Positions 1 to 64,000 of a DNA stretch of 64,000 nt are shown here, piece after piece. Within the stretch, counting starts at the first letter, position 1. Every line of letters starts with the position of its first letter. The DNA is taken from positions 806,001-870,000 of the forward strand of contig NZ_FNQB01000001.1 in the NCBI RefSeq assembly GCF_900107455.1, given 5' to 3'. The notes below the pieces were generated by a model. That model was given only the letters and a program-made list of their open reading frames with translations, did no database searches and had not been told where the DNA came from. Made by a program: the position numbers and the translations under genes. The DNA is from Asanoa ishikariensis (lineage in GTDB: Bacteria; Actinomycetota; Actinomycetes; Mycobacteriales; Micromonosporaceae).

Positions 1-891
1 GACAGCCGGGACCTCTTTGGGGAGGTCGGCGTCGTCGTCGAAGGCCGAACCAGGCGACCCGAGCAGCGCGGCGGCGCCACCCCGGCGCGGCTCGGACGGG
101 CCCGCGTCGAGGCCACGGCCGGGCGGCGTGAGCGGACGGTCGAGTGAGGCGAGCAGGGCGTCACGGCCGGCGCGGATCGTGTCGCGGGGTGCGCGCTGGT
201 CGGTGGAGGCGGCGGGCAGGCCGTGGCCACCGCGGGAGGGCTCGCCCCGGGACCGGCCGGGCAGCGCGTGGCCGCCGCGTTCCGGAGTGACCGGCTCCTG
301 GCCGAGCAACGGCTGCGGGCGCTCGGTGCACAGGTATTGCGCCATGTCGTCGTGCGGGGTGACGACCTGGCGGGCCCGGTCGAGGTCCCACATCGCCTGG
401 GCGGTGGCCTTGCCGGACGGCCACGTGGCGACGATCCGCCAGGTGCCGTCGTCGCGGCGGTAGGCGTCCCAGGAGATCTTCTCGCCGTCGATGCCGTGCT
501 GGGCCAGCCGGGCGTCGACCACCTCGGCCAGCGGCGCGCCCTTCTCGGACGTCTTCAGCCGGGTGCGCCGGGCGTGTTGAGCGAGCATCGCCCGCTCCTG
601 GAGCACCGGGCCCGCGTAGCGGAGCACCCGGTCGACCGGCACGCCGGCGATGCGGGCGACCTCGTCGGCGGAGTCGCCGCTGCGGATGCGGGCCTGGATG
701 TCTCGCGGGGAAAGAGATGGCGGTTGGTCGCCGAAGTGGCCGGCGCCGCTGACCGCTGCGGAGGCCGGGTCGCCATGCAGGACGCCGTTGATCCGCTCAT
801 CGAGCGGCAGCGCCAAGAGACGGCCCACCTCGTCGGCGAGCACCATTGCCTGGCCGTCCTCGGAGAGGGCGACGAAGCGTACTGGTCGCAT
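1..891 (-). CDS. sepH: Septation protein SepH (C-terminus cut by window edge)
   Basis: The frame runs open from the ATG at 891 to the left edge, giving 297 codons without a stop. The N-terminus (MRPVRFVALSEDG) and the following LVLADEVGRLLALPLDE-like stretch match the DUF3071/SepH family of actinobacterial FtsZ-interacting division proteins. A helix-turn-helix-like segment lies around residues 65-95 (DIQARIRSGDSADEVARIAG). After about residue 165 the protein becomes Pro/Gly/Arg-rich and disordered, as in SepH. By family knowledge SepH stimulates FtsZ assembly at septa. The C-terminal FtsZ-binding end is probably beyond the window. The family call is firm; the symbol follows Streptomyces usage. 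Confidence 0.85.
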   Translation of the reverse strand, partial: MRPVRFVALSEDGQAMVLADEVGRLLALPLDERINGVLHGDPASAAVSGAGHFGDQPPSLSPRDIQARIRSGDSADEVARIAGVPVDRVLRYAGPVLQERAMLAQHARRTRLKTSEKGAPLAEVVDARLAQHGIDGEKISWDAYRRDDGTWRIVATWPSGKATAQAMWDLDRARQVVTPHDDMAQYLCTERPQPLLGQEPVTPERGGHALPGRSRGEPSRGGHGLPAASTDQRAPRDTIRAGRDALLASLDRPLTPPGRGLDAGPSEPRRGGAAALLGSPGSAFDDDADLPKEVPAV

Positions 892-1016
892 CGCGTTGCC
901 TCCGTCCCGCTGAGCTGGCCGACGATCCCGACCAGAGTCGGAACGCTTCCGCACACGGTAGCCCATTAGCACCCCGGCGCACTGGGAGGCACGCCGGGGT
1001 GTCGGGCGTGGAAACG

Positions 1017-2198
<1,182 letters not shown>

Positions 2199-2267
2199 TC
2201 ATACTTCCATCCCAACGAGTGCGGGGGCCGGACGGTCCCACGACAAACGGCGTGAGCCCACCCACAC

Positions 2268-3374
2268 CTACTCGGCGTGCGGAATCTGGTCCCAACCCTC
2301 GACGTCGGCGGGCTTGCGCGGCACCGGGCCGATGTATTTGGCCGACGGGCGGACCAGCCGCTGGAGCGCCTTCTGCTCCATGATGTGCGCGCTCCAGCCC
2401 GCGGTGCGGGCGCAGGTGAACATCGACGTGAACATGTGCGGCGGCACCTCGGCGAAGTCGAGCACCACGGCGGACCAGAACTCGACGTTGGTGGCCAGCA
2501 CCCGGTCGGGGCGGCGGGCCTGCAACTCGCCGAGAGCGGCCTTCTCCAGCGCCTCGGCCACCTCGAAGCGGGGTGCGCCGAGCTCCTTGGCCGTGCGCCG
2601 CAACACCCGGGCGCGCGGGTCCTCGGCCCGGTAGACCCGGTGGCCGAAGCCCATCAGCCGCTCGCCCCGGTCGAGTACGCCCTTGACGTAGCCCTCGGCG
2701 TCGCCGCTGCGCTCGACCGCTTCGATCATGCCCAGCACGCGCGAGGGAGCGCCGCCGTGCAGCGGGCCGGAGAGCGCGCCGATGCCGGAGGAGATGCAGG
2801 CCGCCGCGTCGGCGCCGGTGGAGGCGACCACCCGGCAGGTGAACGTGGAGGCGTTCATGCCGTGCTCGGCGGCCGAGATGAAGTAGGCGTCGACGGCCTT
2901 GACGTGGCGCGGGTCCGGGTCGCCCCGCCAGCGCTTCATGAACCGCTCGACGATCGTCGCGGCCTTGTCGATCTCTTTCTGCGGCACGGCCGGCAGGCCC
3001 AGCCCGCGGGCCGACTGCGCGACGAAGGACAGCGCGGTCACGGAGACCCGGGCCAGATCCTCACGGGCCTGCGCGCCGTTGATGTCGAGAAGCTGGGAAA
3101 GACCCCAGTACGGCGCGAGCATCGCCACGGCCGACTGCACGTCGACCCGGATGTCGCCGGAGTGCACCGGCACCGGGAACGGCTCGGCGGGCGGCAGCCC
3201 GGGCCCGAACCGGCCGTCGACGAGCAGGGCCCACACGTTGCCAAAGCTGACCTGACCGATCAGGTCTTCGATGTCAACCCCTCGGTAGCGCAGCGCGCCA
3301 CCTTCTTTGTCGGGCTCGGCGATGGTGGTCTCGAAGGCGACAACGCCCTCAAGTCCGGGCTTGAAGTCGGACAT
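2268..3374 (-). CDS. citA: Citrate synthase 2 (CitA type)
   Basis: 368 aa. Condenses oxaloacetate and acetyl-CoA to citrate. The three expected histidines are visible: H171 (AEHGMNAST), H206 (GPLHGGAP) and H245 (GFGHRVY). The segment that usually reads NVDF, holding the catalytic aspartate, reads NVEFW here, with Glu298. Length and the opening FKPGLEGVVAFET resemble the shorter actinobacterial CitA paralogue rather than the main GltA. It diverges from pdxH across a 153-bp gap that contains a spaced inverted repeat. The family is certain; full citrate synthase activity rests on the Glu substitution being tolerated. Confidence 0.92.
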   Translation of the reverse strand: MSDFKPGLEGVVAFETTIAEPDKEGGALRYRGVDIEDLIGQVSFGNVWALLVDGRFGPGLPPAEPFPVPVHSGDIRVDVQSAVAMLAPYWGLSQLLDINGAQAREDLARVSVTALSFVAQSARGLGLPAVPQKEIDKAATIVERFMKRWRGDPDPRHVKAVDAYFISAAEHGMNASTFTCRVVASTGADAAACISSGIGALSGPLHGGAPSRVLGMIEAVERSGDAEGYVKGVLDRGERLMGFGHRVYRAEDPRARVLRRTAKELGAPRFEVAEALEKAALGELQARRPDRVLATNVEFWSAVVLDFAEVPPHMFTSMFTCARTAGWSAHIMEQKALQRLVRPSAKYIGPVPRKPADVEGWDQIPHAE

Positions 3375-3432
3375 TTCGCCCTCCCGCCTATGCGCCTCGC
3401 AACATTCGGCGCCTTAGCCACGACTCAGGTTT

Positions 3433-3471
3433 CGTATTCGTGTCATCTTGCCTGCTGGGTCTCCGAATACG
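3433..3471. repeat. Spaced 8-bp inverted repeat between citA and pdxH
   Basis: CGTATTCG at 3433-3440 and its exact reverse complement CGAATACG at 3464-3471, with centres 31 bp apart (about three helical turns). It sits in the divergent promoter gap, so it could bind a dimeric regulator. No known operator was recognised. Confidence 0.35.
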
Positions 3472-3527
3472 CGAGCACAGCGAGCGAGTCGGAGTGCTAC
3501 CAAACATCGCATATCACCGCTTAACGC

Positions 3528-4205
3528 GTGCACGAGGATGAGGACGTGACCGGAGACACACCCGACTTGGCCAACCTGCGCCGGGACTACGCGACAGACC
3601 ACGGGCTGGACGTCGCCGATCTGGCGCCAAGCTGGCCGGAACAGTTCGACCGGTGGTTCGCCGACGCCCTGTCCGCCAGGCTGCCCGAGCCCAATGCCAT
3701 GGTGCTCTCGACCGCTGACACGGCCGGCTGGCCGAGCGCGCGGACCGTGCTGCTCAAGGGGATCGACGAGCGCGGCTTCGTGTTCTACACCAACTACGAG
3801 TCCCGCAAGGGCGGTGAGCTGCGGGCCAACCCGCATGCCGCGCTGCTCTTCCCGTGGCACCCGATGATGCGGCAGGTCGCGGTCCGCGGCGCGGTCGTCG
3901 AGGTGGACCGGGTCGAGACGGAGACCTACTTCGCCGGGCGGCCCCGACCGTCGCAGATCGCGGCCTGGGCCAGCCCGCAGTCCCGGGTGCTGCCCGACCG
4001 GGCCGCGTTGGACGAGCGCTACGCCGCCACCGCGCGGCGGTTCCCCGCTGAGTCGGCGATCCCGGCCCCGCCGCACTGGGGCGGGCTGCGCGTGGTGCCC
4101 GAGACGGTCGAGTTCTGGCAAGGCCGCGCCGGGCGGTTGCACGACCGGCTGCGTTACCGTCGGACCGAACAAGGAGAGTGGATCATCGAACGCCTGGCAC
4201 CGTGA
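3528..4205 (+). CDS. pdxH: Pyridoxamine 5'-phosphate oxidase
   Basis: 225 aa. FMN-dependent oxidase forming pyridoxal 5'-phosphate from PNP or PMP. Characteristic segments are present: PNAMVLSTAD, SARTVLLKGID, GFVFYTNYESRKG (FMN and phosphate binding), ASPQSRVL, and the C-terminal EFWQGRAGRLHDRLRY, which carries the substrate-binding Arg/His residues. The GTG start at 3528 gives a full-length protein; a GTG at 3546 is an alternative. The stop overlaps the probable start of the MFS gene, so the two are likely co-transcribed. Confidence 0.95.
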   Translation: MHEDEDVTGDTPDLANLRRDYATDHGLDVADLAPSWPEQFDRWFADALSARLPEPNAMVLSTADTAGWPSARTVLLKGIDERGFVFYTNYESRKGGELRANPHAALLFPWHPMMRQVAVRGAVVEVDRVETETYFAGRPRPSQIAAWASPQSRVLPDRAALDERYAATARRFPAESAIPAPPHWGGLRVVPETVEFWQGRAGRLHDRLRYRRTEQGEWIIERLAP

Positions 4206-5503
4206 GCGGGACCCGTCGCCGCTGGGCCATCGACCTCCGGCCCCTTGCCACCCCCAGCTATCGGCGGATGTGGATCGGGACCGCGTTCTCCAACTACGGC
4301 TACCAGTTCACCGCGGTGGCCGTGCCGGTCGAGATGTTCGCGCTGACGGGCAAATCGCTCTGGGTCGGCCTGCTGGGCATCGCTGCCCTCGTACCCCTGC
4401 TGGTCTTCGGGCTCTGGGGTGGCGCCCTGGCCGACGCGATGGACCGGCGCAGGCTGCTGGTCATCGGCTCCGTGGTGATGTGGCTGGGCACCCTGGGCTT
4501 CTTCGTCCAGTCGTTGGCCGGCTGGGCCAGCCCGTGGCTGCTGTTGGTGTTCACGGCCGTGCAGTCGTGCGCGTTCGCGGTGACCAACCCGACCCGTAGC
4601 GCGATCATCCCGCGCCTGGTGCCGGCCAACCTGGTGCCGGCGGCGAACACGCTCTCCTTCACCACTGGCGAGGCCGCGGTCGTGCTCGGCCCGCTGACCG
4701 TGGGTGTGATCCTCGCGACCTTTAACCAGAGCATCGCACTGCCCATCGCGTACGGGGCGGACGCGTTGCTGTTCACCGTCGGCCTCTGGTCGACGCTGCG
4801 CCTGCCGCCGATCCCGCCGGCCGCGCAGGCCGCCAGGGCCGGGCTCCGCAGCGTCGTGGAGGGGTTCCGCTACCTGGCCGGCGCGCCGGTGCTGCTGCTC
4901 TCGTTCGCCATCGACATCATCGCGATGACCATCGCCATGCCCCGGGCGCTGTTCCCGGAGATGGCGGACGAGCGGTTCGGCGGCGGCGCCGCGGTCGGGT
5001 TCCTGTTCAGCGCGATCGCCATCGGGTCCGTCCTCGGCGGGCTGACCTCGGGCTGGATCGGCCGGGTCCGCCGGCAGGGACTGGCGCTGGTGGGCGCCGT
5101 GGTCGCCTGGGGCGTGCTGGTCGGTCTCGCCGGCTTCGCGCACAGCCTGTGGCTGATGGTCGTGGTGCTCGCCCTGGCCGGAGCCGCCGACCTGGTCAGC
5201 GCCGTGTTCCGGCACTCGATCCTGCTGGTCTACGCGCCGGACCAGATGCGCGGGCGGCTCCAGGGCGTGATGACCGTCGTGGTCGCCGGCGGGCCGCGGC
5301 TGGGCGACCTGCGCGCCGGCGGCACCGCCGCGCTCTGGGGCGCCGGTGCCGCGTTCAGCGTCGGCGGGTTCGCGGCCGCGGGCCTGGCGATCGCCCTCGC
5401 TCTGGTCTTCCCCGCGCTGACCCGCTACCGCAGCGCGGACCCGCAGGTCGAACCGGACCCGCGGCCCGCCGCCGCGCCGGAACCGATATCGTCCGGCCCA
5501 TGA
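4202..5503 (+). CDS. MFS transporter, EntS-like
   Basis: 433 aa from the GTG at 4202, whose bases overlap the pdxH stop as GTGA. A second in-frame GTG at 4178 sits directly behind an AAGGAG sequence and cannot be excluded. About 10-12 membrane segments are apparent. After the second helix the motif GGALADAMDRRR matches the MFS cytoplasmic loop 2-3 signature. The fold resembles the EntS/MFS_3 group that exports siderophores and drugs; the substrate is not predictable. The stop overlaps the next start by ATGA, so pdxH, this gene and the epimerase form one coupled unit. Confidence 0.85.
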   Translation: MSGTRRRWAIDLRPLATPSYRRMWIGTAFSNYGYQFTAVAVPVEMFALTGKSLWVGLLGIAALVPLLVFGLWGGALADAMDRRRLLVIGSVVMWLGTLGFFVQSLAGWASPWLLLVFTAVQSCAFAVTNPTRSAIIPRLVPANLVPAANTLSFTTGEAAVVLGPLTVGVILATFNQSIALPIAYGADALLFTVGLWSTLRLPPIPPAAQAARAGLRSVVEGFRYLAGAPVLLLSFAIDIIAMTIAMPRALFPEMADERFGGGAAVGFLFSAIAIGSVLGGLTSGWIGRVRRQGLALVGAVVAWGVLVGLAGFAHSLWLMVVVLALAGAADLVSAVFRHSILLVYAPDQMRGRLQGVMTVVVAGGPRLGDLRAGGTAALWGAGAAFSVGGFAAAGLAIALALVFPALTRYRSADPQVEPDPRPAAAPEPISSGP

Positions 5504-6429
5504 GCAACCGCACCGTCCCGCCCCTTTCCGGAACACAGTGGACGATCGCCGCCCACGGCCAGGAGGCCGTCGTGGTGGAGGTCGGCGGTGGGCTGCGCGC
5601 CTACCGGGCCGACGGCGTCGACTACCTCGACGGTTACGCGCCGGACGAGCTCCCGCCGGGCAGCTCCGGCCAGGTGCTGGCGCCGTGGCCGAGCCGGATC
5701 CGGGACGGCCGCTACACGTTCGGTGGTGCGACACATCAGCTCCCGCTCACCGAGCCGGCCAAGCACAACGCGATCCACGGCCTGGTGGCGTGGCAGCGCT
5801 GGCGGCTGGTGGAGCAAACGGCGGACTCAGTCTCCATCGAGCTCGACCTGCCGGCCCAGGTCGGCTACCCCTGGCAGCTCACCCTGCGCACCCGTTACAC
5901 GCTGACCGCCGACGGGCTGCGGGTCGACCACGAGGTGACCAACATCGGCGCCGAGGCGGCACCGTTCGGGCTGGCCGCGCACCCGTACTTCCGGCTGCCC
6001 GGCACCCCCCTCGACGACCTGACGCTGACCGTGCCCGGCCGCAGCCGGGTGCTCTTCGACGCCCGCCTGCTGCCGATCGGCGCGGCCAAGGTCAACGGCG
6101 GCGACCACGACTTCACCGCGCCCCGGCGGATCGGCGCGCAGGTGCTCGACAACGCGTTCGGCGACATCGACCGGGACGCCGACGGCACCTCGTCCGTCCG
6201 CATCTCCGACGGGACCCGCACGCTGCGGGTCTGGGCCGACGAGACGTTCAAGTGGTGGGTCGTCTTCACCTCCGACACGCTGCACGGCGACCGGCAGCGC
6301 CGGGCGGTGGCGATCGAGCCGCAGACCTGCCCGCCGGACGCGTTCCGCTCGGGTCACGACGTGATCGTGATCGAGCCGGGTGCGTCTTGGTCGGCCACCT
6401 GGGGCGTGCGGGTCTCGCTGGACGGATAG
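5500..6429 (+). CDS. Aldose 1-epimerase family protein
   Basis: 309 aa. Interconverts alpha and beta anomers of aldoses (galactose mutarotase superfamily). The two active-site histidines are in HNAIHGL and AAHPYFRL, and the catalytic base is the Glu of AIEPQTCPPDAF. The ATG at 5500 overlaps the MFS stop (ATGA), indicating translational coupling. No galactose genes are adjacent, so the sugar substrate is open; the family also includes glucose-6-phosphate epimerases. Confidence 0.9.
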   Translation: MSNRTVPPLSGTQWTIAAHGQEAVVVEVGGGLRAYRADGVDYLDGYAPDELPPGSSGQVLAPWPSRIRDGRYTFGGATHQLPLTEPAKHNAIHGLVAWQRWRLVEQTADSVSIELDLPAQVGYPWQLTLRTRYTLTADGLRVDHEVTNIGAEAAPFGLAAHPYFRLPGTPLDDLTLTVPGRSRVLFDARLLPIGAAKVNGGDHDFTAPRRIGAQVLDNAFGDIDRDADGTSSVRISDGTRTLRVWADETFKWWVVFTSDTLHGDRQRRAVAIEPQTCPPDAFRSGHDVIVIEPGASWSATWGVRVSLDG

Positions 6430-6476
6430 CCCGGGCGCCCGATAGGTTGCGAGACCGGCCAGCGGGGAGGCTAGTG

Positions 6477-7085
6477 ATGGAGTTCGGCGAGGTCGTCCGC
6501 AAACGGCGGATGGTCCGCGACTACGACCCTGACCGCCCGGTGCCGGCAGCGGTGGTGGAGCGCCTGTTGCGCCACGCGACGCACGCGCCGTCGGCCGGTT
6601 TCTCGCAGGGCTGGGGCTTCTTGGTCCTCGACGAGCCCGCCGACCGCGACGCGTTCTGGTCCGCGACGACGCCACCGGGCCGGGCGCCCAGCGGCTGGCT
6701 CGAGGGCATGCGCCGGGCGCCGCTGGTCGTGGTGCCGCACTCCAACCGGTCCGCCTACCTCGACCGCTACGCGGAGCCCGACAAGGGCTGGACCGACCGC
6801 GACCCGGGCCGCTGGCCGGTGCCCTACTGGGACATCGACACCGGCATGGCGTCGCTGTTGATGCTGCTCACGGCCGTCGACGAGGGGCTGGGGGCGTGCT
6901 TCTTCGGCATTCCGGGGCAGCGCGTCGACCGCTACCGTGAGGCGTTCGGCGTGCCCGCGGAGTTCACCCCTATCGGTGCGGTGACGATCGGCTACCGGGC
7001 ACCCGATCGGCTGTCGCCGTCACTGAAAAGAGGCCGGCGTTCCGTGGATCAGGTGGTGCATCGCGGGCGCTGGTCCCAAGACTGA
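6477..7085 (+). CDS. Nitroreductase family protein
   Basis: 202 aa. FMN-dependent nitroreductase fold. The N-terminus shows the flavin-binding pattern of the family (EVVRKRRMVRDYD), then HATHAPSAGFSQGWGF, and GACFFGIPGQR near the C-terminus. The ATG at 6477 follows a GGGGAGG Shine-Dalgarno at about 7 nt; an in-frame GTG is three bases upstream. It is a separate unit 47 bp after the epimerase. The physiological electron acceptor is unknown. Confidence 0.88.
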   Translation: MEFGEVVRKRRMVRDYDPDRPVPAAVVERLLRHATHAPSAGFSQGWGFLVLDEPADRDAFWSATTPPGRAPSGWLEGMRRAPLVVVPHSNRSAYLDRYAEPDKGWTDRDPGRWPVPYWDIDTGMASLLMLLTAVDEGLGACFFGIPGQRVDRYREAFGVPAEFTPIGAVTIGYRAPDRLSPSLKRGRRSVDQVVHRGRWSQD

Positions 7086-7169
7086 CATTTGCCATGACCC
7101 TTATCGTTGCCCAGGTCGATAGGCTGAGCCAGCTGGCGGTGAGCCACCTAGCCAAGAGAGGAGCGGCGC

Positions 7170-7469
7170 GTGATCTTCAAGTCGGTGCGTGACGGCCGCC
7201 CCTACCCGGACCACAACTTGACGCTCAAGCAGTGGTCCGAGATCCCGCCGCGGCCGCTGCGGCTCGACCAGCTCATCACGACCAAGCGGGAGCTGGCCCT
7301 CGACAAGCTGCTGGCCGAGGACTCGACCTTCTACGGCGACCTCTTCCCGCACGTCGTGCAGTGGCATGGCGGCCTCTACCTCGAAGACGGCCTGCACCGT
7401 GCGCTGCGGGCCGCGCTCCAGCAGCGCAACCAGATCCACGCCCGGGTGCTGGTGCTGCCCACCGAATAA
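7170..7469 (+). CDS. Conserved small protein with ParB/sulfiredoxin-like DGxHR motif
   Basis: 99 aa from a GTG preceded by GAGGAG. The sequence (RPLRLDQLITTKRELALDKL, then GLYLEDGLHRALRAALQQ) is a compact conserved actinobacterial type. The LEDGLHRALRA stretch resembles the DGHHR loop of the ParB/Srx nucleotide-binding fold; this is my reading of the motif and no function is established. It is 10 bp before the acyl-CoA dehydrogenase and may be co-transcribed with it. Confidence 0.75.
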   Translation: MIFKSVRDGRPYPDHNLTLKQWSEIPPRPLRLDQLITTKRELALDKLLAEDSTFYGDLFPHVVQWHGGLYLEDGLHRALRAALQQRNQIHARVLVLPTE

Positions 7470-7479
7470 GGTGAGCGGC

Positions 7480-8649
7480 ATGGACCGCGTCGCCCCGCTG
7501 GAACTGCTCGACCTCGACGGAAACCTCTCGCCCGAAGACCGTGACATGCGCGCCGTGGTGCGCCGGGTCATCGACGACCGGGTCCGGCCCCACGTCGCCA
7601 CCTGGTACGAGGACGGCCGCGTGCCGGTCCGCGAGCTCGCCGCGGAGTTCGGCAAGCTCGGCCTGCTCGGCATGCACCTGACCGGCTACGGCTGCGCCGG
7701 GGCCACTGCGACCGCGTACGGCCTGGCCTGCCTGGAGCTGGAGGCCGGCGACTCGGGCGTGCGCTCACTGGTGTCCGTCCAGGGCTCGCTGGCGATGTTC
7801 GCGATCCACCGGTACGGGTCGGAGGAGCAGAAGCAGCGCTGGCTGCCACCGATGGCGGCCGGCGAGGCCATCGGCTGTTTCGGGCTGACCGAGCCCGACC
7901 ACGGCTCCGACCCGGCCGGGATGGCCACCCGGGCCCGCCGTGACGGCGGCGACTGGGTGCTCACCGGCGGCAAGATGTGGATCACCAACGCGCCGGTGGC
8001 CGACGTCGCGGTGATCTGGGCGCGCACCGACGACGGCGTCCGCGGGTTCGCCGTGCCGATGGACACGCCGGGCGTGACGGCCCGCGAGATCAAGCACAAG
8101 ATGTCGCTGCGGGCCTCCTCGACCGGCGAGATCGTGCTCGACGACGTCCGGCTGCCCGACGCGGCCCGGCTGCCCGGCGCCGAAGGGCTCAAGGCGCCGC
8201 TGTCCTGCCTGACCGAGGCGCGGTTCGGCATCGTCTGGGGTGCGCTCGGCGCGGCCCGGGACTGCCTGGAGACGGCGATCGACTACGCCTGTTCCAGGGA
8301 GCAGTTCGGTCGCCCGATCGCCGGCTTCCAGCTCACCCAGGCCAAGCTCGCCGACATGGCGCTCGAGCTCCAGAAGGGCTACCTGCTGGCGCTGCACCTG
8401 GGCGCGCTGGCCGACGCCGGCCGGCTGCGGCCCGAGCAGGTCAGCGTCGGCAAGCTCAACAACGTGCGCGAGGCGATCGCGATCGCCCGGCAGTGCCGCA
8501 CCATCCTCGGCGCCAACGGGATCAGCGCGGAGTACCCGGTCATGCGGCACGCCAACAACCTGGAAAGCGTGCTGACCTACGAAGGCACGAGCGAGGTGCA
8601 CCAGTTGGTCGTCGGCCAGAAGCTCACCGGGGTGTCGGCCTTCGTTTAG
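7480..8649 (+). CDS. Acyl-CoA dehydrogenase, glutaryl-CoA dehydrogenase-like
   Basis: 389 aa. FAD-dependent alpha,beta-dehydrogenation of acyl-CoA. Family motifs seen are [13 protein letters not shown] and KMWITNA (flavin site), [16 protein letters not shown], and [12 protein letters not shown], whose Glu is the catalytic base. The [19 protein letters not shown] region resembles glutaryl-CoA dehydrogenase, so lysine/tryptophan catabolism is the best specific guess. ATG 7480 is chosen; GTG 7471 is in frame just upstream. No electron-transfer flavoprotein genes are adjacent. Confidence 0.88.
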
Positions 8650-8700
8650 GGGTGGCGCGCATCGGGGAAACTGTTCGCAGAAGGACGGTGAGGTGGACAA

Positions 8701-9438
8701 ATGGCCAATATCGAGCCCACCCGCGAATATCCCGACGTCAACACGCGGACCGACGAACGGCAGTCGGACGATCCGGCGTGGACTGACCAGGAGCGACGGC
8801 CGCGCTGGCGCGGTCTGATCTGGTTGGCCGCGATCGTCGTCGTCCTAGTGGCCGGCGGCTTCGCACTCAAGGCGGCGGACCTGTTGCCGAACTGGCGCAA
8901 CCCGTTCGCCCAGGAGACCACCGACCGCAGCCAGCCGCCGCTGCTCAAGTCGATCCAGGACCTGAGCCGCTACGTCGCGGCCGAGGGCAACTTCCAGGTC
9001 ATCGTCGACAAGCAGACCAGCCGCGACAACATCCCGGAGTTCCTGCTCAACGAGCGCACCCTGTTCGTCGGAGTGGGCTCGGTCGAGGCCTACGTCGACT
9101 TCGGCAAGCTCGCCGAGGGTGCGATCGTGGAGTCGCTCGACGGCAAATCGGTCGAGGTCAAACTGCCCGCGCCGCAGCTCGGCGAGGTCAACCTCGACAC
9201 CGAGGGCAGCTACATCTTCGCTGAGGAGCGCGGCCTGGCCAACCGGCTCGGTGACCTGTTCAAACGGGACCCGAACCAGCAGGCGGAGGTCTACCAGCTC
9301 GCCGAAGAGAAGATCAAGGCGGCCGCGGTCGACAGCGGGCTGCAGGACCGGGCCCGCACCAACACCAAGTCGATGCTGGAGGGCATGCTCCGGTCCCTCG
9401 GCTACGAGACGATCACCATCACCTACACCGCGCCGTAG
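8701..9438 (+). CDS. DUF4230 single-pass membrane protein
   Basis: 245 aa. A charged cytoplasmic N-terminus of about 38 residues is followed by one transmembrane helix (about 39-60: LIWLAAIVVVLVAGGFAL). An extracytoplasmic domain of DUF4230 type follows, with LKSIQDLSRYVAAEGNFQVI and GVGSVEAYVDFGKL. Function is unknown. The gene ends at a perfect bidirectional terminator. It stands alone after the acyl-CoA dehydrogenase with a 51-bp gap. Confidence 0.82.
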   Translation: MANIEPTREYPDVNTRTDERQSDDPAWTDQERRPRWRGLIWLAAIVVVLVAGGFALKAADLLPNWRNPFAQETTDRSQPPLLKSIQDLSRYVAAEGNFQVIVDKQTSRDNIPEFLLNERTLFVGVGSVEAYVDFGKLAEGAIVESLDGKSVEVKLPAPQLGEVNLDTEGSYIFAEERGLANRLGDLFKRDPNQQAEVYQLAEEKIKAAAVDSGLQDRARTNTKSMLEGMLRSLGYETITITYTAP

Positions 9439-9440
9439 TA

Positions 9441-9483
9441 AAAGAGGAGGGGCCCCTGTCGACGACAGGGGCCCCTCCTCTTT
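9441..9483. terminator. Perfect bidirectional terminator hairpin
   Basis: Left arm 9441-9460 and right arm 9464-9483 are exact reverse complements (20 bp) around a 3-nt loop. The arms begin with AAAGAGG and end with CCTCTTT, so U-runs are available in both directions. It lies between convergent genes; its last T is also the first base of the pspC-like stop. Confidence 0.93.
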
Positions 9484-9686
9484 CAGGCGCGTGCGGTGTA
9501 ACGGCTCTCGTCGGGCATCAGGACCCACAGCACCATGTACACCAGCACCTGCGGGCCCGGAAGCAGGCAAGAGAGCACGAAGAGCAGGCGCATCGTGTTG
9601 GGCCGCATTCCGAAGCGGCGCGCGAGGCCGCTGCAGACACCGGCGATCCATCGGTCATCACGGGGGCGGACGAGTCTGGTGCTCAT
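9483..9686 (-). CDS. PspC-domain small membrane protein
   Basis: 67 aa. Almost the whole protein is one PspC domain (RDDRWIAGVCSGLARRFG, then a hydrophobic helix around residues 32-57 ending VLMPDE). PspC domains occur in phage-shock and envelope-stress proteins. This minimal version lacks the extra domains of larger actinobacterial PspC/histidine kinase proteins. It is convergent with DUF4230 and shares the terminator. Confidence 0.85.
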   Translation of the reverse strand: MSTRLVRPRDDRWIAGVCSGLARRFGMRPNTMRLLFVLSCLLPGPQVLVYMVLWVLMPDESRYTARA

Positions 9687-9804
9687 CGGTAAGTCCCTTT
9701 CCCTTCACTCGGTCCTGATATCAACGGTAGAAACGGACAGCCAGGCCGCCCTCCGTCCATGGGTGGATTCGGGCCACGCGCTTCCCGTAGGGAGTACCCC
9801 GATT

Positions 9805-9824
9805 GCGCGCGTATGCTCGCGCGC
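9805..9824. promoter_or_regulatory. Inverted repeat framing a -10-like hexamer upstream of sdaA
   Basis: GCGCGCG (9805-9811) and CGCGCGC (9818-9824) flank TATGCT, which fits an actinobacterial -10. It is 28 bp before the sdaA start. It could be a promoter embedded in a hairpin or operator; no -35 was recognised. Confidence 0.3.
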
Positions 9825-9851
9825 GGCGGCCGGCAGAATGGAGCACCCCCG

Positions 9852-11219
9852 GTGATCAGCGCTTTCGACCTCTTCACGGTCGGTATCGGACCGTCGAGCT
9901 CGCATACGGTCGGCCCGATGCGGGCCGCGCGCACGTTCGCCGCCGGGCTCGCCGCCGACGGCGTCCTCTCCTCCACCGCCCGGGTCCGGGCCGAGCTGTT
10001 CGGTTCGCTCGGCGCGACCGGGCACGGGCACGGCAGCGACCGGGCGGTGGTGCTCGGGCTGGCCGGCGAGACGCCCGAGGGTGTCGACACCGACGAGGTG
10101 CCCAAGCTGGTCGCCCGCACCGCGGAGAGCCGGCGGCTGACCCTGCTCGGCCAGCACGAGATCGACTTCGACCCGGCCGACGACGTGGTCCTGCACCGCC
10201 GCCGGTCGCTGCCCTACCACCCGAACGGCATGACCTTCGCGGCCTTCGACGCCGCCGGCGGCACGCTGCGGGAGCGCACCTACTACTCGGTCGGCGGCGG
10301 GTTCGTGGTCGACGAGGAAGCGGCGGGGGCCGACCGGATCAAGCCCGACACCACCGCGGTCCGCTATCCGTTCACGACCGGCGCTGAGCTGCTCACCCGG
10401 GCCGCGGAGGCCGGGGGTTCGATCTCCGACGTGATGCTCGCCAACGAGCTGTCGTGGCGCTCCGAGGCCGAGGTCCGCGCCGGTCTGCTGGACATCTGGC
10501 GGGTCATGCGGGAGTGCGTCGAGCGCGGCTGCGAGCGGGACGGGACGCTTCCCGGCGGGCTCAAGGTCCGCCGCCGGGCGGCCGAGCTCAAGCGCAAGCT
10601 GCGTTCGGAGATCGCCGGCGACCCGCTGCGCGTGATGGACTGGGTGACCCTGTTCGCCCTCGCCGTCAACGAGGAGAACGCGGCCGGCGGCCGGGTGGTG
10701 ACCGCGCCCACCAACGGCGCCGCCGGCATCATTCCGGCCGTCCTGCACTATTACACCCGGTTCGTGCCCGAGGCGACCGCCGACGGTGTGGTCCGCTTCC
10801 TGCTCACCGCCGCGGCGATCGGTGTGCTCTTCAAGGAGAACGCGTCGATCTCCGGTGCCGAGGTCGGCTGCCAGGGCGAGGTCGGCTCGGCCTGCTCGAT
10901 GGCGGCCGCCGGCCTGGCCGAAGCGCTGGGCGGCACGCCGGAGCAGGTGGAGAACGCCGCGGAGATCGGCATGGAGCACAACCTGGGTCTGACCTGCGAC
11001 CCGGTCGGTGGCCTGGTGCAGATTCCGTGCATCGAGCGCAACGCCGTGGCGAGCATCAAGGCGATCACCGCGGCCCGGCTCGCACTGCGTGGCGACGGGG
11101 TGCACCACGTCTCGCTGGACAAGGTCATCAAGACCATGCGGGAGACCGGCGCCGACATGAAGGTGAAGTACAAGGAGACCGCGCGGGGCGGGTTGGCCGT
11201 CAATGTCATCGAATGTTGA
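9852..11219 (+). CDS. sdaA: L-serine ammonia-lyase (single-chain)
   Basis: 455 aa from the GTG at 9852, which gives the family's usual opening [21 protein letters not shown]. It deaminates L-serine to pyruvate using an oxygen-sensitive [4Fe-4S] cluster. Candidate cluster cysteines lie in [14 protein letters not shown] and [18 protein letters not shown]. Alpha and beta domains are fused in one chain, as is usual in actinobacteria. An upstream in-frame extension to 9759 is rejected because it precedes the conserved start. It opposes the serine-forming serC metabolically. Confidence 0.93.
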
Positions 11220-11408
11220 CCTTGGTTGCCACGGTGCCGCTGGGCTTATCGCGATGTTTAACCGACTGCTAACCTATGGCGCGTCAGCGGGCCGCGTCGG
11301 CGCACCCCAGCCGCCGCGACGCGAGCGCCGCCAGGGCAGCCCTCGCAAAGACCATGAGCTGACGCCGATGGGTTGCCCGTCGCAAGAGAAACGCAGGTGG
11401 AGGCGGCT

Positions 11409-12227
11409 GTGACATCGAGCGTTACCACGTTGTGGGAAAACCGCAACGCCCTTGGGCTGCTGGTCCGCCGAGACCTCTCGGTGAAATACCAACAGTCTAT
11501 TCTCGGTTACTTATGGTCACTGATCGAGCCGCTCGGCGTCGCCGCGATCTACTGGTTCGTCTTCGGTGTCCTCTACGGCACCGGTGCCGACCGGCACCTC
11601 GGCGACGCGAACAACTCGTACCCGCTGTTCCTGATCACCGGCATCTTCGCGTGGTCGTGGGCCAACGCGGCGATGGGCGAGGCGACCAGCGCGCTGACCG
11701 GCCAGGCCCGGCTGATCACGACCATGAAGGTCGCACGCCAGGTCTTCCCGATCGGCCGGGTGCTCGGCCGGTTCGCCGAGTTCGTCGCAGGCATCCCGAT
11801 CCTGATCATCCTGGCGATCGTCTTCGGTGAGCTGCACTTCGACTGGCAGTTGCTCGCGCTGCCGCTCGCGATCTTGCTGCAGACCGTCTTCCTGACCGGG
11901 CTCGCGCTGCTGCTCTCCTCGCTCAACGTGCTGCTCCGCGACGTCGAGAAGCTGATGCGGCTCGGCCTGCGGTTCCTCTTCTATGCGACGCCGATCATCT
12001 ACCCGCTCGCGCTGGTGCAGAACGCGGACATGCCGGGCTGGGTCAAGACGGTGTACGAGCTGAACCCGCTGGTCGGCATCATGCAGCTCTACCACGCCAT
12101 CTGGTACCCCGAGATGTTCCCGAGTGCCCAGTTGCTCGGCGTCACCGTTGGCATCAGCCTCGTCCTGCTGGTCGGCGGCTGGTGGGTGTTCCGCCGCCTC
12201 GAACCCGCCGTCCTCAAGGAGCTGTAG
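11409..12227 (+). CDS. ABC transporter permease for polysaccharide/teichoic acid export (TagG/Wzm type)
   Basis: 272 aa. Six membrane segments of the ABC-2 type with the opening LLVRRDLSVKYQQSILGYLWSLIEP, the signature of O-antigen/teichoic-acid permeases. It partners the adjacent ATPase to flip undecaprenyl-linked polymer. The GTG at 11409 is chosen because GGAGG lies 5 nt upstream; GTG 11397 and TTG 11373 are in-frame alternatives. It is first in the glycopolymer locus, after a 189-bp gap that holds no other recognisable gene. Confidence 0.88.
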   Translation: MTSSVTTLWENRNALGLLVRRDLSVKYQQSILGYLWSLIEPLGVAAIYWFVFGVLYGTGADRHLGDANNSYPLFLITGIFAWSWANAAMGEATSALTGQARLITTMKVARQVFPIGRVLGRFAEFVAGIPILIILAIVFGELHFDWQLLALPLAILLQTVFLTGLALLLSSLNVLLRDVEKLMRLGLRFLFYATPIIYPLALVQNADMPGWVKTVYELNPLVGIMQLYHAIWYPEMFPSAQLLGVTVGISLVLLVGGWWVFRRLEPAVLKEL

Positions 12228-12973
12228 TGGCCACCCCGATCATTGAGGCCGAAGGGCTCGGCGTCCGGTTCGTTCGCAACCGTCGCAGGCAGATGCGCAT
12301 CCGCGAGATGTTCATCCACCGCAGCAACCGGTCGCCGAACCCGGGCGAGTTCTGGCCGCTGCGCGACGTCAACTTCAGCGTCAACGCGGGCGACGCGCTC
12401 GGCGTCATCGGCCGCAACGGCACGGGCAAGAGCACGCTGCTGCGGTTGATCGCCGGTGTGCTGATCCCCGACGAGGGCAAGATCACCGTGCGCGGCCGGG
12501 TCGCCCCGCTGCTCGAGCTCTCCGCCGGCTTCTCCAACGACCTCACCGGCCGGGAGAACGTGCACCTGGTCGGCTCGCTGCACGGGCTCTCCAGCAACTT
12601 CCTCAAGAAGAACTTCGACGAGATCGTCGACTTCGCCGGCGACCAGGTGAGCTCGGCGATCGACACCCCGGTCCGGCACTACTCGTCCGGCATGAAGGTG
12701 CGGCTCGGCTTCTCCGTGATCGCCCGGTTGTCGCACCCGATCCTGCTGGTCGACGAGGTCATGGCGGTCGGCGACGCGGAGTTCCGCAAGAAGTGCTACA
12801 CCACCATCGAGCGGCTGCTCGCCGAGGGCCGGTCGCTGGTGCTGGTGTCGCACAACGAGGCCGACCTGACCCGGTTCTGCAACCGCGGGCTCTACTTCGA
12901 GCAGGGCAAGCTGGTCACCGACGGCACGGTCCAGGACGCTCTCGACGCCTACAACTCCGTGGTTCGTTCGTGA
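12227..12973 (+). CDS. ABC transporter ATP-binding protein for polysaccharide/teichoic acid export (TagH/Wzt type)
   Basis: 248 aa. Walker A is GRNGTGKST, the signature is YSSGMKVRLGFS, and Walker B is ILLVDEVMAVGD. The EVMAVGDAEFRKKC segment is typical of Wzt/TagH proteins. The GTG start shares one base with the permease stop, with AAGGA upstream. It lacks the long C-terminal polymer-binding domain of some Wzt proteins, ending soon after the ATPase core. It forms a transporter with the preceding permease. Confidence 0.9.
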   Translation: MATPIIEAEGLGVRFVRNRRRQMRIREMFIHRSNRSPNPGEFWPLRDVNFSVNAGDALGVIGRNGTGKSTLLRLIAGVLIPDEGKITVRGRVAPLLELSAGFSNDLTGRENVHLVGSLHGLSSNFLKKNFDEIVDFAGDQVSSAIDTPVRHYSSGMKVRLGFSVIARLSHPILLVDEVMAVGDAEFRKKCYTTIERLLAEGRSLVLVSHNEADLTRFCNRGLYFEQGKLVTDGTVQDALDAYNSVVRS

Positions 12974-14757
12974 CGGTAGCCGTCCTGTTGCCGGGCTCCG
13001 ACCCGGCGCTGATGGATCGGCTCGCCGCCCAACTCCACGCCGCCGGCGCCCGCGAGGTCCGGGACACTCTCCCGGCCGACCTCGCGGAGCCGGTGTTGAT
13101 CTGCTCGGGTGACCTGGTCGCCCACGACGCCGTGATCCGGCACCTGGCCACCGCGCCGGGTGCCGGCAGCGTCGCTCTCGTGCTGCCCGACGGCCCGGGC
13201 GACCCGGTCCGCGAGGAGCGCGGCCAACTCGTGCCGGGCGAGCCGACCGGGGTCTCCGGCGGGCTGGTCCGGGTCGGCGTGGCCGACCTGCCGGCGCTGT
13301 CCGGTGGCGTCGTCGTCGCGGACCTGCTGGCGGCGGGCGCCACCGTCACCGCGCAGCGCGTCCGGCTGCTGGTGGCCCGCCGGGTCAGCGACCCCGCGGA
13401 GATCCCCGCCGCGCTGGCCGCCGTGGCCGAGGTCGACTCCGACCGGGCCGAGCTGCGGCTCGCGGTCAAGGAGCAGGACGACTTCTTCACCACCTACTTC
13501 GTGAGCCCCTGGTCGCCGCACGTGACCAGGCTGGCGGCCCGGCTGCGGCTGAGCCCGAGCCAGGTCACCGCGGTGTCGATCGTGGTCGTCGCGGCCGCCG
13601 CGGCGCTGTTCGCCTATGGCGGCGGCCACCTTGCCTGGGTGCTCGGCGGCATCCTGCTCTACCTGGGCTTCGTCCTGGACTGCGTCGACGGCCAGCTCGC
13701 CCGCTACACCCGCAACTTCAGCGTGTTCGGCGGGTGGCTGGACACGATCGCCGACCGGGGCAAGGAATACCTGGTCTACGCCGGTCTCGCGGTGGGAGCC
13801 GAGGCGGCCGGCCTGGCCGGTGCCTGGCCGTTGGCGATCGCCGCGATCGGCCTGCAGACCGTCCGGCACATGACCGACACCTGGTACGGCACCCTGCACG
13901 ACGTCGCGGCCCGCTCGGCGAGCGCGACCCCGGCCGCCGGTGGCGGAGTCGCCGGGCGGCTCGGTGCCGTCTCGGCCCGGGTGCGCGCCGACAGCGGCTC
14001 GGTCGCCTACTGGCTCAAGCGCACCGCGGCGTTCCCGATCGGTGAGCGGTGGGCGGCGATGGCGCTGCTGGCGGCGCTCTTCGGGCCGCGGATCGCGCTG
14101 ATCGGCGTGCTGGCCGGCATCGTGGTCGCGTTCGCCTACACGCTCGGGCTGCGTACGCTGCGGGCCCGTGGCATGCGGGTCTCGGCTTTCACCGGCGTCC
14201 CGGCCGCCGAACAACGCGACGACGGCCCGCTCGCCCGCCTGCTCGGCCGCTCCGGCCTCGGCGGCCCGCTTGCCGGTGCCGTCGCCGCCATGTTCGGCGC
14301 GCTGTTTCTGGCCGTCGCGTACAACAGCACCGGTTCGCGCACCCTGACCCTCAGCGCCGGGATCGCCGTCGTCCTGGTCGCGGGGCTGACGTCCGGCGCG
14401 GCCCACGTCCGCCCGCTGGACTTCCTCGTGCCGGCCGCCCTCCGGGCCGCCGAGTACCTCTTCGTGATCGCGATCGGCGTGTCCTACGACGTGCCCGCCT
14501 GGGGCACTTTCCTGCTGTTGTTCGCACTCGCGCTCTGGCACTACGACCTGACCGCCCGGCTGGAGAAGCGGGAGGCCGGTGGCTGGCTGCAGAGGTGGGG
14601 TCTGGGCTGGGACGGCAGGATCCTCGTGCTGGCCCTCGGCTGTGGTTTCGGGCAGGCGACCGCGACGACGGTTACGATCGCTTCTTACCTCCTGTTTACC
14701 TTCTTGTTGGGCAGTGTGATCTGGTGGCGGAATCGGGCGGCGGCCGCAGCCCTTTGA
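12970..14757 (+). CDS. Two-domain CDP-alcohol phosphatidyltransferase family protein
   Basis: 595 aa, GTG overlapping the previous stop (GTGA). Residues 1-175 are a soluble alpha/beta domain that vaguely resembles a nucleotidyltransferase. A membrane CDP-alcohol phosphotransferase domain follows, with the full signature at about residues 237-260: DCVDGQLAR, eight residues, then GGWLDTIAD. The C-terminal 230 residues add more membrane helices, probably DUF5941. It should transfer a phospho-alcohol from a CDP-linked donor, plausibly to a lipid carrier or glycopolymer. Position between the exporter and TagF-like genes supports a polymer-linkage role; substrates are unknown. Confidence 0.85.
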   Translation: MTVAVLLPGSDPALMDRLAAQLHAAGAREVRDTLPADLAEPVLICSGDLVAHDAVIRHLATAPGAGSVALVLPDGPGDPVREERGQLVPGEPTGVSGGLVRVGVADLPALSGGVVVADLLAAGATVTAQRVRLLVARRVSDPAEIPAALAAVAEVDSDRAELRLAVKEQDDFFTTYFVSPWSPHVTRLAARLRLSPSQVTAVSIVVVAAAAALFAYGGGHLAWVLGGILLYLGFVLDCVDGQLARYTRNFSVFGGWLDTIADRGKEYLVYAGLAVGAEAAGLAGAWPLAIAAIGLQTVRHMTDTWYGTLHDVAARSASATPAAGGGVAGRLGAVSARVRADSGSVAYWLKRTAAFPIGERWAAMALLAALFGPRIALIGVLAGIVVAFAYTLGLRTLRARGMRVSAFTGVPAAEQRDDGPLARLLGRSGLGGPLAGAVAAMFGALFLAVAYNSTGSRTLTLSAGIAVVLVAGLTSGAAHVRPLDFLVPAALRAAEYLFVIAIGVSYDVPAWGTFLLLFALALWHYDLTARLEKREAGGWLQRWGLGWDGRILVLALGCGFGQATATTVTIASYLLFTFLLGSVIWWRNRAAAAAL

Positions 14758-16916
14758 TCAGCTTCATCGTTCCGGTCTTCAACGTCCGGCCCTACCTGCG
14801 GCAATGCCTCGACTCGATACTCGCGGACGAGTCTGTCCCGATCGAGCTCATCGCGATCGACGACCGGTCGACGGACGGCAGCGCCGACATCCTGGCCGAG
14901 TACGCGGCCCGCGACCCGCGGGTCGTCCTGTTGACCATGGAGCGCAACAGCGGCCAGGGTCCGGCCCGCAACCACGGTCTGGCGGCGGCGACCGGTGACT
15001 ACGTCTGGTTCGTCGACAGCGACGACTGGCTGGCCGACGGCATCGTGGCCGCGGTGGCCGCCCGGATCGCGCACCTCGACCCCGACGTCGTGGTGATCGA
15101 CCACATCCGGGCGCACTGGGACGGCGCGGTCGACCGCTCGGTCAACCGGTTCGCCGAGGCGCCGGAGGTCTTCGCGTTGCGCGAGTGGCCGCAGGCGATC
15201 GAGATCCTGCACACCCCATGGAACAAGATCATCAGGCGCTCGGTGCTGCTGGCCACCGGATTCGAGTTCAAGACTGGTTGGTACGAGGACGTCCCGTTCA
15301 CCTATCGGGTCCTGCTCGCCGCCGACAAGATCACGTTGCTCGACCGGATCGGGGTCAACTACCGGCAGCGGCGGATCGGCGCGGCCACCCGGACGGTCGG
15401 TGAAGGGCACTTCGCGATCTTCCCCAACTGGTCCGAGGTCTTCGACACCTTCGACGACAGCCGCCCCGGTGCGGAAAAGCTGCGCGCGCTGCTGTTCCGC
15501 CGGATGATCTGGCACTTCCTGGTGGTCCGGGGCAACGACGACCGGCTGCCCGACGAGCTGCGCGGCCGGTTCTTCGACGAGATGACCGCGTACTACCACC
15601 GCTACCTTCCCGCCGGCGGCTACCCGGTGCCGGGCGGCATGGACGGCGTCAAGCACCGGCTGGTGGCCGGCGGCCGGCAGCGCACGTTCCAGGCCCTGCG
15701 GTTCGGCTTCCGCCGGGCGCAGGAGGCCAAGGCGACCGGCGAGGTCGCGGCGCGGGCGGGCCGGCGCGGCAAGCGCGCGGCCCGGCTCGGTCGTGCGGCC
15801 GCTCTGCGGGCCTACTACCACGCCGAACTGCGTCGCCCGATGGATCCGCACCTGGCCCTGTTCGCGGCCTACTGGTACCGCGGCCACGCCTGCAACCCGG
15901 CCGCGATCTACGAGAAGGCCAAGGAGCTCGCACCAGGCGTACGCGGTGTCTGGGTGGTTCGGCGCGACAAGGTCGGCACCCTGCCGCCGGGCGTGCCGTA
16001 CGTGATCGCCGGCACCAGGGCGTACTTCCAGGCGCTGGCCCGGGCGACGTACCTGGTCAACAACGTCAACTGGCCGAACTACGTGGTCAAGCGCGAGGGC
16101 AGCACGCACGTGATGACCCACCACGGCACCCCGCTCAAGGTGATGGGGCTCGACCAGCGCGACTATCCGGGAGGCGTGCAGGACGCCGACTTCGCCGGCC
16201 AGATGCGCCGGGCCGACCGGTGGGACTACAGCATCACCGCCAACGCGTTCACCACGCAGATGTGGGAGCGCGCGTACCCGTGCCGCTACCGCACGCTGGA
16301 GACCGGCTACCCGCGCAACGACCGCCTCGCGCTGGCCACGCCCGAAGAGGTCGCCCAGGTCCGGGCGTCGCTGGGCATCGAGCCGGGCCAGCGTGTCGTG
16401 CTCTACGCCGCCACGCACCGCGAGCACCTGCCCGGCTACCACCCGCCGTTCGACCCCGAGCGGGTCCGCGCGGCGGCCGGCCCGGACGCGGTGCTGCTGA
16501 TGCGCAGCCACTACTTCCACGACCGGCGAGGCGCCGCGCCGGATCCGGTCGACCTGCCCGGGGTGCGCGACGTCTCGGGCCACCCGTCGGTGGAGGACCT
16601 CTACCTGGCCGCCGACGTGCTGGTCACCGACTATTCGTCGGTGATGTTCGACTACGCCGTGCTGGACCGGCCGATCGTCATCTACGCGCCGGACTGGGAG
16701 GCGTACCGGATGATCCGGGGCGTCTACTTCGACGTCGTGGCCGAGCCGCCGGGTGCCGTCGCTCAGACCCTCGACGACCTCTGCGACGTGCTGAGCACGG
16801 GCGCGTTCGAGAACGACGCGGCGACGAAGGCCCGGGCGGAGTTCCGCCGCAGGTTTGCCACGCTCGACGACGGCCACGCCGCGCAGCGGGTGGTCGAGAC
16901 CGTATTTCGAGGCTGA
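14724..16916 (+). CDS. GT2 glycosyltransferase fused to TagF-like glycerophosphotransferase
   Basis: 730 aa. Residues about 10-240 are a GT-A glycosyltransferase (ISFIVPVFNVRPYL, then WFVDSDDW with its DxD-like site). The C-terminal half is a CDP-glycerol:poly(glycerophosphate) transferase (VMTHHGTPLKVMG, LVTDYSSVMFDYA, DRPIVIYAPD). One chain may therefore both glycosylate and extend a polyol-phosphate polymer. GTG 14724 overlaps the previous gene; TTG 14754, forming TTGA with that stop and giving the start ISFIVPV, is an equally good alternative. Confidence 0.87.
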   Translation: MAESGGGRSPLISFIVPVFNVRPYLRQCLDSILADESVPIELIAIDDRSTDGSADILAEYAARDPRVVLLTMERNSGQGPARNHGLAAATGDYVWFVDSDDWLADGIVAAVAARIAHLDPDVVVIDHIRAHWDGAVDRSVNRFAEAPEVFALREWPQAIEILHTPWNKIIRRSVLLATGFEFKTGWYEDVPFTYRVLLAADKITLLDRIGVNYRQRRIGAATRTVGEGHFAIFPNWSEVFDTFDDSRPGAEKLRALLFRRMIWHFLVVRGNDDRLPDELRGRFFDEMTAYYHRYLPAGGYPVPGGMDGVKHRLVAGGRQRTFQALRFGFRRAQEAKATGEVAARAGRRGKRAARLGRAAALRAYYHAELRRPMDPHLALFAAYWYRGHACNPAAIYEKAKELAPGVRGVWVVRRDKVGTLPPGVPYVIAGTRAYFQALARATYLVNNVNWPNYVVKREGSTHVMTHHGTPLKVMGLDQRDYPGGVQDADFAGQMRRADRWDYSITANAFTTQMWERAYPCRYRTLETGYPRNDRLALATPEEVAQVRASLGIEPGQRVVLYAATHREHLPGYHPPFDPERVRAAAGPDAVLLMRSHYFHDRRGAAPDPVDLPGVRDVSGHPSVEDLYLAADVLVTDYSSVMFDYAVLDRPIVIYAPDWEAYRMIRGVYFDVVAEPPGAVAQTLDDLCDVLSTGAFENDAATKARAEFRRRFATLDDGHAAQRVVETVFRG

Positions 16917-16918
16917 TC

Positions 16919-18637
16919 ATGCTGAGTGTCGTCGTCCCAGTGCACAACGTGGCTCGCTACCTGGACATTTGTCTTGAATCGCTCGCCGCGCAGACTCATC
17001 GCGACATCGAGGTCGTGCTGGTCGACGACGGCTCCACCGACGGCAGCGGCGACATCGCGGCCGGCTGGGCGGCGAAGGACTCCCGCTTTCGGGTGGTGCA
17101 CCAGGCCAACGCCGGGCTCGGCGCCGCCCGCAACGCCGGTGCGGCGCTGGCCACGGGTGCCTATCTCGCCTTCGTCGACGCTGACGACGTGCTGCCGCCG
17201 TACGCCTTCGAGGTGCTGGTCAACGCGCTTGAGCAGACCGGCTCCGACTTCGCCAGCGGCAACGTCGCACTGCTGACGGACGGCAAGCTGACGCCCTCCC
17301 CGCTGCACCGCGGCACCCACCGGGAGACCCGGCTGGCCGTCGACCCGCGCGAGCACCGCTACCTCGTCTACGACCGGCTCGCCTGCAACAAGGTGTGGCG
17401 CCGCTCGTTCTGGGGCGAGACCCGGTTCCCGGAGGGCGTGCACTACGAGGACATCCCGGTGACCGTGCCGCTGTACGGCCGCGCCCGCAGCGTGGACGTG
17501 ATCGACCTGCCGGTCTACTACTGGCGGCAGCGGCCGGCCGGCGACCCGTCGATCAGCCAGCGGCTGGCCGAGCAACGCAACCTCGACGACCGGTTCGCGG
17601 CGGTCACCTTCGCGCTGTCCGCGTTGGACGGTCCATTCGCGACCTGGTACGCGGAGACCGCGCTGCAGAGCGATCTGCGCCTGGTGCTGGAAGTCCTGCC
17701 GGACGTCGACGACGCGTACCGGGCGAGGTTCGGCAAACTGGCCAACGCGTTCCTGACCGATGTGGACCCGGCCGTGCTGACCCGACTGCCGGGCCGCCTC
17801 GCCACGGCCTGGAAGCTGACCCAGGACGGCGACCTGGACGGGCTCGTCAGCCTGGTCTCGTCGGTGCGCGCTTCCGCCGCGCCTGGTGCGGGGATGGCCG
17901 CCTGGCGCGACCCGGCGACCCCGGCCGTGCGGGCGACGGCCGCGGACTGGGTCGACGGCCGGCTCCGGATCGAGTTGGCCGACGAACGCCTTCCCCTTGC
18001 GTTGCTCTGGCTGCGCGAGGGCGCGCCCGGCAACCGCGTGGTGGCGCTGCCGGCCGCCGGTGGGTCCGGCACGCTGCGCCCGTCCCGGCTGCGTGGCCGG
18101 CCGGGCTGGCAGCCAGGGGAGTGGACGGTCAACGTCGCACCCGCCCGGGACGCGGCGCGGGCACACGTGCGGGTCACCGAGCCGCTCCCGTTCGAGGCGC
18201 GCTGGGTGGACCAGGAAACGCTGGTGACGCCGTTGGTCCGCGGCGGCGTGCTGCGGGTCGTGGTCGAGCGTCCCGCAGTGGTCGCCGCCGAGGTGGGTTC
18301 AGACGACGAGGTGCTCCACATCGACGGCCGCGGTGAGCTCGCCCCGGGGACGCTTTTGCACCTCGAACGGGCTTTTGGGGTGCCGTCGTTGGCGTACCCG
18401 GCGGTGGTGTCCGGTCCGAAGTGGATGGCCCGGGTTCCGTTGACCGACCTGGTCGCGGCGATCGCCACCCCGGGTGTGCCGGACGAGCCGCCGGCGGTGT
18501 GGCGGGTCGCCCTCGGCGAACCGGGTGGCCCGACCGTGCCGTTGCCGGCCGGTCCCCGAGTGACGCCGGCCAAGGCCGGCCCCGTCGTGGTCGACATCGA
18601 CCCGCGCGGCATCCTCCGGGTCACCGAAGGGCGCTGA
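16919..18637 (+). CDS. GT2 glycosyltransferase with C-terminal beta-rich extension
   Basis: 572 aa. The N-terminal 220 residues are a GT-A domain (LSVVVPVHNVARYLD, VLVDDGSTDGSGDI, AFVDADDVLP). The remaining 300 or so residues have no recognised catalytic motif and read as beta-strand-rich repeats (for example VTEPLPFEARWVDQETLV). They may bind polymer. ATG 16919 lies two bases after the previous stop (TGATCATG), so translation is coupled. It is the last + strand gene of the exporter-led operon. Confidence 0.85.
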   Translation: MLSVVVPVHNVARYLDICLESLAAQTHRDIEVVLVDDGSTDGSGDIAAGWAAKDSRFRVVHQANAGLGAARNAGAALATGAYLAFVDADDVLPPYAFEVLVNALEQTGSDFASGNVALLTDGKLTPSPLHRGTHRETRLAVDPREHRYLVYDRLACNKVWRRSFWGETRFPEGVHYEDIPVTVPLYGRARSVDVIDLPVYYWRQRPAGDPSISQRLAEQRNLDDRFAAVTFALSALDGPFATWYAETALQSDLRLVLEVLPDVDDAYRARFGKLANAFLTDVDPAVLTRLPGRLATAWKLTQDGDLDGLVSLVSSVRASAAPGAGMAAWRDPATPAVRATAADWVDGRLRIELADERLPLALLWLREGAPGNRVVALPAAGGSGTLRPSRLRGRPGWQPGEWTVNVAPARDAARAHVRVTEPLPFEARWVDQETLVTPLVRGGVLRVVVERPAVVAAEVGSDDEVLHIDGRGELAPGTLLHLERAFGVPSLAYPAVVSGPKWMARVPLTDLVAAIATPGVPDEPPAVWRVALGEPGGPTVPLPAGPRVTPAKAGPVVVDIDPRGILRVTEGR

Positions 18638-18653
18638 GGGCGGGCTCCGGAGC

Positions 18654-18668
18654 GCCCCGCGGCGGGGC
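18654..18668. terminator. Candidate terminator between convergent glycosyltransferases
   Basis: GCCCCG and CGGGGC separated by CGG form a 6-bp stem in the 42-bp gap between stops at 18637 and 18680. There is no U-run, so intrinsic function is uncertain. Confidence 0.4.
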
Positions 18669-18679
18669 ACTCGGCCCAG

Positions 18680-20305
18680 TTATGAGTCTCGGCTGAGCTT
18701 CGCGCGTACGCGGCGGGTGGCCTCGGCGGTGTAGCGGCGGAACACGAACCTCGTCGCGGTCGCCAGCGAGCGCGCTCCGCCGACCGGGATCGTGTCGACG
18801 CCGAAGAAGCTGACCCTGCGGCCGAGGGTCGGGCGGGCCACCAGCCGAGGCCCGGGCGACACCAGCTCTGCCTGCTGCCACTCGGCGAGGTTGGCGACGG
18901 CGAAGTCGCGCCCGCTGACCCAGCGCTCGCCGAACACCGACAGCACCGCCTTCTCCCAGGACTCGTCGGCCCGCTTGACCCGGGCGGCGCGGCGCAGTGC
19001 CGCCGTGCGCCAGAGGGCCACGGTGTCCGTGGGCGAGCCGGACTTGGGCGGCAGCACCCGGACCAGGCCAACCCGCCACTGGTTGCAGACGTTGACCAGG
19101 CGGCGCACGGTGTTGGCGTCGACGCCGGTGGTGACCGGCACCCGGAGCAGGTAGGGCGACGGGTAGACGTCTTCGGGCGCCTCCGAGACCAGCGCGACCC
19201 GCGGCTCGTGCCGGTAGGTCGCCTCCACCAGGCGCAGGTCGAGCTGCGGGTCGGCGAGCACCGACATGCGCTGTTCGCCGATCGCGGCCCAGTCGGCGAC
19301 CAGCATCACCCGCAGGTCGGTGAGGTCGCTCATCAGCAGCAGGTCGACACAGGTGCGGATCTGCTCGAAGCTGCCCTCGGCCCGCACGATCGCGGTGACC
19401 AGCGGCACCTTCCAGGTGCGGTTGCCGACCGAGCGCAGCCAGCGCGGCTGCGGCATCAGGTCGGCCAGGAACGGCCAGTTGTAGCGGCGCAGCGCGTCGC
19501 CCCGCTGCATCATGTTGGTCGGGCCCATGTGCCAGCTACCCGCCTTCGGCTCCGGCACGAAGGCGGCGCCGGCCTGGGTCAGCCGGAAGCCGAACTCGGT
19601 GTCCTCGCCGAGCCGCAGGTTGGTGTCCAGCCCGCCGGTCTCCTCGTAGAGCCGGCGGGTCAGCGCCGCGGTCGCGCCGACGTGCGCGCGGAAGTTGAGG
19701 TGGTCGCCCTTCCGCAACTGGTCGGTCTTTTCGATGATCTCTTCGACGTAGTCGTGCGGCTCGGTGTCGTCCAGGGCGAAGAGCGTGTCGATGGTGCCGG
19801 CGGCGGAGCGCTCCGCGACCTCTTCCGGCGTCGACCAGGCGGTGACGAACCGCTTGTAGCCGAGCGTCACCACGTCGTCGCTGACGTGGTGCCAGCGGAC
19901 CTGGGCCTCGACGTGCTCCGGAAAGACGACCATGTCGGCGTCGAGCCAGTGGATGATCTCGCCGGTGCTGTTGGTGGCACCGACGTGCAGCGCGTTGGCC
20001 CGGCCCCAGCCCGCGGAATGGTCCTTGACCCGGACGATGCGGCAGTTGGCCGGGCGGATCTTCGGCAGCTCGATCGGCGGCTCGCTGGTGTCGTCGGCGA
20101 TCACGACTTCCAGCAGGTCGGCCGGATAGGTCTGGTGCGCCAGCGCCGCCAGCGTCAGGTTGAGCGATTCCTGGCAGTTGTAGGCCGGGATGACCACCGA
20201 GACGGTGCGGGTGGGCGTCCACGCGCCGATCTCCGGCGGCTGCAGAACGCTCCAGTCGTTGCGGAAGATCCGGACCGGCTCGTTTGCGTCGTTCGGGGTC
20301 GGCAC
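18680..20305 (-). CDS. GT2 family glycosyltransferase (541 aa)
   Basis: The GT-A domain spans about residues 33-290: VSVVIPAYNCQESL, EVVIADDTSEPP, HWLDADMVVF (DxD), and GEDTEFGFRLTQAG as the acceptor/ED motif. The last 200 residues have no recognised motif but contain a Rossmann-like stretch (DLRVMLVADWAA). The GTG start is at 20305. It is convergent with the exporter operon and divergent from the 629-aa protein, so it belongs to the same wall-polymer locus with its own promoter. The donor sugar is unknown. Confidence 0.85.
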   Translation of the reverse strand: MPTPNDANEPVRIFRNDWSVLQPPEIGAWTPTRTVSVVIPAYNCQESLNLTLAALAHQTYPADLLEVVIADDTSEPPIELPKIRPANCRIVRVKDHSAGWGRANALHVGATNSTGEIIHWLDADMVVFPEHVEAQVRWHHVSDDVVTLGYKRFVTAWSTPEEVAERSAAGTIDTLFALDDTEPHDYVEEIIEKTDQLRKGDHLNFRAHVGATAALTRRLYEETGGLDTNLRLGEDTEFGFRLTQAGAAFVPEPKAGSWHMGPTNMMQRGDALRRYNWPFLADLMPQPRWLRSVGNRTWKVPLVTAIVRAEGSFEQIRTCVDLLLMSDLTDLRVMLVADWAAIGEQRMSVLADPQLDLRLVEATYRHEPRVALVSEAPEDVYPSPYLLRVPVTTGVDANTVRRLVNVCNQWRVGLVRVLPPKSGSPTDTVALWRTAALRRAARVKRADESWEKAVLSVFGERWVSGRDFAVANLAEWQQAELVSPGPRLVARPTLGRRVSFFGVDTIPVGGARSLATATRFVFRRYTAEATRRVRAKLSRDS

Positions 20306-20404
20306 GGTCGTGAGTGTATCTAGCCAAAATCAGCGCCGCCTGGACGCTACGTTAATTGTGCCGGTTGACGGGGGGTTGCCGGCTCAACACGACGGGAGCG
20401 TCGC

Positions 20405-22294
20405 GTGGCGGCGGACCAGCACCCGAATCGTCTCCGCCGGTGGCGGATCTACGCGGGACCACGGGCGACGCGTACCCGCAGGTGGCCGCCTCTGATGTGG
20501 CGCGCGGGGCTCAGCGTGATCGAGTCGCCGGACAGCCTGGCCCCTTTTCTTGGCGCGGGCACGCGCGTCGCTTCGATGTGTGTGTCCGCCGCGTCGCTCG
20601 CCGACCTGCGCGGGCTGCTCGACCATCCGGCCGGCGGCACCATGGTGCGCGAGCTGACCGTCTTCGTGGAGCGCTGGCAGAACCCCGAGGGCACCTGGTC
20701 GGGTCGGCTGGGAGCGCTGCCGCACCTGCTCTCGCACCGCACCAGGCTGCCCGCCGTCGGACCGGGCCGGGCCACCGTCGCCCTGGAGGTGCGCCGGCCG
20801 GCACCGCTGCGCCAACTGATCATGGCCGTGCTGCCCGTGTTCAGCTCGGTCCGCCCGCTGCCCCGGGCGGTCAGCGCCGACATCACCGTGCAGGACGTCG
20901 CGCCGCCCTGGGTGGGTTCGACGGCCAACGTGGCCGTGGTCAGCGGTGCGCTGCCGACCGACGCCGACATCCGCCCGCATGACCTGGTGCTCAGCCAGGA
21001 CGGCACGCCGCTGCCGCCGGAGAGCGAGGCGACCGCCCCGGAGCTCTACGGCGGGGTCATCCAGGCCGGCACGGCCGGCGTCGGCGGCACGGTGCTGGTC
21101 GACGTCGAGCATTCGGCCTGCATCGGTCGCTACGGCCCGTTCGGGCGGGCCGAGCCCATCGCCGACCTCGTCTTCACCGAGGACGACTGGCGGATCGACG
21201 GGCCGCAGGGACCGTTGGTGTACGGCCGGACGGATGGCCAGCGCCTCGCGCCCGAGGAGGTCGCCGCACTCGCCAAGATCGGCCTGGTGCGCTGCGCGGC
21301 GGCGCCCTGCATCTACCCGGCGGGGGAGGCGGGGGTGCTGGTCAGGCTGGCCGCGGCCGGCGTCCTGGTGCACGCGCCGGACCTGCGCCCGCCCGTCGCC
21401 GCGCTCCTCGCCGACGAGCTGCGCCCGCTGGTCGTCGGCGAACTGCCCGCGGACGACCTCGAGTGGGAGGTCCGGGCGGTCCGCCAACGCCGCGCCGCGC
21501 TGCGCCAACATGCCACCGCGTTCGCGCTGCCCCGCTTGGCCGGCGACACCTTCCCGGCGCTGGTGGCTCCGCCGTCGGTCAGCGTCCTGCTGGTCACCCG
21601 CCGCCTGGAGCACATCGCCGCGACGGTCGCGGCGATCGAGCGGCAGACGTACCCCGACCTGGAGATCGTGCTGTGCCTGCACGGCGCGCACCCGTCCGCG
21701 GAGCTGCTCGGCCAGGTCGCCCGCTGCAGCCGGCCGGTCGAGCTGGTGGCCATCGGGCCCGAGCAGCGGTTCGGGTTCGGCGAGGCGATCGGCCGGGCCA
21801 CCGCCCGCGCGCGCGGCAGCCTGATCACCAAGTTCGACGACGACGACAACTACGGCCCGGAGCATGTCTGGGACCTGGTGCTGGCCAGGCTGGTCTCCGG
21901 CGCCACGCTGGTCGGCAAGGCCGCGGAGTTCGTGCACCTGCATGCCCTGGACACCACGGTCCGCCGCCAGAACGGGCGGGCCGAGCACTACGCCGGCGTG
22001 GTGGCCGGCGGGACGATGCTGATCAGCCGCGGCGACCTGGAGGAGGTCGGTGGCTGGCGGCCCGTGCCCCGGTCGATCGACCGGGGACTGATCGAGCGGG
22101 TGACCCGCTCGGGCGGCCTGGTCTACCGGACCCATCCCCTGGGCTACATCTACCACCGCCGGGCCGAAGGGCACACCTGGGACCCTGGGCTCGAGTACTT
22201 CTTGCGCGACAACGGCCCACAATGGCCGGGGGTTCCCCAGCACAGCGAGTTCGGCACGCTGCCCTCGGGCGTAGCCGGACGACCGCTGGGGTAA
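20405..22294 (+). CDS. Large protein with C-terminal GT2-like domain
   Basis: 629 aa from a GTG with GGGAG 7 nt upstream. Residues 1-370 have no recognised family; they are mainly soluble, with one stretch (PRPAPLRQLIMAVLPVFSSVRPLP-like) that could be amphipathic. The C-terminal 235 residues look like a GT-A glycosyltransferase: VSVLLVTRRLEHIAATVAAI, LITKFDDDDNYGPEH (DxD), AGGTMLISR. It diverges from the 541-aa glycosyltransferase across 99 bp, and the lipid kinase follows 10 bp later. It probably modifies the same wall polymer; the N-terminal domain is the unknown part. Confidence 0.8.
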   Translation: MAADQHPNRLRRWRIYAGPRATRTRRWPPLMWRAGLSVIESPDSLAPFLGAGTRVASMCVSAASLADLRGLLDHPAGGTMVRELTVFVERWQNPEGTWSGRLGALPHLLSHRTRLPAVGPGRATVALEVRRPAPLRQLIMAVLPVFSSVRPLPRAVSADITVQDVAPPWVGSTANVAVVSGALPTDADIRPHDLVLSQDGTPLPPESEATAPELYGGVIQAGTAGVGGTVLVDVEHSACIGRYGPFGRAEPIADLVFTEDDWRIDGPQGPLVYGRTDGQRLAPEEVAALAKIGLVRCAAAPCIYPAGEAGVLVRLAAAGVLVHAPDLRPPVAALLADELRPLVVGELPADDLEWEVRAVRQRRAALRQHATAFALPRLAGDTFPALVAPPSVSVLLVTRRLEHIAATVAAIERQTYPDLEIVLCLHGAHPSAELLGQVARCSRPVELVAIGPEQRFGFGEAIGRATARARGSLITKFDDDDNYGPEHVWDLVLARLVSGATLVGKAAEFVHLHALDTTVRRQNGRAEHYAGVVAGGTMLISRGDLEEVGGWRPVPRSIDRGLIERVTRSGGLVYRTHPLGYIYHRRAEGHTWDPGLEYFLRDNGPQWPGVPQHSEFGTLPSGVAGRPLG

Positions 22295-22304
22295 CAGCTC
22301 TGCC

Positions 22305-23207
22305 ATGGCTTTGAAGGTCGCGGTGGTCGCGCACAAGCGGAAGAGTCTCGACGGCGGGCTGCCGGAGCTGCGCCGCCGGCTCGCGGACGCGGGCGTGGTC
22401 GAGCCGCTCTGGTACGAGGTGCCCAAGAGCCGCAAGGCGCCCAAGCGGGTACGCAAGGCGCTCGACGCCGGCGCCGAGCTGATCTTCGTCTGGGGTGGCG
22501 ACGGCATGGTGCAGCGCACCGTCGACGCGCTGGCCCGGGCGGGCGCCGGTGACGTGCCGCTGGCCATCGTGCCGGCCGGCACGGCCAACCTGCTGGCGAC
22601 CAACCTGGGCATTCCCGAGGACCTGGCGGCGGCCGTCGAGATCGGACTGAACGGCCGACGCCGGACGATCGACCTCGGCCGGGTCAACGGCGAGCATTTC
22701 GCGGTGATGGCCGGCGCGGGGTTCGACGGCGAGCTGATCCGGGACGCCGACGGAGGCCTCAAGGACCGGCTGGGCCGGGTCGCGTACGCCTGGACGGGCG
22801 TAAAGCACGTCCGCGACGGTGCCGTGCCGATGACGGTGACGGTCGACGGCGAGCCCTGGTACGCCGGCACGGCGAGCTGCGTGCTGTTCGGCAACGTCGG
22901 CACGATCACCGGCGGCATCCGCGCGTTCGACGACGCCAGCCCGCACGACGGCAAGCTGGAGGTCGGCGTGGCCACCGCCGAGGGTGCGCTCCAGTGGGCG
23001 CGCACCCTCGGCCGGATGGCCACCGGACGGTCCGAAGGCTCGCCGTTCATCAAGATGACGGCGGGCCAGAAGATCCGGGTGAAGCTGGCCGAGCCACTTA
23101 CCTACGAGATCGACGGCGGCGCCCGAGGCTCGGCCGGCAAGCTCAAGGTCCGAGCCGTGCCGGCCGCCGTCACCCTCTGCCTTCCGGCCGGCGGGGCGTC
23201 AGCCTAG
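22305..23207 (+). CDS. Diacylglycerol kinase family lipid kinase
   Basis: 300 aa. Catalytic domain motifs are VWGGDGMVQRTVDAL (the GGDG nucleotide loop), AIVPAGTANLLATNLGIP, and GAGFDGELIRDA in the C-terminal beta domain. It phosphorylates diacylglycerol or a related lipid, recycling lipid released when polyol-phosphate polymers are made. It lies 10 bp after the 629-aa protein and is probably co-transcribed. The stop overlaps the convergent EgtA-type gene by 9 bp. The exact lipid substrate (DAG, sphingoid base or other) cannot be told. Confidence 0.88.
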   Translation: MALKVAVVAHKRKSLDGGLPELRRRLADAGVVEPLWYEVPKSRKAPKRVRKALDAGAELIFVWGGDGMVQRTVDALARAGAGDVPLAIVPAGTANLLATNLGIPEDLAAAVEIGLNGRRRTIDLGRVNGEHFAVMAGAGFDGELIRDADGGLKDRLGRVAYAWTGVKHVRDGAVPMTVTVDGEPWYAGTASCVLFGNVGTITGGIRAFDDASPHDGKLEVGVATAEGALQWARTLGRMATGRSEGSPFIKMTAGQKIRVKLAEPLTYEIDGGARGSAGKLKVRAVPAAVTLCLPAGGASA

Positions 23208-24440
23208 GGCGGGCTCCGTGAAAGTGGCCGGTGGCACCGGGTCGTCTGCCGGGCAGGCGCCGCGAGCCACGTACCGCTCGATGAAGGTCTCGACCGCTCG
23301 CCGGATCCGCTTGCCCGCGCCGCCCCGGTCGAGTGCCGCCGCGGCGGCTTCGAAGCAGGACAGGGCGGCCGTGGCCAGTTGCGGGTCGGACAGCCCCGCG
23401 CGGGCGGCGGCCAGCCAGTCGCGGTGCCGGCGCAGCGGCGAGCGCAGGTGCTCGGTGGCCGCTGCTGCCGCCTCGGCCGCGATCGGGTCGTCCAGCAGCG
23501 CGGTCACCACCGCGAGCGGCACGACCCAGCCGTCGCCCGGCTGCTGGTCGATCATGCGGAACTCTAGGTAGCCGCGGGGCCGGATCGGCGGCACCAGGGT
23601 GCCGAGATGCCGTTCCAGGTCGTCGAGGGTGACCGGACGCGGGCCGTGGCCGCGCAGCCAGGAGCGCATCGTCAGCCCGGTGGGCACCGACCACGGCACG
23701 GGTGCCGGCTCGGCGATCATGGCCACCTTGGCGCGCAGCGCGTAGTGCGCCCAGTCGGCGCGCGGCTCGCCGCCGCGGCGCGGTGCGCGGGTCCGGGTGG
23801 CGTCGGTGCCGAACCGCAGCGCCTGCCGGTAGGAGACCCAGCGGGTGCCGCGGACGACCCGGGGTGAGTTGGCGAACGCCGCGAGCAGCACGGGGCCGAT
23901 CGCGTCGGCCAGCCACCACCGCATCCGGTAGCCGGCCCAGCCGTCTGACTCGTCGCCGGAGTCCAGGCAGACCTGCACCGAGGCGGAGTTGCACATCACC
24001 GCGAGGCCTTTGCCGCCGGAGCGGGCGTGGTACTCGGCGAGGGCCACGTACCGCGGGTGCGTCGTGATCAGCTCAGGAGTTCGGTACGCGTCCAGGCCGG
24101 TGCCGTCCAACTGGAGGCCGTCGGCGGACAGCGCGGCCCGCGTCACGGCCAGGTCGGCCCGGGTGCGCTCGACGCAGTCCCGCAGGGACGCCCCGACCGC
24201 GGACGAGATCTCGAGCTGCCCCCCGGGCTCGATGGTGATCTGTCCGCCACCAGGCAACGGCGCCAGGCCGGCGGTCGCCGCGGTGACCCGGGCGATCGAC
24301 GGGCGCCTCAACGGCGCGCGAGGATCTCGCACGGGGTATTCGAGCTCGACGCCGACCCGCCCGATCGGGCCGACCCGGAATCCCGCGGCCGCGACGTAGG
24401 TCTCCGCCGCGCGCTCCGTGAGGACGGCGATATCGTCCAC
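23199..24440 (-). CDS. egtA: Glutamate-cysteine ligase, EgtA type
   Basis: 413 aa. ATP-dependent synthesis of gamma-glutamylcysteine, the thiol donor for ergothioneine. The GCS2-type core is visible: GRVGVELEYPVRDP, QITIEPGGQLEISS, VMCNSASVQVCLDSG, and YLEFRMIDQQPGDGW. The GTG at 24440 is chosen for the GGAGG at 4 nt; the frame continues 64 codons further upstream but without family similarity. EgtB, EgtC and EgtD, usual neighbours, are not next to it in this window. It could also serve another gamma-Glu-Cys use. Confidence 0.85.
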   Translation of the reverse strand: MDDIAVLTERAAETYVAAAGFRVGPIGRVGVELEYPVRDPRAPLRRPSIARVTAATAGLAPLPGGGQITIEPGGQLEISSAVGASLRDCVERTRADLAVTRAALSADGLQLDGTGLDAYRTPELITTHPRYVALAEYHARSGGKGLAVMCNSASVQVCLDSGDESDGWAGYRMRWWLADAIGPVLLAAFANSPRVVRGTRWVSYRQALRFGTDATRTRAPRRGGEPRADWAHYALRAKVAMIAEPAPVPWSVPTGLTMRSWLRGHGPRPVTLDDLERHLGTLVPPIRPRGYLEFRMIDQQPGDGWVVPLAVVTALLDDPIAAEAAAAATEHLRSPLRRHRDWLAAARAGLSDPQLATAALSCFEAAAAALDRGGAGKRIRRAVETFIERYVARGACPADDPVPPATFTEPALG

Positions 24441-24827
24441 GGCGCCTCCGTTGAAGTGCGGTTGTCCGCCGCCGCCGGTAGTAGCTCCCGGCGGCGCCGT
24501 TTTTGGGTGGGGTGGTCTGCCGCCCGGGAAGCCGGTCGGGGTGACTCCATTAGCGGTCTCGTAGGCCGGCTTGTCCAGCGAAACCGGCCAACTCGAAATG
24601 AACACCCGATTGACCACACGTTCGGCTGACATGGGCCAAACAGAGGCGGTCTTTCATGTTTTTCCGTGCGCTTTCTTAAGCGCTCCTTACGTCACCGAAA
24701 GTCGTTGGTACGTAACGCATTCCCGGCCCAAGTAAGAGGCATCCGATCCTTGCGAAGAATAGGTAGGGATCGGTTAAGCTGGCTGCGGCTTCCGCCGGAT
24801 CATCCCCCCGGTGACACCGGCGCCGCT
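24441..24827. other. Non-coding gap with egtA leader and riboswitch promoter region
   Basis: 387 bp without a credible gene. The first 200 bp are upstream of egtA. At 24700-24780 the sequence is AT-richer and holds a possible promoter for the riboswitch transcript: TTGCGA, then TAAGCT about 19 bp later. TTACGT and ACGTAA half-sites occur around 24687-24717. Minus-strand open frames here are not supported. Confidence 0.4.
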
Positions 24828-24937
24828 GCTGCCTAATCGCCGAGAGGCGAGCCGGGGACCCGTGTTCCATGGGGTGAGTCCGCGAAAGCGGTAGGGGTTG
24901 TTCCGTCCCGAACCCGTCAGCTAACCCGGTAGGCGGC
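24828..24937 (+). ncRNA. Cyclic di-AMP riboswitch (ydaO-yuaA leader)
   Basis: The sequence carries the conserved cores of this aptamer: GAGCCGGGGACCC, then GGGGTGAGTCCGCGAAAGCGGTAGGG, CCGTCCCGAACCCGTCAGCTAAC, and a closing AGGCGGC. The closing helix P1 pairs 24828-24834 (GCTGCCT) with 24931-24937 (AGGCGGC), with one G-U pair. It ends 18 bases before the ATG of a secreted cell-wall protein. In actinobacteria this RNA class controls wall hydrolases and Rpf-like genes and switches expression off at high c-di-AMP; that mechanism is family knowledge. Confidence 0.95.
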
Positions 24938-24955
24938 CCTACCGAAGGAACGTGA

Positions 24956-26008
24956 ATGACGCGCAAAGGACGTCCGCGCGCTGTTGTTCGGCGCGCCGCC
25001 CTGGTCGGGACCGTGACACTGCTGGTGGGGCTTGCCCTTGCTCCAGCCGCTGTCGCGGCACCCAACCCCACCCCGACGCCCGCCGCACCCGCCGAGGGCG
25101 GCAAGAACGTGCTGCTTGACGACGTGATCGAGCGGACGAGCCGGGCCTTCGTCGAGGCCAAGAACGCCGTCGCCGACTCGCGCAAGAAGCAGGACGAGCT
25201 CAGCAGGGAGATCGCCCGGCTAGATGTGCGACGGGCGGCATTGGCGCCACAGGCGGTCGAGATCGCCCGGCACAACTACATGAACGGCCGGATCGGTCCC
25301 GCCCTGATGCTGCTCAACGCCCGCACCCAGAACGACTTCCTGGATCGGGCCGAGCAGCTCGAGAGGCTGGCGGAGTACGACAACGAGCGACTCGCCGAGC
25401 TTGCCACCACCCAGCAGCAGGCGTTGGCCGCCAAGAGTCAGCTCGACATCGAGGTCAAGCGCGAGTCCGCGCAGTTGGCCGTGATGAGCAAGCAGAAGAG
25501 CGAGGTCGACAAGGCGTTCAAGCTGGCCGGCGGCAAGACGGTCAACGGCAACGTCTACGCGAACCTGCCGACGGCCAAGCAGTCGCCGCGCGGCTCGGAC
25601 GGCTCGTTCCCCGCGCAGTCGTGCAGCGTGCAGGACCCGACCACCAACGGGTGCATCACCCCGCGGATGCTCTTCGCGCTCAAGGAGACCCAGCGGCTGG
25701 GCTACAAGCGGTTCGTCTCGTGCCACCGGGACGGCGGCCCCTTCGAGCATCCGAAGGGGCGCGCCTGCGACTTCTCGGTGTTCAAGACCAACGACTTCGG
25801 CAGCGGAGACGCCCAGGGCGACGCCCGGTTCTACGGGAACAACCTGGCCGCGTTCCTGGTCAAGAATGCCGACAAGCTCGGCATTCTCTACGTCATCTGG
25901 TACAGGCAGGTGTGGCTACCGTCCACAGGGAACTGGAAACCCTATAGCGGCGTGGGCGGAGACCCGTCCAGCGACCACACCAACCACGTGCACCTTTCCA
26001 TCCTCTAG
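24956..26008 (+). CDS. Secreted coiled-coil protein with ARB_07466-like C-terminal domain
   Basis: 350 aa. A Sec signal peptide (RR-rich, then VGTVTLLVGLALAPAAVAA) cleaves near residue 35. Residues about 50-200 are a long coiled coil (DSRKKQDELSREIARLD; QLERLAEYDNERL). The C-terminal 130 residues read CHRDGGPFEHPKGRACDFS and end SSDHTNHVHLSIL, like the ARB_07466/M15-type fold with His/Asp that may bind metal. The layout resembles peptidoglycan-acting proteins. AAGGA precedes the ATG. Control by the c-di-AMP riboswitch directly upstream supports an envelope or osmotic role. Hydrolase activity is not proven. Confidence 0.85.
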   Translation: MTRKGRPRAVVRRAALVGTVTLLVGLALAPAAVAAPNPTPTPAAPAEGGKNVLLDDVIERTSRAFVEAKNAVADSRKKQDELSREIARLDVRRAALAPQAVEIARHNYMNGRIGPALMLLNARTQNDFLDRAEQLERLAEYDNERLAELATTQQQALAAKSQLDIEVKRESAQLAVMSKQKSEVDKAFKLAGGKTVNGNVYANLPTAKQSPRGSDGSFPAQSCSVQDPTTNGCITPRMLFALKETQRLGYKRFVSCHRDGGPFEHPKGRACDFSVFKTNDFGSGDAQGDARFYGNNLAAFLVKNADKLGILYVIWYRQVWLPSTGNWKPYSGVGGDPSSDHTNHVHLSIL

Positions 26009-26020
26009 GCCAGCGCGGCC

Positions 26021-28399
26021 TTAGCGGTGTCGGGTGTCGGGTGCCGGCCTTCGGGCCGGTGCCCGACCCGCCGGTTGGCGGGGCTGGCGCCGGTGCGGTT
26101 CGAGCCGCGGAATCGGCATCCGCACCTCCTTCTCACAGGTCACCGTGACGCGCTCGCCGTGGTGGTCCAGGTCCATGCTGGCATCGACCTCGCCGTCCCG
26201 CAGCGAGTAGATCGCCTCGTGCTGGCGGACGTCGACCCGCAGCCGCTTGCCGTGCCACATCAGCGCGAACTCCAGCCGGCTGATCCGCGCGGGCAGGCGA
26301 GGCGCGAACGTGAGGTGGTCCTCGTGGTCGCGCATGCCGCCGAAGCCGGCCACCAGGCCCAGCCACGCACCTGCCAGGGCGGCGATGTGCAGCCCTTCGC
26401 GGGTGTTGTTGTGGATGTCGTGCAGGTCCATGAGCGCGGCTTCGCCGAGGTAGTCGTGTGCCAGCTCCAGGTAGCCGACCTCGGCCGCGACCACTGACTG
26501 CGTGCAGGCCGACAACGACGAGTCGCGGACCGTACGCCGCTCGTAGTAGTCGAAGTTGCGCAGCTTCTGCTCGTCGGTGAACGCGTCGCCGCACCAGTGC
26601 ATGGCCAGCACGAGGTCGGACTGCTTGACCACCTGGCGGCGGTAGAGGTCGAAGTACGGGTAGTTGAGCAGGAGCGGGTAGTCCTCCGGCGGCGTGTTGT
26701 CGAAGTCCCACTCCTGGTAGCGGGTGAAGCCCTCGACCTGCGGATGGACACCAAGCTCTTCGTCGTACGGGATATGCATGTTGGCGGCCGCGTCCCGCCA
26801 GGCGGCGGTCTCCTCGTCGTCGACACCGAGCCGCCAGGCCCGCTCGCTGTGCCGGGTGACGCAGTCGGCCGCGACCAGCATGTTCCGCTGGGCCATCAGG
26901 TTGGTGTACACGTTGTCGTTCTTGACCGCCGTGTATTCGTCCGGCCCGGTGACCCCGTCGATGTGGAACTTGCCGTGCCGGTCGTGGTGGCCCAGCGAAT
27001 GCCACAGCCGGGCCGTCTCGACCAGCAGCTCGAGCCCTATCTCGCGCTCGAAGTCGACGTCACCGGTGGCCTGCACGTAGCGCCGGACCGCGTCGGCGAT
27101 GCCCGCGTTGACGTGGAAACCAGCCGTGCCGGCCGGCCAGTAGCCGGAGCACTCCTGGCCGCGGATGGTCCGCCACGGGAACGCGGCACCGCGCAGGCCG
27201 AGCTGTTTAGCACGGTCGCGGGCCATCTCCAGGGTGGCGTGCCGCCAGCGCAGCGCGTGCGCCACCGCGACCGGCTGGGTGTACGTCAACACCGGCAGCG
27301 CGAACATCTCGGTGTCCCAGAAGACGTGGCCGTCGTACCCGGGGCCGGTCAGCCCCTTGGCCGCGATCGGCCGCAACTCGGCCCGGGCACCCGCCTGGAG
27401 CACGTGGAACAGCCCGAACCGGACCGCCTGCTGCACCTCCGAGTCGCCCTCGACGCGCACGTCGGCGGCGTCCCAGAAGGTGTCGAGGTATTCGCGCTGC
27501 TCCCGGACCAGGCCGTCCCAGCCGGAGAACTCGGCGGCGGCGAGCGCGGCGCTGACCTGGTCGCGGATCGCCGGCAGCGAACGCCGGCTGGACCAGCCGT
27601 AGGCGAGCAGCTTGACCACGACCAGCTTCTCGCCCGGCTTGAGCACGCAGGCGATCGTGGTGCGGGCCCAGTCGTCGTGCGCCTCGGTGTTGATGTTGGT
27701 CCGCGGCGGCCCGTTGATCTCGTGCGCCATCGCGGCGCCGACCCGCAGGCCGCTCCGCTTGGTGCGGTGGATGAGCTGGGCCCGGTCCTTGTCGGTGAGC
27801 CGCTCCTCGATCTGCAGTGGACGCTCCAGCACGGCCGCGACCCGGGGGTCACGGCTCTGCCCGGGCAGCTCCTCGTTGGCGACGAGCTCGGACTGCACGA
27901 TCAGCCGCAGGGGCTCGTCGACGGCCTCGACCTCGTAGCGGATCGCCGCGATCGAACGCTGGGTGAACGACACCAGCCGCGTGCTGCGCACCTTGACCGC
28001 GCGACCCGCCGGCGAGCGCCACTGCACCACCCGGTCGAGGGTGCCGGCGCGCAGGTCGAGGATCCGGGTGTGCGCCTCGAGCTCGCCGTACCGCACGTCG
28101 AAGGGCTCGTCGTCGACCAGCAGCCGGATCGGCTTCCCGTTGGTCACGTTGACGACGGTCTGGCCCGACTCGGGGAACCCGTAGCCGGCCTCGGCGTAGG
28201 GCAGCGGACGCAGCTCGTAGAACGAGTTGAGGTACGTGCCGGGAAGCCCGTGCGGCTCACCTTCGTCGAGGTTGCCGCGCATCCCGATGTGCCCGTTGCC
28301 GAGCGCGAAGACCGACTCGGCCTGCGCCAGCACGTCGACGTCGAGCCTCGTCTCGCGGACGTGCCAGGCCTCGACCGGATAGGCCCGCTCGCGGATCAT
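26021..28399 (-). CDS. Glycoside hydrolase family 65 (disaccharide phosphorylase)
   Basis: 792 aa. GH65 phosphorylases split alpha-linked disaccharides such as trehalose, maltose or kojibiose with phosphate to give beta-glucose 1-phosphate. The catalytic acid is Glu488 in [11 protein letters not shown]. The substrate-loop region [15 protein letters not shown] and the sugar-binding HQ-equivalent [11 protein letters not shown] are present. The beta-phosphoglucomutase gene overlaps it by 4 bp and would convert the product to glucose 6-phosphate. The last 28 codons are Arg/Pro-rich and overlie a terminator hairpin, so the tail may be a recent extension. Confidence 0.92.
26037..26066 (+). terminator. 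UUCG-tetraloop hairpin terminator
   Basis: Arms 26037-26049 and 26054-26066 pair over 13 bp in RNA (two G-U pairs) around the stable loop UUCG. It lies 29 bp past the stop of the secreted coiled-coil gene and inside the 3' end of the convergent GH65 frame. There is no long U-run. Confidence 0.7.
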
Positions 28400-29148
28400 G
28401 CCGTGCCCTCCAGCAGCTCAGAAAGGTCGCGCACGACAACGTCGGCGCCGTGTGTCTTGAGGTCGGCGCCATGGGTGCCACCCACCCGGTCAACGCCGAT
28501 CACGATGCCGAAGTTGCCGGCTCGACCGGCCGCCACCCCGGCGAGTGCGTCTTCGAAGACGGCCGCGTCCTTCGGCGCCACGCCGAGCAGCTCGGCGCCA
28601 CGCAGGAAGGTGTCGGGTTGTGGTTTCCCCGGGAGCTTCTCGGCCCGGGCGACGTTGCCGTCGACGCGAGCGTCGAGCAGGTCGCCGAGCCCCGTGATGC
28701 GCAGGATGTCGGGGGTGTTGGCGCTCGCCGAGACGACCGCGGTCTTGAGCCCGGCCTTTCGGGCCGCGCGCAGGTAGTCGACGGAGCCGTCGTAGACCGC
28801 GACCCCGTCTTCCTTGATCCGGCGGACCAGGATGACGTTCTTGCGGTTGCCGACGCCGTTGACGGTGTCGGCCTCCGGCGGGTCGTCCGGATCACCGTCG
28901 GGGAGGGTGATCCCGCGGGACGCGAGAAAGGTGCGTACTCCGTCGGCCCGGGTGCGGCCGTCGACGTATTTGGGATAGTCGGAATGGGGGTCGAAGGCCG
29001 TGAACGGCTCGCCGGTTCGCTCACTGCGCCGGCGAAGGAAATCGTCGAATGTCTCGGTCCACGCCGCGTTGTGAACGGTCGCAGTCTGCGTGAGTACGCC
29101 GTCCATATCGAACAGACAGGCGGTCACGTGATCGGGTAGCCCCAGCAC
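28396..29148 (-). CDS. Beta-phosphoglucomutase family HAD hydrolase
   Basis: 250 aa. The HAD nucleophile motif is LFDMDGVLT, motif II is VVSAS, and motif III/IV is KPQPDTF with [13 protein letters not shown]. The cap domain lies between. It isomerises beta-glucose 1-phosphate to glucose 6-phosphate, fitting the product of the GH65 enzyme that follows with a 4-bp overlap. The same HAD-GH65 pair is found in other actinobacteria, including mycobacteria. The pair forms a two-gene operon read leftward from the 29.2-kb intergenic region. Confidence 0.92.
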
Positions 29149-29238
29149 GGGTCAAATCTAGTCGAACCCACCTACCGATGCTCATGCGCGCCCACTCCCC
29201 GGACAGCACGAAATTGATCATTGAATTCGCATTGTCAT

Positions 29239-29267
29239 TTGACATGTGACTGAGTCACACATATGTT
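29239..29267 (+). promoter_or_regulatory. Sigma-70-type promoter of the DUF3224-MarR pair (leaderless)
   Basis: TTGACA at 29239-29244 and TATGTT at 29262-29267 with a 17-bp spacer. Transcription would begin about 7 bp on, at or next to the ATG at 29274, so the mRNA is predicted to be leaderless. Confidence 0.8.
29245..29259. promoter_or_regulatory. Palindromic operator inside the promoter spacer
   Basis: TGTGACT-G-AGTCACA is a perfect 15-bp palindrome lying between the -35 and -10. A dimeric regulator bound here would block RNA polymerase. The co-transcribed MarR-family gene is the obvious candidate; binding is inferred. Confidence 0.75.
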
Positions 29268-29273
29268 GGAGAC

Positions 29274-29678
29274 ATGACCAAGATCGTGGAAACCAAGTTC
29301 GAGATCACCTCGTGGGACGAGAAGCCCTACCGCGAGTTCGACGACGGCCGGAAGTTCGCCCGCGCCGAGGTCACGCTGGCCGGCACTGGCGACGGATTGA
29401 CCGGCGGCTCGTTCGAGTCGCTGCTCTACTACCGGGCCGACGGCACCAGCGAGTACGTGTCGATCATGGAGATCACTGGGACGCTGGACGGCCGGTCCGG
29501 CAGCTTTGTGCTGCAGGGTGCGGGCACCTACGACGGGAAGGCCGCCCGGGTCGACGTGGCGGTGGTGCCCGGGTCTGGCACTGGTGAGTTGGCGGGCATC
29601 AGTGGGACGGCGGAGAGCGTGTCTACGCACGCTGACTACCCGCACATGCCGTTGACCATTCGCTACGAGTTGGCGTGA
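29274..29678 (+). CDS. DUF3224 family protein
   Basis: 134 aa. A small beta-barrel-like protein (EITSWDEKPYREFDDGRKFARAEV; LTGGSFESLLYYRADGTSEYV) of the DUF3224 type, whose structure class resembles allene oxide cyclase-like or lipocalin-like barrels. No enzyme function is established. Its ATG appears to be the 5' end of the mRNA. The MarR gene overlaps the stop by 4 bp, so the regulator and this protein are co-produced under a palindrome-controlled promoter. Confidence 0.85.
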   Translation: MTKIVETKFEITSWDEKPYREFDDGRKFARAEVTLAGTGDGLTGGSFESLLYYRADGTSEYVSIMEITGTLDGRSGSFVLQGAGTYDGKAARVDVAVVPGSGTGELAGISGTAESVSTHADYPHMPLTIRYELA

Positions 29679-30232
29679 GCGAGCTCGACCACCAGGCCAA
29701 TCTGCTCGGCGCGTTCGCGCTGGCGGTCGCCGATCGCACCGGGGCCGCGATGGCGGCCGCCGGCACGGCCGGGAACCCGACCACTGCGGCGGCGCTGTCC
29801 GCCCTGCTGCACTTCCTTGATCGGCCGTCGATCGATCAGCTTCGCCGGGTGTTGGGGTTGACCCCGTCGGGCGCGGTGCGGTTGGTTGATCGGCTGGCCG
29901 ACGCGGGCCTGGTGACCCGGGGTCCCGGTGATGACGGGCGGTCGCGGTCGGTGGCGCTTACTGTCGAAGGCCGTGCGGCCGCCGAACGCCTGTCGGCCGC
30001 CCGTGCGGAGTCCTTGCGGTCCACCTTGGCTGTCCTGTCGCCTGCCGAACGCTCCACACTGGACGCTCTGATTGGCCGGGTCATCGGCGGCATCGTTCAG
30101 GAGAAAGAGGGCGGCGCTTGGCTCTGCCGGCTCTGCGATCTCGCCGCTTGCGGTCGCGACACGGGTGCTTGTCCGACTGCCAACGCGGCGGCGGCCAAGT
30201 ATGGGGCTGAGGCGGTTCGTCGGGACGCGTAG
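29675..30232 (+). CDS. MarR family regulator with C-terminal cysteine cluster
   Basis: 185 aa, GTG overlapping the DUF3224 stop. The winged helix spans about residues 30-110 (LHFLDRPSIDQLRRVLGLTPSGAVRLVDRL, then DGRSRSVALTVEG). The C-terminal tail carries four cysteines spaced C-x2-C-x4-C-x6-C (LCRLCDLAACGRDTGAC). Such a cluster could bind metal or sense redox state. It probably represses its own operon through the palindrome at 29245-29259. The signal is unknown. Confidence 0.87.
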   Translation: MSELDHQANLLGAFALAVADRTGAAMAAAGTAGNPTTAAALSALLHFLDRPSIDQLRRVLGLTPSGAVRLVDRLADAGLVTRGPGDDGRSRSVALTVEGRAAAERLSAARAESLRSTLAVLSPAERSTLDALIGRVIGGIVQEKEGGAWLCRLCDLAACGRDTGACPTANAAAAKYGAEAVRRDA

Positions 30233-30297
30233 CCGGGGCTCTGCCCCGGACCCCGGCCGAGCTGCGGAGGCCCGCGGGGGCGGGGCCCGCCCCTTTT
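30233..30297. terminator. Tandem terminator hairpins
   Basis: First hairpin 30233-30249 (CCGGGGC-TCT-GCCCCGG). Second hairpin 30277-30293 (GGGGCG stem with CGCCCC), followed by TTTT at 30294-30297. This is a good intrinsic terminator after the MarR gene and before the convergent membrane-protein stop. Confidence 0.75.
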
Positions 30298-31219
30298 ACA
30301 GGTTTGCGATTGTTCTGATGATCTCTGCGTAGAAGTTGCCTTCGATCTCGCGGAACAGGGCGAAGGGGGAGTCTGGGTTGCCGAAGAACGGGCGTAGCGT
30401 CCAGGCGAGTTGGGTGCCTACGAAGCCGAACAGCAGGATCCAGATGTAGAGCAGGGTCATGCTTGCTGGGCGTTCTGTCGCTACGCCTGCTGGGCGGGCG
30501 AGTTGGTAGCGCTGTAGCGCTGGGTTCCAGACGTGGTGTTGGCCTGCCGGCGGGGCGACTAGCACCGGCAGCGCCGGGGCCGGGGCGGCTGCGGCGGCAG
30601 TGCCGTCGCCGTTGGCGATTGGCGCGCCCACTGTGACGGGCGTCTTCTCCTCGGCCGGCAGCGCGGCGGGGGCCGGCTTCTCGGCGACCGGCGCCGGCTC
30701 GGCGGGCTTCGCGGGGCTGAGCAGGCCGTGTGCGTGCAGGATCTGCATGCCGCCGGTCAGGAAGCGTAGGCCGACGATCGCCGACAGGGCCAGAATCGCC
30801 ACGTTGAGGAGCTTGAAGAAGCTGTAGTCGGCCGCCGTGATGCGGAAGAACAGGCTGATCGGCGCGAACGCCAACGCCAGCATCGCGGTCACCGTTACGG
30901 CCACCATCACCAGTGACACCGACTGCCTGACCGAGAGCCGGGCGCCGAAGACCAGGTTGAACAGGTAGAGCGTCGGCAGGCAGATGGCCAGCGTGACCAG
31001 GAACAGCAACGGCAGCTTGACCGCGGAGGTCAGCGCCATGAGCGGGCTGTGGAAGGCGCCGAGCACCGCCCCGTAGATGGCCAGCGCGACGGCCGAGCTC
31101 GCGAGCATCTGCACCGAGAGCCGGTTGAGGTCACGCTCGTCGACGATCTGCTGCCAGATGCTTCCGCGGTCGCGGAGGATCCGTTCGATGATCAGCAGAC
31201 CAGGGCTGTTTGCCGGCAC
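30296..31219 (-). CDS. Multi-pass membrane protein of unknown function
   Basis: 307 aa. Four or five hydrophobic helices occur in residues 35-170 (MLASSAVALAIYGAVLGAF; LLFLVTLAICLPTLYLF). A Pro/Ala-rich linker follows (about 175-245), then one more helix (MTLLYIWILLFGFVGTQLAW). The opening IERILRDRGSIWQQI resembles a group of bacterial membrane proteins sometimes labelled WH2 or Yip1-like; I do not trust those names. It stands alone between the MarR unit and the MsmK-type ATPase. Confidence 0.75.
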   Translation of the reverse strand: MPANSPGLLIIERILRDRGSIWQQIVDERDLNRLSVQMLASSAVALAIYGAVLGAFHSPLMALTSAVKLPLLFLVTLAICLPTLYLFNLVFGARLSVRQSVSLVMVAVTVTAMLALAFAPISLFFRITAADYSFFKLLNVAILALSAIVGLRFLTGGMQILHAHGLLSPAKPAEPAPVAEKPAPAALPAEEKTPVTVGAPIANGDGTAAAAAPAPALPVLVAPPAGQHHVWNPALQRYQLARPAGVATERPASMTLLYIWILLFGFVGTQLAWTLRPFFGNPDSPFALFREIEGNFYAEIIRTIANL

Positions 31220-31271
31220 GATGCCATCCTCTCTGGACTTACGTGGCGAGGACGCTAGACCACGGGTCGGG

Positions 31272-32579
31272 TCAGCGCCACCCCACGTCGATGCGGTCGC
31301 CGCGATCGTCGAAGAAGTGCAGTGCGTCCATGCGTACGGAGACCGACAGCGCGGTGCCGGCCTGCACGTTCGGGTACGGCGCGAGGCGGACCGCGAGCTC
31401 TGCCGCCCGCCGGTGGTGCCGGCCCGGATCGCTGAGCACGCTGGTGCGGCTGCGCGAGCCGCTGGCCTCCACCGCCGCCGGAGGGGTGGCGGCCCGGCTC
31501 TTCAACCGCTGCACCGCGTGCCCGAACCGGCGCAGGGCGCCGCCCTCGCCGGCCTGCTCGGTCGGCGCCTTGCCCATCTCGTCGACGACGACCGCGGTGG
31601 CGCCGATGTCGAGGAACGCCAGCGACTCGTGGCCGTGGTGCTCCAGGTAGCGGATCCGGCCCTGGAGCACGTCGCCCGGTGTGTTGGGCGCGACCGGGGT
31701 CAGCGCCTCCGCGCGCAGCCCGACCACGATGCGCTCCCCGTGGTAGTGCGCGACCGCCCGGGCCCGGATGTCGTCCCAGGGCAGGTAGAGCGCCTGGTCG
31801 CCGAGGTTGAGCGTGACGTATCGATCCAGGTGCACGTAGACCGACGCTTCCAGCAGGTTCATCCGCGGGCTGCCCAGGAACGCGGCGACATAGAGGGTCG
31901 CCGGGCGCCCGTACACCTGGGTCGGTGTGCCCACGTCCTGCAGCACGCCCTTGCGCATGATGGCGACGCGGTCGGCCATGGTGAGCGCCTCGGCCTGGTC
32001 GTGGGTCACGTAGATCGTGCTGACGCCGAGCTCGCGGACCAGGCCGGAGATCTCCGCGCGCAGCTCGGCCCGCAGGCCACTGTCCAGGTTGGACAGCGGC
32101 TCGTCCATCAGGAACAGGCCGGGCCGGCGGACGATCGCGCGGCCCATCGCTACCCGCTGGCGCTGGCCGCCCGAGAGCTGGTTGGGCTTGCGGGCCAGGA
32201 CGTCGCCGATGCCCAGCGCGCTGGCCACGTCGGCGACCCGCTCGCCGCGTGCCAAGGCCTCGACCTTCGACAGCCGCAGCGGGAAACCGATGTTGTCGCC
32301 GACCGACATGTGCGGGTAGAGCGCGAAGTCCTGGAACACCATCGCGATCCGGCGCTCGCGCGGTGGCAGGTCGTTGGCGAGGTCGCCGTCGAGCAGGATG
32401 GCGCCGGTGGTCGGGTCTTCGAGACCCGCGACCATGCGCAGCACGGTGGACTTGCCGCAGCCCGACGGGCCGAGCAGCACCATGAACTCGCCATCGTTGA
32501 CGTCCATACTGACGTTGTCGACCGCGATCGTTCCGTCAGGAAAGATCTTGGTGACGTCTTTGAGCGCGACGGTGGTCAC
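31272..32579 (-). CDS. ABC transporter ATP-binding protein, MsmK/UgpC type
   Basis: 435 aa. Walker A GPSGCGKST, signature LSGGQRQRVAMGRA, Walker B LFLMDEPLSNLD and switch THDQ are all present, followed by the C-terminal MOBP/TOBE regulatory domain of sugar importers. It is longer than usual: about residues 325-395 hold a basic, disordered insert (RLKSRAATPPAAVEASGSRS). The GTG at 32579 has GGAGGAG just upstream, so longer upstream starts were rejected. No permease or binding protein is adjacent, so it probably serves several sugar ABC importers as a shared ATPase. Confidence 0.9.
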   Translation of the reverse strand: MTTVALKDVTKIFPDGTIAVDNVSMDVNDGEFMVLLGPSGCGKSTVLRMVAGLEDPTTGAILLDGDLANDLPPRERRIAMVFQDFALYPHMSVGDNIGFPLRLSKVEALARGERVADVASALGIGDVLARKPNQLSGGQRQRVAMGRAIVRRPGLFLMDEPLSNLDSGLRAELRAEISGLVRELGVSTIYVTHDQAEALTMADRVAIMRKGVLQDVGTPTQVYGRPATLYVAAFLGSPRMNLLEASVYVHLDRYVTLNLGDQALYLPWDDIRARAVAHYHGERIVVGLRAEALTPVAPNTPGDVLQGRIRYLEHHGHESLAFLDIGATAVVVDEMGKAPTEQAGEGGALRRFGHAVQRLKSRAATPPAAVEASGSRSRTSVLSDPGRHHRRAAELAVRLAPYPNVQAGTALSVSVRMDALHFFDDRGDRIDVGWR

Positions 32580-32916
32580 CGTCTCCTCCCCAACAGTCGG
32601 TTCCCCGGTCAATGCGCCGACAAGTCCTCAGACGTCATGTCGCCCGCCGCGACATGACGTCTTCCGGTCACGACTGTGACGAGAGTTACTAGATAATCCC
32701 ATCGGGTAAACGTGCCATGTTCAGCCTGTGACAATCCGACTACGCGCATCGACGGCGGTAGTTCCACGGCCGACGCGGAGTCTCCGGTCGGCCGCGTTCT
32801 GTTGATCATGCCCGGGCGCATCGCTAAAAGATCTTCGTTTGTCAAGGGCCGGGACAACCGTTGACCCGCTCCGCTAGCCTCATCAGGCTGCGTGCACATC
32901 GAGCGAGGGAGCGGCG
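32580..32916. other. Divergent regulatory gap (337 bp)
   Basis: Lies between the MsmK-type ATPase (leftward) and a GT2 gene (rightward). It holds the long inverted repeat at 32630-32662 and an AT-richer stretch around 32685-32715, which on the minus strand offers TTTACC and TAACTC-like elements. A minus-strand open frame across it has poor codon structure and is not accepted. Confidence 0.5.
32630..32662. repeat. Perfect 14-bp inverted repeat in the ATPase leader
   Basis: AGACGTCATGTCGC (32630-32643) and its exact reverse complement (32649-32662) are separated by CCGCC. It lies 51-83 bp upstream of the ATPase GTG. It can be an operator for a dimeric repressor or a leader-RNA hairpin. Confidence 0.75.
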
Positions 32917-33834
32917 ATGCGACTGACGGTGGGCGTGCTCACCTACCGCAGCGCGGCCAACCTGCCGCCGCTGCTCGCGGCGCTGCCAGCCGGGCTGGCC
33001 GGCGTCGACGACTGGCGGCTGGTGGTGGTCGACAGCGGTTCCTTCGACGACACACTGACCGTCGCCAAGGACCTGGCCCCTGACGCGACCCTGGTGCAGC
33101 TCGACAGCAACCGGGGCTTCGCGGCCGCCGCCAACGCCGTCGCCGCGGTCGATCCTGACGCCGACGCGGTGCTGCTGCTCAGCCCCACCACCCGGCTGCG
33201 TCCGGGCTGCGCCGCGCGCCTGCTCACCGCGCTGGCCGAGCCCGGAGTCGGCATCGCGGTGCCTCGGCTGATCGGCCGCGACGGCGCCTACAAGACCTCG
33301 TTGCGCCGGCGTCCGACGCTCGGCCGGGCGGTCGCCGAGGCGGTGCTCGGTGGCAACCGGGCCAGCCGGCTCGGGCGCGGCGAGTTGATCGCCGACCCGG
33401 CGGGCTACGACCGGCAGACCCGGGCCGACTGGGCCACCGGCGCCGTGACGATGTTCAGCCGGGCCGCCCTGGCCGCGGCAGGGCCGTGGGACGAGTCCTT
33501 CTTCCTCTACAGCGAGGAGACCGAGTTCGCCCTCCGCGCCGCGGACCACGGCTTCCGGCTGGCCTTCGTGCCGGAGGCGGAGGCGGTGCACAACGGCGGC
33601 GACGCCCGCAACGTGCCGGCCCTGTGGGGCATCATGGTCGCCAACCGGGTCCGGCTGCACGCCATGCGGCACGGCCGTGCGGCCGGCACCGCGTACTGGG
33701 CCGCGATCACGCTCGGCGAGGCGATCCGTTCGATCCGTGACGGCAACCACCGTTACGCCACCCGCAAGCTGTTGCGGGAGCGCACGAGTCTGGTCAGTGG
33801 GCGTCCGGCGGGGGTTCCTGACCAGCTTCGCTGA
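32917..33834 (+). CDS. GT2 family glycosyltransferase (305 aa)
   Basis: GT-A domain of the rhamnosyltransferase/WbbL-like group: VGVLTYRSAANLPP, LVVVDSGSFDDT, FAAAANAVAAVDPDADAVLLLSP, and SEETEFALRAADHGFRLAFVPEAEAVH. ATG 32917 has GAGGGAG 6 nt upstream. The DxD motif is replaced by LLSPTT, as happens in metal-loose members. It is followed by treS after 54 bp without recognisable linkage in function. Donor and acceptor are unknown. Confidence 0.87.
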   Translation: MRLTVGVLTYRSAANLPPLLAALPAGLAGVDDWRLVVVDSGSFDDTLTVAKDLAPDATLVQLDSNRGFAAAANAVAAVDPDADAVLLLSPTTRLRPGCAARLLTALAEPGVGIAVPRLIGRDGAYKTSLRRRPTLGRAVAEAVLGGNRASRLGRGELIADPAGYDRQTRADWATGAVTMFSRAALAAAGPWDESFFLYSEETEFALRAADHGFRLAFVPEAEAVHNGGDARNVPALWGIMVANRVRLHAMRHGRAAGTAYWAAITLGEAIRSIRDGNHRYATRKLLRERTSLVSGRPAGVPDQLR

Positions 33835-33888
33835 CCGACCGGCGCTGTCACCCTGTGGCGAACCGGATTCGGCATTAGCGTGGGAAGC

Positions 33889-35702
<1,814 letters not shown>

Positions 35703-35706
<4 letters not shown>

Positions 35707-37022
35707 CATTGCCGTACGCCGACTGGCTGCCGCATCAGCGGTGGTATGCCGGACGCGGCCGGACTCTCCACAGTGTCACGCCCGTCGCGGTCACGGCGCT
35801 CCGCGAAGCGCTCGACCACGTGCTGCTCGACGTGGTCTACGAAGACGGCGGCAGTGAGCGCTACCAGGTCTATGTGGCCTGGGACGACGAGCCGCGCCCG
35901 GAGTTCGCCGGCACGGCCACGATCGGCATCGACCACGAGGCCGACCGCGCCGGCTTCGACGCCCTCTACGCCGAGACGGCCGCCCGCACGCTGCTGGAGC
36001 TCATCGACCAGGACGCCGTCGTCGGCCGGCTGCTGTTCCGGCGCGAGCCCGAGGCCAAGCTCCCGCTGGAGGCGCCGGCCCGGGTGGCCGACACCGAGCA
36101 GAGCAACACCAGTGTCGTGTACGACCGGGCGGCGATCCTCAAGGTGTTCCGCCGCGTGGTCCCCGGCATCAACCCCGACGTCGAGCTCAACGGCGTGCTG
36201 GCCCGGGCCGGCTGTCCCAACGTGGCCCAGTTGCTGGGCTCGGTGGAGAGCACGGACGAACGCGGTGAGCCGGTCTCGCTGGGCATGCTGACCGCGTACG
36301 CGGAGAACTCGGCCGAAGGCTGGGCGATGGCCACCACCAGCGTGCGCGACCTCTTCGGCGAGGCCGACCTGGCCGCCAACGAGGTGGGCGGCGACTTCTC
36401 CAGCGAGTCCTACCGGCTGGGCGAGGCGGTCGCCGTCGTGCACCGGACGCTCGCACACGAGCTGGGCAGCGAGACGGTCGACTTCCCGGTCGACCGGATG
36501 CTCACCCGACTCGCCCGCGCCGCGGACTTCGTGCCCGCGCTGGCGCCGCACGTCGACGCGGCGACCGCCGCCTTCCGGGCGGTCGGTGGCGAGCGGATGA
36601 CCGTCCACCGGGTGCACGGTGACCTGCACCTCGGCCAGGTGCTGCGTACGCCGAAGACCTGGCTGTTGATCGACTTCGAGGGCGAGCCCGGCCAGCCGGT
36701 CGAGGAGCGCCGCCGGCCCGACTCGCCACTGCGCGACGTCGCCGGCATGCTCCGGTCCTTCGAGTACGCGCCGCACCACCTGATCGTCGACCAGCCCGAC
36801 GACGCCCAGGTCGTCTACCGGGCGCGCGAGTGGGCCGACCTCAACCGCAACGCGTTCTGCGACGGCTACGCGAGCACCTCGGGCGAGGACCCGCGGAGCC
36901 GGGCGGCCCTGCTGGGTGCGTTCGAGCTGGACAAGGCGATCTACGAGGCGGCCTACGAGGCCCGATTCCGCCCGAGCTGGCTGCCCATCTCCCTACGCTC
37001 GGTGGCCCGCCTGCTGAGTTGA
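35703..37022 (+). CDS. mak: Maltokinase
   Basis: 439 aa. Phosphorylates maltose to maltose 1-phosphate with ATP. The APH-like kinase fold shows the catalytic loop [11 protein letters not shown] (about residues 305-315) and [11 protein letters not shown] for metal binding. The N-terminal cap ([18 protein letters not shown]) matches Pep2/Mak proteins. ATG overlaps the TreS stop. In some actinomycetes TreS and Mak form one complex or even a fused protein; here they are separate but coupled. Confidence 0.94.
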
Positions 37023-37028
37023 GCTAGC

Positions 37029-38216
37029 GTGGTCCGGGTGCTCGTCACGCTCGCCGTGGAGAACTACCGGTCACTGCGCCGGTTGGTCATGCCGTTGCGC
37101 CGGCTCAACGTGGTGACCGGCGCCAACGGGAGTGGCAAGTCGAGCCTCTACCGCACGCTGCGGCTGCTCTCGCACTCGGCTCGCAACGGCGCCGTGGCCG
37201 CGCTCGCCCGTGAGGGTGGGCTGCCGTCGACGCTCTGGGCCGGTCCCGAGGTGATCGGGCGCTCGGTGCGGGCGGGGGAGCACCCGCTGCAGGGCACCGT
37301 GCGCACCAAGCCCGTGGCGCTGCGACTGGGGTTCGCCACCGACTCGTTCGGCTACGCCATCGACCTCGGCATGCCGCAGTTGCCGGGTCACCGCGGCTTG
37401 TTCGCGCTCGACCCGGAGATCAAGTCCGAGTGCACCTGGTCCGGCCCGGTGCTGCGGCCGGGCACGCGGTTGACCGAGCGGACCAACGCGGCCGTCGGCG
37501 TGCGCGGACCCGACGGGAAATGGCAGGCCACCGAGCTCAAGCTGCGTCCGTACGACAGCATGCTCGCCGAGTTCGTCGATCCGGAACTCGCGCCGGACCT
37601 GATGCTGCTGCGCGAGCGGATCCGGTCCTGGCGCTTCTACGACCACGTGCGCACCGACGCTGACGCCCCGATGCGGACCGCGGTGATCGGCACCCGCACG
37701 CCGGTGCTCGGACCCGACGGCGCCGACCTCGCGCCGGCCCTGGAGACGATCCGCGAGATCGGCGACGGCGACGCCCTCGACGCCGCGGTCGAGCTCGCCT
37801 TTCCGGGCAGCCGGGTGGGCGTCACCGCGACCGCAGGCCGGTTCGAGCTCATGTTCAACCAGCCCGGCATGCTGCGCCCGCTGACCGCGGCTGAACTCTC
37901 CGACGGGACGCTGCGTTATCTGGCCTGGGTGGCCGCGTTGCTCACACCGCGGCCGCCGGAGTTGCTGGTGCTCAACGAACCGGAGAACAGCCTGCATCCC
38001 GAACTGATCCGTCCGCTGGCCGCACTGGTCGCGGGCGCGTCCAGCCGGATGCAGATCGTGGTGGTGACCCACTCGCGGGCCCTGGCGTCCGCGTTGGACA
38101 CCCATGCCGACGAGGCCGACCTCCAGTCGGTCGAACTGGCCAAGGACCACGGCGAGACGTACGTCGTCGGGCAGGGAAAGCTCGACGAGCCGCCGTGGCA
38201 CTGGCCGAAACGCTGA
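37029..38216 (+). CDS. RecF/OLD-like AAA ATPase
   Basis: 395 aa. An ABC-type ATPase head with Walker A GANGSGKSSL (about residues 31-40), an ELSDGTLRYLAW signature-like segment, and Walker B ELLVLNEPENSLHPEL. The coiled-coil arm is short, so it is a RecF-like single-chain ATPase (AAA_21) rather than an SMC. No TOPRIM nuclease follows, so it is not a Gabija- or OLD-type pair. GTG 37029 is 6 bp after mak; GTG 37038 is an alternative. Function is unknown; DNA repair or a stand-alone defence role are both possible. Confidence 0.82.
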   Translation: MVRVLVTLAVENYRSLRRLVMPLRRLNVVTGANGSGKSSLYRTLRLLSHSARNGAVAALAREGGLPSTLWAGPEVIGRSVRAGEHPLQGTVRTKPVALRLGFATDSFGYAIDLGMPQLPGHRGLFALDPEIKSECTWSGPVLRPGTRLTERTNAAVGVRGPDGKWQATELKLRPYDSMLAEFVDPELAPDLMLLRERIRSWRFYDHVRTDADAPMRTAVIGTRTPVLGPDGADLAPALETIREIGDGDALDAAVELAFPGSRVGVTATAGRFELMFNQPGMLRPLTAAELSDGTLRYLAWVAALLTPRPPELLVLNEPENSLHPELIRPLAALVAGASSRMQIVVVTHSRALASALDTHADEADLQSVELAKDHGETYVVGQGKLDEPPWHWPKR

Positions 38217-38230
38217 GGAAGGATGATCAC

Positions 38231-38755
38231 ATGAGTCTCGAACGACCCGTACCGCCCGATCCCTACGACCTCCTGCCGCCGAAGCCGGCGTTCACGCTGA
38301 CCAGCGACGACGTGACGGACGGCGAGCAGATGGCCGACACGTTCGCCGACCCGAGCGTCGGTGGCGCCGGCCGGTCGCCGCAGCTCTCCTGGTCGGGTTT
38401 CCCGGAGCACACCAAGAGCTTCGTGATCACCTGTTACGACCCGGACGCGCCGACGCACAGCGGCTTCTGGCACTGGGCGCTGGTCAACGTGCCCGTGTCG
38501 GTGACCTCGCTGGAGCAGGGCGCGGAGCCGCCGGCCGGCGCGTACGCCGTGCGCAACGACTACGGCACCAAGGAATACGGGGGCGCCGCGCCGCCGAAGG
38601 GCGACTACCCGCACCGCTACGTGTTCACGGTGCACGCGGTCGACGTCGAGCAGCTCGACGTCACGCCGGACGTGTCGCCCGCGGTGGTCAGCTTCAACCT
38701 CACGTTCCACGACCTGGCACGCGCGGTCATCCGGCCGACGTACCGGATCGTCTAG
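38231..38755 (+). CDS. YbhB/YbcL family PEBP-like protein
   Basis: 174 aa. Phosphatidylethanolamine-binding/Raf kinase inhibitor-like fold with the CYDPDAPTHSGFWHWALVN anion-binding site and YPHRYVFTVHAVD near the C-terminus. ATG 38231 is preferred, with AGGAAGG 7 nt upstream; a longer frame to 38195 overlaps the ATPase end. Cytosolic, with no signal peptide. The role in bacteria is unclear. It is convergent with dinB, the stops being only 4 bp apart. Confidence 0.92.
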   Translation: MSLERPVPPDPYDLLPPKPAFTLTSDDVTDGEQMADTFADPSVGGAGRSPQLSWSGFPEHTKSFVITCYDPDAPTHSGFWHWALVNVPVSVTSLEQGAEPPAGAYAVRNDYGTKEYGGAAPPKGDYPHRYVFTVHAVDVEQLDVTPDVSPAVVSFNLTFHDLARAVIRPTYRIV

Positions 38756-38759
38756 GGCC

Positions 38760-39788
38760 TTAGGGCATCGCCAGGTTCACCCGGACGCCGAGCAGCCGCA
38801 CGGGTCGCTTCCACTCGAACTTCGCCAGCAGGCTCAACGCGGCCTGCTCGACGACGTCCGGGTCGGTGGTCGGCCCGGCGCGCAGCTTGGTCTCCCGGGT
38901 CGGCGTGAAGAAGCTGACGTAGCGCACCTTCACCGCCACGTGGGTGATCTCGCGACCGTCGGCGACCACGTCGGCCGCCAGGGCCCGGGCCATCGCGCCG
39001 ACCTCCCGGGAGATCTCCGCCAGGTCGGAGAGATCCTCCGCGTACGTGTTCTCCCGGCTGCGCGACCGGGCCACCCACGGCTCGGTGCTGATCTGGGTGT
39101 CACCGCCGCCCGCAGCCGCCACCGGCAGCCACTGCGCCTGCCGGGCGCCGAACCGTTCCACCAGTGCCTCCGGCGGCGTGGCGGCGAGCTGGGCGATCGT
39201 GTGCAGGCCGAGCTCGTCGAGCTTGCGGGTGGTCTTCGGACCGACACCCCAGAGCTCGGCGGCCGGCCGCTCGCCCATGACGGCCATCCAGGTCGCGGTG
39301 GTGAGCGTGTGGATGCCGCCGGGCTTGGCGAACCGCGCCGCGATCTTCGCCTGTTGCTTGTTCTCGCCGATGCCGATCGCGCAGCTCAGCCCGGTCTCCG
39401 CGAGCACCGCGGCCTTCAGCTCGGCCGCCAGCGCCTGTGGATCGGCGATGTCGCCGCCGACGAACGCCTCGTCCCAGCCCCAGACCTCGACGTCGACCGG
39501 GAACCCGCGCAGCGCGGCCATCACCTGCTCGGACGCGGCGCTGTAGGCGGCCGGGTCGGTGGGCAGGAAGGTCCCCTCGGGGCAGAGCTGCGCGGCCCGG
39601 CGCAGCGGCATTCCGGAGTGGACACCGTGGGCGCGGGCCTCGTACGACGCGGTGGAGACCACCTGCCGCCGCGCCGTCGGATCACCCGCACCGCCGACGA
39701 CCACCGGGAGGCCGCGCAGCTCCGGCCGGCGCAGGATCTCCACGGCGGCCACGAACTGATCCATGTCGACGTGCAGCAACCAGGTCAT
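38760..39788 (-). CDS. Y-family DNA polymerase, DinB2-like
   Basis: 342 aa. Lesion-bypass polymerase. Metal ligands are D8 (HVDMDQF) and D106-E107 (WGWDEAFV). The HhH thumb (ELWGVGPKTTRKLDELGL) and little finger (ARSRSRENTY) follow. The protein ends at VRVNLAMP and shows no C-terminal beta-clamp motif, like mycobacterial DinB2. The steric-gate position, normally Phe or Tyr, is Val13 (MDQFVAAVE). In M. smegmatis DinB2 the equivalent residue is Leu and the enzyme uses ribonucleotides; the same is predicted here. Confidence 0.9.
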   Translation of the reverse strand: MTWLLHVDMDQFVAAVEILRRPELRGLPVVVGGAGDPTARRQVVSTASYEARAHGVHSGMPLRRAAQLCPEGTFLPTDPAAYSAASEQVMAALRGFPVDVEVWGWDEAFVGGDIADPQALAAELKAAVLAETGLSCAIGIGENKQQAKIAARFAKPGGIHTLTTATWMAVMGERPAAELWGVGPKTTRKLDELGLHTIAQLAATPPEALVERFGARQAQWLPVAAAGGGDTQISTEPWVARSRSRENTYAEDLSDLAEISREVGAMARALAADVVADGREITHVAVKVRYVSFFTPTRETKLRAGPTTDPDVVEQAALSLLAKFEWKRPVRLLGVRVNLAMP

Positions 39789-39837
39789 GCCGCCGCCCGC
39801 CTCCGGCCGGCGGACCCGCTCCCGTGTCCGCGCGCGC

Positions 39838-41082
39838 TCATGGCGTCGTGGCCACCAACCGTCGTGCCCGCGACCTCAGGTAGCGCTGCTCCGGCTCGCT
39901 GCCGGTGCGGTCGGCGGCCGCTTGGTAGGCCGCGGCGGCGCCGGGTGCGTCGCCGGCCAGCTCCAGCAGGTGCGCGCGTACCGCGGCCAGCCGGTGGTGT
40001 CGGGCCATCCGCTCGTCGCCGTCGAGCTCCGCGATCAGGTCGAGCCCCGCTCGTGGCCCGGACAGCATGGCCACTGCCACGGCCTTGTTGAGCCGGACCA
40101 TCGGGCTGTCGGAGACCCGCTCGAGCAGGTCGTACAGCGCCAGCACCTGACGCCAGTCGGTGTCGGCGGCGGTGGGCGCCTCGTCGTGCACCGCCGCGAT
40201 CGCCGCCTGGAGCTGGTAGGCGCCGGGTCGGGTGCTGGCCAGCGCTTCGGATAGCAGCTCGACTCCCTCGGTGATCGCCGCCTGGTCCCACCGCGACCGG
40301 TCCTGCTCGTCCAGCGGCACGAGCTCGCCGCCGGGACCGGTGCGGGCCGGGCGACGGGCGTCGGTGAGCAGCATCAGCGCGAGCAGGCCGGCCGCCTCGC
40401 CGTCGTCGGGCAGCAGCCGGTGCAGCATGCGGGCCAGCCGGATGGCCTCCGCGGACAGCTCGACGCGGGCCAGCTCGGGTCCCGACGAGCTGGTGTAGCC
40501 CTCGTTGAAGATCAGATAAAGCACCTGGAGCACGGCGTCCACGCGGGCCACCCGGGACTCCGGCGGGGGCAGCTCGAAGCCGATCCCCGAGGATTTGATC
40601 TTCTGCTTGGCTCGGCTGATCCGTTGCCCCATGGTCGGCTCGGGCACCAGGAACGCGCTCGCGATCTCGCCGGTGGTCAGCCCGCCGACGGCGCGCAGCG
40701 TCAGCGCCACCTGCGCCGGCACCGCGATCGCCGGGTGGCAGCAGAGGAACAGCAGCACCAGCGAGTCATCGTCGTCCGGGCGCTCGGCGTCGGCCGCGGG
40801 CGCCACCCGGGTCGCCGCCGGGTCGCGGAGGTAGTCGTTCTCCTCGCGCAGCCGCCGGGACTCCTCGCTGCGTAGCTGGTCGATCAGCCGGCGCGAGGCC
40901 ACCCGGATCAGCCAGGCCCGCGGGTCGTCGGGCACCCCGTCGGTCGGCCACTGGGTGGCAGCCGCCAACAACCCCTCCTGCACCGCGTCCTCGGCGGCGT
41001 CGAAGTGGCCGTAGCGGCGCACCAACGCGCCCAGCACCTGCGGTGCCAGCTCCCTGAGCAGCTCTTCCGTGCCCGTTCCCAC
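39838..41082 (-). CDS. ECF42-type RNA polymerase sigma factor
   Basis: 414 aa. Region 2 lies at about residues 8-75 (GHFDAAEDAVQEGLLAAATQWP) and region 4 at about 115-170 (VGGLTTGEIASAFLVPEPTMGQRISRAKQKI). The long C-terminal extension (YLIFNEGYTSSSG, then helical TPR-like repeats) defines ECF42. These sigmas lack an anti-sigma and usually sit beside a DGPF/YCII-domain protein; none is next to this gene. GTG start at 41082. It lies between PrsW and dinB, all on the minus strand, and may transcribe them. Confidence 0.9.
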   Translation of the reverse strand: MGTGTEELLRELAPQVLGALVRRYGHFDAAEDAVQEGLLAAATQWPTDGVPDDPRAWLIRVASRRLIDQLRSEESRRLREENDYLRDPAATRVAPAADAERPDDDDSLVLLFLCCHPAIAVPAQVALTLRAVGGLTTGEIASAFLVPEPTMGQRISRAKQKIKSSGIGFELPPPESRVARVDAVLQVLYLIFNEGYTSSSGPELARVELSAEAIRLARMLHRLLPDDGEAAGLLALMLLTDARRPARTGPGGELVPLDEQDRSRWDQAAITEGVELLSEALASTRPGAYQLQAAIAAVHDEAPTAADTDWRQVLALYDLLERVSDSPMVRLNKAVAVAMLSGPRAGLDLIAELDGDERMARHHRLAAVRAHLLELAGDAPGAAAAYQAAADRTGSEPEQRYLRSRARRLVATTP

Positions 41083-41101
41083 GCCAGAAGCCTACGACTG
41101 G

Positions 41102-42529
41102 CTAGACGAGCGTGGCCGCCCGCGCGATCACGCTCACCAGGTAGGCAAGGGCGAAGACAACGGCGAGCACGGCGGCGGTACGCAGCCGTGGATCCGCCCG
41201 CTGCCGGCGCGATCTGGCCCGGGCCACCCCGAACACCAGGAAGCCGAGCGGGAGGATCAGGAAGATCGGGTTGATCAGCACGGCGAACGCCAGGACGAAC
41301 GAGATCAGGCCGCTGGTCGTGGTCGGGTGGAGCGCGTCCGCGTCGGTGATGCCGAGCTCGTGCACGCCGTACCGTGCGCGTTGTAGCTCCGGCAGTCTGG
41401 TGTTGAACCCGGCCGGGCCGTTGTCGCGCATCTCGACCGCGAGATCGGCCTGCGCGCGTTGGAGCCGGCGGACCCGCCCGTAGGCGCGCGTCCCGCCGTA
41501 GACGTAGGCGTTCCAGCGCGCCCGGCCCCGGCTGCGCCAGCCGCGCAGCGCGAGGATCTCGTTGTGGGTGGCGATCCACGGGTTGCTAAGGCTCTCCAGG
41601 GGGCCGGCCACGCCCTCGTACTCGTCCTTGCGGAAGAAGTGCAGCAGGACCAGGAAGGTGCCGAGGATCAGCAGTCCCTTGATCAGCAGCACCAGCAGCG
41701 TGCCGTAGGTGCCCGCGTAGTCGGTCAGCGAGGCGGCCGCCGGCGAGTTCCACAGGAAGTGCATGAGCCAGGCCAGGGCCAGGGCGCCGAGCGCGACGCC
41801 GATCCGGTTGAACCAGGAGCGTTCCCGGTGCAGCACGGCGTACGCCACGCCGGCTCCGGCGATCGCGCTGTAGACGGTGTGGCTCCACAGCCCGGCCAGC
41901 AAACCGCGTACCAGGAAAACCTGCAGCACCGCCGCGAGGCTGTCGTCGCCGGCCGCGGCGACCGCGTTGAGGCTGTAGGTGATGTTCTCGATCTCCTGGA
42001 AGCCCAGGCCGACGAAGGCGCCGTAGACCACGCCGTCGAGCACGCTGTTGATCTGGCGGCGGGCCAGCAGCACGATCATGACGATGCCGAGCGTCTTGAG
42101 GATCTCCTCGTCGGTCGGCCCCTCGATCGCCGCCGCCCAGTCGCGGACGAACCCCAGCGACGTCATCTTGACGAGGATCGACTCGAGCGCGGTGTTGGCC
42201 CGCAGCGCGTTGGCGCTGGCCACGAACCCGCCCCAGATCAGCGCGGCCGCGAACAGCCAGCGTGGCTCGGGCTCCAGCCAGTCGACGGCCCGGATGATCG
42301 TCACGAACACCGCGCCGTGAATCGCGAACAGCACTGCGGCGAGCACGAACGCGCCGGGCGCCTCGGCGATCGCCGGACCGAAGGCGATCCCGAGGATCAC
42401 GATGCCGCCGATGGTCAGCGCGACGAAGAACCAGACCGCCGGCCAGCGCGCCGCGGCACCCCAGGAGGTGAAGACCCGCCGGCTGCCCGGCGTCGGTGGC
42501 GGCGGGGTGGCCGCCTGGTCGACGCTCAC
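41102..42529 (-). CDS. PrsW family intramembrane metalloprotease
   Basis: 475 aa. About eight membrane segments. The four PrsW motifs are present: PTDEEILKTLGI (EExxK), FVGLGFQEIENI, LWSHTVYSAI and MHFLWNSPAA, giving Glu/His metal ligands in the membrane. The C-terminal 160 residues add a soluble linker and two more helices. In Bacillus PrsW cleaves an anti-sigma; here the downstream neighbour is an ECF42, which has no known anti-sigma. It overlaps the 184-aa membrane protein by 4 bp, so the two are co-translated. Confidence 0.9.
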   Translation of the reverse strand: MSVDQAATPPPPTPGSRRVFTSWGAAARWPAVWFFVALTIGGIVILGIAFGPAIAEAPGAFVLAAVLFAIHGAVFVTIIRAVDWLEPEPRWLFAAALIWGGFVASANALRANTALESILVKMTSLGFVRDWAAAIEGPTDEEILKTLGIVMIVLLARRQINSVLDGVVYGAFVGLGFQEIENITYSLNAVAAAGDDSLAAVLQVFLVRGLLAGLWSHTVYSAIAGAGVAYAVLHRERSWFNRIGVALGALALAWLMHFLWNSPAAASLTDYAGTYGTLLVLLIKGLLILGTFLVLLHFFRKDEYEGVAGPLESLSNPWIATHNEILALRGWRSRGRARWNAYVYGGTRAYGRVRRLQRAQADLAVEMRDNGPAGFNTRLPELQRARYGVHELGITDADALHPTTTSGLISFVLAFAVLINPIFLILPLGFLVFGVARARSRRQRADPRLRTAAVLAVVFALAYLVSVIARAATLV

Positions 42530-43080
42530 GTGGTCCGGTCGATCGCTACGGTGCGGACGCTGGCCTCGAGCTCGTCGCGGTGTTCCGTGACGCCGGCGTC
42601 GTTGCCGTCGACCACCGCGGTGACTCCGGTGCCGTCCAGCAGGTAGACGGTGTACCAGCCGGTGCGGTTCTCGCCGACGTAGGTGGCCTGGAGCCCGGGT
42701 ATGCCGCCGTTCGAGGTGACCGGCTGGTCGGGCGAGATGCCCTGGATGCCGGCCACGTTCTGGACGACCTCGCGGATCCGGTCGGCGAGCTGTTGCAGCG
42801 TGCCCGGGAAGCTCTCGGCGCTCAGCCGGTACCGCACGCCGTCGACGGCCATCGTGATCACGCCCTGGTCGGGCGAGGTCTGCTCGGAGACGACGGTGGC
42901 GTCCGGCGGCGGCACGACACTAGCGTTGTCGGCGAATTCCAGCGGCTTGGTGCTGGAGACGGTGGCGTCGGGCACCGCGCGGTCGATCGCCGGCACCCCG
43001 AACGACAGCGCGAGCACACCGGCGGCCACCGCGACGCAGCCGACGAGGTTGCGTCGCCACGCTGATCCCCCGCCGCCCAT
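42526..43080 (-). CDS. Single-pass membrane protein, partner of PrsW gene
   Basis: 184 aa. A short basic cytoplasmic tail (residues 1-13) is followed by one transmembrane helix (LVGCVAVAAGVLALSFGV) and an extracytoplasmic domain (VITMAVDGVRYRLSAESF; GLQATYVGENRTGWYTVYLLDG). The layout could suit a substrate or cofactor of the PrsW protease it overlaps by 4 bp; this is inference. No family was recognised. Confidence 0.75.
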   Translation of the reverse strand: MGGGGSAWRRNLVGCVAVAAGVLALSFGVPAIDRAVPDATVSSTKPLEFADNASVVPPPDATVVSEQTSPDQGVITMAVDGVRYRLSAESFPGTLQQLADRIREVVQNVAGIQGISPDQPVTSNGGIPGLQATYVGENRTGWYTVYLLDGTGVTAVVDGNDAGVTEHRDELEASVRTVAIDRTT

Positions 43081-43129
43081 CCGGACATTGTCCGCGATCT
43101 TCCGGGCGGGTGCACCATCCGGCGCGGTG

Positions 43130-43843
43130 TCAGCGCGTAGACACTCCGCCGCCGGCCAGCAGCGCGTGCATCAGGTGGGTCAGCTCGCACACCGACGCGA
43201 CCGGGCGCTCGAACCCGAGCCGCAGCCGCGGACCCCGCCCGTTGCCGCCGACTGTAAGCCCGTACCGGTCGAGCCGCAGCGCGCGGCACTCCTGCGGCGC
43301 CGCCCGCCCGCTGACCCGCTCGACCAGCTCGGTGAGCTGGGGCAGGTGGTGGTCGTTGAGGTCCGTGAGCAGCCGGCCCTCGTCTGCGGCCAGTGGGTCC
43401 GGGTCGGCCGCGCGGAAGTCGGCCGGGTCGACCTCGATGAGCTGCCGGCCGTTGGCCATCCGCACCTCGGTCGGGACGATCCGGAACAGCACCTGGCCGC
43501 GGCCGACGTCGAGCAGGTCGCCAAGGGGCCTGACCTGGGCGTACGCGTCGGCGGCGGCGCGTGCCGCGGTGTCGTCGAGCAGGTGCGCGGTGCCGGTCAG
43601 CCAAAGCCGCCCGCGGGTCGGTGAGCACGGCACGGGCGGCAGGTCATCGACGCTGAGCACCATCGATCCGGTCTCCAACCGGGCGGTGAGCTCGGTGCCG
43701 AGCGCGGCCAGCACCAGCGGATGGCCGTCGGCCGGTGTCGCGTGCCGGACCTTCACCCGGGCGGGGTAGCCCCGGACGTGGGCCGTGCCCTCGAGCCGGC
43801 CACTCGCCAGCGTGCGCGCCACCTCTGCCGCCGTCGGCCGCAT
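43130..43843 (-). CDS. DUF2470 domain protein under iron-box control
   Basis: 237 aa from the ATG at 43843 with GAGGAGG 5 nt upstream. The C-terminal part (LTDLNDHHLPQLTELVERVSG, then VCELTHLMHALL) is DUF2470, a domain found in HugZ-like haem-utilisation proteins. The N-terminal part (GHPLVLAALGTELTARLETGSMVLSVDD) resembles the split-barrel flavin/haem-binding region, though short. A near-consensus IdeR/DtxR box overlaps its promoter, so it should be made when iron is scarce and may help obtain iron from haem. Confidence 0.82.
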   Translation of the reverse strand: MRPTAAEVARTLASGRLEGTAHVRGYPARVKVRHATPADGHPLVLAALGTELTARLETGSMVLSVDDLPPVPCSPTRGRLWLTGTAHLLDDTAARAAADAYAQVRPLGDLLDVGRGQVLFRIVPTEVRMANGRQLIEVDPADFRAADPDPLAADEGRLLTDLNDHHLPQLTELVERVSGRAAPQECRALRLDRYGLTVGGNGRGPRLRLGFERPVASVCELTHLMHALLAGGGVSTR

Positions 43844-43871
43844 GATGCCTCCTCGGTAATGCGTTCCGATC

Positions 43872-43900
43872 AACTTAAGTTAGGCTCACCTAATTCTCAA
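43872..43900 (-). promoter_or_regulatory. Promoter of the DUF2470 gene
   Basis: On the minus strand TTGAGA (43900-43895) and TAAGTT (43877-43872) are separated by 17 bp. The iron box occupies this spacer and overlaps the -10. Confidence 0.75.
43875..43893. promoter_or_regulatory. IdeR/DtxR iron box
   Basis: TTAAGTTAGGCTCACCTAA matches the 19-bp IdeR/DtxR consensus TTAGGTTAGGCTAACCTAA at 17 positions. Iron-loaded repressor here would cover the promoter of the DUF2470 gene. Confidence 0.92.
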
Positions 43901-44006
43901 GCTCCCCCGATCGGTGGACCCGTGGCACGCCGTACGGCCGGCGACGTTCAGGAAAGTCACATAGGGGCCCCAGGTTCAGGGCAGATATGTGGAGCACGGT
44001 GGACGC

Positions 44007-44882
44007 ATGACCGATTTGCTGAGCCGCACCGATCCCCAGAACCCCTGGCCGCCGCACCAGCCGGCCGCGGCCGGTCCGGCCGGCCCCGGCGGGCCGGTCC
44101 CGCCCTGGACCCCCGGCCCTCCGAACCCCGGTGCCCCGTCCGGGCCCCGCCGTGGTGGGCGTCGAGTCGCGGTCGCCGCCGGCGCGCTCGTGCTCGTCCT
44201 CGGCGGCGGAGTCGCCGGAGGCGTGATCGGCGCACACACCGACCAGTCCGCGGCACCCGCGGCCAGCACCGCCGCCAACGCCACGAACGTGTCCAGCGAG
44301 TCGGCGACCCTCGCTTCGGTCGCCGCGCGCACCTCGCCGAGCGTCGTCACGATCATGGTTCAGGTGCCGGGCGGCACCGTCGAAGGCTCCGGCGTGATCG
44401 TCGACAACCAGGGCCGGATCATCACCAACAACCACGTGGTCGAGCAGGCCACCAACGGCGCGACCGTGCAGTTGTCCGACGGCCGCACGCTGCCCGCCCA
44501 GATCCTGCGCACCGACCCGAGCCACGACCTCGCGCTGCTGCGGGTCGACTCGTCCGGCCTGACGCCGGCCACCCTCGGCGACAGCTCCAGCGTCCAGGTC
44601 GGCGACACCGTGCTGGCGTTCGGCAGCCCGCTCGGCCTGAGCGGCACTGTCACCTCCGGCATCGTCTCAGCCCTGGACCGCGACGCGCAGGATCTGAACC
44701 TGTCCGGCTTGATCCAGACCGACGCGCCGATCAACTCCGGCAACTCGGGCGGCCCGCTGGTCGACGCGGCCGGCCAGGTCATCGCGATCAACGTCGCCAA
44801 CGCCTCCACCAGCCAGGGCGGCGGCTCCATCGGCATCGGCTTCGCGATCCCGATCGACACGGCCGAGTCCATCTTGAGCTGA
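44007..44882 (+). CDS. Membrane-anchored trypsin-like protease, HtrA-type without PDZ
   Basis: 291 aa. A Pro/Gly-rich cytoplasmic N-terminus (1-50) is followed by one membrane helix (about 51-75, VAVAAGALVLVLGGGVAGGV) and an extracytoplasmic serine protease domain. The catalytic triad is H144 (TNNHVV), D174 (SHDLALL) and S247 (GNSGGP). The domain ends at FAIPIDTAESILS, the point where HtrA proteins normally continue into a PDZ domain; here a stop follows. ATG 44007 is chosen; GTG 43989 is in frame. A long hairpin follows the stop. Confidence 0.9.
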   Translation: MTDLLSRTDPQNPWPPHQPAAAGPAGPGGPVPPWTPGPPNPGAPSGPRRGGRRVAVAAGALVLVLGGGVAGGVIGAHTDQSAAPAASTAANATNVSSESATLASVAARTSPSVVTIMVQVPGGTVEGSGVIVDNQGRIITNNHVVEQATNGATVQLSDGRTLPAQILRTDPSHDLALLRVDSSGLTPATLGDSSSVQVGDTVLAFGSPLGLSGTVTSGIVSALDRDAQDLNLSGLIQTDAPINSGNSGGPLVDAAGQVIAINVANASTSQGGGSIGIGFAIPIDTAESILS

Positions 44883-44885
44883 CGC

Positions 44886-44951
44886 TTTGCTCTGCAGCCA
44901 AATACGCAACACCCGTCGGTGGGGGTGTTGCGTATCTGGGTGCAGAGCAAA
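44886..44951. terminator. 29-bp imperfect inverted repeat, likely terminator
   Basis: Arms 44886-44914 and 44923-44951 pair at 27 of 29 positions around an 8-nt loop. It starts TTTGCTCTGCA and ends TGCAGAGCAAA. It begins 3 bp after the protease stop and separates it from the histidine kinase. The length and symmetry suggest a dispersed palindromic element acting as a terminator. Confidence 0.8.
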
Positions 44952-44992
44952 CGCGCGTAGCGCGATCGGCCCGGTGCCTAGACAATCGGGCG

Positions 44993-46195
44993 ATGATCCG
45001 CGTTCTGGTTGTGGGCTCGACCTACCGGCGCGGCGTTTACCTGTTGCTCGGTGGCGTGATCGCGCTGCCTTACGCGTTGCTGACCGTCGTCTTCGTCAGC
45101 ATGCTCACCAGCGAGGACGTGCCGAAGCCGGCCACCTGGCTGCTGATCCTGGTCAGCGCCCTGATCGCCGTGACTCCGGCCTTTCTGCCGGGCACGCGGG
45201 CCGTCGAGATCGTCGCCGCGCGCGGGCTGCTCGGGGTCGACCTGCCCGACCCGACCGGCCGGGCCGACCGGGAGACCACCCTGCGCGGCGCCCTCTGGTT
45301 CGGGCTGCACCTGGCGTTCGGCGCTCTGGTCGGCCTCGCCCTGTTCAGCGCCCTGCCGATGGCGCTGGTCTTCGTCTTCCAGTGGTTCGCCGGTGGCAGC
45401 ATCAGCCGCACGGGCCTGCCGTTCCCGGGCTGGCATCCGGCGGGCCTCACCGCCATCGGGATCGTGCTGCTGGTGTTGCTCGGCTATGCGGTCGCCGGGC
45501 TCGGCGCGCTCGCCGCACAACTCGCGCCCACCCTGCTCGGGCCCTCGCCGGCGGAGCGGATCGCGGCGCTGGAGGACCGGGCCGGCCGGCTCGTCGAGCG
45601 CACCCGGTTGGCCCGCGAGCTGCACGACTCGGTCGGACACGCGCTCACCGTCACCACCTTGCAGGCCGCGGCCGCGCAGCGGGCACTGCACGACCCGGAG
45701 TTCGTCCGCCAGGCGCTGGTCGCGATCGAGGAGACCGGCCGGGCCGCGATGGACGACCTGGACCACGTGCTCGGCCTGCTCCGGGCGGCCGAGCGGGCCG
45801 ACCGGCCGGCGCCACAGCGGACGCTGGCCGACGTCGACCGGGTCGTCGCGGACGTCAGCGGTGCCGGGCTGCGGGTGGCGCTGACCCGCGAGGGTCCTCT
45901 TGCGACGGTGCCGGCGGCCCTGTCGCGCGAGGGCTACCGGATCGTGCAGGAGGCGCTGACCAACGCGGTACGCCACGCCGGCGCCGTGCCGGTTACCGTG
46001 CACATCGCGGTCGCGGAACGCTCGCTGCGGATCGAGGTGGCCAACCCGGTCACCCGCGACGGGCCCGACGACCCGTCCGGGCGCGGGCTCGCGGGCATGC
46101 GCGAGCGGGTCGACGTGCTGGGCGGGCGGATGACGGCCGGGCGGGCCGACGGGCGTTTCACGGTCGCGGTGCGGCTGCCGACGGGAGGGTCATGA
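44993..46195 (+). CDS. NarL-type sensor histidine kinase
   Basis: 400 aa. Four membrane segments lie in residues 18-175. A HisKA_3 dimerisation domain follows, with the phospho-acceptor His near 211 (LARELHDSVGHALT). The ATPase domain has its N box (VQEALTNAVRHAG). The usual VxDxGxG box is changed to VANPVTRDGPDDPSGRGLAGM, though the G2-like GRGLAGMRERV remains. No extracellular sensor domain is apparent, so it may sense within the membrane. The response regulator overlaps by 4 bp (ATGA). Target genes are not evident. Confidence 0.87.
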   Translation: MIRVLVVGSTYRRGVYLLLGGVIALPYALLTVVFVSMLTSEDVPKPATWLLILVSALIAVTPAFLPGTRAVEIVAARGLLGVDLPDPTGRADRETTLRGALWFGLHLAFGALVGLALFSALPMALVFVFQWFAGGSISRTGLPFPGWHPAGLTAIGIVLLVLLGYAVAGLGALAAQLAPTLLGPSPAERIAALEDRAGRLVERTRLARELHDSVGHALTVTTLQAAAAQRALHDPEFVRQALVAIEETGRAAMDDLDHVLGLLRAAERADRPAPQRTLADVDRVVADVSGAGLRVALTREGPLATVPAALSREGYRIVQEALTNAVRHAGAVPVTVHIAVAERSLRIEVANPVTRDGPDDPSGRGLAGMRERVDVLGGRMTAGRADGRFTVAVRLPTGGS

Positions 46196-46836
46196 CGGTC
46201 CGGGTGCTGATCGTCGACGACGACGCGCTGGTCCGCGTGGGCCTGCGCACGGTGGTCGACGCCGAGCCCGACCTCGAGGTGGTCGCCGAGGCCAGCGATG
46301 GCGCCGAGGTGCCGCCGCTGGTCGCCCGCCACCGGCCCGACGTGGTGCTGATGGACGTGCGGATGCCCGATGTCGATGGCATCCAGGCCACCCGGCACCT
46401 GATAGCCACCGCCGCCGTGCCGCCCCGGGTGATCGTGGTGACCACCTTCGAGAACGACGACTACGTGTACGACGCGCTGCGCGCGGGCGCCAGCGGGTTC
46501 CTCCTCAAGCGCGCCCGGCCGGCCGAGGTGGTCGACGCGATCCGGCTGGTCGCGCGCGGCGACTCACTGCTGTTCCCCGCCGCCATCCGCCGACTGGTCG
46601 CGGCCCGGGGCGGCCAGACCGACCGCCGGACCGCCCGGCTCACCGCGCGTGAGGCCGAGGTGCTGCGGCTGATGGCGGCCGGACTGTCCAATGCGGAGAT
46701 CGCCGCCCGGTTGGTCGTCGGTGGCGAGACGGTCAAGACCCACGTCGGCAACGTGCTCGCCAAGCTCGGCGCCCGCGACCGGGTCCAGGCGGTCATCACC
46801 GCGTACGAGTCGGGCTTCGTCACCCCGACCGGCTGA
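46192..46836 (+). CDS. NarL/LuxR-type response regulator
   Basis: 214 aa. The receiver domain has D10-D11 and phospho-acceptor D55 (VVLMDVRMPD), with a conserved Lys in FLLKRARP. The C-terminal LuxR helix-turn-helix is LTAREAEVLRLMAAGLSNAEIAARL then TVKTHVGNVLAKLG. It is activated by the overlapping kinase gene. A perfect hairpin starts directly after the stop. Confidence 0.93.
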   Translation: MTVRVLIVDDDALVRVGLRTVVDAEPDLEVVAEASDGAEVPPLVARHRPDVVLMDVRMPDVDGIQATRHLIATAAVPPRVIVVTTFENDDYVYDALRAGASGFLLKRARPAEVVDAIRLVARGDSLLFPAAIRRLVAARGGQTDRRTARLTAREAEVLRLMAAGLSNAEIAARLVVGGETVKTHVGNVLAKLGARDRVQAVITAYESGFVTPTG

Positions 46837-46856
46837 GCTCCCCCGGCTGGGGGAGC
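46837..46856 (+). terminator. Terminator hairpin after response regulator
   Basis: GCTCCCCC and GGGGGAGC form a perfect 8-bp stem with loop GGCT, starting one base after the TGA. Confidence 0.7.
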
Positions 46857-46911
46857 GGGTTCACGCCGCGCGGGGAGGGACCGGATCCCGCTCAGCGGGA
46901 GCGTGAGTGGC

Positions 46912-48003
46912 ATGACGAACTCCCGATCCTCGGCCGGTTATCTGGCCGCAGCCTGGGCGCTGAGCTACGGGGTGGTCGCCACGGTCTGGGCGCTGACCGG
47001 CGACGGCTATCCGTTCGGTGCCAACAACCCCGACGACGACCTGCACCCGTTGCGGGCGGTGCCCGTCGACCTCGGAGCCACCGTGTACGCCGTGCTCCTG
47101 CTCGGTGTCGGCGTGCTCGCGCTGGCCACCTCGGGTCGCCAGCCGATCCGCCCGCCTCGGCCGTTGCGGGCCGTCCTGCTCGGTGTCGGCTGGGCGGCGG
47201 TCGCCGCGCTGGTCGTGCTGGTGCCCAGCGCGCACATCCTGGCCGTCGTCGGCTACACGCCGATGTTGCTGATCGGTGCGCCGCTCGGCTGGCCGTCGGA
47301 CATCGACTACGGCGTGATCTTCAACTGGACCACCGCCAACGAGGTGTGGGCCATCGTCGGTGGGCTGTTGCTGGCCCGGGCCCTGCTGACCTGGCAGGGC
47401 TCCGCGCGATCGGGTCCGGTCCGCTGGGGCACCTGGGTGACCTACGTCGCGGCTGCCGTGCCGGCCCTCTACGCGGTGACCCGGTTGGGCTTGGCGGTCG
47501 CCGTCGCTTCGGGGATGGTCGAGGGGGAGTTCGACGACCCCGACCTGGCGCTGGCGGCGACCGGGCTGGGCGGCTTCGCGCTGGTCGGCGCGTGGCTGAC
47601 CGTCGGGCTGGTCCGCCCGTGGGGCGAGCGCTTCCCGCGCTGGATGATCGGCCTGGCGGGCCGGCGCGTCCCGGTCAAGTTGGCGACGGTCCCAGCCACC
47701 GCGGTCTCGATCGCGGTAGCTGGTGCGAGCGCGAGCTTCTTCAGCGATCCCGGCCTGCTCGGCGACATGGTCTCGGGCGAGGTCGCGGTCTGGCCGATGG
47801 CTTTCTGGCCACTGTGGAGCGTGACGCTGCTGCTCGCCGCCTACGCCTACCACCGCCGTCGCACCTCCCTCACCGGTCAGGCGGCGACCGGCTCCGGGGA
47901 CGGGATCGAGGCGCGGACCGCCTCGTCGACGTCGGTGGCCGACAGCCCGAAGGTCGACTCCGCCAGCGTGGTGTCGAGCACGAAGGGGCGCTCCCACTGG
48001 TAG
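46912..48003 (+). CDS. Multi-pass membrane protein of unknown function
   Basis: 363 aa. About eight hydrophobic segments (for example YAVLLLGVGVLALAT, AAVAALVVLVPSAHILAVV, FWPLWSVTLLLAAYAY). No family was recognised. ATG 46912 is chosen; GTG 46903 is in frame. The last 42 codons (after YHRRRTSL) have no membrane character and run 127 bp into the convergent oxidoreductase gene. The natural stop may have been lost, making this tail a read-through extension. Confidence 0.75.
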   Translation: MTNSRSSAGYLAAAWALSYGVVATVWALTGDGYPFGANNPDDDLHPLRAVPVDLGATVYAVLLLGVGVLALATSGRQPIRPPRPLRAVLLGVGWAAVAALVVLVPSAHILAVVGYTPMLLIGAPLGWPSDIDYGVIFNWTTANEVWAIVGGLLLARALLTWQGSARSGPVRWGTWVTYVAAAVPALYAVTRLGLAVAVASGMVEGEFDDPDLALAATGLGGFALVGAWLTVGLVRPWGERFPRWMIGLAGRRVPVKLATVPATAVSIAVAGASASFFSDPGLLGDMVSGEVAVWPMAFWPLWSVTLLLAAYAYHRRRTSLTGQAATGSGDGIEARTASSTSVADSPKVDSASVVSSTKGRSHW

Positions 48004-48797
48004 CTCATCTCGACGAACTCCCGGGTGCGGCGGTCGAAGAGCCCAGCGGCTCGGACCGCCGCCTTCGGGTAGCTGCGCAGCCGCGGCAGCGGGTAACCGC
48101 CCACCTCGGCGACCTTCGCGACCACCTGGCGCATGGTCATCGGTGCGGGCGAGGGCACGTGCCACGCCTGACCCCAGGCGCGCGGGTCGCGGGCGAGCGC
48201 GATCAGCGCGGCGCCCATGTCGCCGGTGTAGGTGAAGGTGTGCGGGTGGTCGAGCGGGCCGGGCAGCCAGACCGTCTTGTTGGCGCGCAGGCCGGGCATC
48301 GCCATCTCGATGATCGAGTAGCGCGGGCTCAGGTAGTCGGAGCCGCGCACCTCGGTGACCCCGCTGATCCGGCCCGATCGGTAGGCCGCCACCGCGTCCT
48401 CCCACATCTTGACCCGGACCCGGCCCTTGACCGTCGGCGCGGCCAGCGGCATGTCCTCGGTCATCGGGCGGTCGACGGGACCGTAGACGTAGAGGTTGCC
48501 GGTGATCGCCAGCGGCGCACCGCTGGCCCCGGCCGCGGCCAGCATGGCGTCGGCCATCGGGGGCCAGTCGGTCGGCCAGGTGTGGTACGGCGGGTTGGCG
48601 CAGTTGTAGATCGCCACCGCGCCCTTGCTGAGCCTGGTCAGAACGGTCGCGTCACCGGCGTCGGCGGCGACCCGCTCGATGTTGGGGTGGACCGGGCCGC
48701 TCCCGCTGCGGGTGATCAGGCGGACCTGCTCACCGGCCTCGGCGAGCTGGCGGGCGGTGGTGCTGCCAACGGCTCCGGCGCCGACGATGACATGCAT
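47877..48797 (-). CDS. NAD(P)-dependent sugar-epimerase-like oxidoreductase
   Basis: 306 aa. Extended SDR-type Rossmann protein: HVIVGAGAVGSTTARQLAEAGEQV at the N-terminus, then NLYVYGPVDRPMTED. The classical YxxxK is not clear, so it may be a binding or regulatory SDR rather than a standard epimerase. ATG 48797 has GGAGGAAG upstream. It diverges from a TetR regulator whose likely operators flank this gene's promoter, so it is probably the repressed target. Confidence 0.88.
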   Translation of the reverse strand: MHVIVGAGAVGSTTARQLAEAGEQVRLITRSGSGPVHPNIERVAADAGDATVLTRLSKGAVAIYNCANPPYHTWPTDWPPMADAMLAAAGASGAPLAITGNLYVYGPVDRPMTEDMPLAAPTVKGRVRVKMWEDAVAAYRSGRISGVTEVRGSDYLSPRYSIIEMAMPGLRANKTVWLPGPLDHPHTFTYTGDMGAALIALARDPRAWGQAWHVPSPAPMTMRQVVAKVAEVGGYPLPRLRSYPKAAVRAAGLFDRRTREFVEMSYQWERPFVLDTTLAESTFGLSATDVDEAVRASIPSPEPVAA

Positions 48798-48821
48798 GAT
48801 CTTCCTCCATCGAGTGGATTG

Positions 48822-48838
48822 GGAGAGCAGTGCTCTCC
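48822..48838. promoter_or_regulatory. TetR-type operator 1
   Basis: GGAGAGCA-G-TGCTCTCC is a perfect 17-bp palindrome between the oxidoreductase start and its promoter. Confidence 0.8.
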
Positions 48839-48871
48839 GTTGAGAGCAATAGTCCACGGATCAGTGCCCTC

Positions 48872-48877
48872 TGTCAA
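48872..48877 (-). promoter_or_regulatory. -35 element of the oxidoreductase promoter
   Basis: TTGACA on the minus strand, abutting operator 2. The -10 is weak (GACTAT at 17 bp spacing). A repressor on either palindrome would interfere. Confidence 0.5.
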
Positions 48878-48889
48878 GAGCAGTGCTCT
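48877..48889. promoter_or_regulatory. TetR-type operator 2
   Basis: AGAGCA-G-TGCTCT repeats the core of operator 1 exactly; centres are 53 bp apart (about five helical turns). It lies just upstream of the TetR gene and touches the -35 of the divergent gene. Confidence 0.8.
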
Positions 48890-48909
48890 CTTATGAGACA
48901 CTTGTTCTC

Positions 48910-49602
48910 GTGAAGGCCACATCCATGCGGGCCCGGCTGCGGGCCGAGATGACCGACGAGATCAAGGCGATCGCGCGGCGGCAGTTGGCCACCGAGGGCG
49001 CGAACCTGTCGCTCCGGGCCGTCGCTCGCGACCTGGGCGTCGTGTCGTCGGCGATCTACCGCTACTTCCCGAGCCGCGACGACCTGCTGACGGCGCTGAT
49101 CCTCGACGCGTACACCGCTGTCGGTGATGCGGTCGCGGCCGCGGAGGGCGCGGTCGACCGGGCCGACTTCGCGGGCCGCTTCCTCGCGATCTGCCACGCC
49201 GTGCGGGATTGGGCCCTGGCCAACCCGCACGAGTACGCGCTGATCTACGGCAGCCCGGTCCCCGGCTATGCGGCCCCGACCGACACGGTGGCGGTGGCAA
49301 CGCGTGCGGTGACCATTCTCGGCAGGGTCATCGAGGACGCCGCCCGCGCGGGCCTGCTGAGCCACGACGACGTTGTTCTGCCGCCTGACGTCGCGGGGGA
49401 GGTCGAGCGCATCGGCGAGACCATCGCGCCGAGCGTGCCGCTCGGCGCGCTCAGCCGGGCGCTCGGGAGCTGGCTACAGCTCTTCGGCTTCGTCAGCTTC
49501 GAGCTCTTCGGCCAGCTCAACAACGCGGTCGAGCTCCCGGGCCCGCTCTTCGACCACCAGATGCGCGCCCAGGCGCGCTACATCGGGCTACCCCTGCTCT
49601 GA
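48910..49602 (+). CDS. TetR family transcriptional regulator
   Basis: 230 aa from GTG 48910; ATG 48925 is also possible. The longer frame to 48883 starts inside an operator and is rejected. The N-terminal helix-turn-helix is NLSLRAVARDLGVVSSAIYRYFPSRDDLL. The C-terminal ligand domain (ALANPHEYALIYGSPVPGY) is typical of TetR_C WHG-type regulators. It likely represses itself and the divergent oxidoreductase via the two palindromes. The stop overlaps the convergent GbsR/MarR gene by 15 bp. Confidence 0.9.
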   Translation: MKATSMRARLRAEMTDEIKAIARRQLATEGANLSLRAVARDLGVVSSAIYRYFPSRDDLLTALILDAYTAVGDAVAAAEGAVDRADFAGRFLAICHAVRDWALANPHEYALIYGSPVPGYAAPTDTVAVATRAVTILGRVIEDAARAGLLSHDDVVLPPDVAGEVERIGETIAPSVPLGALSRALGSWLQLFGFVSFELFGQLNNAVELPGPLFDHQMRAQARYIGLPLL

Positions 49603-50082
49603 GTCGTTGATCGTCTCTCGGTGCTTCAGGTAGCGCTCCAGCAACCCGGTGAGCTCGCTCTGGATGAACTCGTAGAAGTCGCCCATGGCCGCGATCCGGT
49701 CACCGGCGGGCGTGGTCCGGCCGCCGGCGGCCTCGACGCCGCCCTCGGCGAGCTTGGCGACCTGCGCGAACAGGGTGCCCTTGACGATCGAGCCCAGGTA
49801 CCAGGCGTCGTCAGGAAGCTTGTAGCGGTCGCGCCGTGAACCAGGCACCGCCGAGCGCTCGACCAAGCCGAGGTGCTGGAGATAGCGCACGGACTGGGAG
49901 ACGGCGGCCGGGCTGATCTCGAGCCCGTCGCTGAGCTCCTTGGCGGTCAGCGAGCCGGCGTCGGTGGCCATGAGCTGCATGAGTACGCGGGCCGCCATCC
50001 GAGGGAATCCCCAGTCGGCATAGAGCCGTGCCATGTCCTCGACGTACTGCCGTAGGGCGGCCTCGTCGCGTTCCCCAGCCAT
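49588..50082 (-). CDS. GbsR/MarR family regulator
   Basis: 164 aa. The winged helix spans about residues 20-90 (FPRMAARVLMQLMATDAGSLTAKELSDGLEISPAAVSQSVRYLQHLGLVER). It belongs to the GbsR-like subgroup common next to drug ABC exporters. ATG 50082 has GGAGGAGG at about 8 nt. It diverges from the ABC exporter across 95 bp that contain a perfect palindrome overlapping the exporter's -35. Confidence 0.9.
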   Translation of the reverse strand: MAGERDEAALRQYVEDMARLYADWGFPRMAARVLMQLMATDAGSLTAKELSDGLEISPAAVSQSVRYLQHLGLVERSAVPGSRRDRYKLPDDAWYLGSIVKGTLFAQVAKLAEGGVEAAGGRTTPAGDRIAAMGDFYEFIQSELTGLLERYLKHRETINDSEQG

Positions 50083-50140
50083 GTCCCGCACCTCCTCCAG
50101 TTCCGTGATCTATCTTGACGCGCTCTTGACGCGAATCAAA

Positions 50141-50158
50141 CTTCACAACTTTGTGAAG
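50141..50158. promoter_or_regulatory. Palindromic operator of the ABC exporter
   Basis: CTTCACAA-CT-TTGTGAAG has perfect 8-bp arms. It covers the predicted -35 of the exporter and is the natural target of the divergent GbsR/MarR regulator. Confidence 0.82.
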
Positions 50159-50170
50159 CAAGTGTAGCTT
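50142..50170 (+). promoter_or_regulatory. Promoter of the ABC exporter, probably leaderless
   Basis: TTCACA (50142-50147), a 17-bp spacer and TAGCTT (50165-50170). The start point would fall at about 50177, next to the ATG at 50178. Two TTGACG hexamers at 50115 and 50126 are further candidate -35 elements. Confidence 0.55.
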
Positions 50171-50177
50171 CCAAATT

Positions 50178-51101
50178 ATGGAGAACGTCATTTCGGTCAA
50201 TGGGCTCGTCAAGAGCTTCGGCCGGACCCGCGCCCTCGACGGTCTTGACCTCGAGGTGCGCCGCGGAGAGGTGCACGGCTTTCTCGGCCCCAACGGTGCG
50301 GGCAAGTCGACCGCGATCCGCGTGCTGCTCGGCCTGCTCAAGGCCGATAGTGGCACCACCACCCTGTTCGGGGGAGACCCCTGGCGCGACGCGGTGTCCC
50401 TGCACCGTCGCCTCGCCTATGTGCCCGGCGACGTGACGCTGTGGCCCAACCTGACCGGAGGCGAGGTCATCGACCTGCTCGGCCGACTCCGCGGCGGGCT
50501 CGACACCAAACGCCGCGACGAGCTGGTCGAGCGATTCGAGCTGGACCCGCGCAAGAAGGGCCGCACCTACTCGAAGGGCAACCGGCAGAAGGTGGCCCTG
50601 ATCGCCGCCCTCGCCTCCGACGCCGAGCTGCTGGTGCTCGACGAGCCCACGTCCGGACTCGACCCGCTGATGGAGTCGGTGTTCCAGAGCTGCGTCAACG
50701 ACGAGCGCGGCGCCGGGCGCACGGTCCTGTTGTCCAGCCACATCCTCGCCGAGGCCGAGGCGCTGTGCGACCGGGTGAGCATCATCCGGGCCGGCCGCAC
50801 GGTCGAGTCGGGCACCCTCGCCCAACTGCGCCACCTGACCCGCACGTCGATCCACGCCGAGCTCGCCGGCGAACCCAACGGGATCGGTGCGCTCGCCGGC
50901 GTGCACGACCTTGTCGTCGAGGGCGAGCGGGTGCGCTTCCAGGTCGACAACGCCGAGCTCGACACCGTGCTGCGCGCACTGACCACGGTCGGGGTCCGCG
51001 GCCTGACCAGCCAGCCGCCGACGCTGGAGGAGCTCTTCCTGCGCCACTACCAAAAGGCCGAGCAGGCTGATGGCCCTGCGGGCCAGGCGGTGCCGGCATG
51101 A
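50178..51101 (+). CDS. ABC exporter ATP-binding protein, TnrB2-like
   Basis: 307 aa. Walker [10 protein letters not shown], signature-like [16 protein letters not shown], Walker [14 protein letters not shown], then the drug-exporter C-terminal region ending [11 protein letters not shown]. The signature reads YSKGNRQK, where canonical proteins have LSGGQ; this is typical of the tetronasin-resistance TnrB2 group. It pairs with the overlapping 529-aa permease to export a drug or lipid-like compound. Confidence 0.9.
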
Positions 51102-52687
51102 CCGGCACCTGGCAGCTCTTCCGGCTCAACCTCCGTCGCGACCGCGTCGTGCTTCCCCTGTGGACGATCCTGCTCGGGCTGTTTCCCGGCCTGGTCGCCA
51201 GCAGCTTCGCCAGCCTCTATCCCGACCCGGCCGAGCTCGCGGAGTTCGCCGCGTCCATGTCCAACCCGTCACTGACCGCCGTGTACGGCCCGATCTGGTC
51301 ACCGAGCCTCGGCGGCATGACCTCGTGGCGGTCCAGCATCGTGCTGCTGATCGTCGCGCTGGCCACCGCGTTCACCGTCATCCGGCACACCCGCGCGGAG
51401 GAGGAGCAGGGCCGCCGCGAGCTGCTCGGCGCCACCGTGGTCGGTCGCGGCGCCGGGCTGGCCGCCGCGCTGCTGGTCGCGTTGCTGGCCTCGGCGGTCG
51501 TCGGTGGCCTGACCGCGCTCGGCACCGCGGCAGCCGGCGCCGACGGCACCGGTTCGGTCGCGCTCGGCCTCCAGTACGCCCTGGCCTGTCTGCTCTTCGG
51601 CGCGATCGCGGCGGTCGTCGCGCAGCTCACCCAGGGCGCCCGCACGGCACGCTGGATCTCGGGCGCGGTGCTGATCGGCGCCTTCCTGCTGCGGATGCTC
51701 GGCGACGCCGGCGGCGACCTGAACTCGCCCCTGTCCTGGATCTCGCCGATCGGCTTTCTCCAGCGGATCCGGCCGTACGCCGACGAACGCTGGTGGGTGG
51801 CCGGGGTCGTGGTGCTGGTCGTGGCGCTGCTCGCCGCCGCCGCGTACCGGCTGAACGCCGTGCGCGACCTCGACGCGGGTCTCATCGCGTCGCGGCCCGG
51901 TCCGGCGCGGGCGCCGCGCGCCCTGCTCTCCCCGCTCGGCCTGGCGTGGCGGCTGCAGCGCTCGACGCTGTTCGGCTGGCTGATCGGGTACGCGGTGCTC
52001 GGCGTCTTCCTGGGCTCCGCGACCGACGCGGCGGTCGACGCCGTCAAGGACAGCCCCGACCTGGGCGACGTGATCGGTCGGCTCGGCGGTGGCGCCTCGA
52101 TCGCCGACATGGTGATCGCCGCCGGCCTCGCGATCATGGGGATCGGCGCGGCCGGGCAGGGAGTGCAGGCGGCCCTGCGTGCCCGGAGCGAGGAGAGCGC
52201 ACTGCGCGCCGAACCGATCCTGGCCGCGGCGGTCGGGCGTACCCGCTGGATCGGTGGGCACCTGCTGTTCGCGTTCTTCGGGCCGGCGCTCGGCCTGCTC
52301 GTGGCCGGGGTGTTCCTCGGCATCGGCTACGGCACCGCATCGGGGGAGGGCGGCGGCGCGATCGGCCGGGTGACCGGCGCGGCCGCCGTCCAGGTGCCGG
52401 CCGTCTGGTTCACCGTGGCGATCGTGGTGCTGCTGTTCGGCCTGTTGCCCCGGCTGACCTCGTTGGGCTGGGGAGTGCTCGCGTTCTTCCTGCTGCTGGG
52501 CCAGCTCGGCGCGATCCTCCAGCTCAGTCAGTGGGCGCTGGACCTCTCGCCGTTCAGCCACCTGCCGGCGCTGCCCGGCGGCGACCTGACCGTGACACCG
52601 CTGGTCGCTCTGGTCGCCCTCGCGGCCGTGCTGACCTCGGTGGGCCTGGTCGGCTTCCGCCGGCGCGACCTGGCCAGCGGCGGATAA
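51098..52687 (+). CDS. ABC exporter permease, TnrB3-like
   Basis: 529 aa, ATG overlapping the ATPase stop. About twelve membrane segments arranged as two ABC-2-like halves ([45 protein letters not shown]). The repeat suggests an internal duplication giving a full permease in one chain. It works with the preceding ATPase; the cargo is unknown. A perfect hairpin terminator follows. Confidence 0.9.
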
Positions 52688-52691
52688 CCGG

Positions 52692-52731
52692 TTCGGTGGG
52701 GCTCGCGGTCGAAACCCCGAGCCCCACCGAA
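52692..52731 (+). terminator. Perfect terminator hairpin after ABC permease
   Basis: Arms 52692-52705 and 52718-52731 (TTCGGTGGGGCTCG and its complement) form 14 bp around a 12-nt loop. Confidence 0.8.
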
Positions 52732-52746
52732 ACATGGGCTCAATTT

Positions 52747-52767
52747 TATAAAACGAACGCTCGTTCA
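52747..52767. promoter_or_regulatory. Orphan TetR-like operator with -10 box
   Basis: TATAAAACGAACGCTCGTTCA: a TATAAA -10-like element runs into GAACG-CT-CGTTC, the typical operator style of many TetR genes. Downstream on the + strand there is only the antisense of the STAS gene, so it may be a relic of a lost regulator. Confidence 0.4.
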
Positions 52768-53061
52768 TTGACGACCGAGGTCATCGAGGGGTACGACGCC
52801 GGCCAGGCCGGTGATCACCAGCAGTTCGACCAGACGCTCGTCGGCGCCTTCGACGGTGACCTCGCAGTCGTGCCGGCGGGCGGTCAGGCAGATCCGGGCG
52901 AGCGCCTCGACGGTGAGCAGGTCCGGGCAGGCCAGGGTTACGCAGACCACGACGCGCACCGGGCCGGGCAGCGCGGCCAGCCGCTCGCACAGCCCCAGGA
53001 TCTCGCCGCGCCGGATGGTCGGGCCGAGCGTCAGCACGATTCGACCCGTCGACGGCTGCAT
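52765..53061 (-). CDS. STAS domain protein
   Basis: 98 aa from ATG 53061 with GGAGG 5 nt upstream; a longer frame to 53109 lacks family support. The fold reads as an MlaB/anti-sigma-antagonist-like STAS domain: GRIVLTLGPTIRRGEILGLCERL, VVVCVTLACPDLLTVEALARICL. The phospho-acceptor Ser of SpoIIAA proteins (DxSG) is replaced by LACPDL, so regulation by phosphorylation is doubtful. It lies 57 bp after the FtsX-type permease, on the same strand. Confidence 0.75.
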   Translation of the reverse strand: MQPSTGRIVLTLGPTIRRGEILGLCERLAALPGPVRVVVCVTLACPDLLTVEALARICLTARRHDCEVTVEGADERLVELLVITGLAGVVPLDDLGRQ

Positions 53062-53118
53062 GCGCACCTCCGGCGGGTACGACGGCCTCCTCGACGAGTT
53101 CGTCGTCACCCACCGACA

Positions 53119-55497
53119 TCATCGCGGTTGCACGCGGTGCAAGGTGCGGCGGGTGGCCAGCAACGACGCGCCGAGCGCCAGGACGGCGCACACCGCGACC
53201 ACGACCGAAAGCTCGGGCCACGGCAGGATCAACCGCACGTCGGCTCCGGTCTGGCCCGCCAGCGCCGACCGGATGCCGAACAAGGCGGGCAGGGCGACGA
53301 GGAACCCGACCGCCGTGCCGAACAGAACCACGAGCGCGGTCTCCGTGCCCACCATCCGCAGGATCTGCCGGTTGGTCGCGCCGGACAGCCGCAGCACCCG
53401 GAAGTCGCGGCGTCGATCGCCGGTCGCCATCACCAGCGTGTTGGCCACCGCGATGCTCGTGTAGCCGACCGACATGCCGACCATGACCAGCACGAAGATC
53501 CACACGAGGCCGTCCTCGTCGTCGTTCGACGAGTAGGTCAGCGGGTCCTGCGCCAGCACGCCGAGACCGGCGGGCACCGCGGACACCGGTGCGCCGCGCA
53601 CGTACGCGGTCTGGGTCAGGGCCGACGGGTCGTGTTGCCGGACCAGGTCGCGGGGCAGCAGCAGCGGGGTAGGCAGTGCCTCGGGCGGCACCGAGGCGGC
53701 GACCCGCAGCGGCACGATCTCTCCGTCCGCGAAGGTGAGTCGCAGGGTGTCACCGGGTCGCCAGCGTGGGTCGGCGACCACCACCGTGCCGGCGGCCAAC
53801 GCGGCGGCGTCGCCGGCGACCGGCACCGCGCCGGGCACCACACCGAGCGCGTCGGACGGCGTCTTCCCGTTTACGAAGACCTGAGTGGACAGTCCGGACA
53901 GGACCGTGCCGGGCAGCCCGGCCACCGCCGTGTCGGACAGCCCCGGTGTGCCGTCGGCGGTGACCACCACGTCGACGCCCAAGGCCCGCGCGTCCTCGCC
54001 GCCGAAGGCCGGCGACATGGTCTTGACCATGCCGAGGATCAGCACGGCGAAGCCCACCGTCAACAACACGGGTCCGGCGGTCGCCGCGGTCCGGCGCACC
54101 GCCGCTCCCGCGTTCTCCCGCACCACCTCGCCGGTGGCCGACCGGCGCAACGGCAGCGTCAGCGCCCGCAGCGCGGGCGGGATGACCACCGGTGCGAAGA
54201 GGGTGATCGCCACGATCAGCGCCAGCGCTGAGAAGATCGCCGTCGTCATCGAGGCGCCGTCCTCCACCATCGGCGTGAGCACGGCCAGCGCCAGCCCGGT
54301 GACGCCACACAGACCCCCGAACACCCAGCGGGGCACGGTCATCGCGCGGCGGTCGACCGCCGCGTCGCGCAGTGCCTCCAGCGGCCTCACCCGCGCCGCC
54401 CGGCGGGCCGCTGCCCAGGCACCGGTCACGGCCACCACGACTCCGGTCAACACGGCGGGACCGACGGCGAGCAGGGATGGGCTCGGTGTGAAACCGGCCG
54501 GCTCCAACTCGGCCCGCACCAGCAGGTCGCCCAACCAGGGCGCCGCCAGCATGCCCAGCGCGGCTCCCGCCGCCGACGAGACCACGCCGACCACCAGGGC
54601 CTCTCCGAGCAGCAGTCGGCGGGTTTGTCGCGGCGTCGCGCCGATCGCCCGCAGCAGGGCGAGCTCGCGGCGCCGTTGATAGGCGTTGAGCGCCGCGGTT
54701 GACGCCATCACGAACACGGTCGCGAACGCGGCGAGCAGCACCATGACGGTGATCAGTTGCGTGCCCAGCCAACGGGTGCGGCTGACCGCCTCCGGCTCCA
54801 GAGCCGTGCGCGCGTCGCCGGCCACCACGGTGCCGGCACCCCCGATCTTCGCGCGCGCGGCGGCGGCCACGGTCTCAGCGGCCGCGGCGGGTTCCAGGAC
54901 CAGGCCGATCGCCCGTACGCCAGGTGCCAGCGCGACCGCCGAAGCGTCCGACACGTAGATCCCGGGGCCGTCGACCGTCCCGGAGACCCGCATCGGCCTG
55001 GGGCCGGTCGCGGTCAGCACGGTGGCCGAGTCGCCGGGTGCGAGCCCATAACCCGCGTCCAGCACCACCTCGTCCGCGGCGCTCGGTGCGGCGCCGGCCA
55101 CCAATCGGTAGGGCGCCAACGCCGCCGTCGACCAGCCGTGCCCGAGCGGGTCACCGGCCGCCGGGTCACCGATCGGCCGGCCGGCGCTGACGAGTTGGGC
55201 GTAGAACGACCGGTCCGGCACCGCTGCCGCCACGCCGGGCACGGCGCGCAGCGATGCGGCCAGTTCCTCGGCGCGCCCCGTGGACCACGGCACGTACTCC
55301 ACGTACGCCTCGGCGTCCTCGCCTCCGGCCGGAGACTGGACGATCACCGCGGCCCCGGCGAGCCGGTCCGGCACGGCCGGCTGGGCGGACACGAAGACCA
55401 CCAGCGACGCGGTGAGCACGCCGACGCCGAGGGTCAGCGCGATGAACGAGCCGACGAACCCCGTCCACCGCTCACGGACGGTCGACCACGAGAGCAT
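53119..55497 (-). CDS. FtsX-like ABC transporter permease
   Basis: 792 aa. Two FtsX modules, each with an N-terminal helix, an extracellular domain and three helices (YQRRRELALLRAIGATPRQTRRLLLGEALVVG; RRRDFRVLRLSGATNRQILRMVG). This is the BceB/MacB-type mechanotransmission class, handling peptides or lipoproteins at the membrane without classic transport. ATG 55497 overlaps the ATPase stop by one base. It is opposite to a two-component system, a common antibiotic-sensing arrangement. Confidence 0.92.
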   Translation of the reverse strand: MLSWSTVRERWTGFVGSFIALTLGVGVLTASLVVFVSAQPAVPDRLAGAAVIVQSPAGGEDAEAYVEYVPWSTGRAEELAASLRAVPGVAAAVPDRSFYAQLVSAGRPIGDPAAGDPLGHGWSTAALAPYRLVAGAAPSAADEVVLDAGYGLAPGDSATVLTATGPRPMRVSGTVDGPGIYVSDASAVALAPGVRAIGLVLEPAAAAETVAAAARAKIGGAGTVVAGDARTALEPEAVSRTRWLGTQLITVMVLLAAFATVFVMASTAALNAYQRRRELALLRAIGATPRQTRRLLLGEALVVGVVSSAAGAALGMLAAPWLGDLLVRAELEPAGFTPSPSLLAVGPAVLTGVVVAVTGAWAAARRAARVRPLEALRDAAVDRRAMTVPRWVFGGLCGVTGLALAVLTPMVEDGASMTTAIFSALALIVAITLFAPVVIPPALRALTLPLRRSATGEVVRENAGAAVRRTAATAGPVLLTVGFAVLILGMVKTMSPAFGGEDARALGVDVVVTADGTPGLSDTAVAGLPGTVLSGLSTQVFVNGKTPSDALGVVPGAVPVAGDAAALAAGTVVVADPRWRPGDTLRLTFADGEIVPLRVAASVPPEALPTPLLLPRDLVRQHDPSALTQTAYVRGAPVSAVPAGLGVLAQDPLTYSSNDDEDGLVWIFVLVMVGMSVGYTSIAVANTLVMATGDRRRDFRVLRLSGATNRQILRMVGTETALVVLFGTAVGFLVALPALFGIRSALAGQTGADVRLILPWPELSVVVAVCAVLALGASLLATRRTLHRVQPR

Positions 55498-56267
55498 CAC
55501 GCCTCCAGCCGAGCCATGCGGGCGGCGACCTCTGCGGCGAACCCGGCGTCGCCCGGAGTGCCGGGCGCGGTCAGCTCGTCGACCAGGTGACCGTCGGCGA
55601 GGAACAGCACCCGATCCGCGTACGCGGAGGCAAGCGGGTCATGGGTGACCATGACGACCGTCTGGCCGTGGCCGTGCACGGCCTCCCGGAGCAGCCCCAG
55701 CACCTGCCGAGACGAGCGCAGGTCCAGCGCGCCGGTCGGCTCGTCGGCGAACACCACGGCCGGCCGGGTGACCAGCGCGCGGGCGATCGCCACCCGCTGC
55801 TGCTGCCCACCGGACAGCTCGCTCGGCCGATGCCCGCCCCGGTCGGCGAGCCCGACGGACGCGAGTGCGGCCGCGATGTCGTCGGGTGCCGGACGCCGGC
55901 CGGCCAGCCGCAACGGCAACGCCACGTTCTGCGTCGCGGTCAGTGCGGAGACCAGGTTGAACTCCTGGAAGACGAAGCCGATCAGCTCCCGGCGCAGCGT
56001 GGTCAGGCGATGTTCGGACAGCCCGCCGAGCTCGGTGCCGCCGACCGAGACCGTGCCCGCCGTCGGCTGGTCCAGCCCGGCGGCGCAATGCAGAAGCGTC
56101 GACTTGCCAGAGCCGGAAGGGCCCATCACCGCCGTGAAGCTGCCGTCGCGGAAACCGACGGAGACGCCGTCGAGGGCGGTCACCGCCGCCCCGCCAATGC
56201 CGTACGTGCGCCGTACCGACCGCAGCGTGACCGCCTCGGCCTGCCGGGCACCTGTCGTGATCGTCAT
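55497..56267 (-). CDS. ABC transporter ATP-binding protein (LolD/MacB type)
   Basis: 256 aa from ATG 56267. Walker A GPSGSGKST, Q-loop VFQEFNL, signature LSGGQQQRVAIARAL, Walker B VVFADEPTGALD, switch THD. The FADEPTGALD form is typical of MacB/LolD ATPases that work with FtsX-like permeases. The longer frame to 56303 is rejected. It drives the overlapping permease and diverges from the histidine kinase across 109 bp. Confidence 0.93.
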   Translation of the reverse strand: MTITTGARQAEAVTLRSVRRTYGIGGAAVTALDGVSVGFRDGSFTAVMGPSGSGKSTLLHCAAGLDQPTAGTVSVGGTELGGLSEHRLTTLRRELIGFVFQEFNLVSALTATQNVALPLRLAGRRPAPDDIAAALASVGLADRGGHRPSELSGGQQQRVAIARALVTRPAVVFADEPTGALDLRSSRQVLGLLREAVHGHGQTVVMVTHDPLASAYADRVLFLADGHLVDELTAPGTPGDAGFAAEVAARMARLEA

Positions 56268-56325
56268 GCCCACCAGCCAACCGTCGAACGACGCCCGGCA
56301 CATGGGCGCGAAGGCGACAACCGGG

Positions 56326-56333
56326 GGTATACC
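56326..56333. promoter_or_regulatory. GGTATACC palindrome in the ABC/two-component gap
   Basis: A perfect 8-bp palindrome in the divergent gap, containing a TATACC -10-like core. A related GGTACC occurs about 35 bp downstream. A binding site for the nearby response regulator is possible but unproven. Confidence 0.3.
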
Positions 56334-56376
56334 TGGGACTACCGTCGATCAGGACACCGCCGGGTACCGTCTGCTC

Positions 56377-57615
56377 GTGACCGCCCGAACCGCCTTCCAA
56401 GCCGTGAGCGAACGCCCGCTGGGCTTCCTCGCGTCGTCCTGGCCGTGGCGGTCCGTGGCCTACCTGATCTCCGGCGTGCTGCTCGGCGCCGTCACCGCCG
56501 GCGTGCTGATCGGCCTGTTGCTGGCCGGCGCCCTGCTGGCCCTGGCGCTCGTCGGCCTGGTCGCGTTTCTCGCCGTCGCGCTCTCCGGCATCGCCGTCGG
56601 CCGGTTCGAACGGTGGCGGCTGCGCCTCGTCGACCCGGACCCGCTGCCCAACCCGCATCGCCGACCCGAACGCAAGGGCCGGATCGCCTGGGTGCGCACA
56701 CGGCTGCGCGAGCCGGCCACCTGGCGCGAGCTCGGCTACACGGTGGTCTCGCTGGGCGCCCTGTGGTGGATCGACGCGCTGATGCTGGGCATCGTGCTCG
56801 GCATCCCGGTGTCGCTGGTGCTCACCCCGTTCTTCCAGGAGCCGAGCCAGTTCGTACCCAGCTTCCTGTTCGTGGTGGCCGGGCTCGCCCTGTTGCCGTT
56901 CGCCGCTTATCCGGTGACGGTCTGGGCGGGGGCGCGGGCGGCGTTGGCCCGAGCGGTCCTCGCCCCACGCGACGCCGAGCTGGGCGCGCAACTCGTCGAA
57001 GTGGCCCGGTCGCGGGCGCGTCTGGTCGACGCGTTCGACATCGAGCGCCGCCGGATCGAGCGGGATCTGCATGACGGCGCACAGCAGCGACTGGTCGCGC
57101 TGAGCATGGCGATCGGCCTCGCCCGCCTGGAGGTGTCCGACGACTCGCCGGCCGCCAAGCACCTCACGGCGGCGCAGGACGAGGCCGAGCGGGCACACCA
57201 CGAGCTGCGCGAGCTGATCCGCGGCGTACACCCGCAGGTGTTGACCGATCGGGGTCTGCCCGCGTCGGTCACCGACCTGGCCGACCGGTCGCCGGTGCCG
57301 GTGGACGTCGACGTCGAACTGCCCCGGCGGCTCTCGCAGCCGGTCGAGCTGACCGCGCATTTCGTGGTCAGCGAAGCACTGACGAACGTCGCCAGACACA
57401 GCCAAGCCCTGTCTGTCACCGTCCATGTCCGGCTGCATGTCGACACCCTGGTGCTGGAAGTGCGTGACGACGGCATCGGCGGAGCCGACCTGGCCCTGGG
57501 AACTGGCCTAGCCGGGCTGGCGGACCGGGTCGCGGTGACCGGCGGCCGGATGCTGCTGTCCAGCCCGCCGGGTGGGCCGACCCTGATTCGGGTGGAGATG
57601 CCGTGCTCCGGATAG
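56377..57615 (+). CDS. NarL-type sensor histidine kinase
   Basis: 412 aa from GTG 56377. A short cytoplasmic start is followed by four to five helices (two near residues 28-65, others at 120-185), then HisKA_3 with the phospho-His near 232 (IERDLHDGAQQRL). The ATPase domain has SEALTNVARHS and LEVRDDGIGGADLALGTGLAGLADRV, all canonical. There is almost no extracellular region, so it may read the state of the FtsX-type ABC complex. The response regulator overlaps by 13 bp. Confidence 0.9.
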   Translation: MTARTAFQAVSERPLGFLASSWPWRSVAYLISGVLLGAVTAGVLIGLLLAGALLALALVGLVAFLAVALSGIAVGRFERWRLRLVDPDPLPNPHRRPERKGRIAWVRTRLREPATWRELGYTVVSLGALWWIDALMLGIVLGIPVSLVLTPFFQEPSQFVPSFLFVVAGLALLPFAAYPVTVWAGARAALARAVLAPRDAELGAQLVEVARSRARLVDAFDIERRRIERDLHDGAQQRLVALSMAIGLARLEVSDDSPAAKHLTAAQDEAERAHHELRELIRGVHPQVLTDRGLPASVTDLADRSPVPVDVDVELPRRLSQPVELTAHFVVSEALTNVARHSQALSVTVHVRLHVDTLVLEVRDDGIGGADLALGTGLAGLADRVAVTGGRMLLSSPPGGPTLIRVEMPCSG

Positions 57616-58247
57616 TCGTGGCGGAAGACGCGGTGCTGCTGCGCGAGGGCCTGATCGGCATCGTGGAACGGTTCGGCCACCAGGTGATCGCCGCGGTGGG
57701 CGACGCGGCGGCGCTGACCACGGCGGTCGCGCACGACCGGCCGGACGTGGTGCTGACGGACGTGCGGATGCCGCCGAGCTTCACGGACGAGGGCCTGCGA
57801 GCGGCGGTCGAGCTGCGCGCTGCCTACGAAGGCCTACCGGTGCTGGTGCTGAGCCAGTACGTGCAGCCGACGTACGCGGCGGAACTGCTGGACAGCGGCG
57901 GCGGGCGCGGGGTGGGCTACCTACTCAAGCACCGAGTGGGCCGGGTCGAGGAGTTCATGGACGCGCTGGTACGGGTGGCCGCCGGCGGAGCTGCCGTCGA
58001 TCCTGAGGTGGTGGCGCAGTTGTTGGGCCGGCGCCGGGACCCGTTGACCAGGCTGACTCCTCGGGAGCGGGAGGTGCTCGGGCTGATGGCGGAGGGACGC
58101 TCGAACGCAGCGATCGCGCGGGCGCTGGTCGTGTCAGAGGCGGCGGTGGCCAAACACATCGCGAACATCTTGGTCAAACTCGACCTACCACCAGCCCCGG
58201 ACGAACACCGCCGCGTCCGCGCCGTCCTGGCCTTCCTCGGCGGCTGA
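57603..58247 (+). CDS. NarL/LuxR-type response regulator
   Basis: 214 aa, GTG start inside the kinase end. The receiver has E8-D9 and phospho-acceptor D53 (VVLTDVRMPP), with Lys in YLLKHRVG. The LuxR domain is LTPREREVLGLMAEGRSNAAIARAL then VAKHIANILVKLDLP. It probably controls the divergent FtsX-type ABC genes. A partial hairpin follows the stop. Confidence 0.93.
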   Translation: MLRIVVAEDAVLLREGLIGIVERFGHQVIAAVGDAAALTTAVAHDRPDVVLTDVRMPPSFTDEGLRAAVELRAAYEGLPVLVLSQYVQPTYAAELLDSGGGRGVGYLLKHRVGRVEEFMDALVRVAAGGAAVDPEVVAQLLGRRRDPLTRLTPREREVLGLMAEGRSNAAIARALVVSEAAVAKHIANILVKLDLPPAPDEHRRVRAVLAFLGG

Positions 58248-58274
58248 TCATCGGCTCTGCTCTGCGGATCAGCC
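58242..58274. terminator. Weak terminator hairpin
   Basis: GGCTGATC (58242-58249) and GATCAGCC (58267-58274) pair over 8 bp with a 17-nt loop between the response regulator and the island genes. Confidence 0.4.
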
Positions 58275-58472
58275 CGGCAGGCCGTAGAACGCTCGGATGA
58301 AGGCGTGCTGGTCCGCCAGGGACGTGACCCGGGCGGCTGGTGCTGGATCCAGCAGGTCGACGACGTCGAAGGGCCCTTCGCCGGTCAACACGTAGCCCTC
58401 CCGCCCGCCGGAGAACTGGCGCAGTTGTCCGGACGGCAAGACGTCGGCAGGTTGGCGTCTTCTCCCCAGCAT
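58269..58472 (-). CDS. Short hypothetical or gene remnant
   Basis: 67 aa. The last 40 residues (GYVLTGEGPFDVVDLLDPAPAARVTSLADQHAFIRAFYGLPG-type composition) read like the C-terminal end of a real protein. The first 25 residues and the upstream bases do not, and no Shine-Dalgarno is seen. It may be a broken gene at the island edge. Confidence 0.25.
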   Translation of the reverse strand: MLGRRRQPADVLPSGQLRQFSGGREGYVLTGEGPFDVVDLLDPAPAARVTSLADQHAFIRAFYGLPG

Positions 58473-58540
58473 CGCGTCGCCCGGTAGCGGTGCGGTACGT
58501 CAAAGCCACATGCCAACCACGATGGGTATAGTCCGGCGGC

Positions 58541-59020
58541 ATGAGCCGGGACCTCGCCGAGTCGGCCGCGCTGGTTTCGGCGTCAGCCGTGATGTTCGAC
58601 CAGGACGGCCGATTGCTCGTCGTGAAGGCACGCGGCGAGCGTGAATGGGACATTCCCGGCGGGCATCTAGCCGTGGGCGAGGATCCTGTGGCTGCCTGCG
58701 AGCGGGAGATCCTTGAGGAACTGGGCGTTGCGGCGCGGGTCGAACGCCTCTTAGCTATCGACTGGGCTCCGCTTCCTGACGGCAGAGCAAAGCTGCTCTT
58801 TGTCTTCTCTGCCGAACTGCTGGAGCCGGTCCGTGCGTCACCCAGGGCCCAGGCGGAACTGGAGTCTGCTGAGTACATCGCGCCCAATTCGGCTTTACCG
58901 ATGCTCGCCGAGCGTGTCCGCAAGCGGGTTGCCGCCGCGCTCGACGTGCTTCGCGGAGACGGTTACGCGTTTCTGACGGACGGTAGCATTCCCCGTTACG
59001 CCTCAAGGACGATCCGGTAG
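58541..59020 (+). CDS. Nudix hydrolase
   Basis: 159 aa. The Nudix box is complete (GGHLAVGEDPVAACEREILEELGV is the Gx5Ex7REUxEExGU pattern; key residues G, E, REILEE). It hydrolyses nucleoside diphosphates linked to another group; the substrate is unknown. Codons are less GC-biased than in the core genes. The stop overlaps the convergent GNAT gene by 25 bp. Confidence 0.9.
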   Translation: MSRDLAESAALVSASAVMFDQDGRLLVVKARGEREWDIPGGHLAVGEDPVAACEREILEELGVAARVERLLAIDWAPLPDGRAKLLFVFSAELLEPVRASPRAQAELESAEYIAPNSALPMLAERVRKRVAAALDVLRGDGYAFLTDGSIPRYASRTIR

Positions 59021-59439
59021 ACATTGGTCTCTCTCTTGACGAAGCCGATCTGTTGATAGAGGCGGTTCGCTGCCACTCGCTTGGGCCGCGAGGTCAGATC
59101 GACGTCGCGCCGACGGGCTTGCCGTGCGACGTCGAGACACGATCCGATGATCGCGCGCCCGATGCCGCGCCGACGGTACTCCTCGGCTACGACCACATCC
59201 TCGATAATTGCGCGCCTGCCAGTCAGGACTTCAAACGTCACAAGAATTCCGCAACCCACGATCTCTCCATGATGTCGAGCAACAACGACGGATACGTTCG
59301 GTTGGGAGAAGATGGCTTCCATGTCTTCGTCGCCAGGCGCGTCAGCATCATCGGCGAGTTGACCGAGCAACCGGGCCAACTGTCTGGCGTCCTCGGGACT
59401 CGCGGAACGGAGCAACTCGATGTCATACGAGAGCGCCAC
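58996..59439 (-). CDS. GNAT family N-acetyltransferase
   Basis: 147 aa. GNAT fold with the acetyl-CoA loop EEYRRRGIGRAIIGSCLDVAR and the C-terminal ANRLYQQIGFVKRETNVYRI. GTG 59439 has AGGAG 7 nt upstream. It diverges from the sugar epimerase; TTGACA on the minus strand at 59490-59485 is a candidate -35. The acetyl acceptor is unknown. Confidence 0.9.
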   Translation of the reverse strand: MALSYDIELLRSASPEDARQLARLLGQLADDADAPGDEDMEAIFSQPNVSVVVARHHGEIVGCGILVTFEVLTGRRAIIEDVVVAEEYRRRGIGRAIIGSCLDVARQARRRDVDLTSRPKRVAANRLYQQIGFVKRETNVYRIVLEA

Positions 59440-59491
59440 AGCTCATCTCCTGAATCGCTCATCTGTGTAGGATATGCATATTGATGTCAAA

Positions 59492-59500
59492 TGATATACT
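59492..59500 (+). promoter_or_regulatory. Extended -10 promoter of the epimerase gene (leaderless)
   Basis: TGATATACT is an extended -10 element (TGn-TATACT). The start point would fall at about 59507, the A of the ATG, predicting a leaderless transcript. Confidence 0.65.
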
Positions 59501-59506
59501 GCGAGA

Positions 59507-60421
59507 ATGAGGCGATGCATCGTAACGGGATCGTCAGGTTTTCTCGGACGCCACCTGATTAATCATCTCGCAAAAAGATCCGACTTACAAGTCGTTGGCG
59601 TTGACATTCTGCCTCCCGTTGCAACTGGAACGGAGCATCACCAGGTCGACTTGCTCGATCGGTCGGCCACCAGAGCAGTGTTTAAAGGCGCAGACATGGT
59701 CTGCCATCTCGCGGCCATGGGCGACGTTGTAGCCGCCGAGAAGAACCCTGAGCGCACACTGGAGAGAAACGTCGCTGCGACGCTCAACGTAAGCCGCGAG
59801 GCGGCCGATGCGAATGCGTATCTGATCTATGCGTCGACGTGGGAGGTGTACGGTCAGTCCGCGACGGCCAGCGAATGGGGCGCTGTCGACGAGAGCCGGT
59901 ATTGCCTGCCGACAAACTACTATGCCGCTACCAAACTAAGCGGCGAACACGTCATTAGCGCGACAGCCGCCATCTCCGAACTTCGCTATTCGATCCTTCG
60001 ACTCGGCACCGCGTACGGCCGCGGAATGCGCCCACACACAGCCATCATGTCCTTCCTCGCTGCAGCCTCAACGGGAAAGGACATTGTTATCGCCGGCACG
60101 GGCGGTCAAACGCGTCAGTTCACTCATATAGGCGACATATGCCGAGCCTTTGAACTAGCGTGCGATCACCAACCACGCCGAGCGTTGCTGAACATAGCGG
60201 CACGTCGCTCAGTGTCGATTTCCGAGGTCGCGGGCGTGATCTGCGGTCACTTCGGGGTCAACGCGGTGTCGAGCGCCGGGCGTCACGGCGATCCACCCAA
60301 CGCGGTCGTCGATGTGCAGGCCGCCAAGGTCGCGCTGGGCTGGGAGGCAGCAATGGACTTCGAGTTCGGCTTACGCGAGCTCATCGCGGAACACGCCGTC
60401 ACTGACTCAAGTAGGCCGTGA
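59507..60421 (+). CDS. NAD-dependent epimerase/dehydratase
   Basis: 304 aa. Extended SDR with TGSSGFLGRHLINHLA at the N-terminus, LIYASTWEVYGQS, and NYYAATKLSGEHV, which supplies the YxxxK catalytic pair (Y-A-A-T-K). It acts on a nucleotide sugar. Lower GC (visible AT-rich codons such as AAA, TTT, ATA) than the wall locus suggests transfer. It converges on the glycosyltransferase gene with a 23-bp overlap, so it is part of the same sugar island though on the other strand. Confidence 0.9.
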   Translation: MRRCIVTGSSGFLGRHLINHLAKRSDLQVVGVDILPPVATGTEHHQVDLLDRSATRAVFKGADMVCHLAAMGDVVAAEKNPERTLERNVAATLNVSREAADANAYLIYASTWEVYGQSATASEWGAVDESRYCLPTNYYAATKLSGEHVISATAAISELRYSILRLGTAYGRGMRPHTAIMSFLAAASTGKDIVIAGTGGQTRQFTHIGDICRAFELACDHQPRRALLNIAARRSVSISEVAGVICGHFGVNAVSSAGRHGDPPNAVVDVQAAKVALGWEAAMDFEFGLRELIAEHAVTDSSRP

Positions 60422-61235
60422 GTCGGCAGTTCCCGCTGCAGATATCGCATACAGATACTCCGGCGACCGGCAAAAGCCTTGAGTAGCAAGGAGCTAGCCA
60501 CTCGTACAGACGCCGAATATGCGACGTCAGTCGAGGAAGGAGTCGATCCTCCCACGATGCGGTGCGGTACTTCTCGACCTGTCGCGCCGACGAGCCATCG
60601 TAAATTGCCGGAATGACCACTTGCGCGAAAGAATCGCGCGAGATACCGGACTGTGCCGCACGTACGAGAATCTCGACGGACACATGGGCGTCAAACTTCA
60701 AATGTGGCAGGAGTCGTCTGAGAGTCGGCGCCTTGATACCTACTAGACCACAGGCGGGATCGCTGACATCCCATCCGGTGACCCGCGCGAGCGCTGCCGA
60801 CAGCACGTGCGCCATGAAAACACGGTCCGCCGGGGTCGACCGCTGATCCGCGCGCGAGCTGAATCGCGCGCCGTTGACGATGGTGGCGCCGTTGATCAAG
60901 GCCGCCTCAACTTCGTCCACGCTCCCCGGCGGATGCTGACCATCGCCATCTACGAACACAATCTGCTCGGTCTCATCCGCGAGGAGGCGTTCCAGCCCGT
61001 ACCGGATGGCTCCGTCGCGGCCCAACCGTAGGGCAGTGCTGAGCACCTCGACGTTGTGAGCCCGACCGATAGCCGCTGTCGCATCGTCCGACGCATCGTC
61101 GATGACGACGATCCGGCGAGAGGAAGCTCGATGCAGTTGCGAAAGAAAGCCGACGAGACCATCGGCTTCATTGTTACTGGGTACTAAGACCAGCGTCCGT
61201 GGACGATCGGCCGCGGTATCCGTGGACTCGCTCAT
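60399..61235 (-). CDS. GT2 glycosyltransferase, polyprenol-phosphate type
   Basis: 278 aa. GT-A domain close to dolichol-phosphate mannosyltransferases: LVLVPSNNEADGLVGF, VVIDDASDDATAA, and VFVDGDGQHPPGSVDEV with the DxD metal site. FARITGWDV-like text then reads DPACGLVGIKAPTLRRLL. The usual C-terminal membrane helices are absent; the tail instead has three cysteines (VCDICSGNC). The start overlaps the deacetylase stop by 4 bp. It ends the four-gene operon. Confidence 0.87.
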   Translation of the reverse strand: MSESTDTAADRPRTLVLVPSNNEADGLVGFLSQLHRASSRRIVVIDDASDDATAAIGRAHNVEVLSTALRLGRDGAIRYGLERLLADETEQIVFVDGDGQHPPGSVDEVEAALINGATIVNGARFSSRADQRSTPADRVFMAHVLSAALARVTGWDVSDPACGLVGIKAPTLRRLLPHLKFDAHVSVEILVRAAQSGISRDSFAQVVIPAIYDGSSARQVEKYRTASWEDRLLPRLTSHIRRLYEWLAPCYSRLLPVAGVSVCDICSGNCRLTAYLSQ

Positions 61236-62098
61236 GAGATCGAATCCAGCCGAGCCCGATCGATCTGATCCGTGAGTGCATTCGAGGTGGACACTTCGTC
61301 GACGGACACCCGGTTATGGGCACATGGCCCAACGCGTCCAGGCCGCAGGCGGTCGTCCGCCAGTAAAACGGTGCCGAAGTCGGACGCACGCGCGGGACGC
61401 ATCGGCAACGCTTTGCCGTCCGGCACGGCGAACAGGTCACCCTCATACAGCCCATGTTCGCGCAGCCATCCCTCCGCTAAGCGGACCTGCTCGGTGAACT
61501 CAGCTGCAGACATGATGGCGTAGCTGGCGTGAGTCCATCCGTGGTTGCCTATGTGGACCCCTAAGTCGAGCAACGATTGAAGGTCGTCAAGGGTTGGTGG
61601 CTGCAAATAGGAGGGAATGGCCGGTGCTGGAACGCACAGCGCCTCCGCGGTGTACGCGGCGAACGAAACCCGGTCGTCCTCGTTACGCAATGACAGAAGG
61701 CGTGACTTGACCAAGCGGCGGAAACGCTCCTTTGCCGCACGATCAGCAAGGGGATACACGACACCCTCGAAGCCCACCTGCTGCAGCGAGGTCTGGTCCA
61801 GCGCACAGTTAAGCACCGCGAACGGATAAACTTGTCGCGACTCTATGTTCCAAGGGTTGACGAACAGTGTCACAGCCATGCCGGCGTCCGCGAGCAATCG
61901 AGCGACATTGGCCGCGGCCTCGGTGCTGTCATCGACGGTTATTGCTATGCCCCGCCCCGACACGGCTTCCGCGACATCGACCACCTGAGCACTTATCAGC
62001 TTGAACTGTTGGATTGCCTCCTGTTCGCTCACGAAATTGCGGGAAGTAAAAGACTGCGGATCGGGCGCATTGATCGCACCGTGCAGCGCCAGGATCAA
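61232..62098 (-). CDS. Polysaccharide deacetylase-like protein
   Basis: 288 aa. NodB-like fold: the metal/catalytic motif TFDD appears as TVDDS (D56-D57), and HxxxH as H186-x3-H190 (GNHGWTHASY). It has no signal peptide, so unlike wall deacetylases it would act in the cytoplasm, perhaps on a lipid- or nucleotide-linked sugar made by the neighbours. It overlaps the PP2C-like gene by 4 bp and the glycosyltransferase by 4 bp. Confidence 0.85.
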   Translation of the reverse strand: MILALHGAINAPDPQSFTSRNFVSEQEAIQQFKLISAQVVDVAEAVSGRGIAITVDDSTEAAANVARLLADAGMAVTLFVNPWNIESRQVYPFAVLNCALDQTSLQQVGFEGVVYPLADRAAKERFRRLVKSRLLSLRNEDDRVSFAAYTAEALCVPAPAIPSYLQPPTLDDLQSLLDLGVHIGNHGWTHASYAIMSAAEFTEQVRLAEGWLREHGLYEGDLFAVPDGKALPMRPARASDFGTVLLADDRLRPGRVGPCAHNRVSVDEVSTSNALTDQIDRARLDSIS

Positions 62099-62928
62099 CC
62101 ACGCACCTCGATTCCTATGAAGCTTCGATCGTCGAACGAGGCATTTCCGGGCTTAACGCCTTTGGTGTGGGGTGGCGAGCCGATCATCAGCGGGTCCGCC
62201 TGAATCCGCGCTAAGAGCGCCAACTCGCTCTTTTCCAGGCTCGGGGAAGGATTGGGATAGCCGTCACTCACCAGCGTGAGGCGGCCACAGCCTGGTGGCA
62301 CGGGGAAGACGTCTACCCGGGCACGCGGATCGACAATGCCGTCGAACGCGCCGTAGCCCAAGTTGACGTCGGCGCTGTTTCGGAATACCGCTGCTTTACG
62401 GAGCAACGGCAGAACGAGCTCGCGCCCCAGATCGTTCTCGCGGAGCTTGTCCACGCTGGTGCCCTCGGCGATCAAACATCTCAGGTACGCTGCGCGCGTC
62501 CGAGCGGCGATCTCCTCGTGCGGCGCGTGACGCACGTGAAACTGGTCGTCGATCCCGAACGCGCAGTCGCCGATTCGCCAGACCTCTCGGCGTTGGCAGG
62601 CGAGAATCACCATCGATGCCGCTGGAATCTCATCGCTTGGCAATGAGCCTGCCTGCGAGTTGCGCAGGCGTTCGTCGCGAATCGTCTCGTGCAGCAGCTG
62701 GATCGCTTCGTCCGCTGAGGCATTTTCGGGAAGCGACTGCACAGCCGCAGCAAGCACGTCCGCGATGACTTCGCCGCTGAAAAGCCCTTGTCGTCTGTCT
62801 GAGGTTTTCGGTGTCGACCCGTCGATCACCGCAACGAATGACGGTGTGATCACGACTCGATCTTGACCGCCATCGTCTTCACCGCTAGCGCTGAGACAGT
62901 ACGACTCCAAAACGCGAAAGGTCTGCAC
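62095..62928 (-). CDS. PP2C-like protein phosphatase
   Basis: 277 aa. PP2C pattern: N-terminal SGEDDGGQDRVV, then FVAVIDGST with its metal Asp-Gly, ASMVILACQRREVWRIGDCAFG, LTLVSDGYPNPS, and NASFDDRSFIGIEV with the late Asp pair. The metal-binding aspartates are thus retained. It has no sensor or membrane domain. The start shares one base with the stop of the membrane-anchored protein upstream. In this setting it may reverse a phospho-signal or act on a phospho-metabolite. Confidence 0.82.
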   Translation of the reverse strand: MQTFRVLESYCLSASGEDDGGQDRVVITPSFVAVIDGSTPKTSDRRQGLFSGEVIADVLAAAVQSLPENASADEAIQLLHETIRDERLRNSQAGSLPSDEIPAASMVILACQRREVWRIGDCAFGIDDQFHVRHAPHEEIAARTRAAYLRCLIAEGTSVDKLRENDLGRELVLPLLRKAAVFRNSADVNLGYGAFDGIVDPRARVDVFPVPPGCGRLTLVSDGYPNPSPSLEKSELALLARIQADPLMIGSPPHTKGVKPGNASFDDRSFIGIEVRG

Positions 62929-63632
62929 TAAAGTTCCTTGTAGTAGAGCTCCCGGGGCGGCAGCACGTGTCCGTTGTGGATGTCGCTTTCGACGACGGCG
63001 ATGAAGTCGCCCTTGAACTTCTTACCCAGCGGCCGCACGGACTGGACGAAGTACCGGGCTGCCGCAACGACACCGTACGTGTGCGCACCCGACAACAATA
63101 TTATTGTGCGGGGCTTGGCCGAGTACGGGTTGGTTATCCGAGCCACCACGCCGTGGTCCATGGTCAAAGGTGCGGTGACTTGATCGAGGGGGATGTTGAC
63201 TCCGTTGGGCGCGGTGAGCGACAGGCTGTCGAGCTTGACCTGGCTGCGTGGCTCGAGCCTCTGCAAGATGCGTGCGGCGACCTCGTTGTTCTTCGGGCCA
63301 CCCAGCACGATAACGTCCTGCTCCATCTCCTTGCGGAACTCGTCGGGGAAACACAGGCGTTGCGTGTCGAACTGCGAGTACGCCCGAACGAGCGACGGCG
63401 AGATGACCGCGAGCGCTCTGGCCTGACCGACGCCGGTTGAGGGGCGCTCGTACGCGCCGGTGTTGGTCGTGACGGATTGCGCGATGCAGATGCTCGCGCT
63501 GTACGGGTCCTTCAGCCGCCATCGCCGCCGCTCTGGTACTCGCTGCCGAAGCCTGGTGCCGAACCACGTCAAAACGGCGAGTCCGACGCCGGGTGTCAAT
63601 GCGGTAAGGAGGACCTGCTCGGTTAATCCCAT
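62928..63632 (-). CDS. Membrane-anchored Rossmann-like protein of unknown family
   Basis: 234 aa from ATG 63632, which has AGGAAGG at 9 nt; a longer frame to 63737 lacks support. One N-terminal helix (VLLTALTPGVGLAVLTWFG) anchors a cytoplasmic domain. That domain alternates strands and helices, with conspicuous loops VIVLGGPKNNEVAARIL and TIILLSGAHTYGVVAAARYF. The GGPxxN and SGAHTYG motifs look like nucleotide- or sugar-binding loops. I do not recognise the family. It heads the tightly coupled operon with the PP2C-like gene. Confidence 0.78.
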   Translation of the reverse strand: MGLTEQVLLTALTPGVGLAVLTWFGTRLRQRVPERRRWRLKDPYSASICIAQSVTTNTGAYERPSTGVGQARALAVISPSLVRAYSQFDTQRLCFPDEFRKEMEQDVIVLGGPKNNEVAARILQRLEPRSQVKLDSLSLTAPNGVNIPLDQVTAPLTMDHGVVARITNPYSAKPRTIILLSGAHTYGVVAAARYFVQSVRPLGKKFKGDFIAVVESDIHNGHVLPPRELYYKEL

Positions 63633-63865
63633 TCGCCACGCGCCTTCCTGCGAATCGTTAGCCGGCGGTCGGACGCGGGCCGGGCGGCGACCCGAAAGCA
63701 TATACCTGCGGTTCCGCAATTGATAGGTTGCGCTCACCAGTTTGGGCTATCTGCGAGTTTTGTCGAATGGCGCTTCGAGGGCCGCGCTTTACTCTCCGAA
63801 TTCGCGATCTTAGGATCCCATCCCCCAAGGCACCCGCACTCACGCCTTCTGCCGGCCCCAGGGCC

Positions 63866-64000
63866 CTACTCGTCCCCTCGCACCTCGAAGACGATCGCCT
63901 GTTCTGGGCGTAGGCGGGGCACCTGGAAGCCGATCGTGGACAGGGCACGGCCCGTCGTGATGAAACCGTCGTCGGGTAGCTCGGCGTCGGCTCCCCAGCA
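63866..64000 (-). CDS. C-terminal end of an unidentified enzyme (cut by window edge)
   Basis: 44 codons to the TAG at 63866 with strongly G/C third positions, so it is coding. The sequence ends STIGFQVPRLRPEQAIVFEVRGDE, which resembles the closing beta-sandwich of glycoside hydrolases (PEQA-V-F-V). Too little is present for a firm call. The 233 bp between it and the operon start hold no gene. Confidence 0.5.
   Translation of the reverse strand, partial: CWGADAELPDDGFITTGRALSTIGFQVPRLRPEQAIVFEVRGDE

Follow-up and report, generated by a model that had tools for sequence, protein, structure and literature searches.

The segment 58248-63865 of the window (the window being the whole stretch of 64,000 nucleotides that was analysed) is an acquired island in the Asanoa ishikariensis contig, about 5.6 kb long and with low GC and low GC3. 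In its tightly coupled operon, sugar enzymes are joined with a PP2C-like phosphatase and with a membrane protein of a family named ROSS in this analysis. Tentatively, and with somewhat less than even confidence, we read the island as a horizontally acquired and regulated surface-sugar cassette, which would make a lipid-linked amino sugar under the control of ROSS and PP2C. The features concerned are as follows.

58248..63865, no strand: acquired island (GC, GC3, empty site in congeners)
58541..59020, plus strand: Nudix hydrolase gene (PF00293, E 5e-16; GC3 0.725)
58996..59439, minus strand: GNAT acetyltransferase gene (PF00583, E 7.8e-17; GC3 0.682)
59507..60421, plus strand: SDR-type nucleotide-sugar epimerase/dehydratase (PF01370, E 2.4e-43)
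60399..61235, minus strand: GT2 glycosyltransferase, polyprenyl-phosphate-sugar type (PF00535, E 2.8e-13)
61232..62098, minus strand: NodB-type deacetylase (PF01522, E 3.2e-12, 46.9 bits for a cut-off of 23.1)
62095..62928, minus strand: PP2C-like phosphatase (conserved acidic residues; relatives match PF13672)
62928..63632, minus strand: ROSS, membrane-anchored alpha/beta protein (family alignment, hydropathy)

The island and its operon

The island has a GC content of 0.613, whereas 109 windows of equal length on its left side give 0.713 (sd 0.016, minimum 0.680). The epimerase, GT2, deacetylase, and PP2C genes have GC3 values of 0.669-0.705, and the native genes one of 0.918 (sd 0.050, n = 51; the lowest native gene is at 0.639). 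ROSS, at 0.821, stands above its operon partners. The neighbours of the island are genes for a response regulator (ending at 58247) and an alpha-galactosidase (stop codon at 63866), and in three out of five congeneric genomes the site is empty, as these two genes overlap there by 4-12 bp. Because its base use is foreign and its site is empty in these congeners, the island is horizontally acquired. A search for flanking repeats that could mark an integration site gave at best a 10-bp match, and sequence scans returned one promoter-like site (1.2 expected) and five terminator-like sites (3.4 expected).

The preliminary description had taken the four minus-strand genes and the epimerase as the island, with base and codon use unlike the flanks. 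The foreign composition holds and the extent does not: the block is larger and includes, by composition, the Nudix and GNAT genes, so that there are seven genes in the island (Nudix, GNAT, epimerase, GT2, deacetylase, PP2C, and ROSS). A functional tie of the first two to the operon is only putative. The GNAT protein matches BilD at 0.022 in PADLOC and is 47% identical to a GNAT adjoining a PP2C relative at another locus (L118).

The gene arrangement described earlier is correct in all its coordinates. On the minus strand, ROSS and PP2C overlap by 1 bp, PP2C and the deacetylase by 4 bp, and the deacetylase and GT2 by 4 bp, and the GT2 gene meets the plus-strand epimerase tail to tail with an overlap of 23 bp. 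Start sites are uncertain, since the first codon of the deacetylase is TTG and a longer alternative exists for ROSS (GTG at 63737). This layout bears on the possibility that a free-standing ROSS/PP2C pair landed by chance beside a fragment with sugar genes and was fused with it into one transcript. The GC3 of ROSS, unlike that of its partners, would fit such a joining, but overlaps of 1-4 bp run through four genes, and the PP2C, deacetylase, GT2, and epimerase genes are uniform in composition. Taking also the distribution of relatives (see following), we regard this joining as unlikely, if worth serious consideration.

The sugar enzymes

The epimerase carries GSSGFLG (residue 8) and YYAATK (residue 138), and its closest solved structure is MoeE5 (6kv9, E 1.8e-25), a moenomycin enzyme. 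The GT2 protein had been called polyprenol-type, which is consistent with its nearest matches, all at the level of the family: these are lipid-phosphate sugar synthases, namely AglJ (2.8e-11) and PpgS (7e-11) in NCBIfam, both far under cut-off, and the dolichol monophosphate mannose synthase 5mlz (2.2e-7) among solved structures. Identity with PpgS itself is rejected, as the protein scores 41.9 bits for a curated cut-off of 370 (NF058614). Given this distance and a rank of only sixth among the 12 matches to the PpgS model in its own genome, any sugar and acceptor assigned to the GT2 protein are tentative. Among plasmids it has only generic GT2 matches, none spanning 80% of the query.

The deacetylase contains TVDDS at residue 54 and HGWTH at 186, in which the D-H-H metal triad of NodB deacetylases is retained. 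Its description as a signal-less NodB-type enzyme stands, with a PF01522 score above cut-off and, by hydropathy, no signal peptide or membrane segment, as is also the case for the GT2 protein and the epimerase. In a search set of 150 family genomes and plasmids, no relative was found in the 149 other genomes or in the plasmids at the limits applied, and its substrate can therefore not be derived by orthology.

The three enzymes might belong to a soluble pathway, of which they would be a remnant with unbound UDP-sugars or some small glycoside as substrate, as in natural-product synthesis, and not a lipid. The resemblance of the epimerase to MoeE5 and the soluble appearance of all three proteins are in its favour. 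Nevertheless, the proteins matched by GT2 are synthases of lipid-phosphate sugars and further GT2 enzymes, the operon includes a membrane-bound protein, and no scaffold, exporter, or resistance gene was recognised in the island. We find a soluble pathway quite improbable.

ROSS, PP2C and their genomic neighbours

The window ROSS has a single N-terminal hydrophobic stretch (residues 7-25) followed by arginines, and then an alpha/beta domain with GGPxxN, DxG, NP, and glycine motifs in the family alignment; this agrees with the membrane-anchored protein first described, and the domain is predicted to lie on the cytoplasmic side. The ROSS family is large and appears to resemble, distantly, the outer domain of S-layer proteins. 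Some relatives share with S_layer_C (PF05124) the GGPxxN motif followed by AG...T, and three score 18.6, 16.7, and 14.0 bits, all below the Pfam cut-off of 23.9. S_layer_C has no match in the window ROSS or in four of the seven relatives scanned (including those of L126, L143, and L069). In contrast with S_layer_C, the ROSS domain is predicted to face the cytoplasm, preceded by either a membrane helix or a helix-turn-helix (HTH). Among solved structures its match is 9fsa (E 0.01), and its AlphaFold2 model has a pLDDT of 41.4, too low for the fold to be read.

The gene at 62095..62928 codes for a PP2C-like phosphatase, an assignment that comes through relatives and not from a direct profile match. 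The metal-site aspartates of PP2C enzymes sit in ED, DG, SDG, and DD(N) motifs. In an alignment of 11 sequences D23, D36-G37, D222, and D266-D267 are invariant, and they agree with these motifs. Pfam gives no match to the window protein at E ≤ 1. PF13672 is matched above cut-off by the relative in L143 (1.5e-6) and below it by those in L056 (0.017) and L126 (0.0024). The AlphaFold2 model, made from the single sequence, is too poor for a fold reading (pLDDT 36.7). A profile of the window-type PP2C (A4) matches 16 PP2C proteins of the ROSS/PP2C pairs described below (7.9e-9 to 1.2e-4), but not that of L126.

Genes coding for ROSS and PP2C recur as a two-gene module. In 18 of the 18 loci examined for one, mostly HTH-bearing, class of ROSS, a PP2C-like gene directly follows ROSS, with an overlap or a gap of a few bp. 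Sixteen of these were found by profile, to which L126 and L132 were added (the PP2C of L132 was missed by the gene finder and read separately); of the 19 usable regions fetched, 16 have a PP2C and L159, L160, and L162 do not. The pairs resemble the window in having a ROSS domain and then directly a PP2C-like gene, and differ from it in several respects. An HTH replaces the membrane helix (16 loci show it, and it is absent from the available frame in L145 and L149), the PP2C is of another subfamily, the window ROSS lies outside the clade of the pair ROSS (in a tree including 7 of the 18 pairs), and none of the immediate ROSS neighbours in the 18 pairs matches a sugar query. A second arrangement, the 360-aa XRE-ROSS, has no adjoining PP2C in two loci (L067 gene 5004 and L069 gene 6236), further members having too little flank for a check of neighbours. 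The histories of ROSS and the PP2C-like phosphatase are separate. Literature searches brought up no recognisable paper on ROSS/PP2C pairs.

Relatives of the window-type PP2C, sought by profile in 354 + 296 genomes, were fetched at 13 places, of which 12 were examined (L120 is a fragment); L117 was fetched as such a locus, its PP2C not being called by the gene finder. A sugar gene lies alongside in 1 of the 12, and in none of the 12 is there a ROSS within four called genes. In L109 the PP2C gene and a gene for an SDR epimerase share 4 bp. The PP2C scan of genome contigs gave one weak relative (L007), whose ORF has no Pfam match.

Searches with the ROSS profile covered 354 genomes of the family and 396 of the phylum, and contexts were viewed for part of the matches listed. 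Of 64 ROSS genes whose surroundings were examined, eight, spread over five branches of the tree, are found in sugar-gene cassettes, and most have no sugar neighbour (the count comprises 63 genes in 61 loci and the ROSS of L070, added by hand; that of L068 was uncalled and is not counted). The order is ROSS-NAGidase-GT2 in L010 and L062, the NAGidase being putative, and the GC of these cassettes is 0.56-0.62, compared with 0.72 and 0.76 in adjoining genes. PF07555 has no match in the Asanoa genome, and the controls were likewise without match. In L011, L060, and L063, ROSS is tail to tail with a gene for a GMD-like dehydratase, L073 has the order SDR-ROSS-DegT, and in L070 ROSS and GT2 are followed by ORFs read as a hydrolase and a hexapeptide acyltransferase. 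Sugar genes make up 7 of 123 ROSS-adjacent genes and 14 of 967 other genes (Fisher p 0.006), a value inflated because the sugar queries were drawn from the same ROSS loci and the loci are not random.

One conserved five-gene system, as had been suggested, is rejected: in the survey of ROSS, PP2C, and deacetylase relatives, no second copy of the set was seen among the matches viewed, and relatives of PP2C and ROSS occur largely away from sugar genes, the outcome that the preliminary description had named as speaking against a system. A chance joining gains from the mostly solitary window-type PP2C, the pairs devoid of ROSS-adjacent sugar genes, and a combination met only once in the loci examined; against it, sugar genes accompany ROSS in five separate branches, and the PP2C relative of L109 overlaps an epimerase gene.

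A further alternative is a conflict system (anti-phage or between elements) built on a mobile ROSS/PP2C sensor switch, in which the sugar enzymes would be effectors or would change the receptor of a phage. Genes for RepSA, DUF2637, or DUF6284 are found close to the HTH-ROSS/PP2C pairs in three of four sampled loci (L144, L147, and L153, not L148), 31 bp separate one ROSS relative from an AbiTii gene (L125), and another (L121) is in a viral contig. The island occupies a variable site in the congener comparison, its Nudix protein matches the PADLOC candidate-defence model PDC-S07 (1.4e-8), and in Corynebacterium it depends on a GalN-type modification of the envelope whether one phage infects (PMC9671496). 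However, PADLOC has no match for the five genes of the original proposal or for 10 proteins, 8 of which are ROSS, from related loci, no gene resembling a toxin or nuclease was recognised in the island, and many membrane-anchored ROSS genes lie among unrelated neighbours. Of the other viral scans, one returned L121 again and the rest gave no relative; phages searched with the L121 ROSS and plasmids searched with the window ROSS and ROSS relatives gave no match. A protein kinase downstream of the L121 ROSS (an ORF read by eye) was considered and dropped, as Pfam returned only an irrelevant match (0.011). The conflict role raised in the preliminary description is, on balance, doubtful.

A candidate pathway and its parallels

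For a regulated surface-sugar cassette, the most plausible course is the following. The SDR enzyme would make or interconvert a UDP-sugar, most simply an N-acetylhexosamine, which the GT2 enzyme, judging from its family, would transfer to polyprenyl phosphate on the cytoplasmic side of the membrane. On the same side the signal-less NodB enzyme, by analogy with ArnD and NaxD, would remove the N-acetyl group to give a lipid-linked amino sugar, and host enzymes coded outside the island would bring it across the membrane and link it to a polymer of the cell surface. The ROSS ligand-sensing domain at the membrane and PP2C would form a sensor/phosphatase pair, setting how active the pathway is or in which state a phosphorylated partner is found; this control role is suggested by the recurrent ROSS/PP2C pairing and by the overlap of the two genes. 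In favour of the cassette are the overlaps within the operon, the acquisition of the island, the enzyme families, the three soluble-looking enzymes, the meetings of ROSS with sugar genes at other loci, and the pairing of ROSS with PP2C. Against it count the distance of the GT2 protein from PpgS, the lack of a close deacetylase relative in the genomes and plasmids searched, the ROSS/PP2C pairs that have no sugar gene adjoining ROSS and whose clade excludes the window ROSS, and the higher GC3 of ROSS; nor was a flippase or a GT-C transferase identified in the island.

The genes had been said to match no known pathway, which is too strong, as an epimerase with a polyprenol GT2 and a NodB enzyme follows the logic of ArnC/ArnD and PpgS/NaxD; the enzyme logic is, by analogy, already known. 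In the Arn pathway an SDR enzyme and a polyprenyl-phosphate-loading GT2 are combined with N-acyl removal on the cytoplasmic side. The island is predicted to share this combination with ArnA/ArnC/ArnD and FlmF2/NaxD, and NaxD deacetylates undecaprenyl-phosphate-linked GalNAc, as stated in PMC10927774. It differs in its actinobacterial host and in having ROSS and PP2C. ArnC and ArnD are absent among the NCBIfam matches of the GT2 and the deacetylase at E ≤ 1 (an ArnD model may not be in the library), and no ArnT-like transferase was recognised in the island. The mycobacterial and corynebacterial GalN pathway comprises an epimerase (Rv3634c/cgp_0391), PpgS, Rv3632, and Rv3779, its deacetylase being called unidentified in PMC9671496. 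Epimerase and GT2 are common to both, and the island adds a NodB-type candidate deacetylase; in contrast, its GT2 is far from PpgS and no Rv3779-like gene was recognised in it. The GAP1-N2 GTPase conflict systems, for which kinase-PP2C-vWA linkages are described in PMC7159879, are likewise actinobacterial operons with a PP2C-family phosphatase, but by Pfam the seven island genes include no kinase, GTPase, or vWA. No paper on a coupling of sugar enzymes with ROSS and PP2C was found in the literature searches.

A broader reading is speculative, and we hold it to be improbable: ROSS and PP2C would be an undescribed, partly mobile actinobacterial signalling module, in which a ligand-sensing domain carried on an HTH or a membrane helix is coupled to a phosphatase. 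Here it would be joined to a transferable and switchable lipid-linked amino-sugar pathway, which could hide or expose phage receptors and provide a candidate GalN deacetylation step.

If the surface-sugar cassette is real, one transfer of about 5.6 kb would bring both the enzymes and their switch, i.e., a regulated change of the envelope. The recurrent ROSS/PP2C pair, present in all 18 loci examined for one ROSS class, offers a practical entry point to a phosphatase module, and the soluble NodB enzyme with its polyprenol-type GT2 is a candidate for the deacetylation step of the related GalN pathway that PMC9671496 describes as unidentified.

Gene content and insertion site

The inserted block lies at positions 58248–63865 of the window and contains seven genes:

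58541–59020, plus strand, Nudix
58996–59439, minus strand, GNAT
59507–60421, plus strand, SDR nucleotide-sugar enzyme (epimerase; PF01370)
60399–61235, minus strand, GT2 (PF00535), in the operon
61232–62098, minus strand, NodB deacetylase (PF01522), in the operon
62095–62928, minus strand, PP2C-like protein, identified through its relatives and conserved acidic residues, in the operon
62928–63632, minus strand, ROSS (working name of a membrane-anchored Rossmann-like protein), identified by family profile and alignment, in the operon

ROSS, the PP2C-like protein, the NodB deacetylase, and GT2 form, in this order, a four-gene minus-strand operon with successive overlaps of 1, 4, and 4 bp, and the GT2 and epimerase genes overlap tail to tail by 23 bp. 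The composition is that of acquired DNA: positions 59507–63632 have a GC content of 0.613, against a mean of 0.713 (sd 0.016, minimum 0.680) in 109 equal-length windows on the left side. GC3 is 0.669–0.705 in the epimerase, GT2, deacetylase, and PP2C genes, 0.725 in Nudix, 0.682 in GNAT, and 0.821 in ROSS, compared with 0.918 (sd 0.050, n = 51) in native genes.

The left flanking kinase and the right flanking α-galactosidase have homologs in all five other genomes of the genus. In three of these (L186, L187, L188) the site is empty, the response-regulator and α-galactosidase genes overlapping by 4–12 bp; in L185 different genes lie between these two, and in L184 the corresponding region is rearranged. 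Hence, the block is an insertion at a site that is variable in other strains too. The rearranged congener carries other low-GC ORFs there (0.59 and 0.53; L184 near 16691, L189:1–237). No convincing flanking repeats were found around the island.

The ROSS family and its PP2C partners

A profile built from five ROSS sequences matches at least 99 of 354 genomes of the host's family and 14 of 396 of its phylum, many matches being partial. The family alignment shows conserved GGPxxN, DxG, and NP elements and a glycine motif, and the domain stands behind either a membrane helix or helix-turn-helix domains. In one scan, three of four ROSS relatives matched S_layer_C, all below cut-off (18.6, 16.7, and 14.0 bits); the fourth and three helix-turn-helix-type relatives did not. 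The family profile also matches 9fsa, a chain of an S-layer protein, at E = 0.01, and the two motifs follow each other in order there. In four loci (L064, L065, L072, L127) ROSS overlaps a gene of 297–335 aa tail to tail by 104–116 bp; in the first three, the partner has weak methyltransferase matches below cut-off.

A PP2C-like gene directly follows ROSS in 16 of 19 loci, the two genes overlapping or lying no more than 10 bp apart (38 bp in one). With L126 and L132 added to these 16 (L143–L158), one ROSS class has the pair in every locus examined (18 of 18), and 16 of these show a readable helix-turn-helix. The profile of the window PP2C subfamily matches 16 of 16 pair PP2Cs (7.9e-9 to 1.2e-4) and does not match that of L126; in one pair the PP2C scores 28.4 bits and so exceeds the Pfam cut-off of 24. 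RepSA, DUF2637, or DUF6284, which are typical of integrative elements of actinomycetes, occur near the pairs in three of four loci sampled. Neither of two longer XRE-ROSS genes examined adjoins a PP2C gene. The seven of 18 pair ROSS proteins included in the tree form one clade. Because the window ROSS falls outside it, in a weakly supported position, the pairing probably has several origins or disappeared in the lineages between. Among the papers listed by literature searches, none was seen to describe the pair.

The window PP2C-like protein itself has no Pfam match. Related proteins encoded on Miltoncostaea, Streptomyces, and Acetoanaerobium plasmid records (30–40% identity) and in 12 family genomes (E = 2.4e-57 or better) make up one subfamily, and acidic residues D23, D36, D222, and D266–D267 are invariant across 11 sequences. 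Thirteen loci were retrieved and 12 examined, among them one fragment; in none does a ROSS gene lie within four called genes of the PP2C relative, and in L109 the PP2C gene and an SDR epimerase gene share 4 bp. In L118 (8427–9743) the gene directly upstream of the PP2C relative codes for a GNAT 47% identical to that of the island, which may thus belong with this PP2C type. In the Acetoanaerobium plasmid record (L058:6716–8795) the gene of the PP2C relative shares 14 bp with that of a 431-aa protein, which by eye has membrane segments and matches nothing in Pfam at 0.1; the two may be a further pair of membrane protein and PP2C.

A defence system is a possible but less likely reading of the island. 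One ROSS-domain gene has an AbiTii gene (PF18864) 31 bp away (L125:5800–7507), another lies on an IMG/VR viral contig behind ORFs resembling phage tail genes by eye (L121:5884–6777), and a PADLOC candidate model recognizes the island Nudix (1.4e-8). By contrast, the epimerase, GT2, deacetylase, PP2C, and ROSS genes and eight ROSS relatives have no PADLOC match.

Sugar enzymes and their association with ROSS

The epimerase (PF01370, 2.4e-43) has MoeE5 as its best solved relative (1.8e-25). GT2 is placed with the polyprenyl-phosphate-sugar type, since its matches are the AglJ and PpgS models, with scores well short of their cut-offs, and, among solved structures, dolichol monophosphate mannose synthase (2.2e-7). 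It is not PpgS itself, reaching 41.9 of 370 bits and ranking sixth of 12 matches in its own genome. The deacetylase (PF01522, 3.2e-12) keeps TVDDS and HGWTH and lacks a hydrophobic segment. Searches of the 149 remaining family genomes, of plasmids (E = 1e-3), and of solved structures (E = 0.01) gave no match to it.

Eight of the 64 ROSS genes examined for neighbours (63 from gene calls, plus L070), the window included, lie in cassettes with sugar genes. The partners are a NAGidase and GT2 (L010, L062), a GMD-like dehydratase placed tail to tail (L011, L060, L063), an SDR and a DegT aminotransferase (L073), and GT2 followed by ORFs reading as a hydrolase and a hexapeptide acyltransferase (L070). 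The low-GC cassettes of L010 (8904–11429) and L062 (9054–11595), from two genera, have the order ROSS, GH84-like NAGidase, GT2, the NAGidase being without evident signal peptide. These ROSS genes fall in five branches of a tree with weak deep forks; most ROSS genes have no adjoining sugar gene. Sugar-enzyme sequences drawn from ROSS loci match seven of 123 genes adjoining ROSS and 14 of 967 others (p = 0.006), an optimistic test because the queries come from the same loci and the loci are not a random sample; five of the 14 are second-line cassette members (two GT2, three window genes), which works against the enrichment.

Proposed function

According to PMC10927774, NaxD deacetylates N-acetylgalactosamine attached to undecaprenyl phosphate. 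PMC9671496 describes envelope GalN decoration as the work of an epimerase, PpgS, and a deacetylase yet to be identified, and reports that on Corynebacterium glutamicum phage Cog, though not CL31, ceased to form plaques when ppgS or two further glycosyltransferase genes in the GalN system were deleted. In the island, the epimerase, the polyprenol-type GT2, and the cytoplasmic deacetylase would make up a lipid-linked amino-sugar route, with ROSS and PP2C as its control pair. The gene order, the acquisition, the protein families, the conserved residues, and the recurrence are observed; such a route under ROSS/PP2C control, with putative substrates, direction of control, and surface target, is the likeliest account of how the island works.
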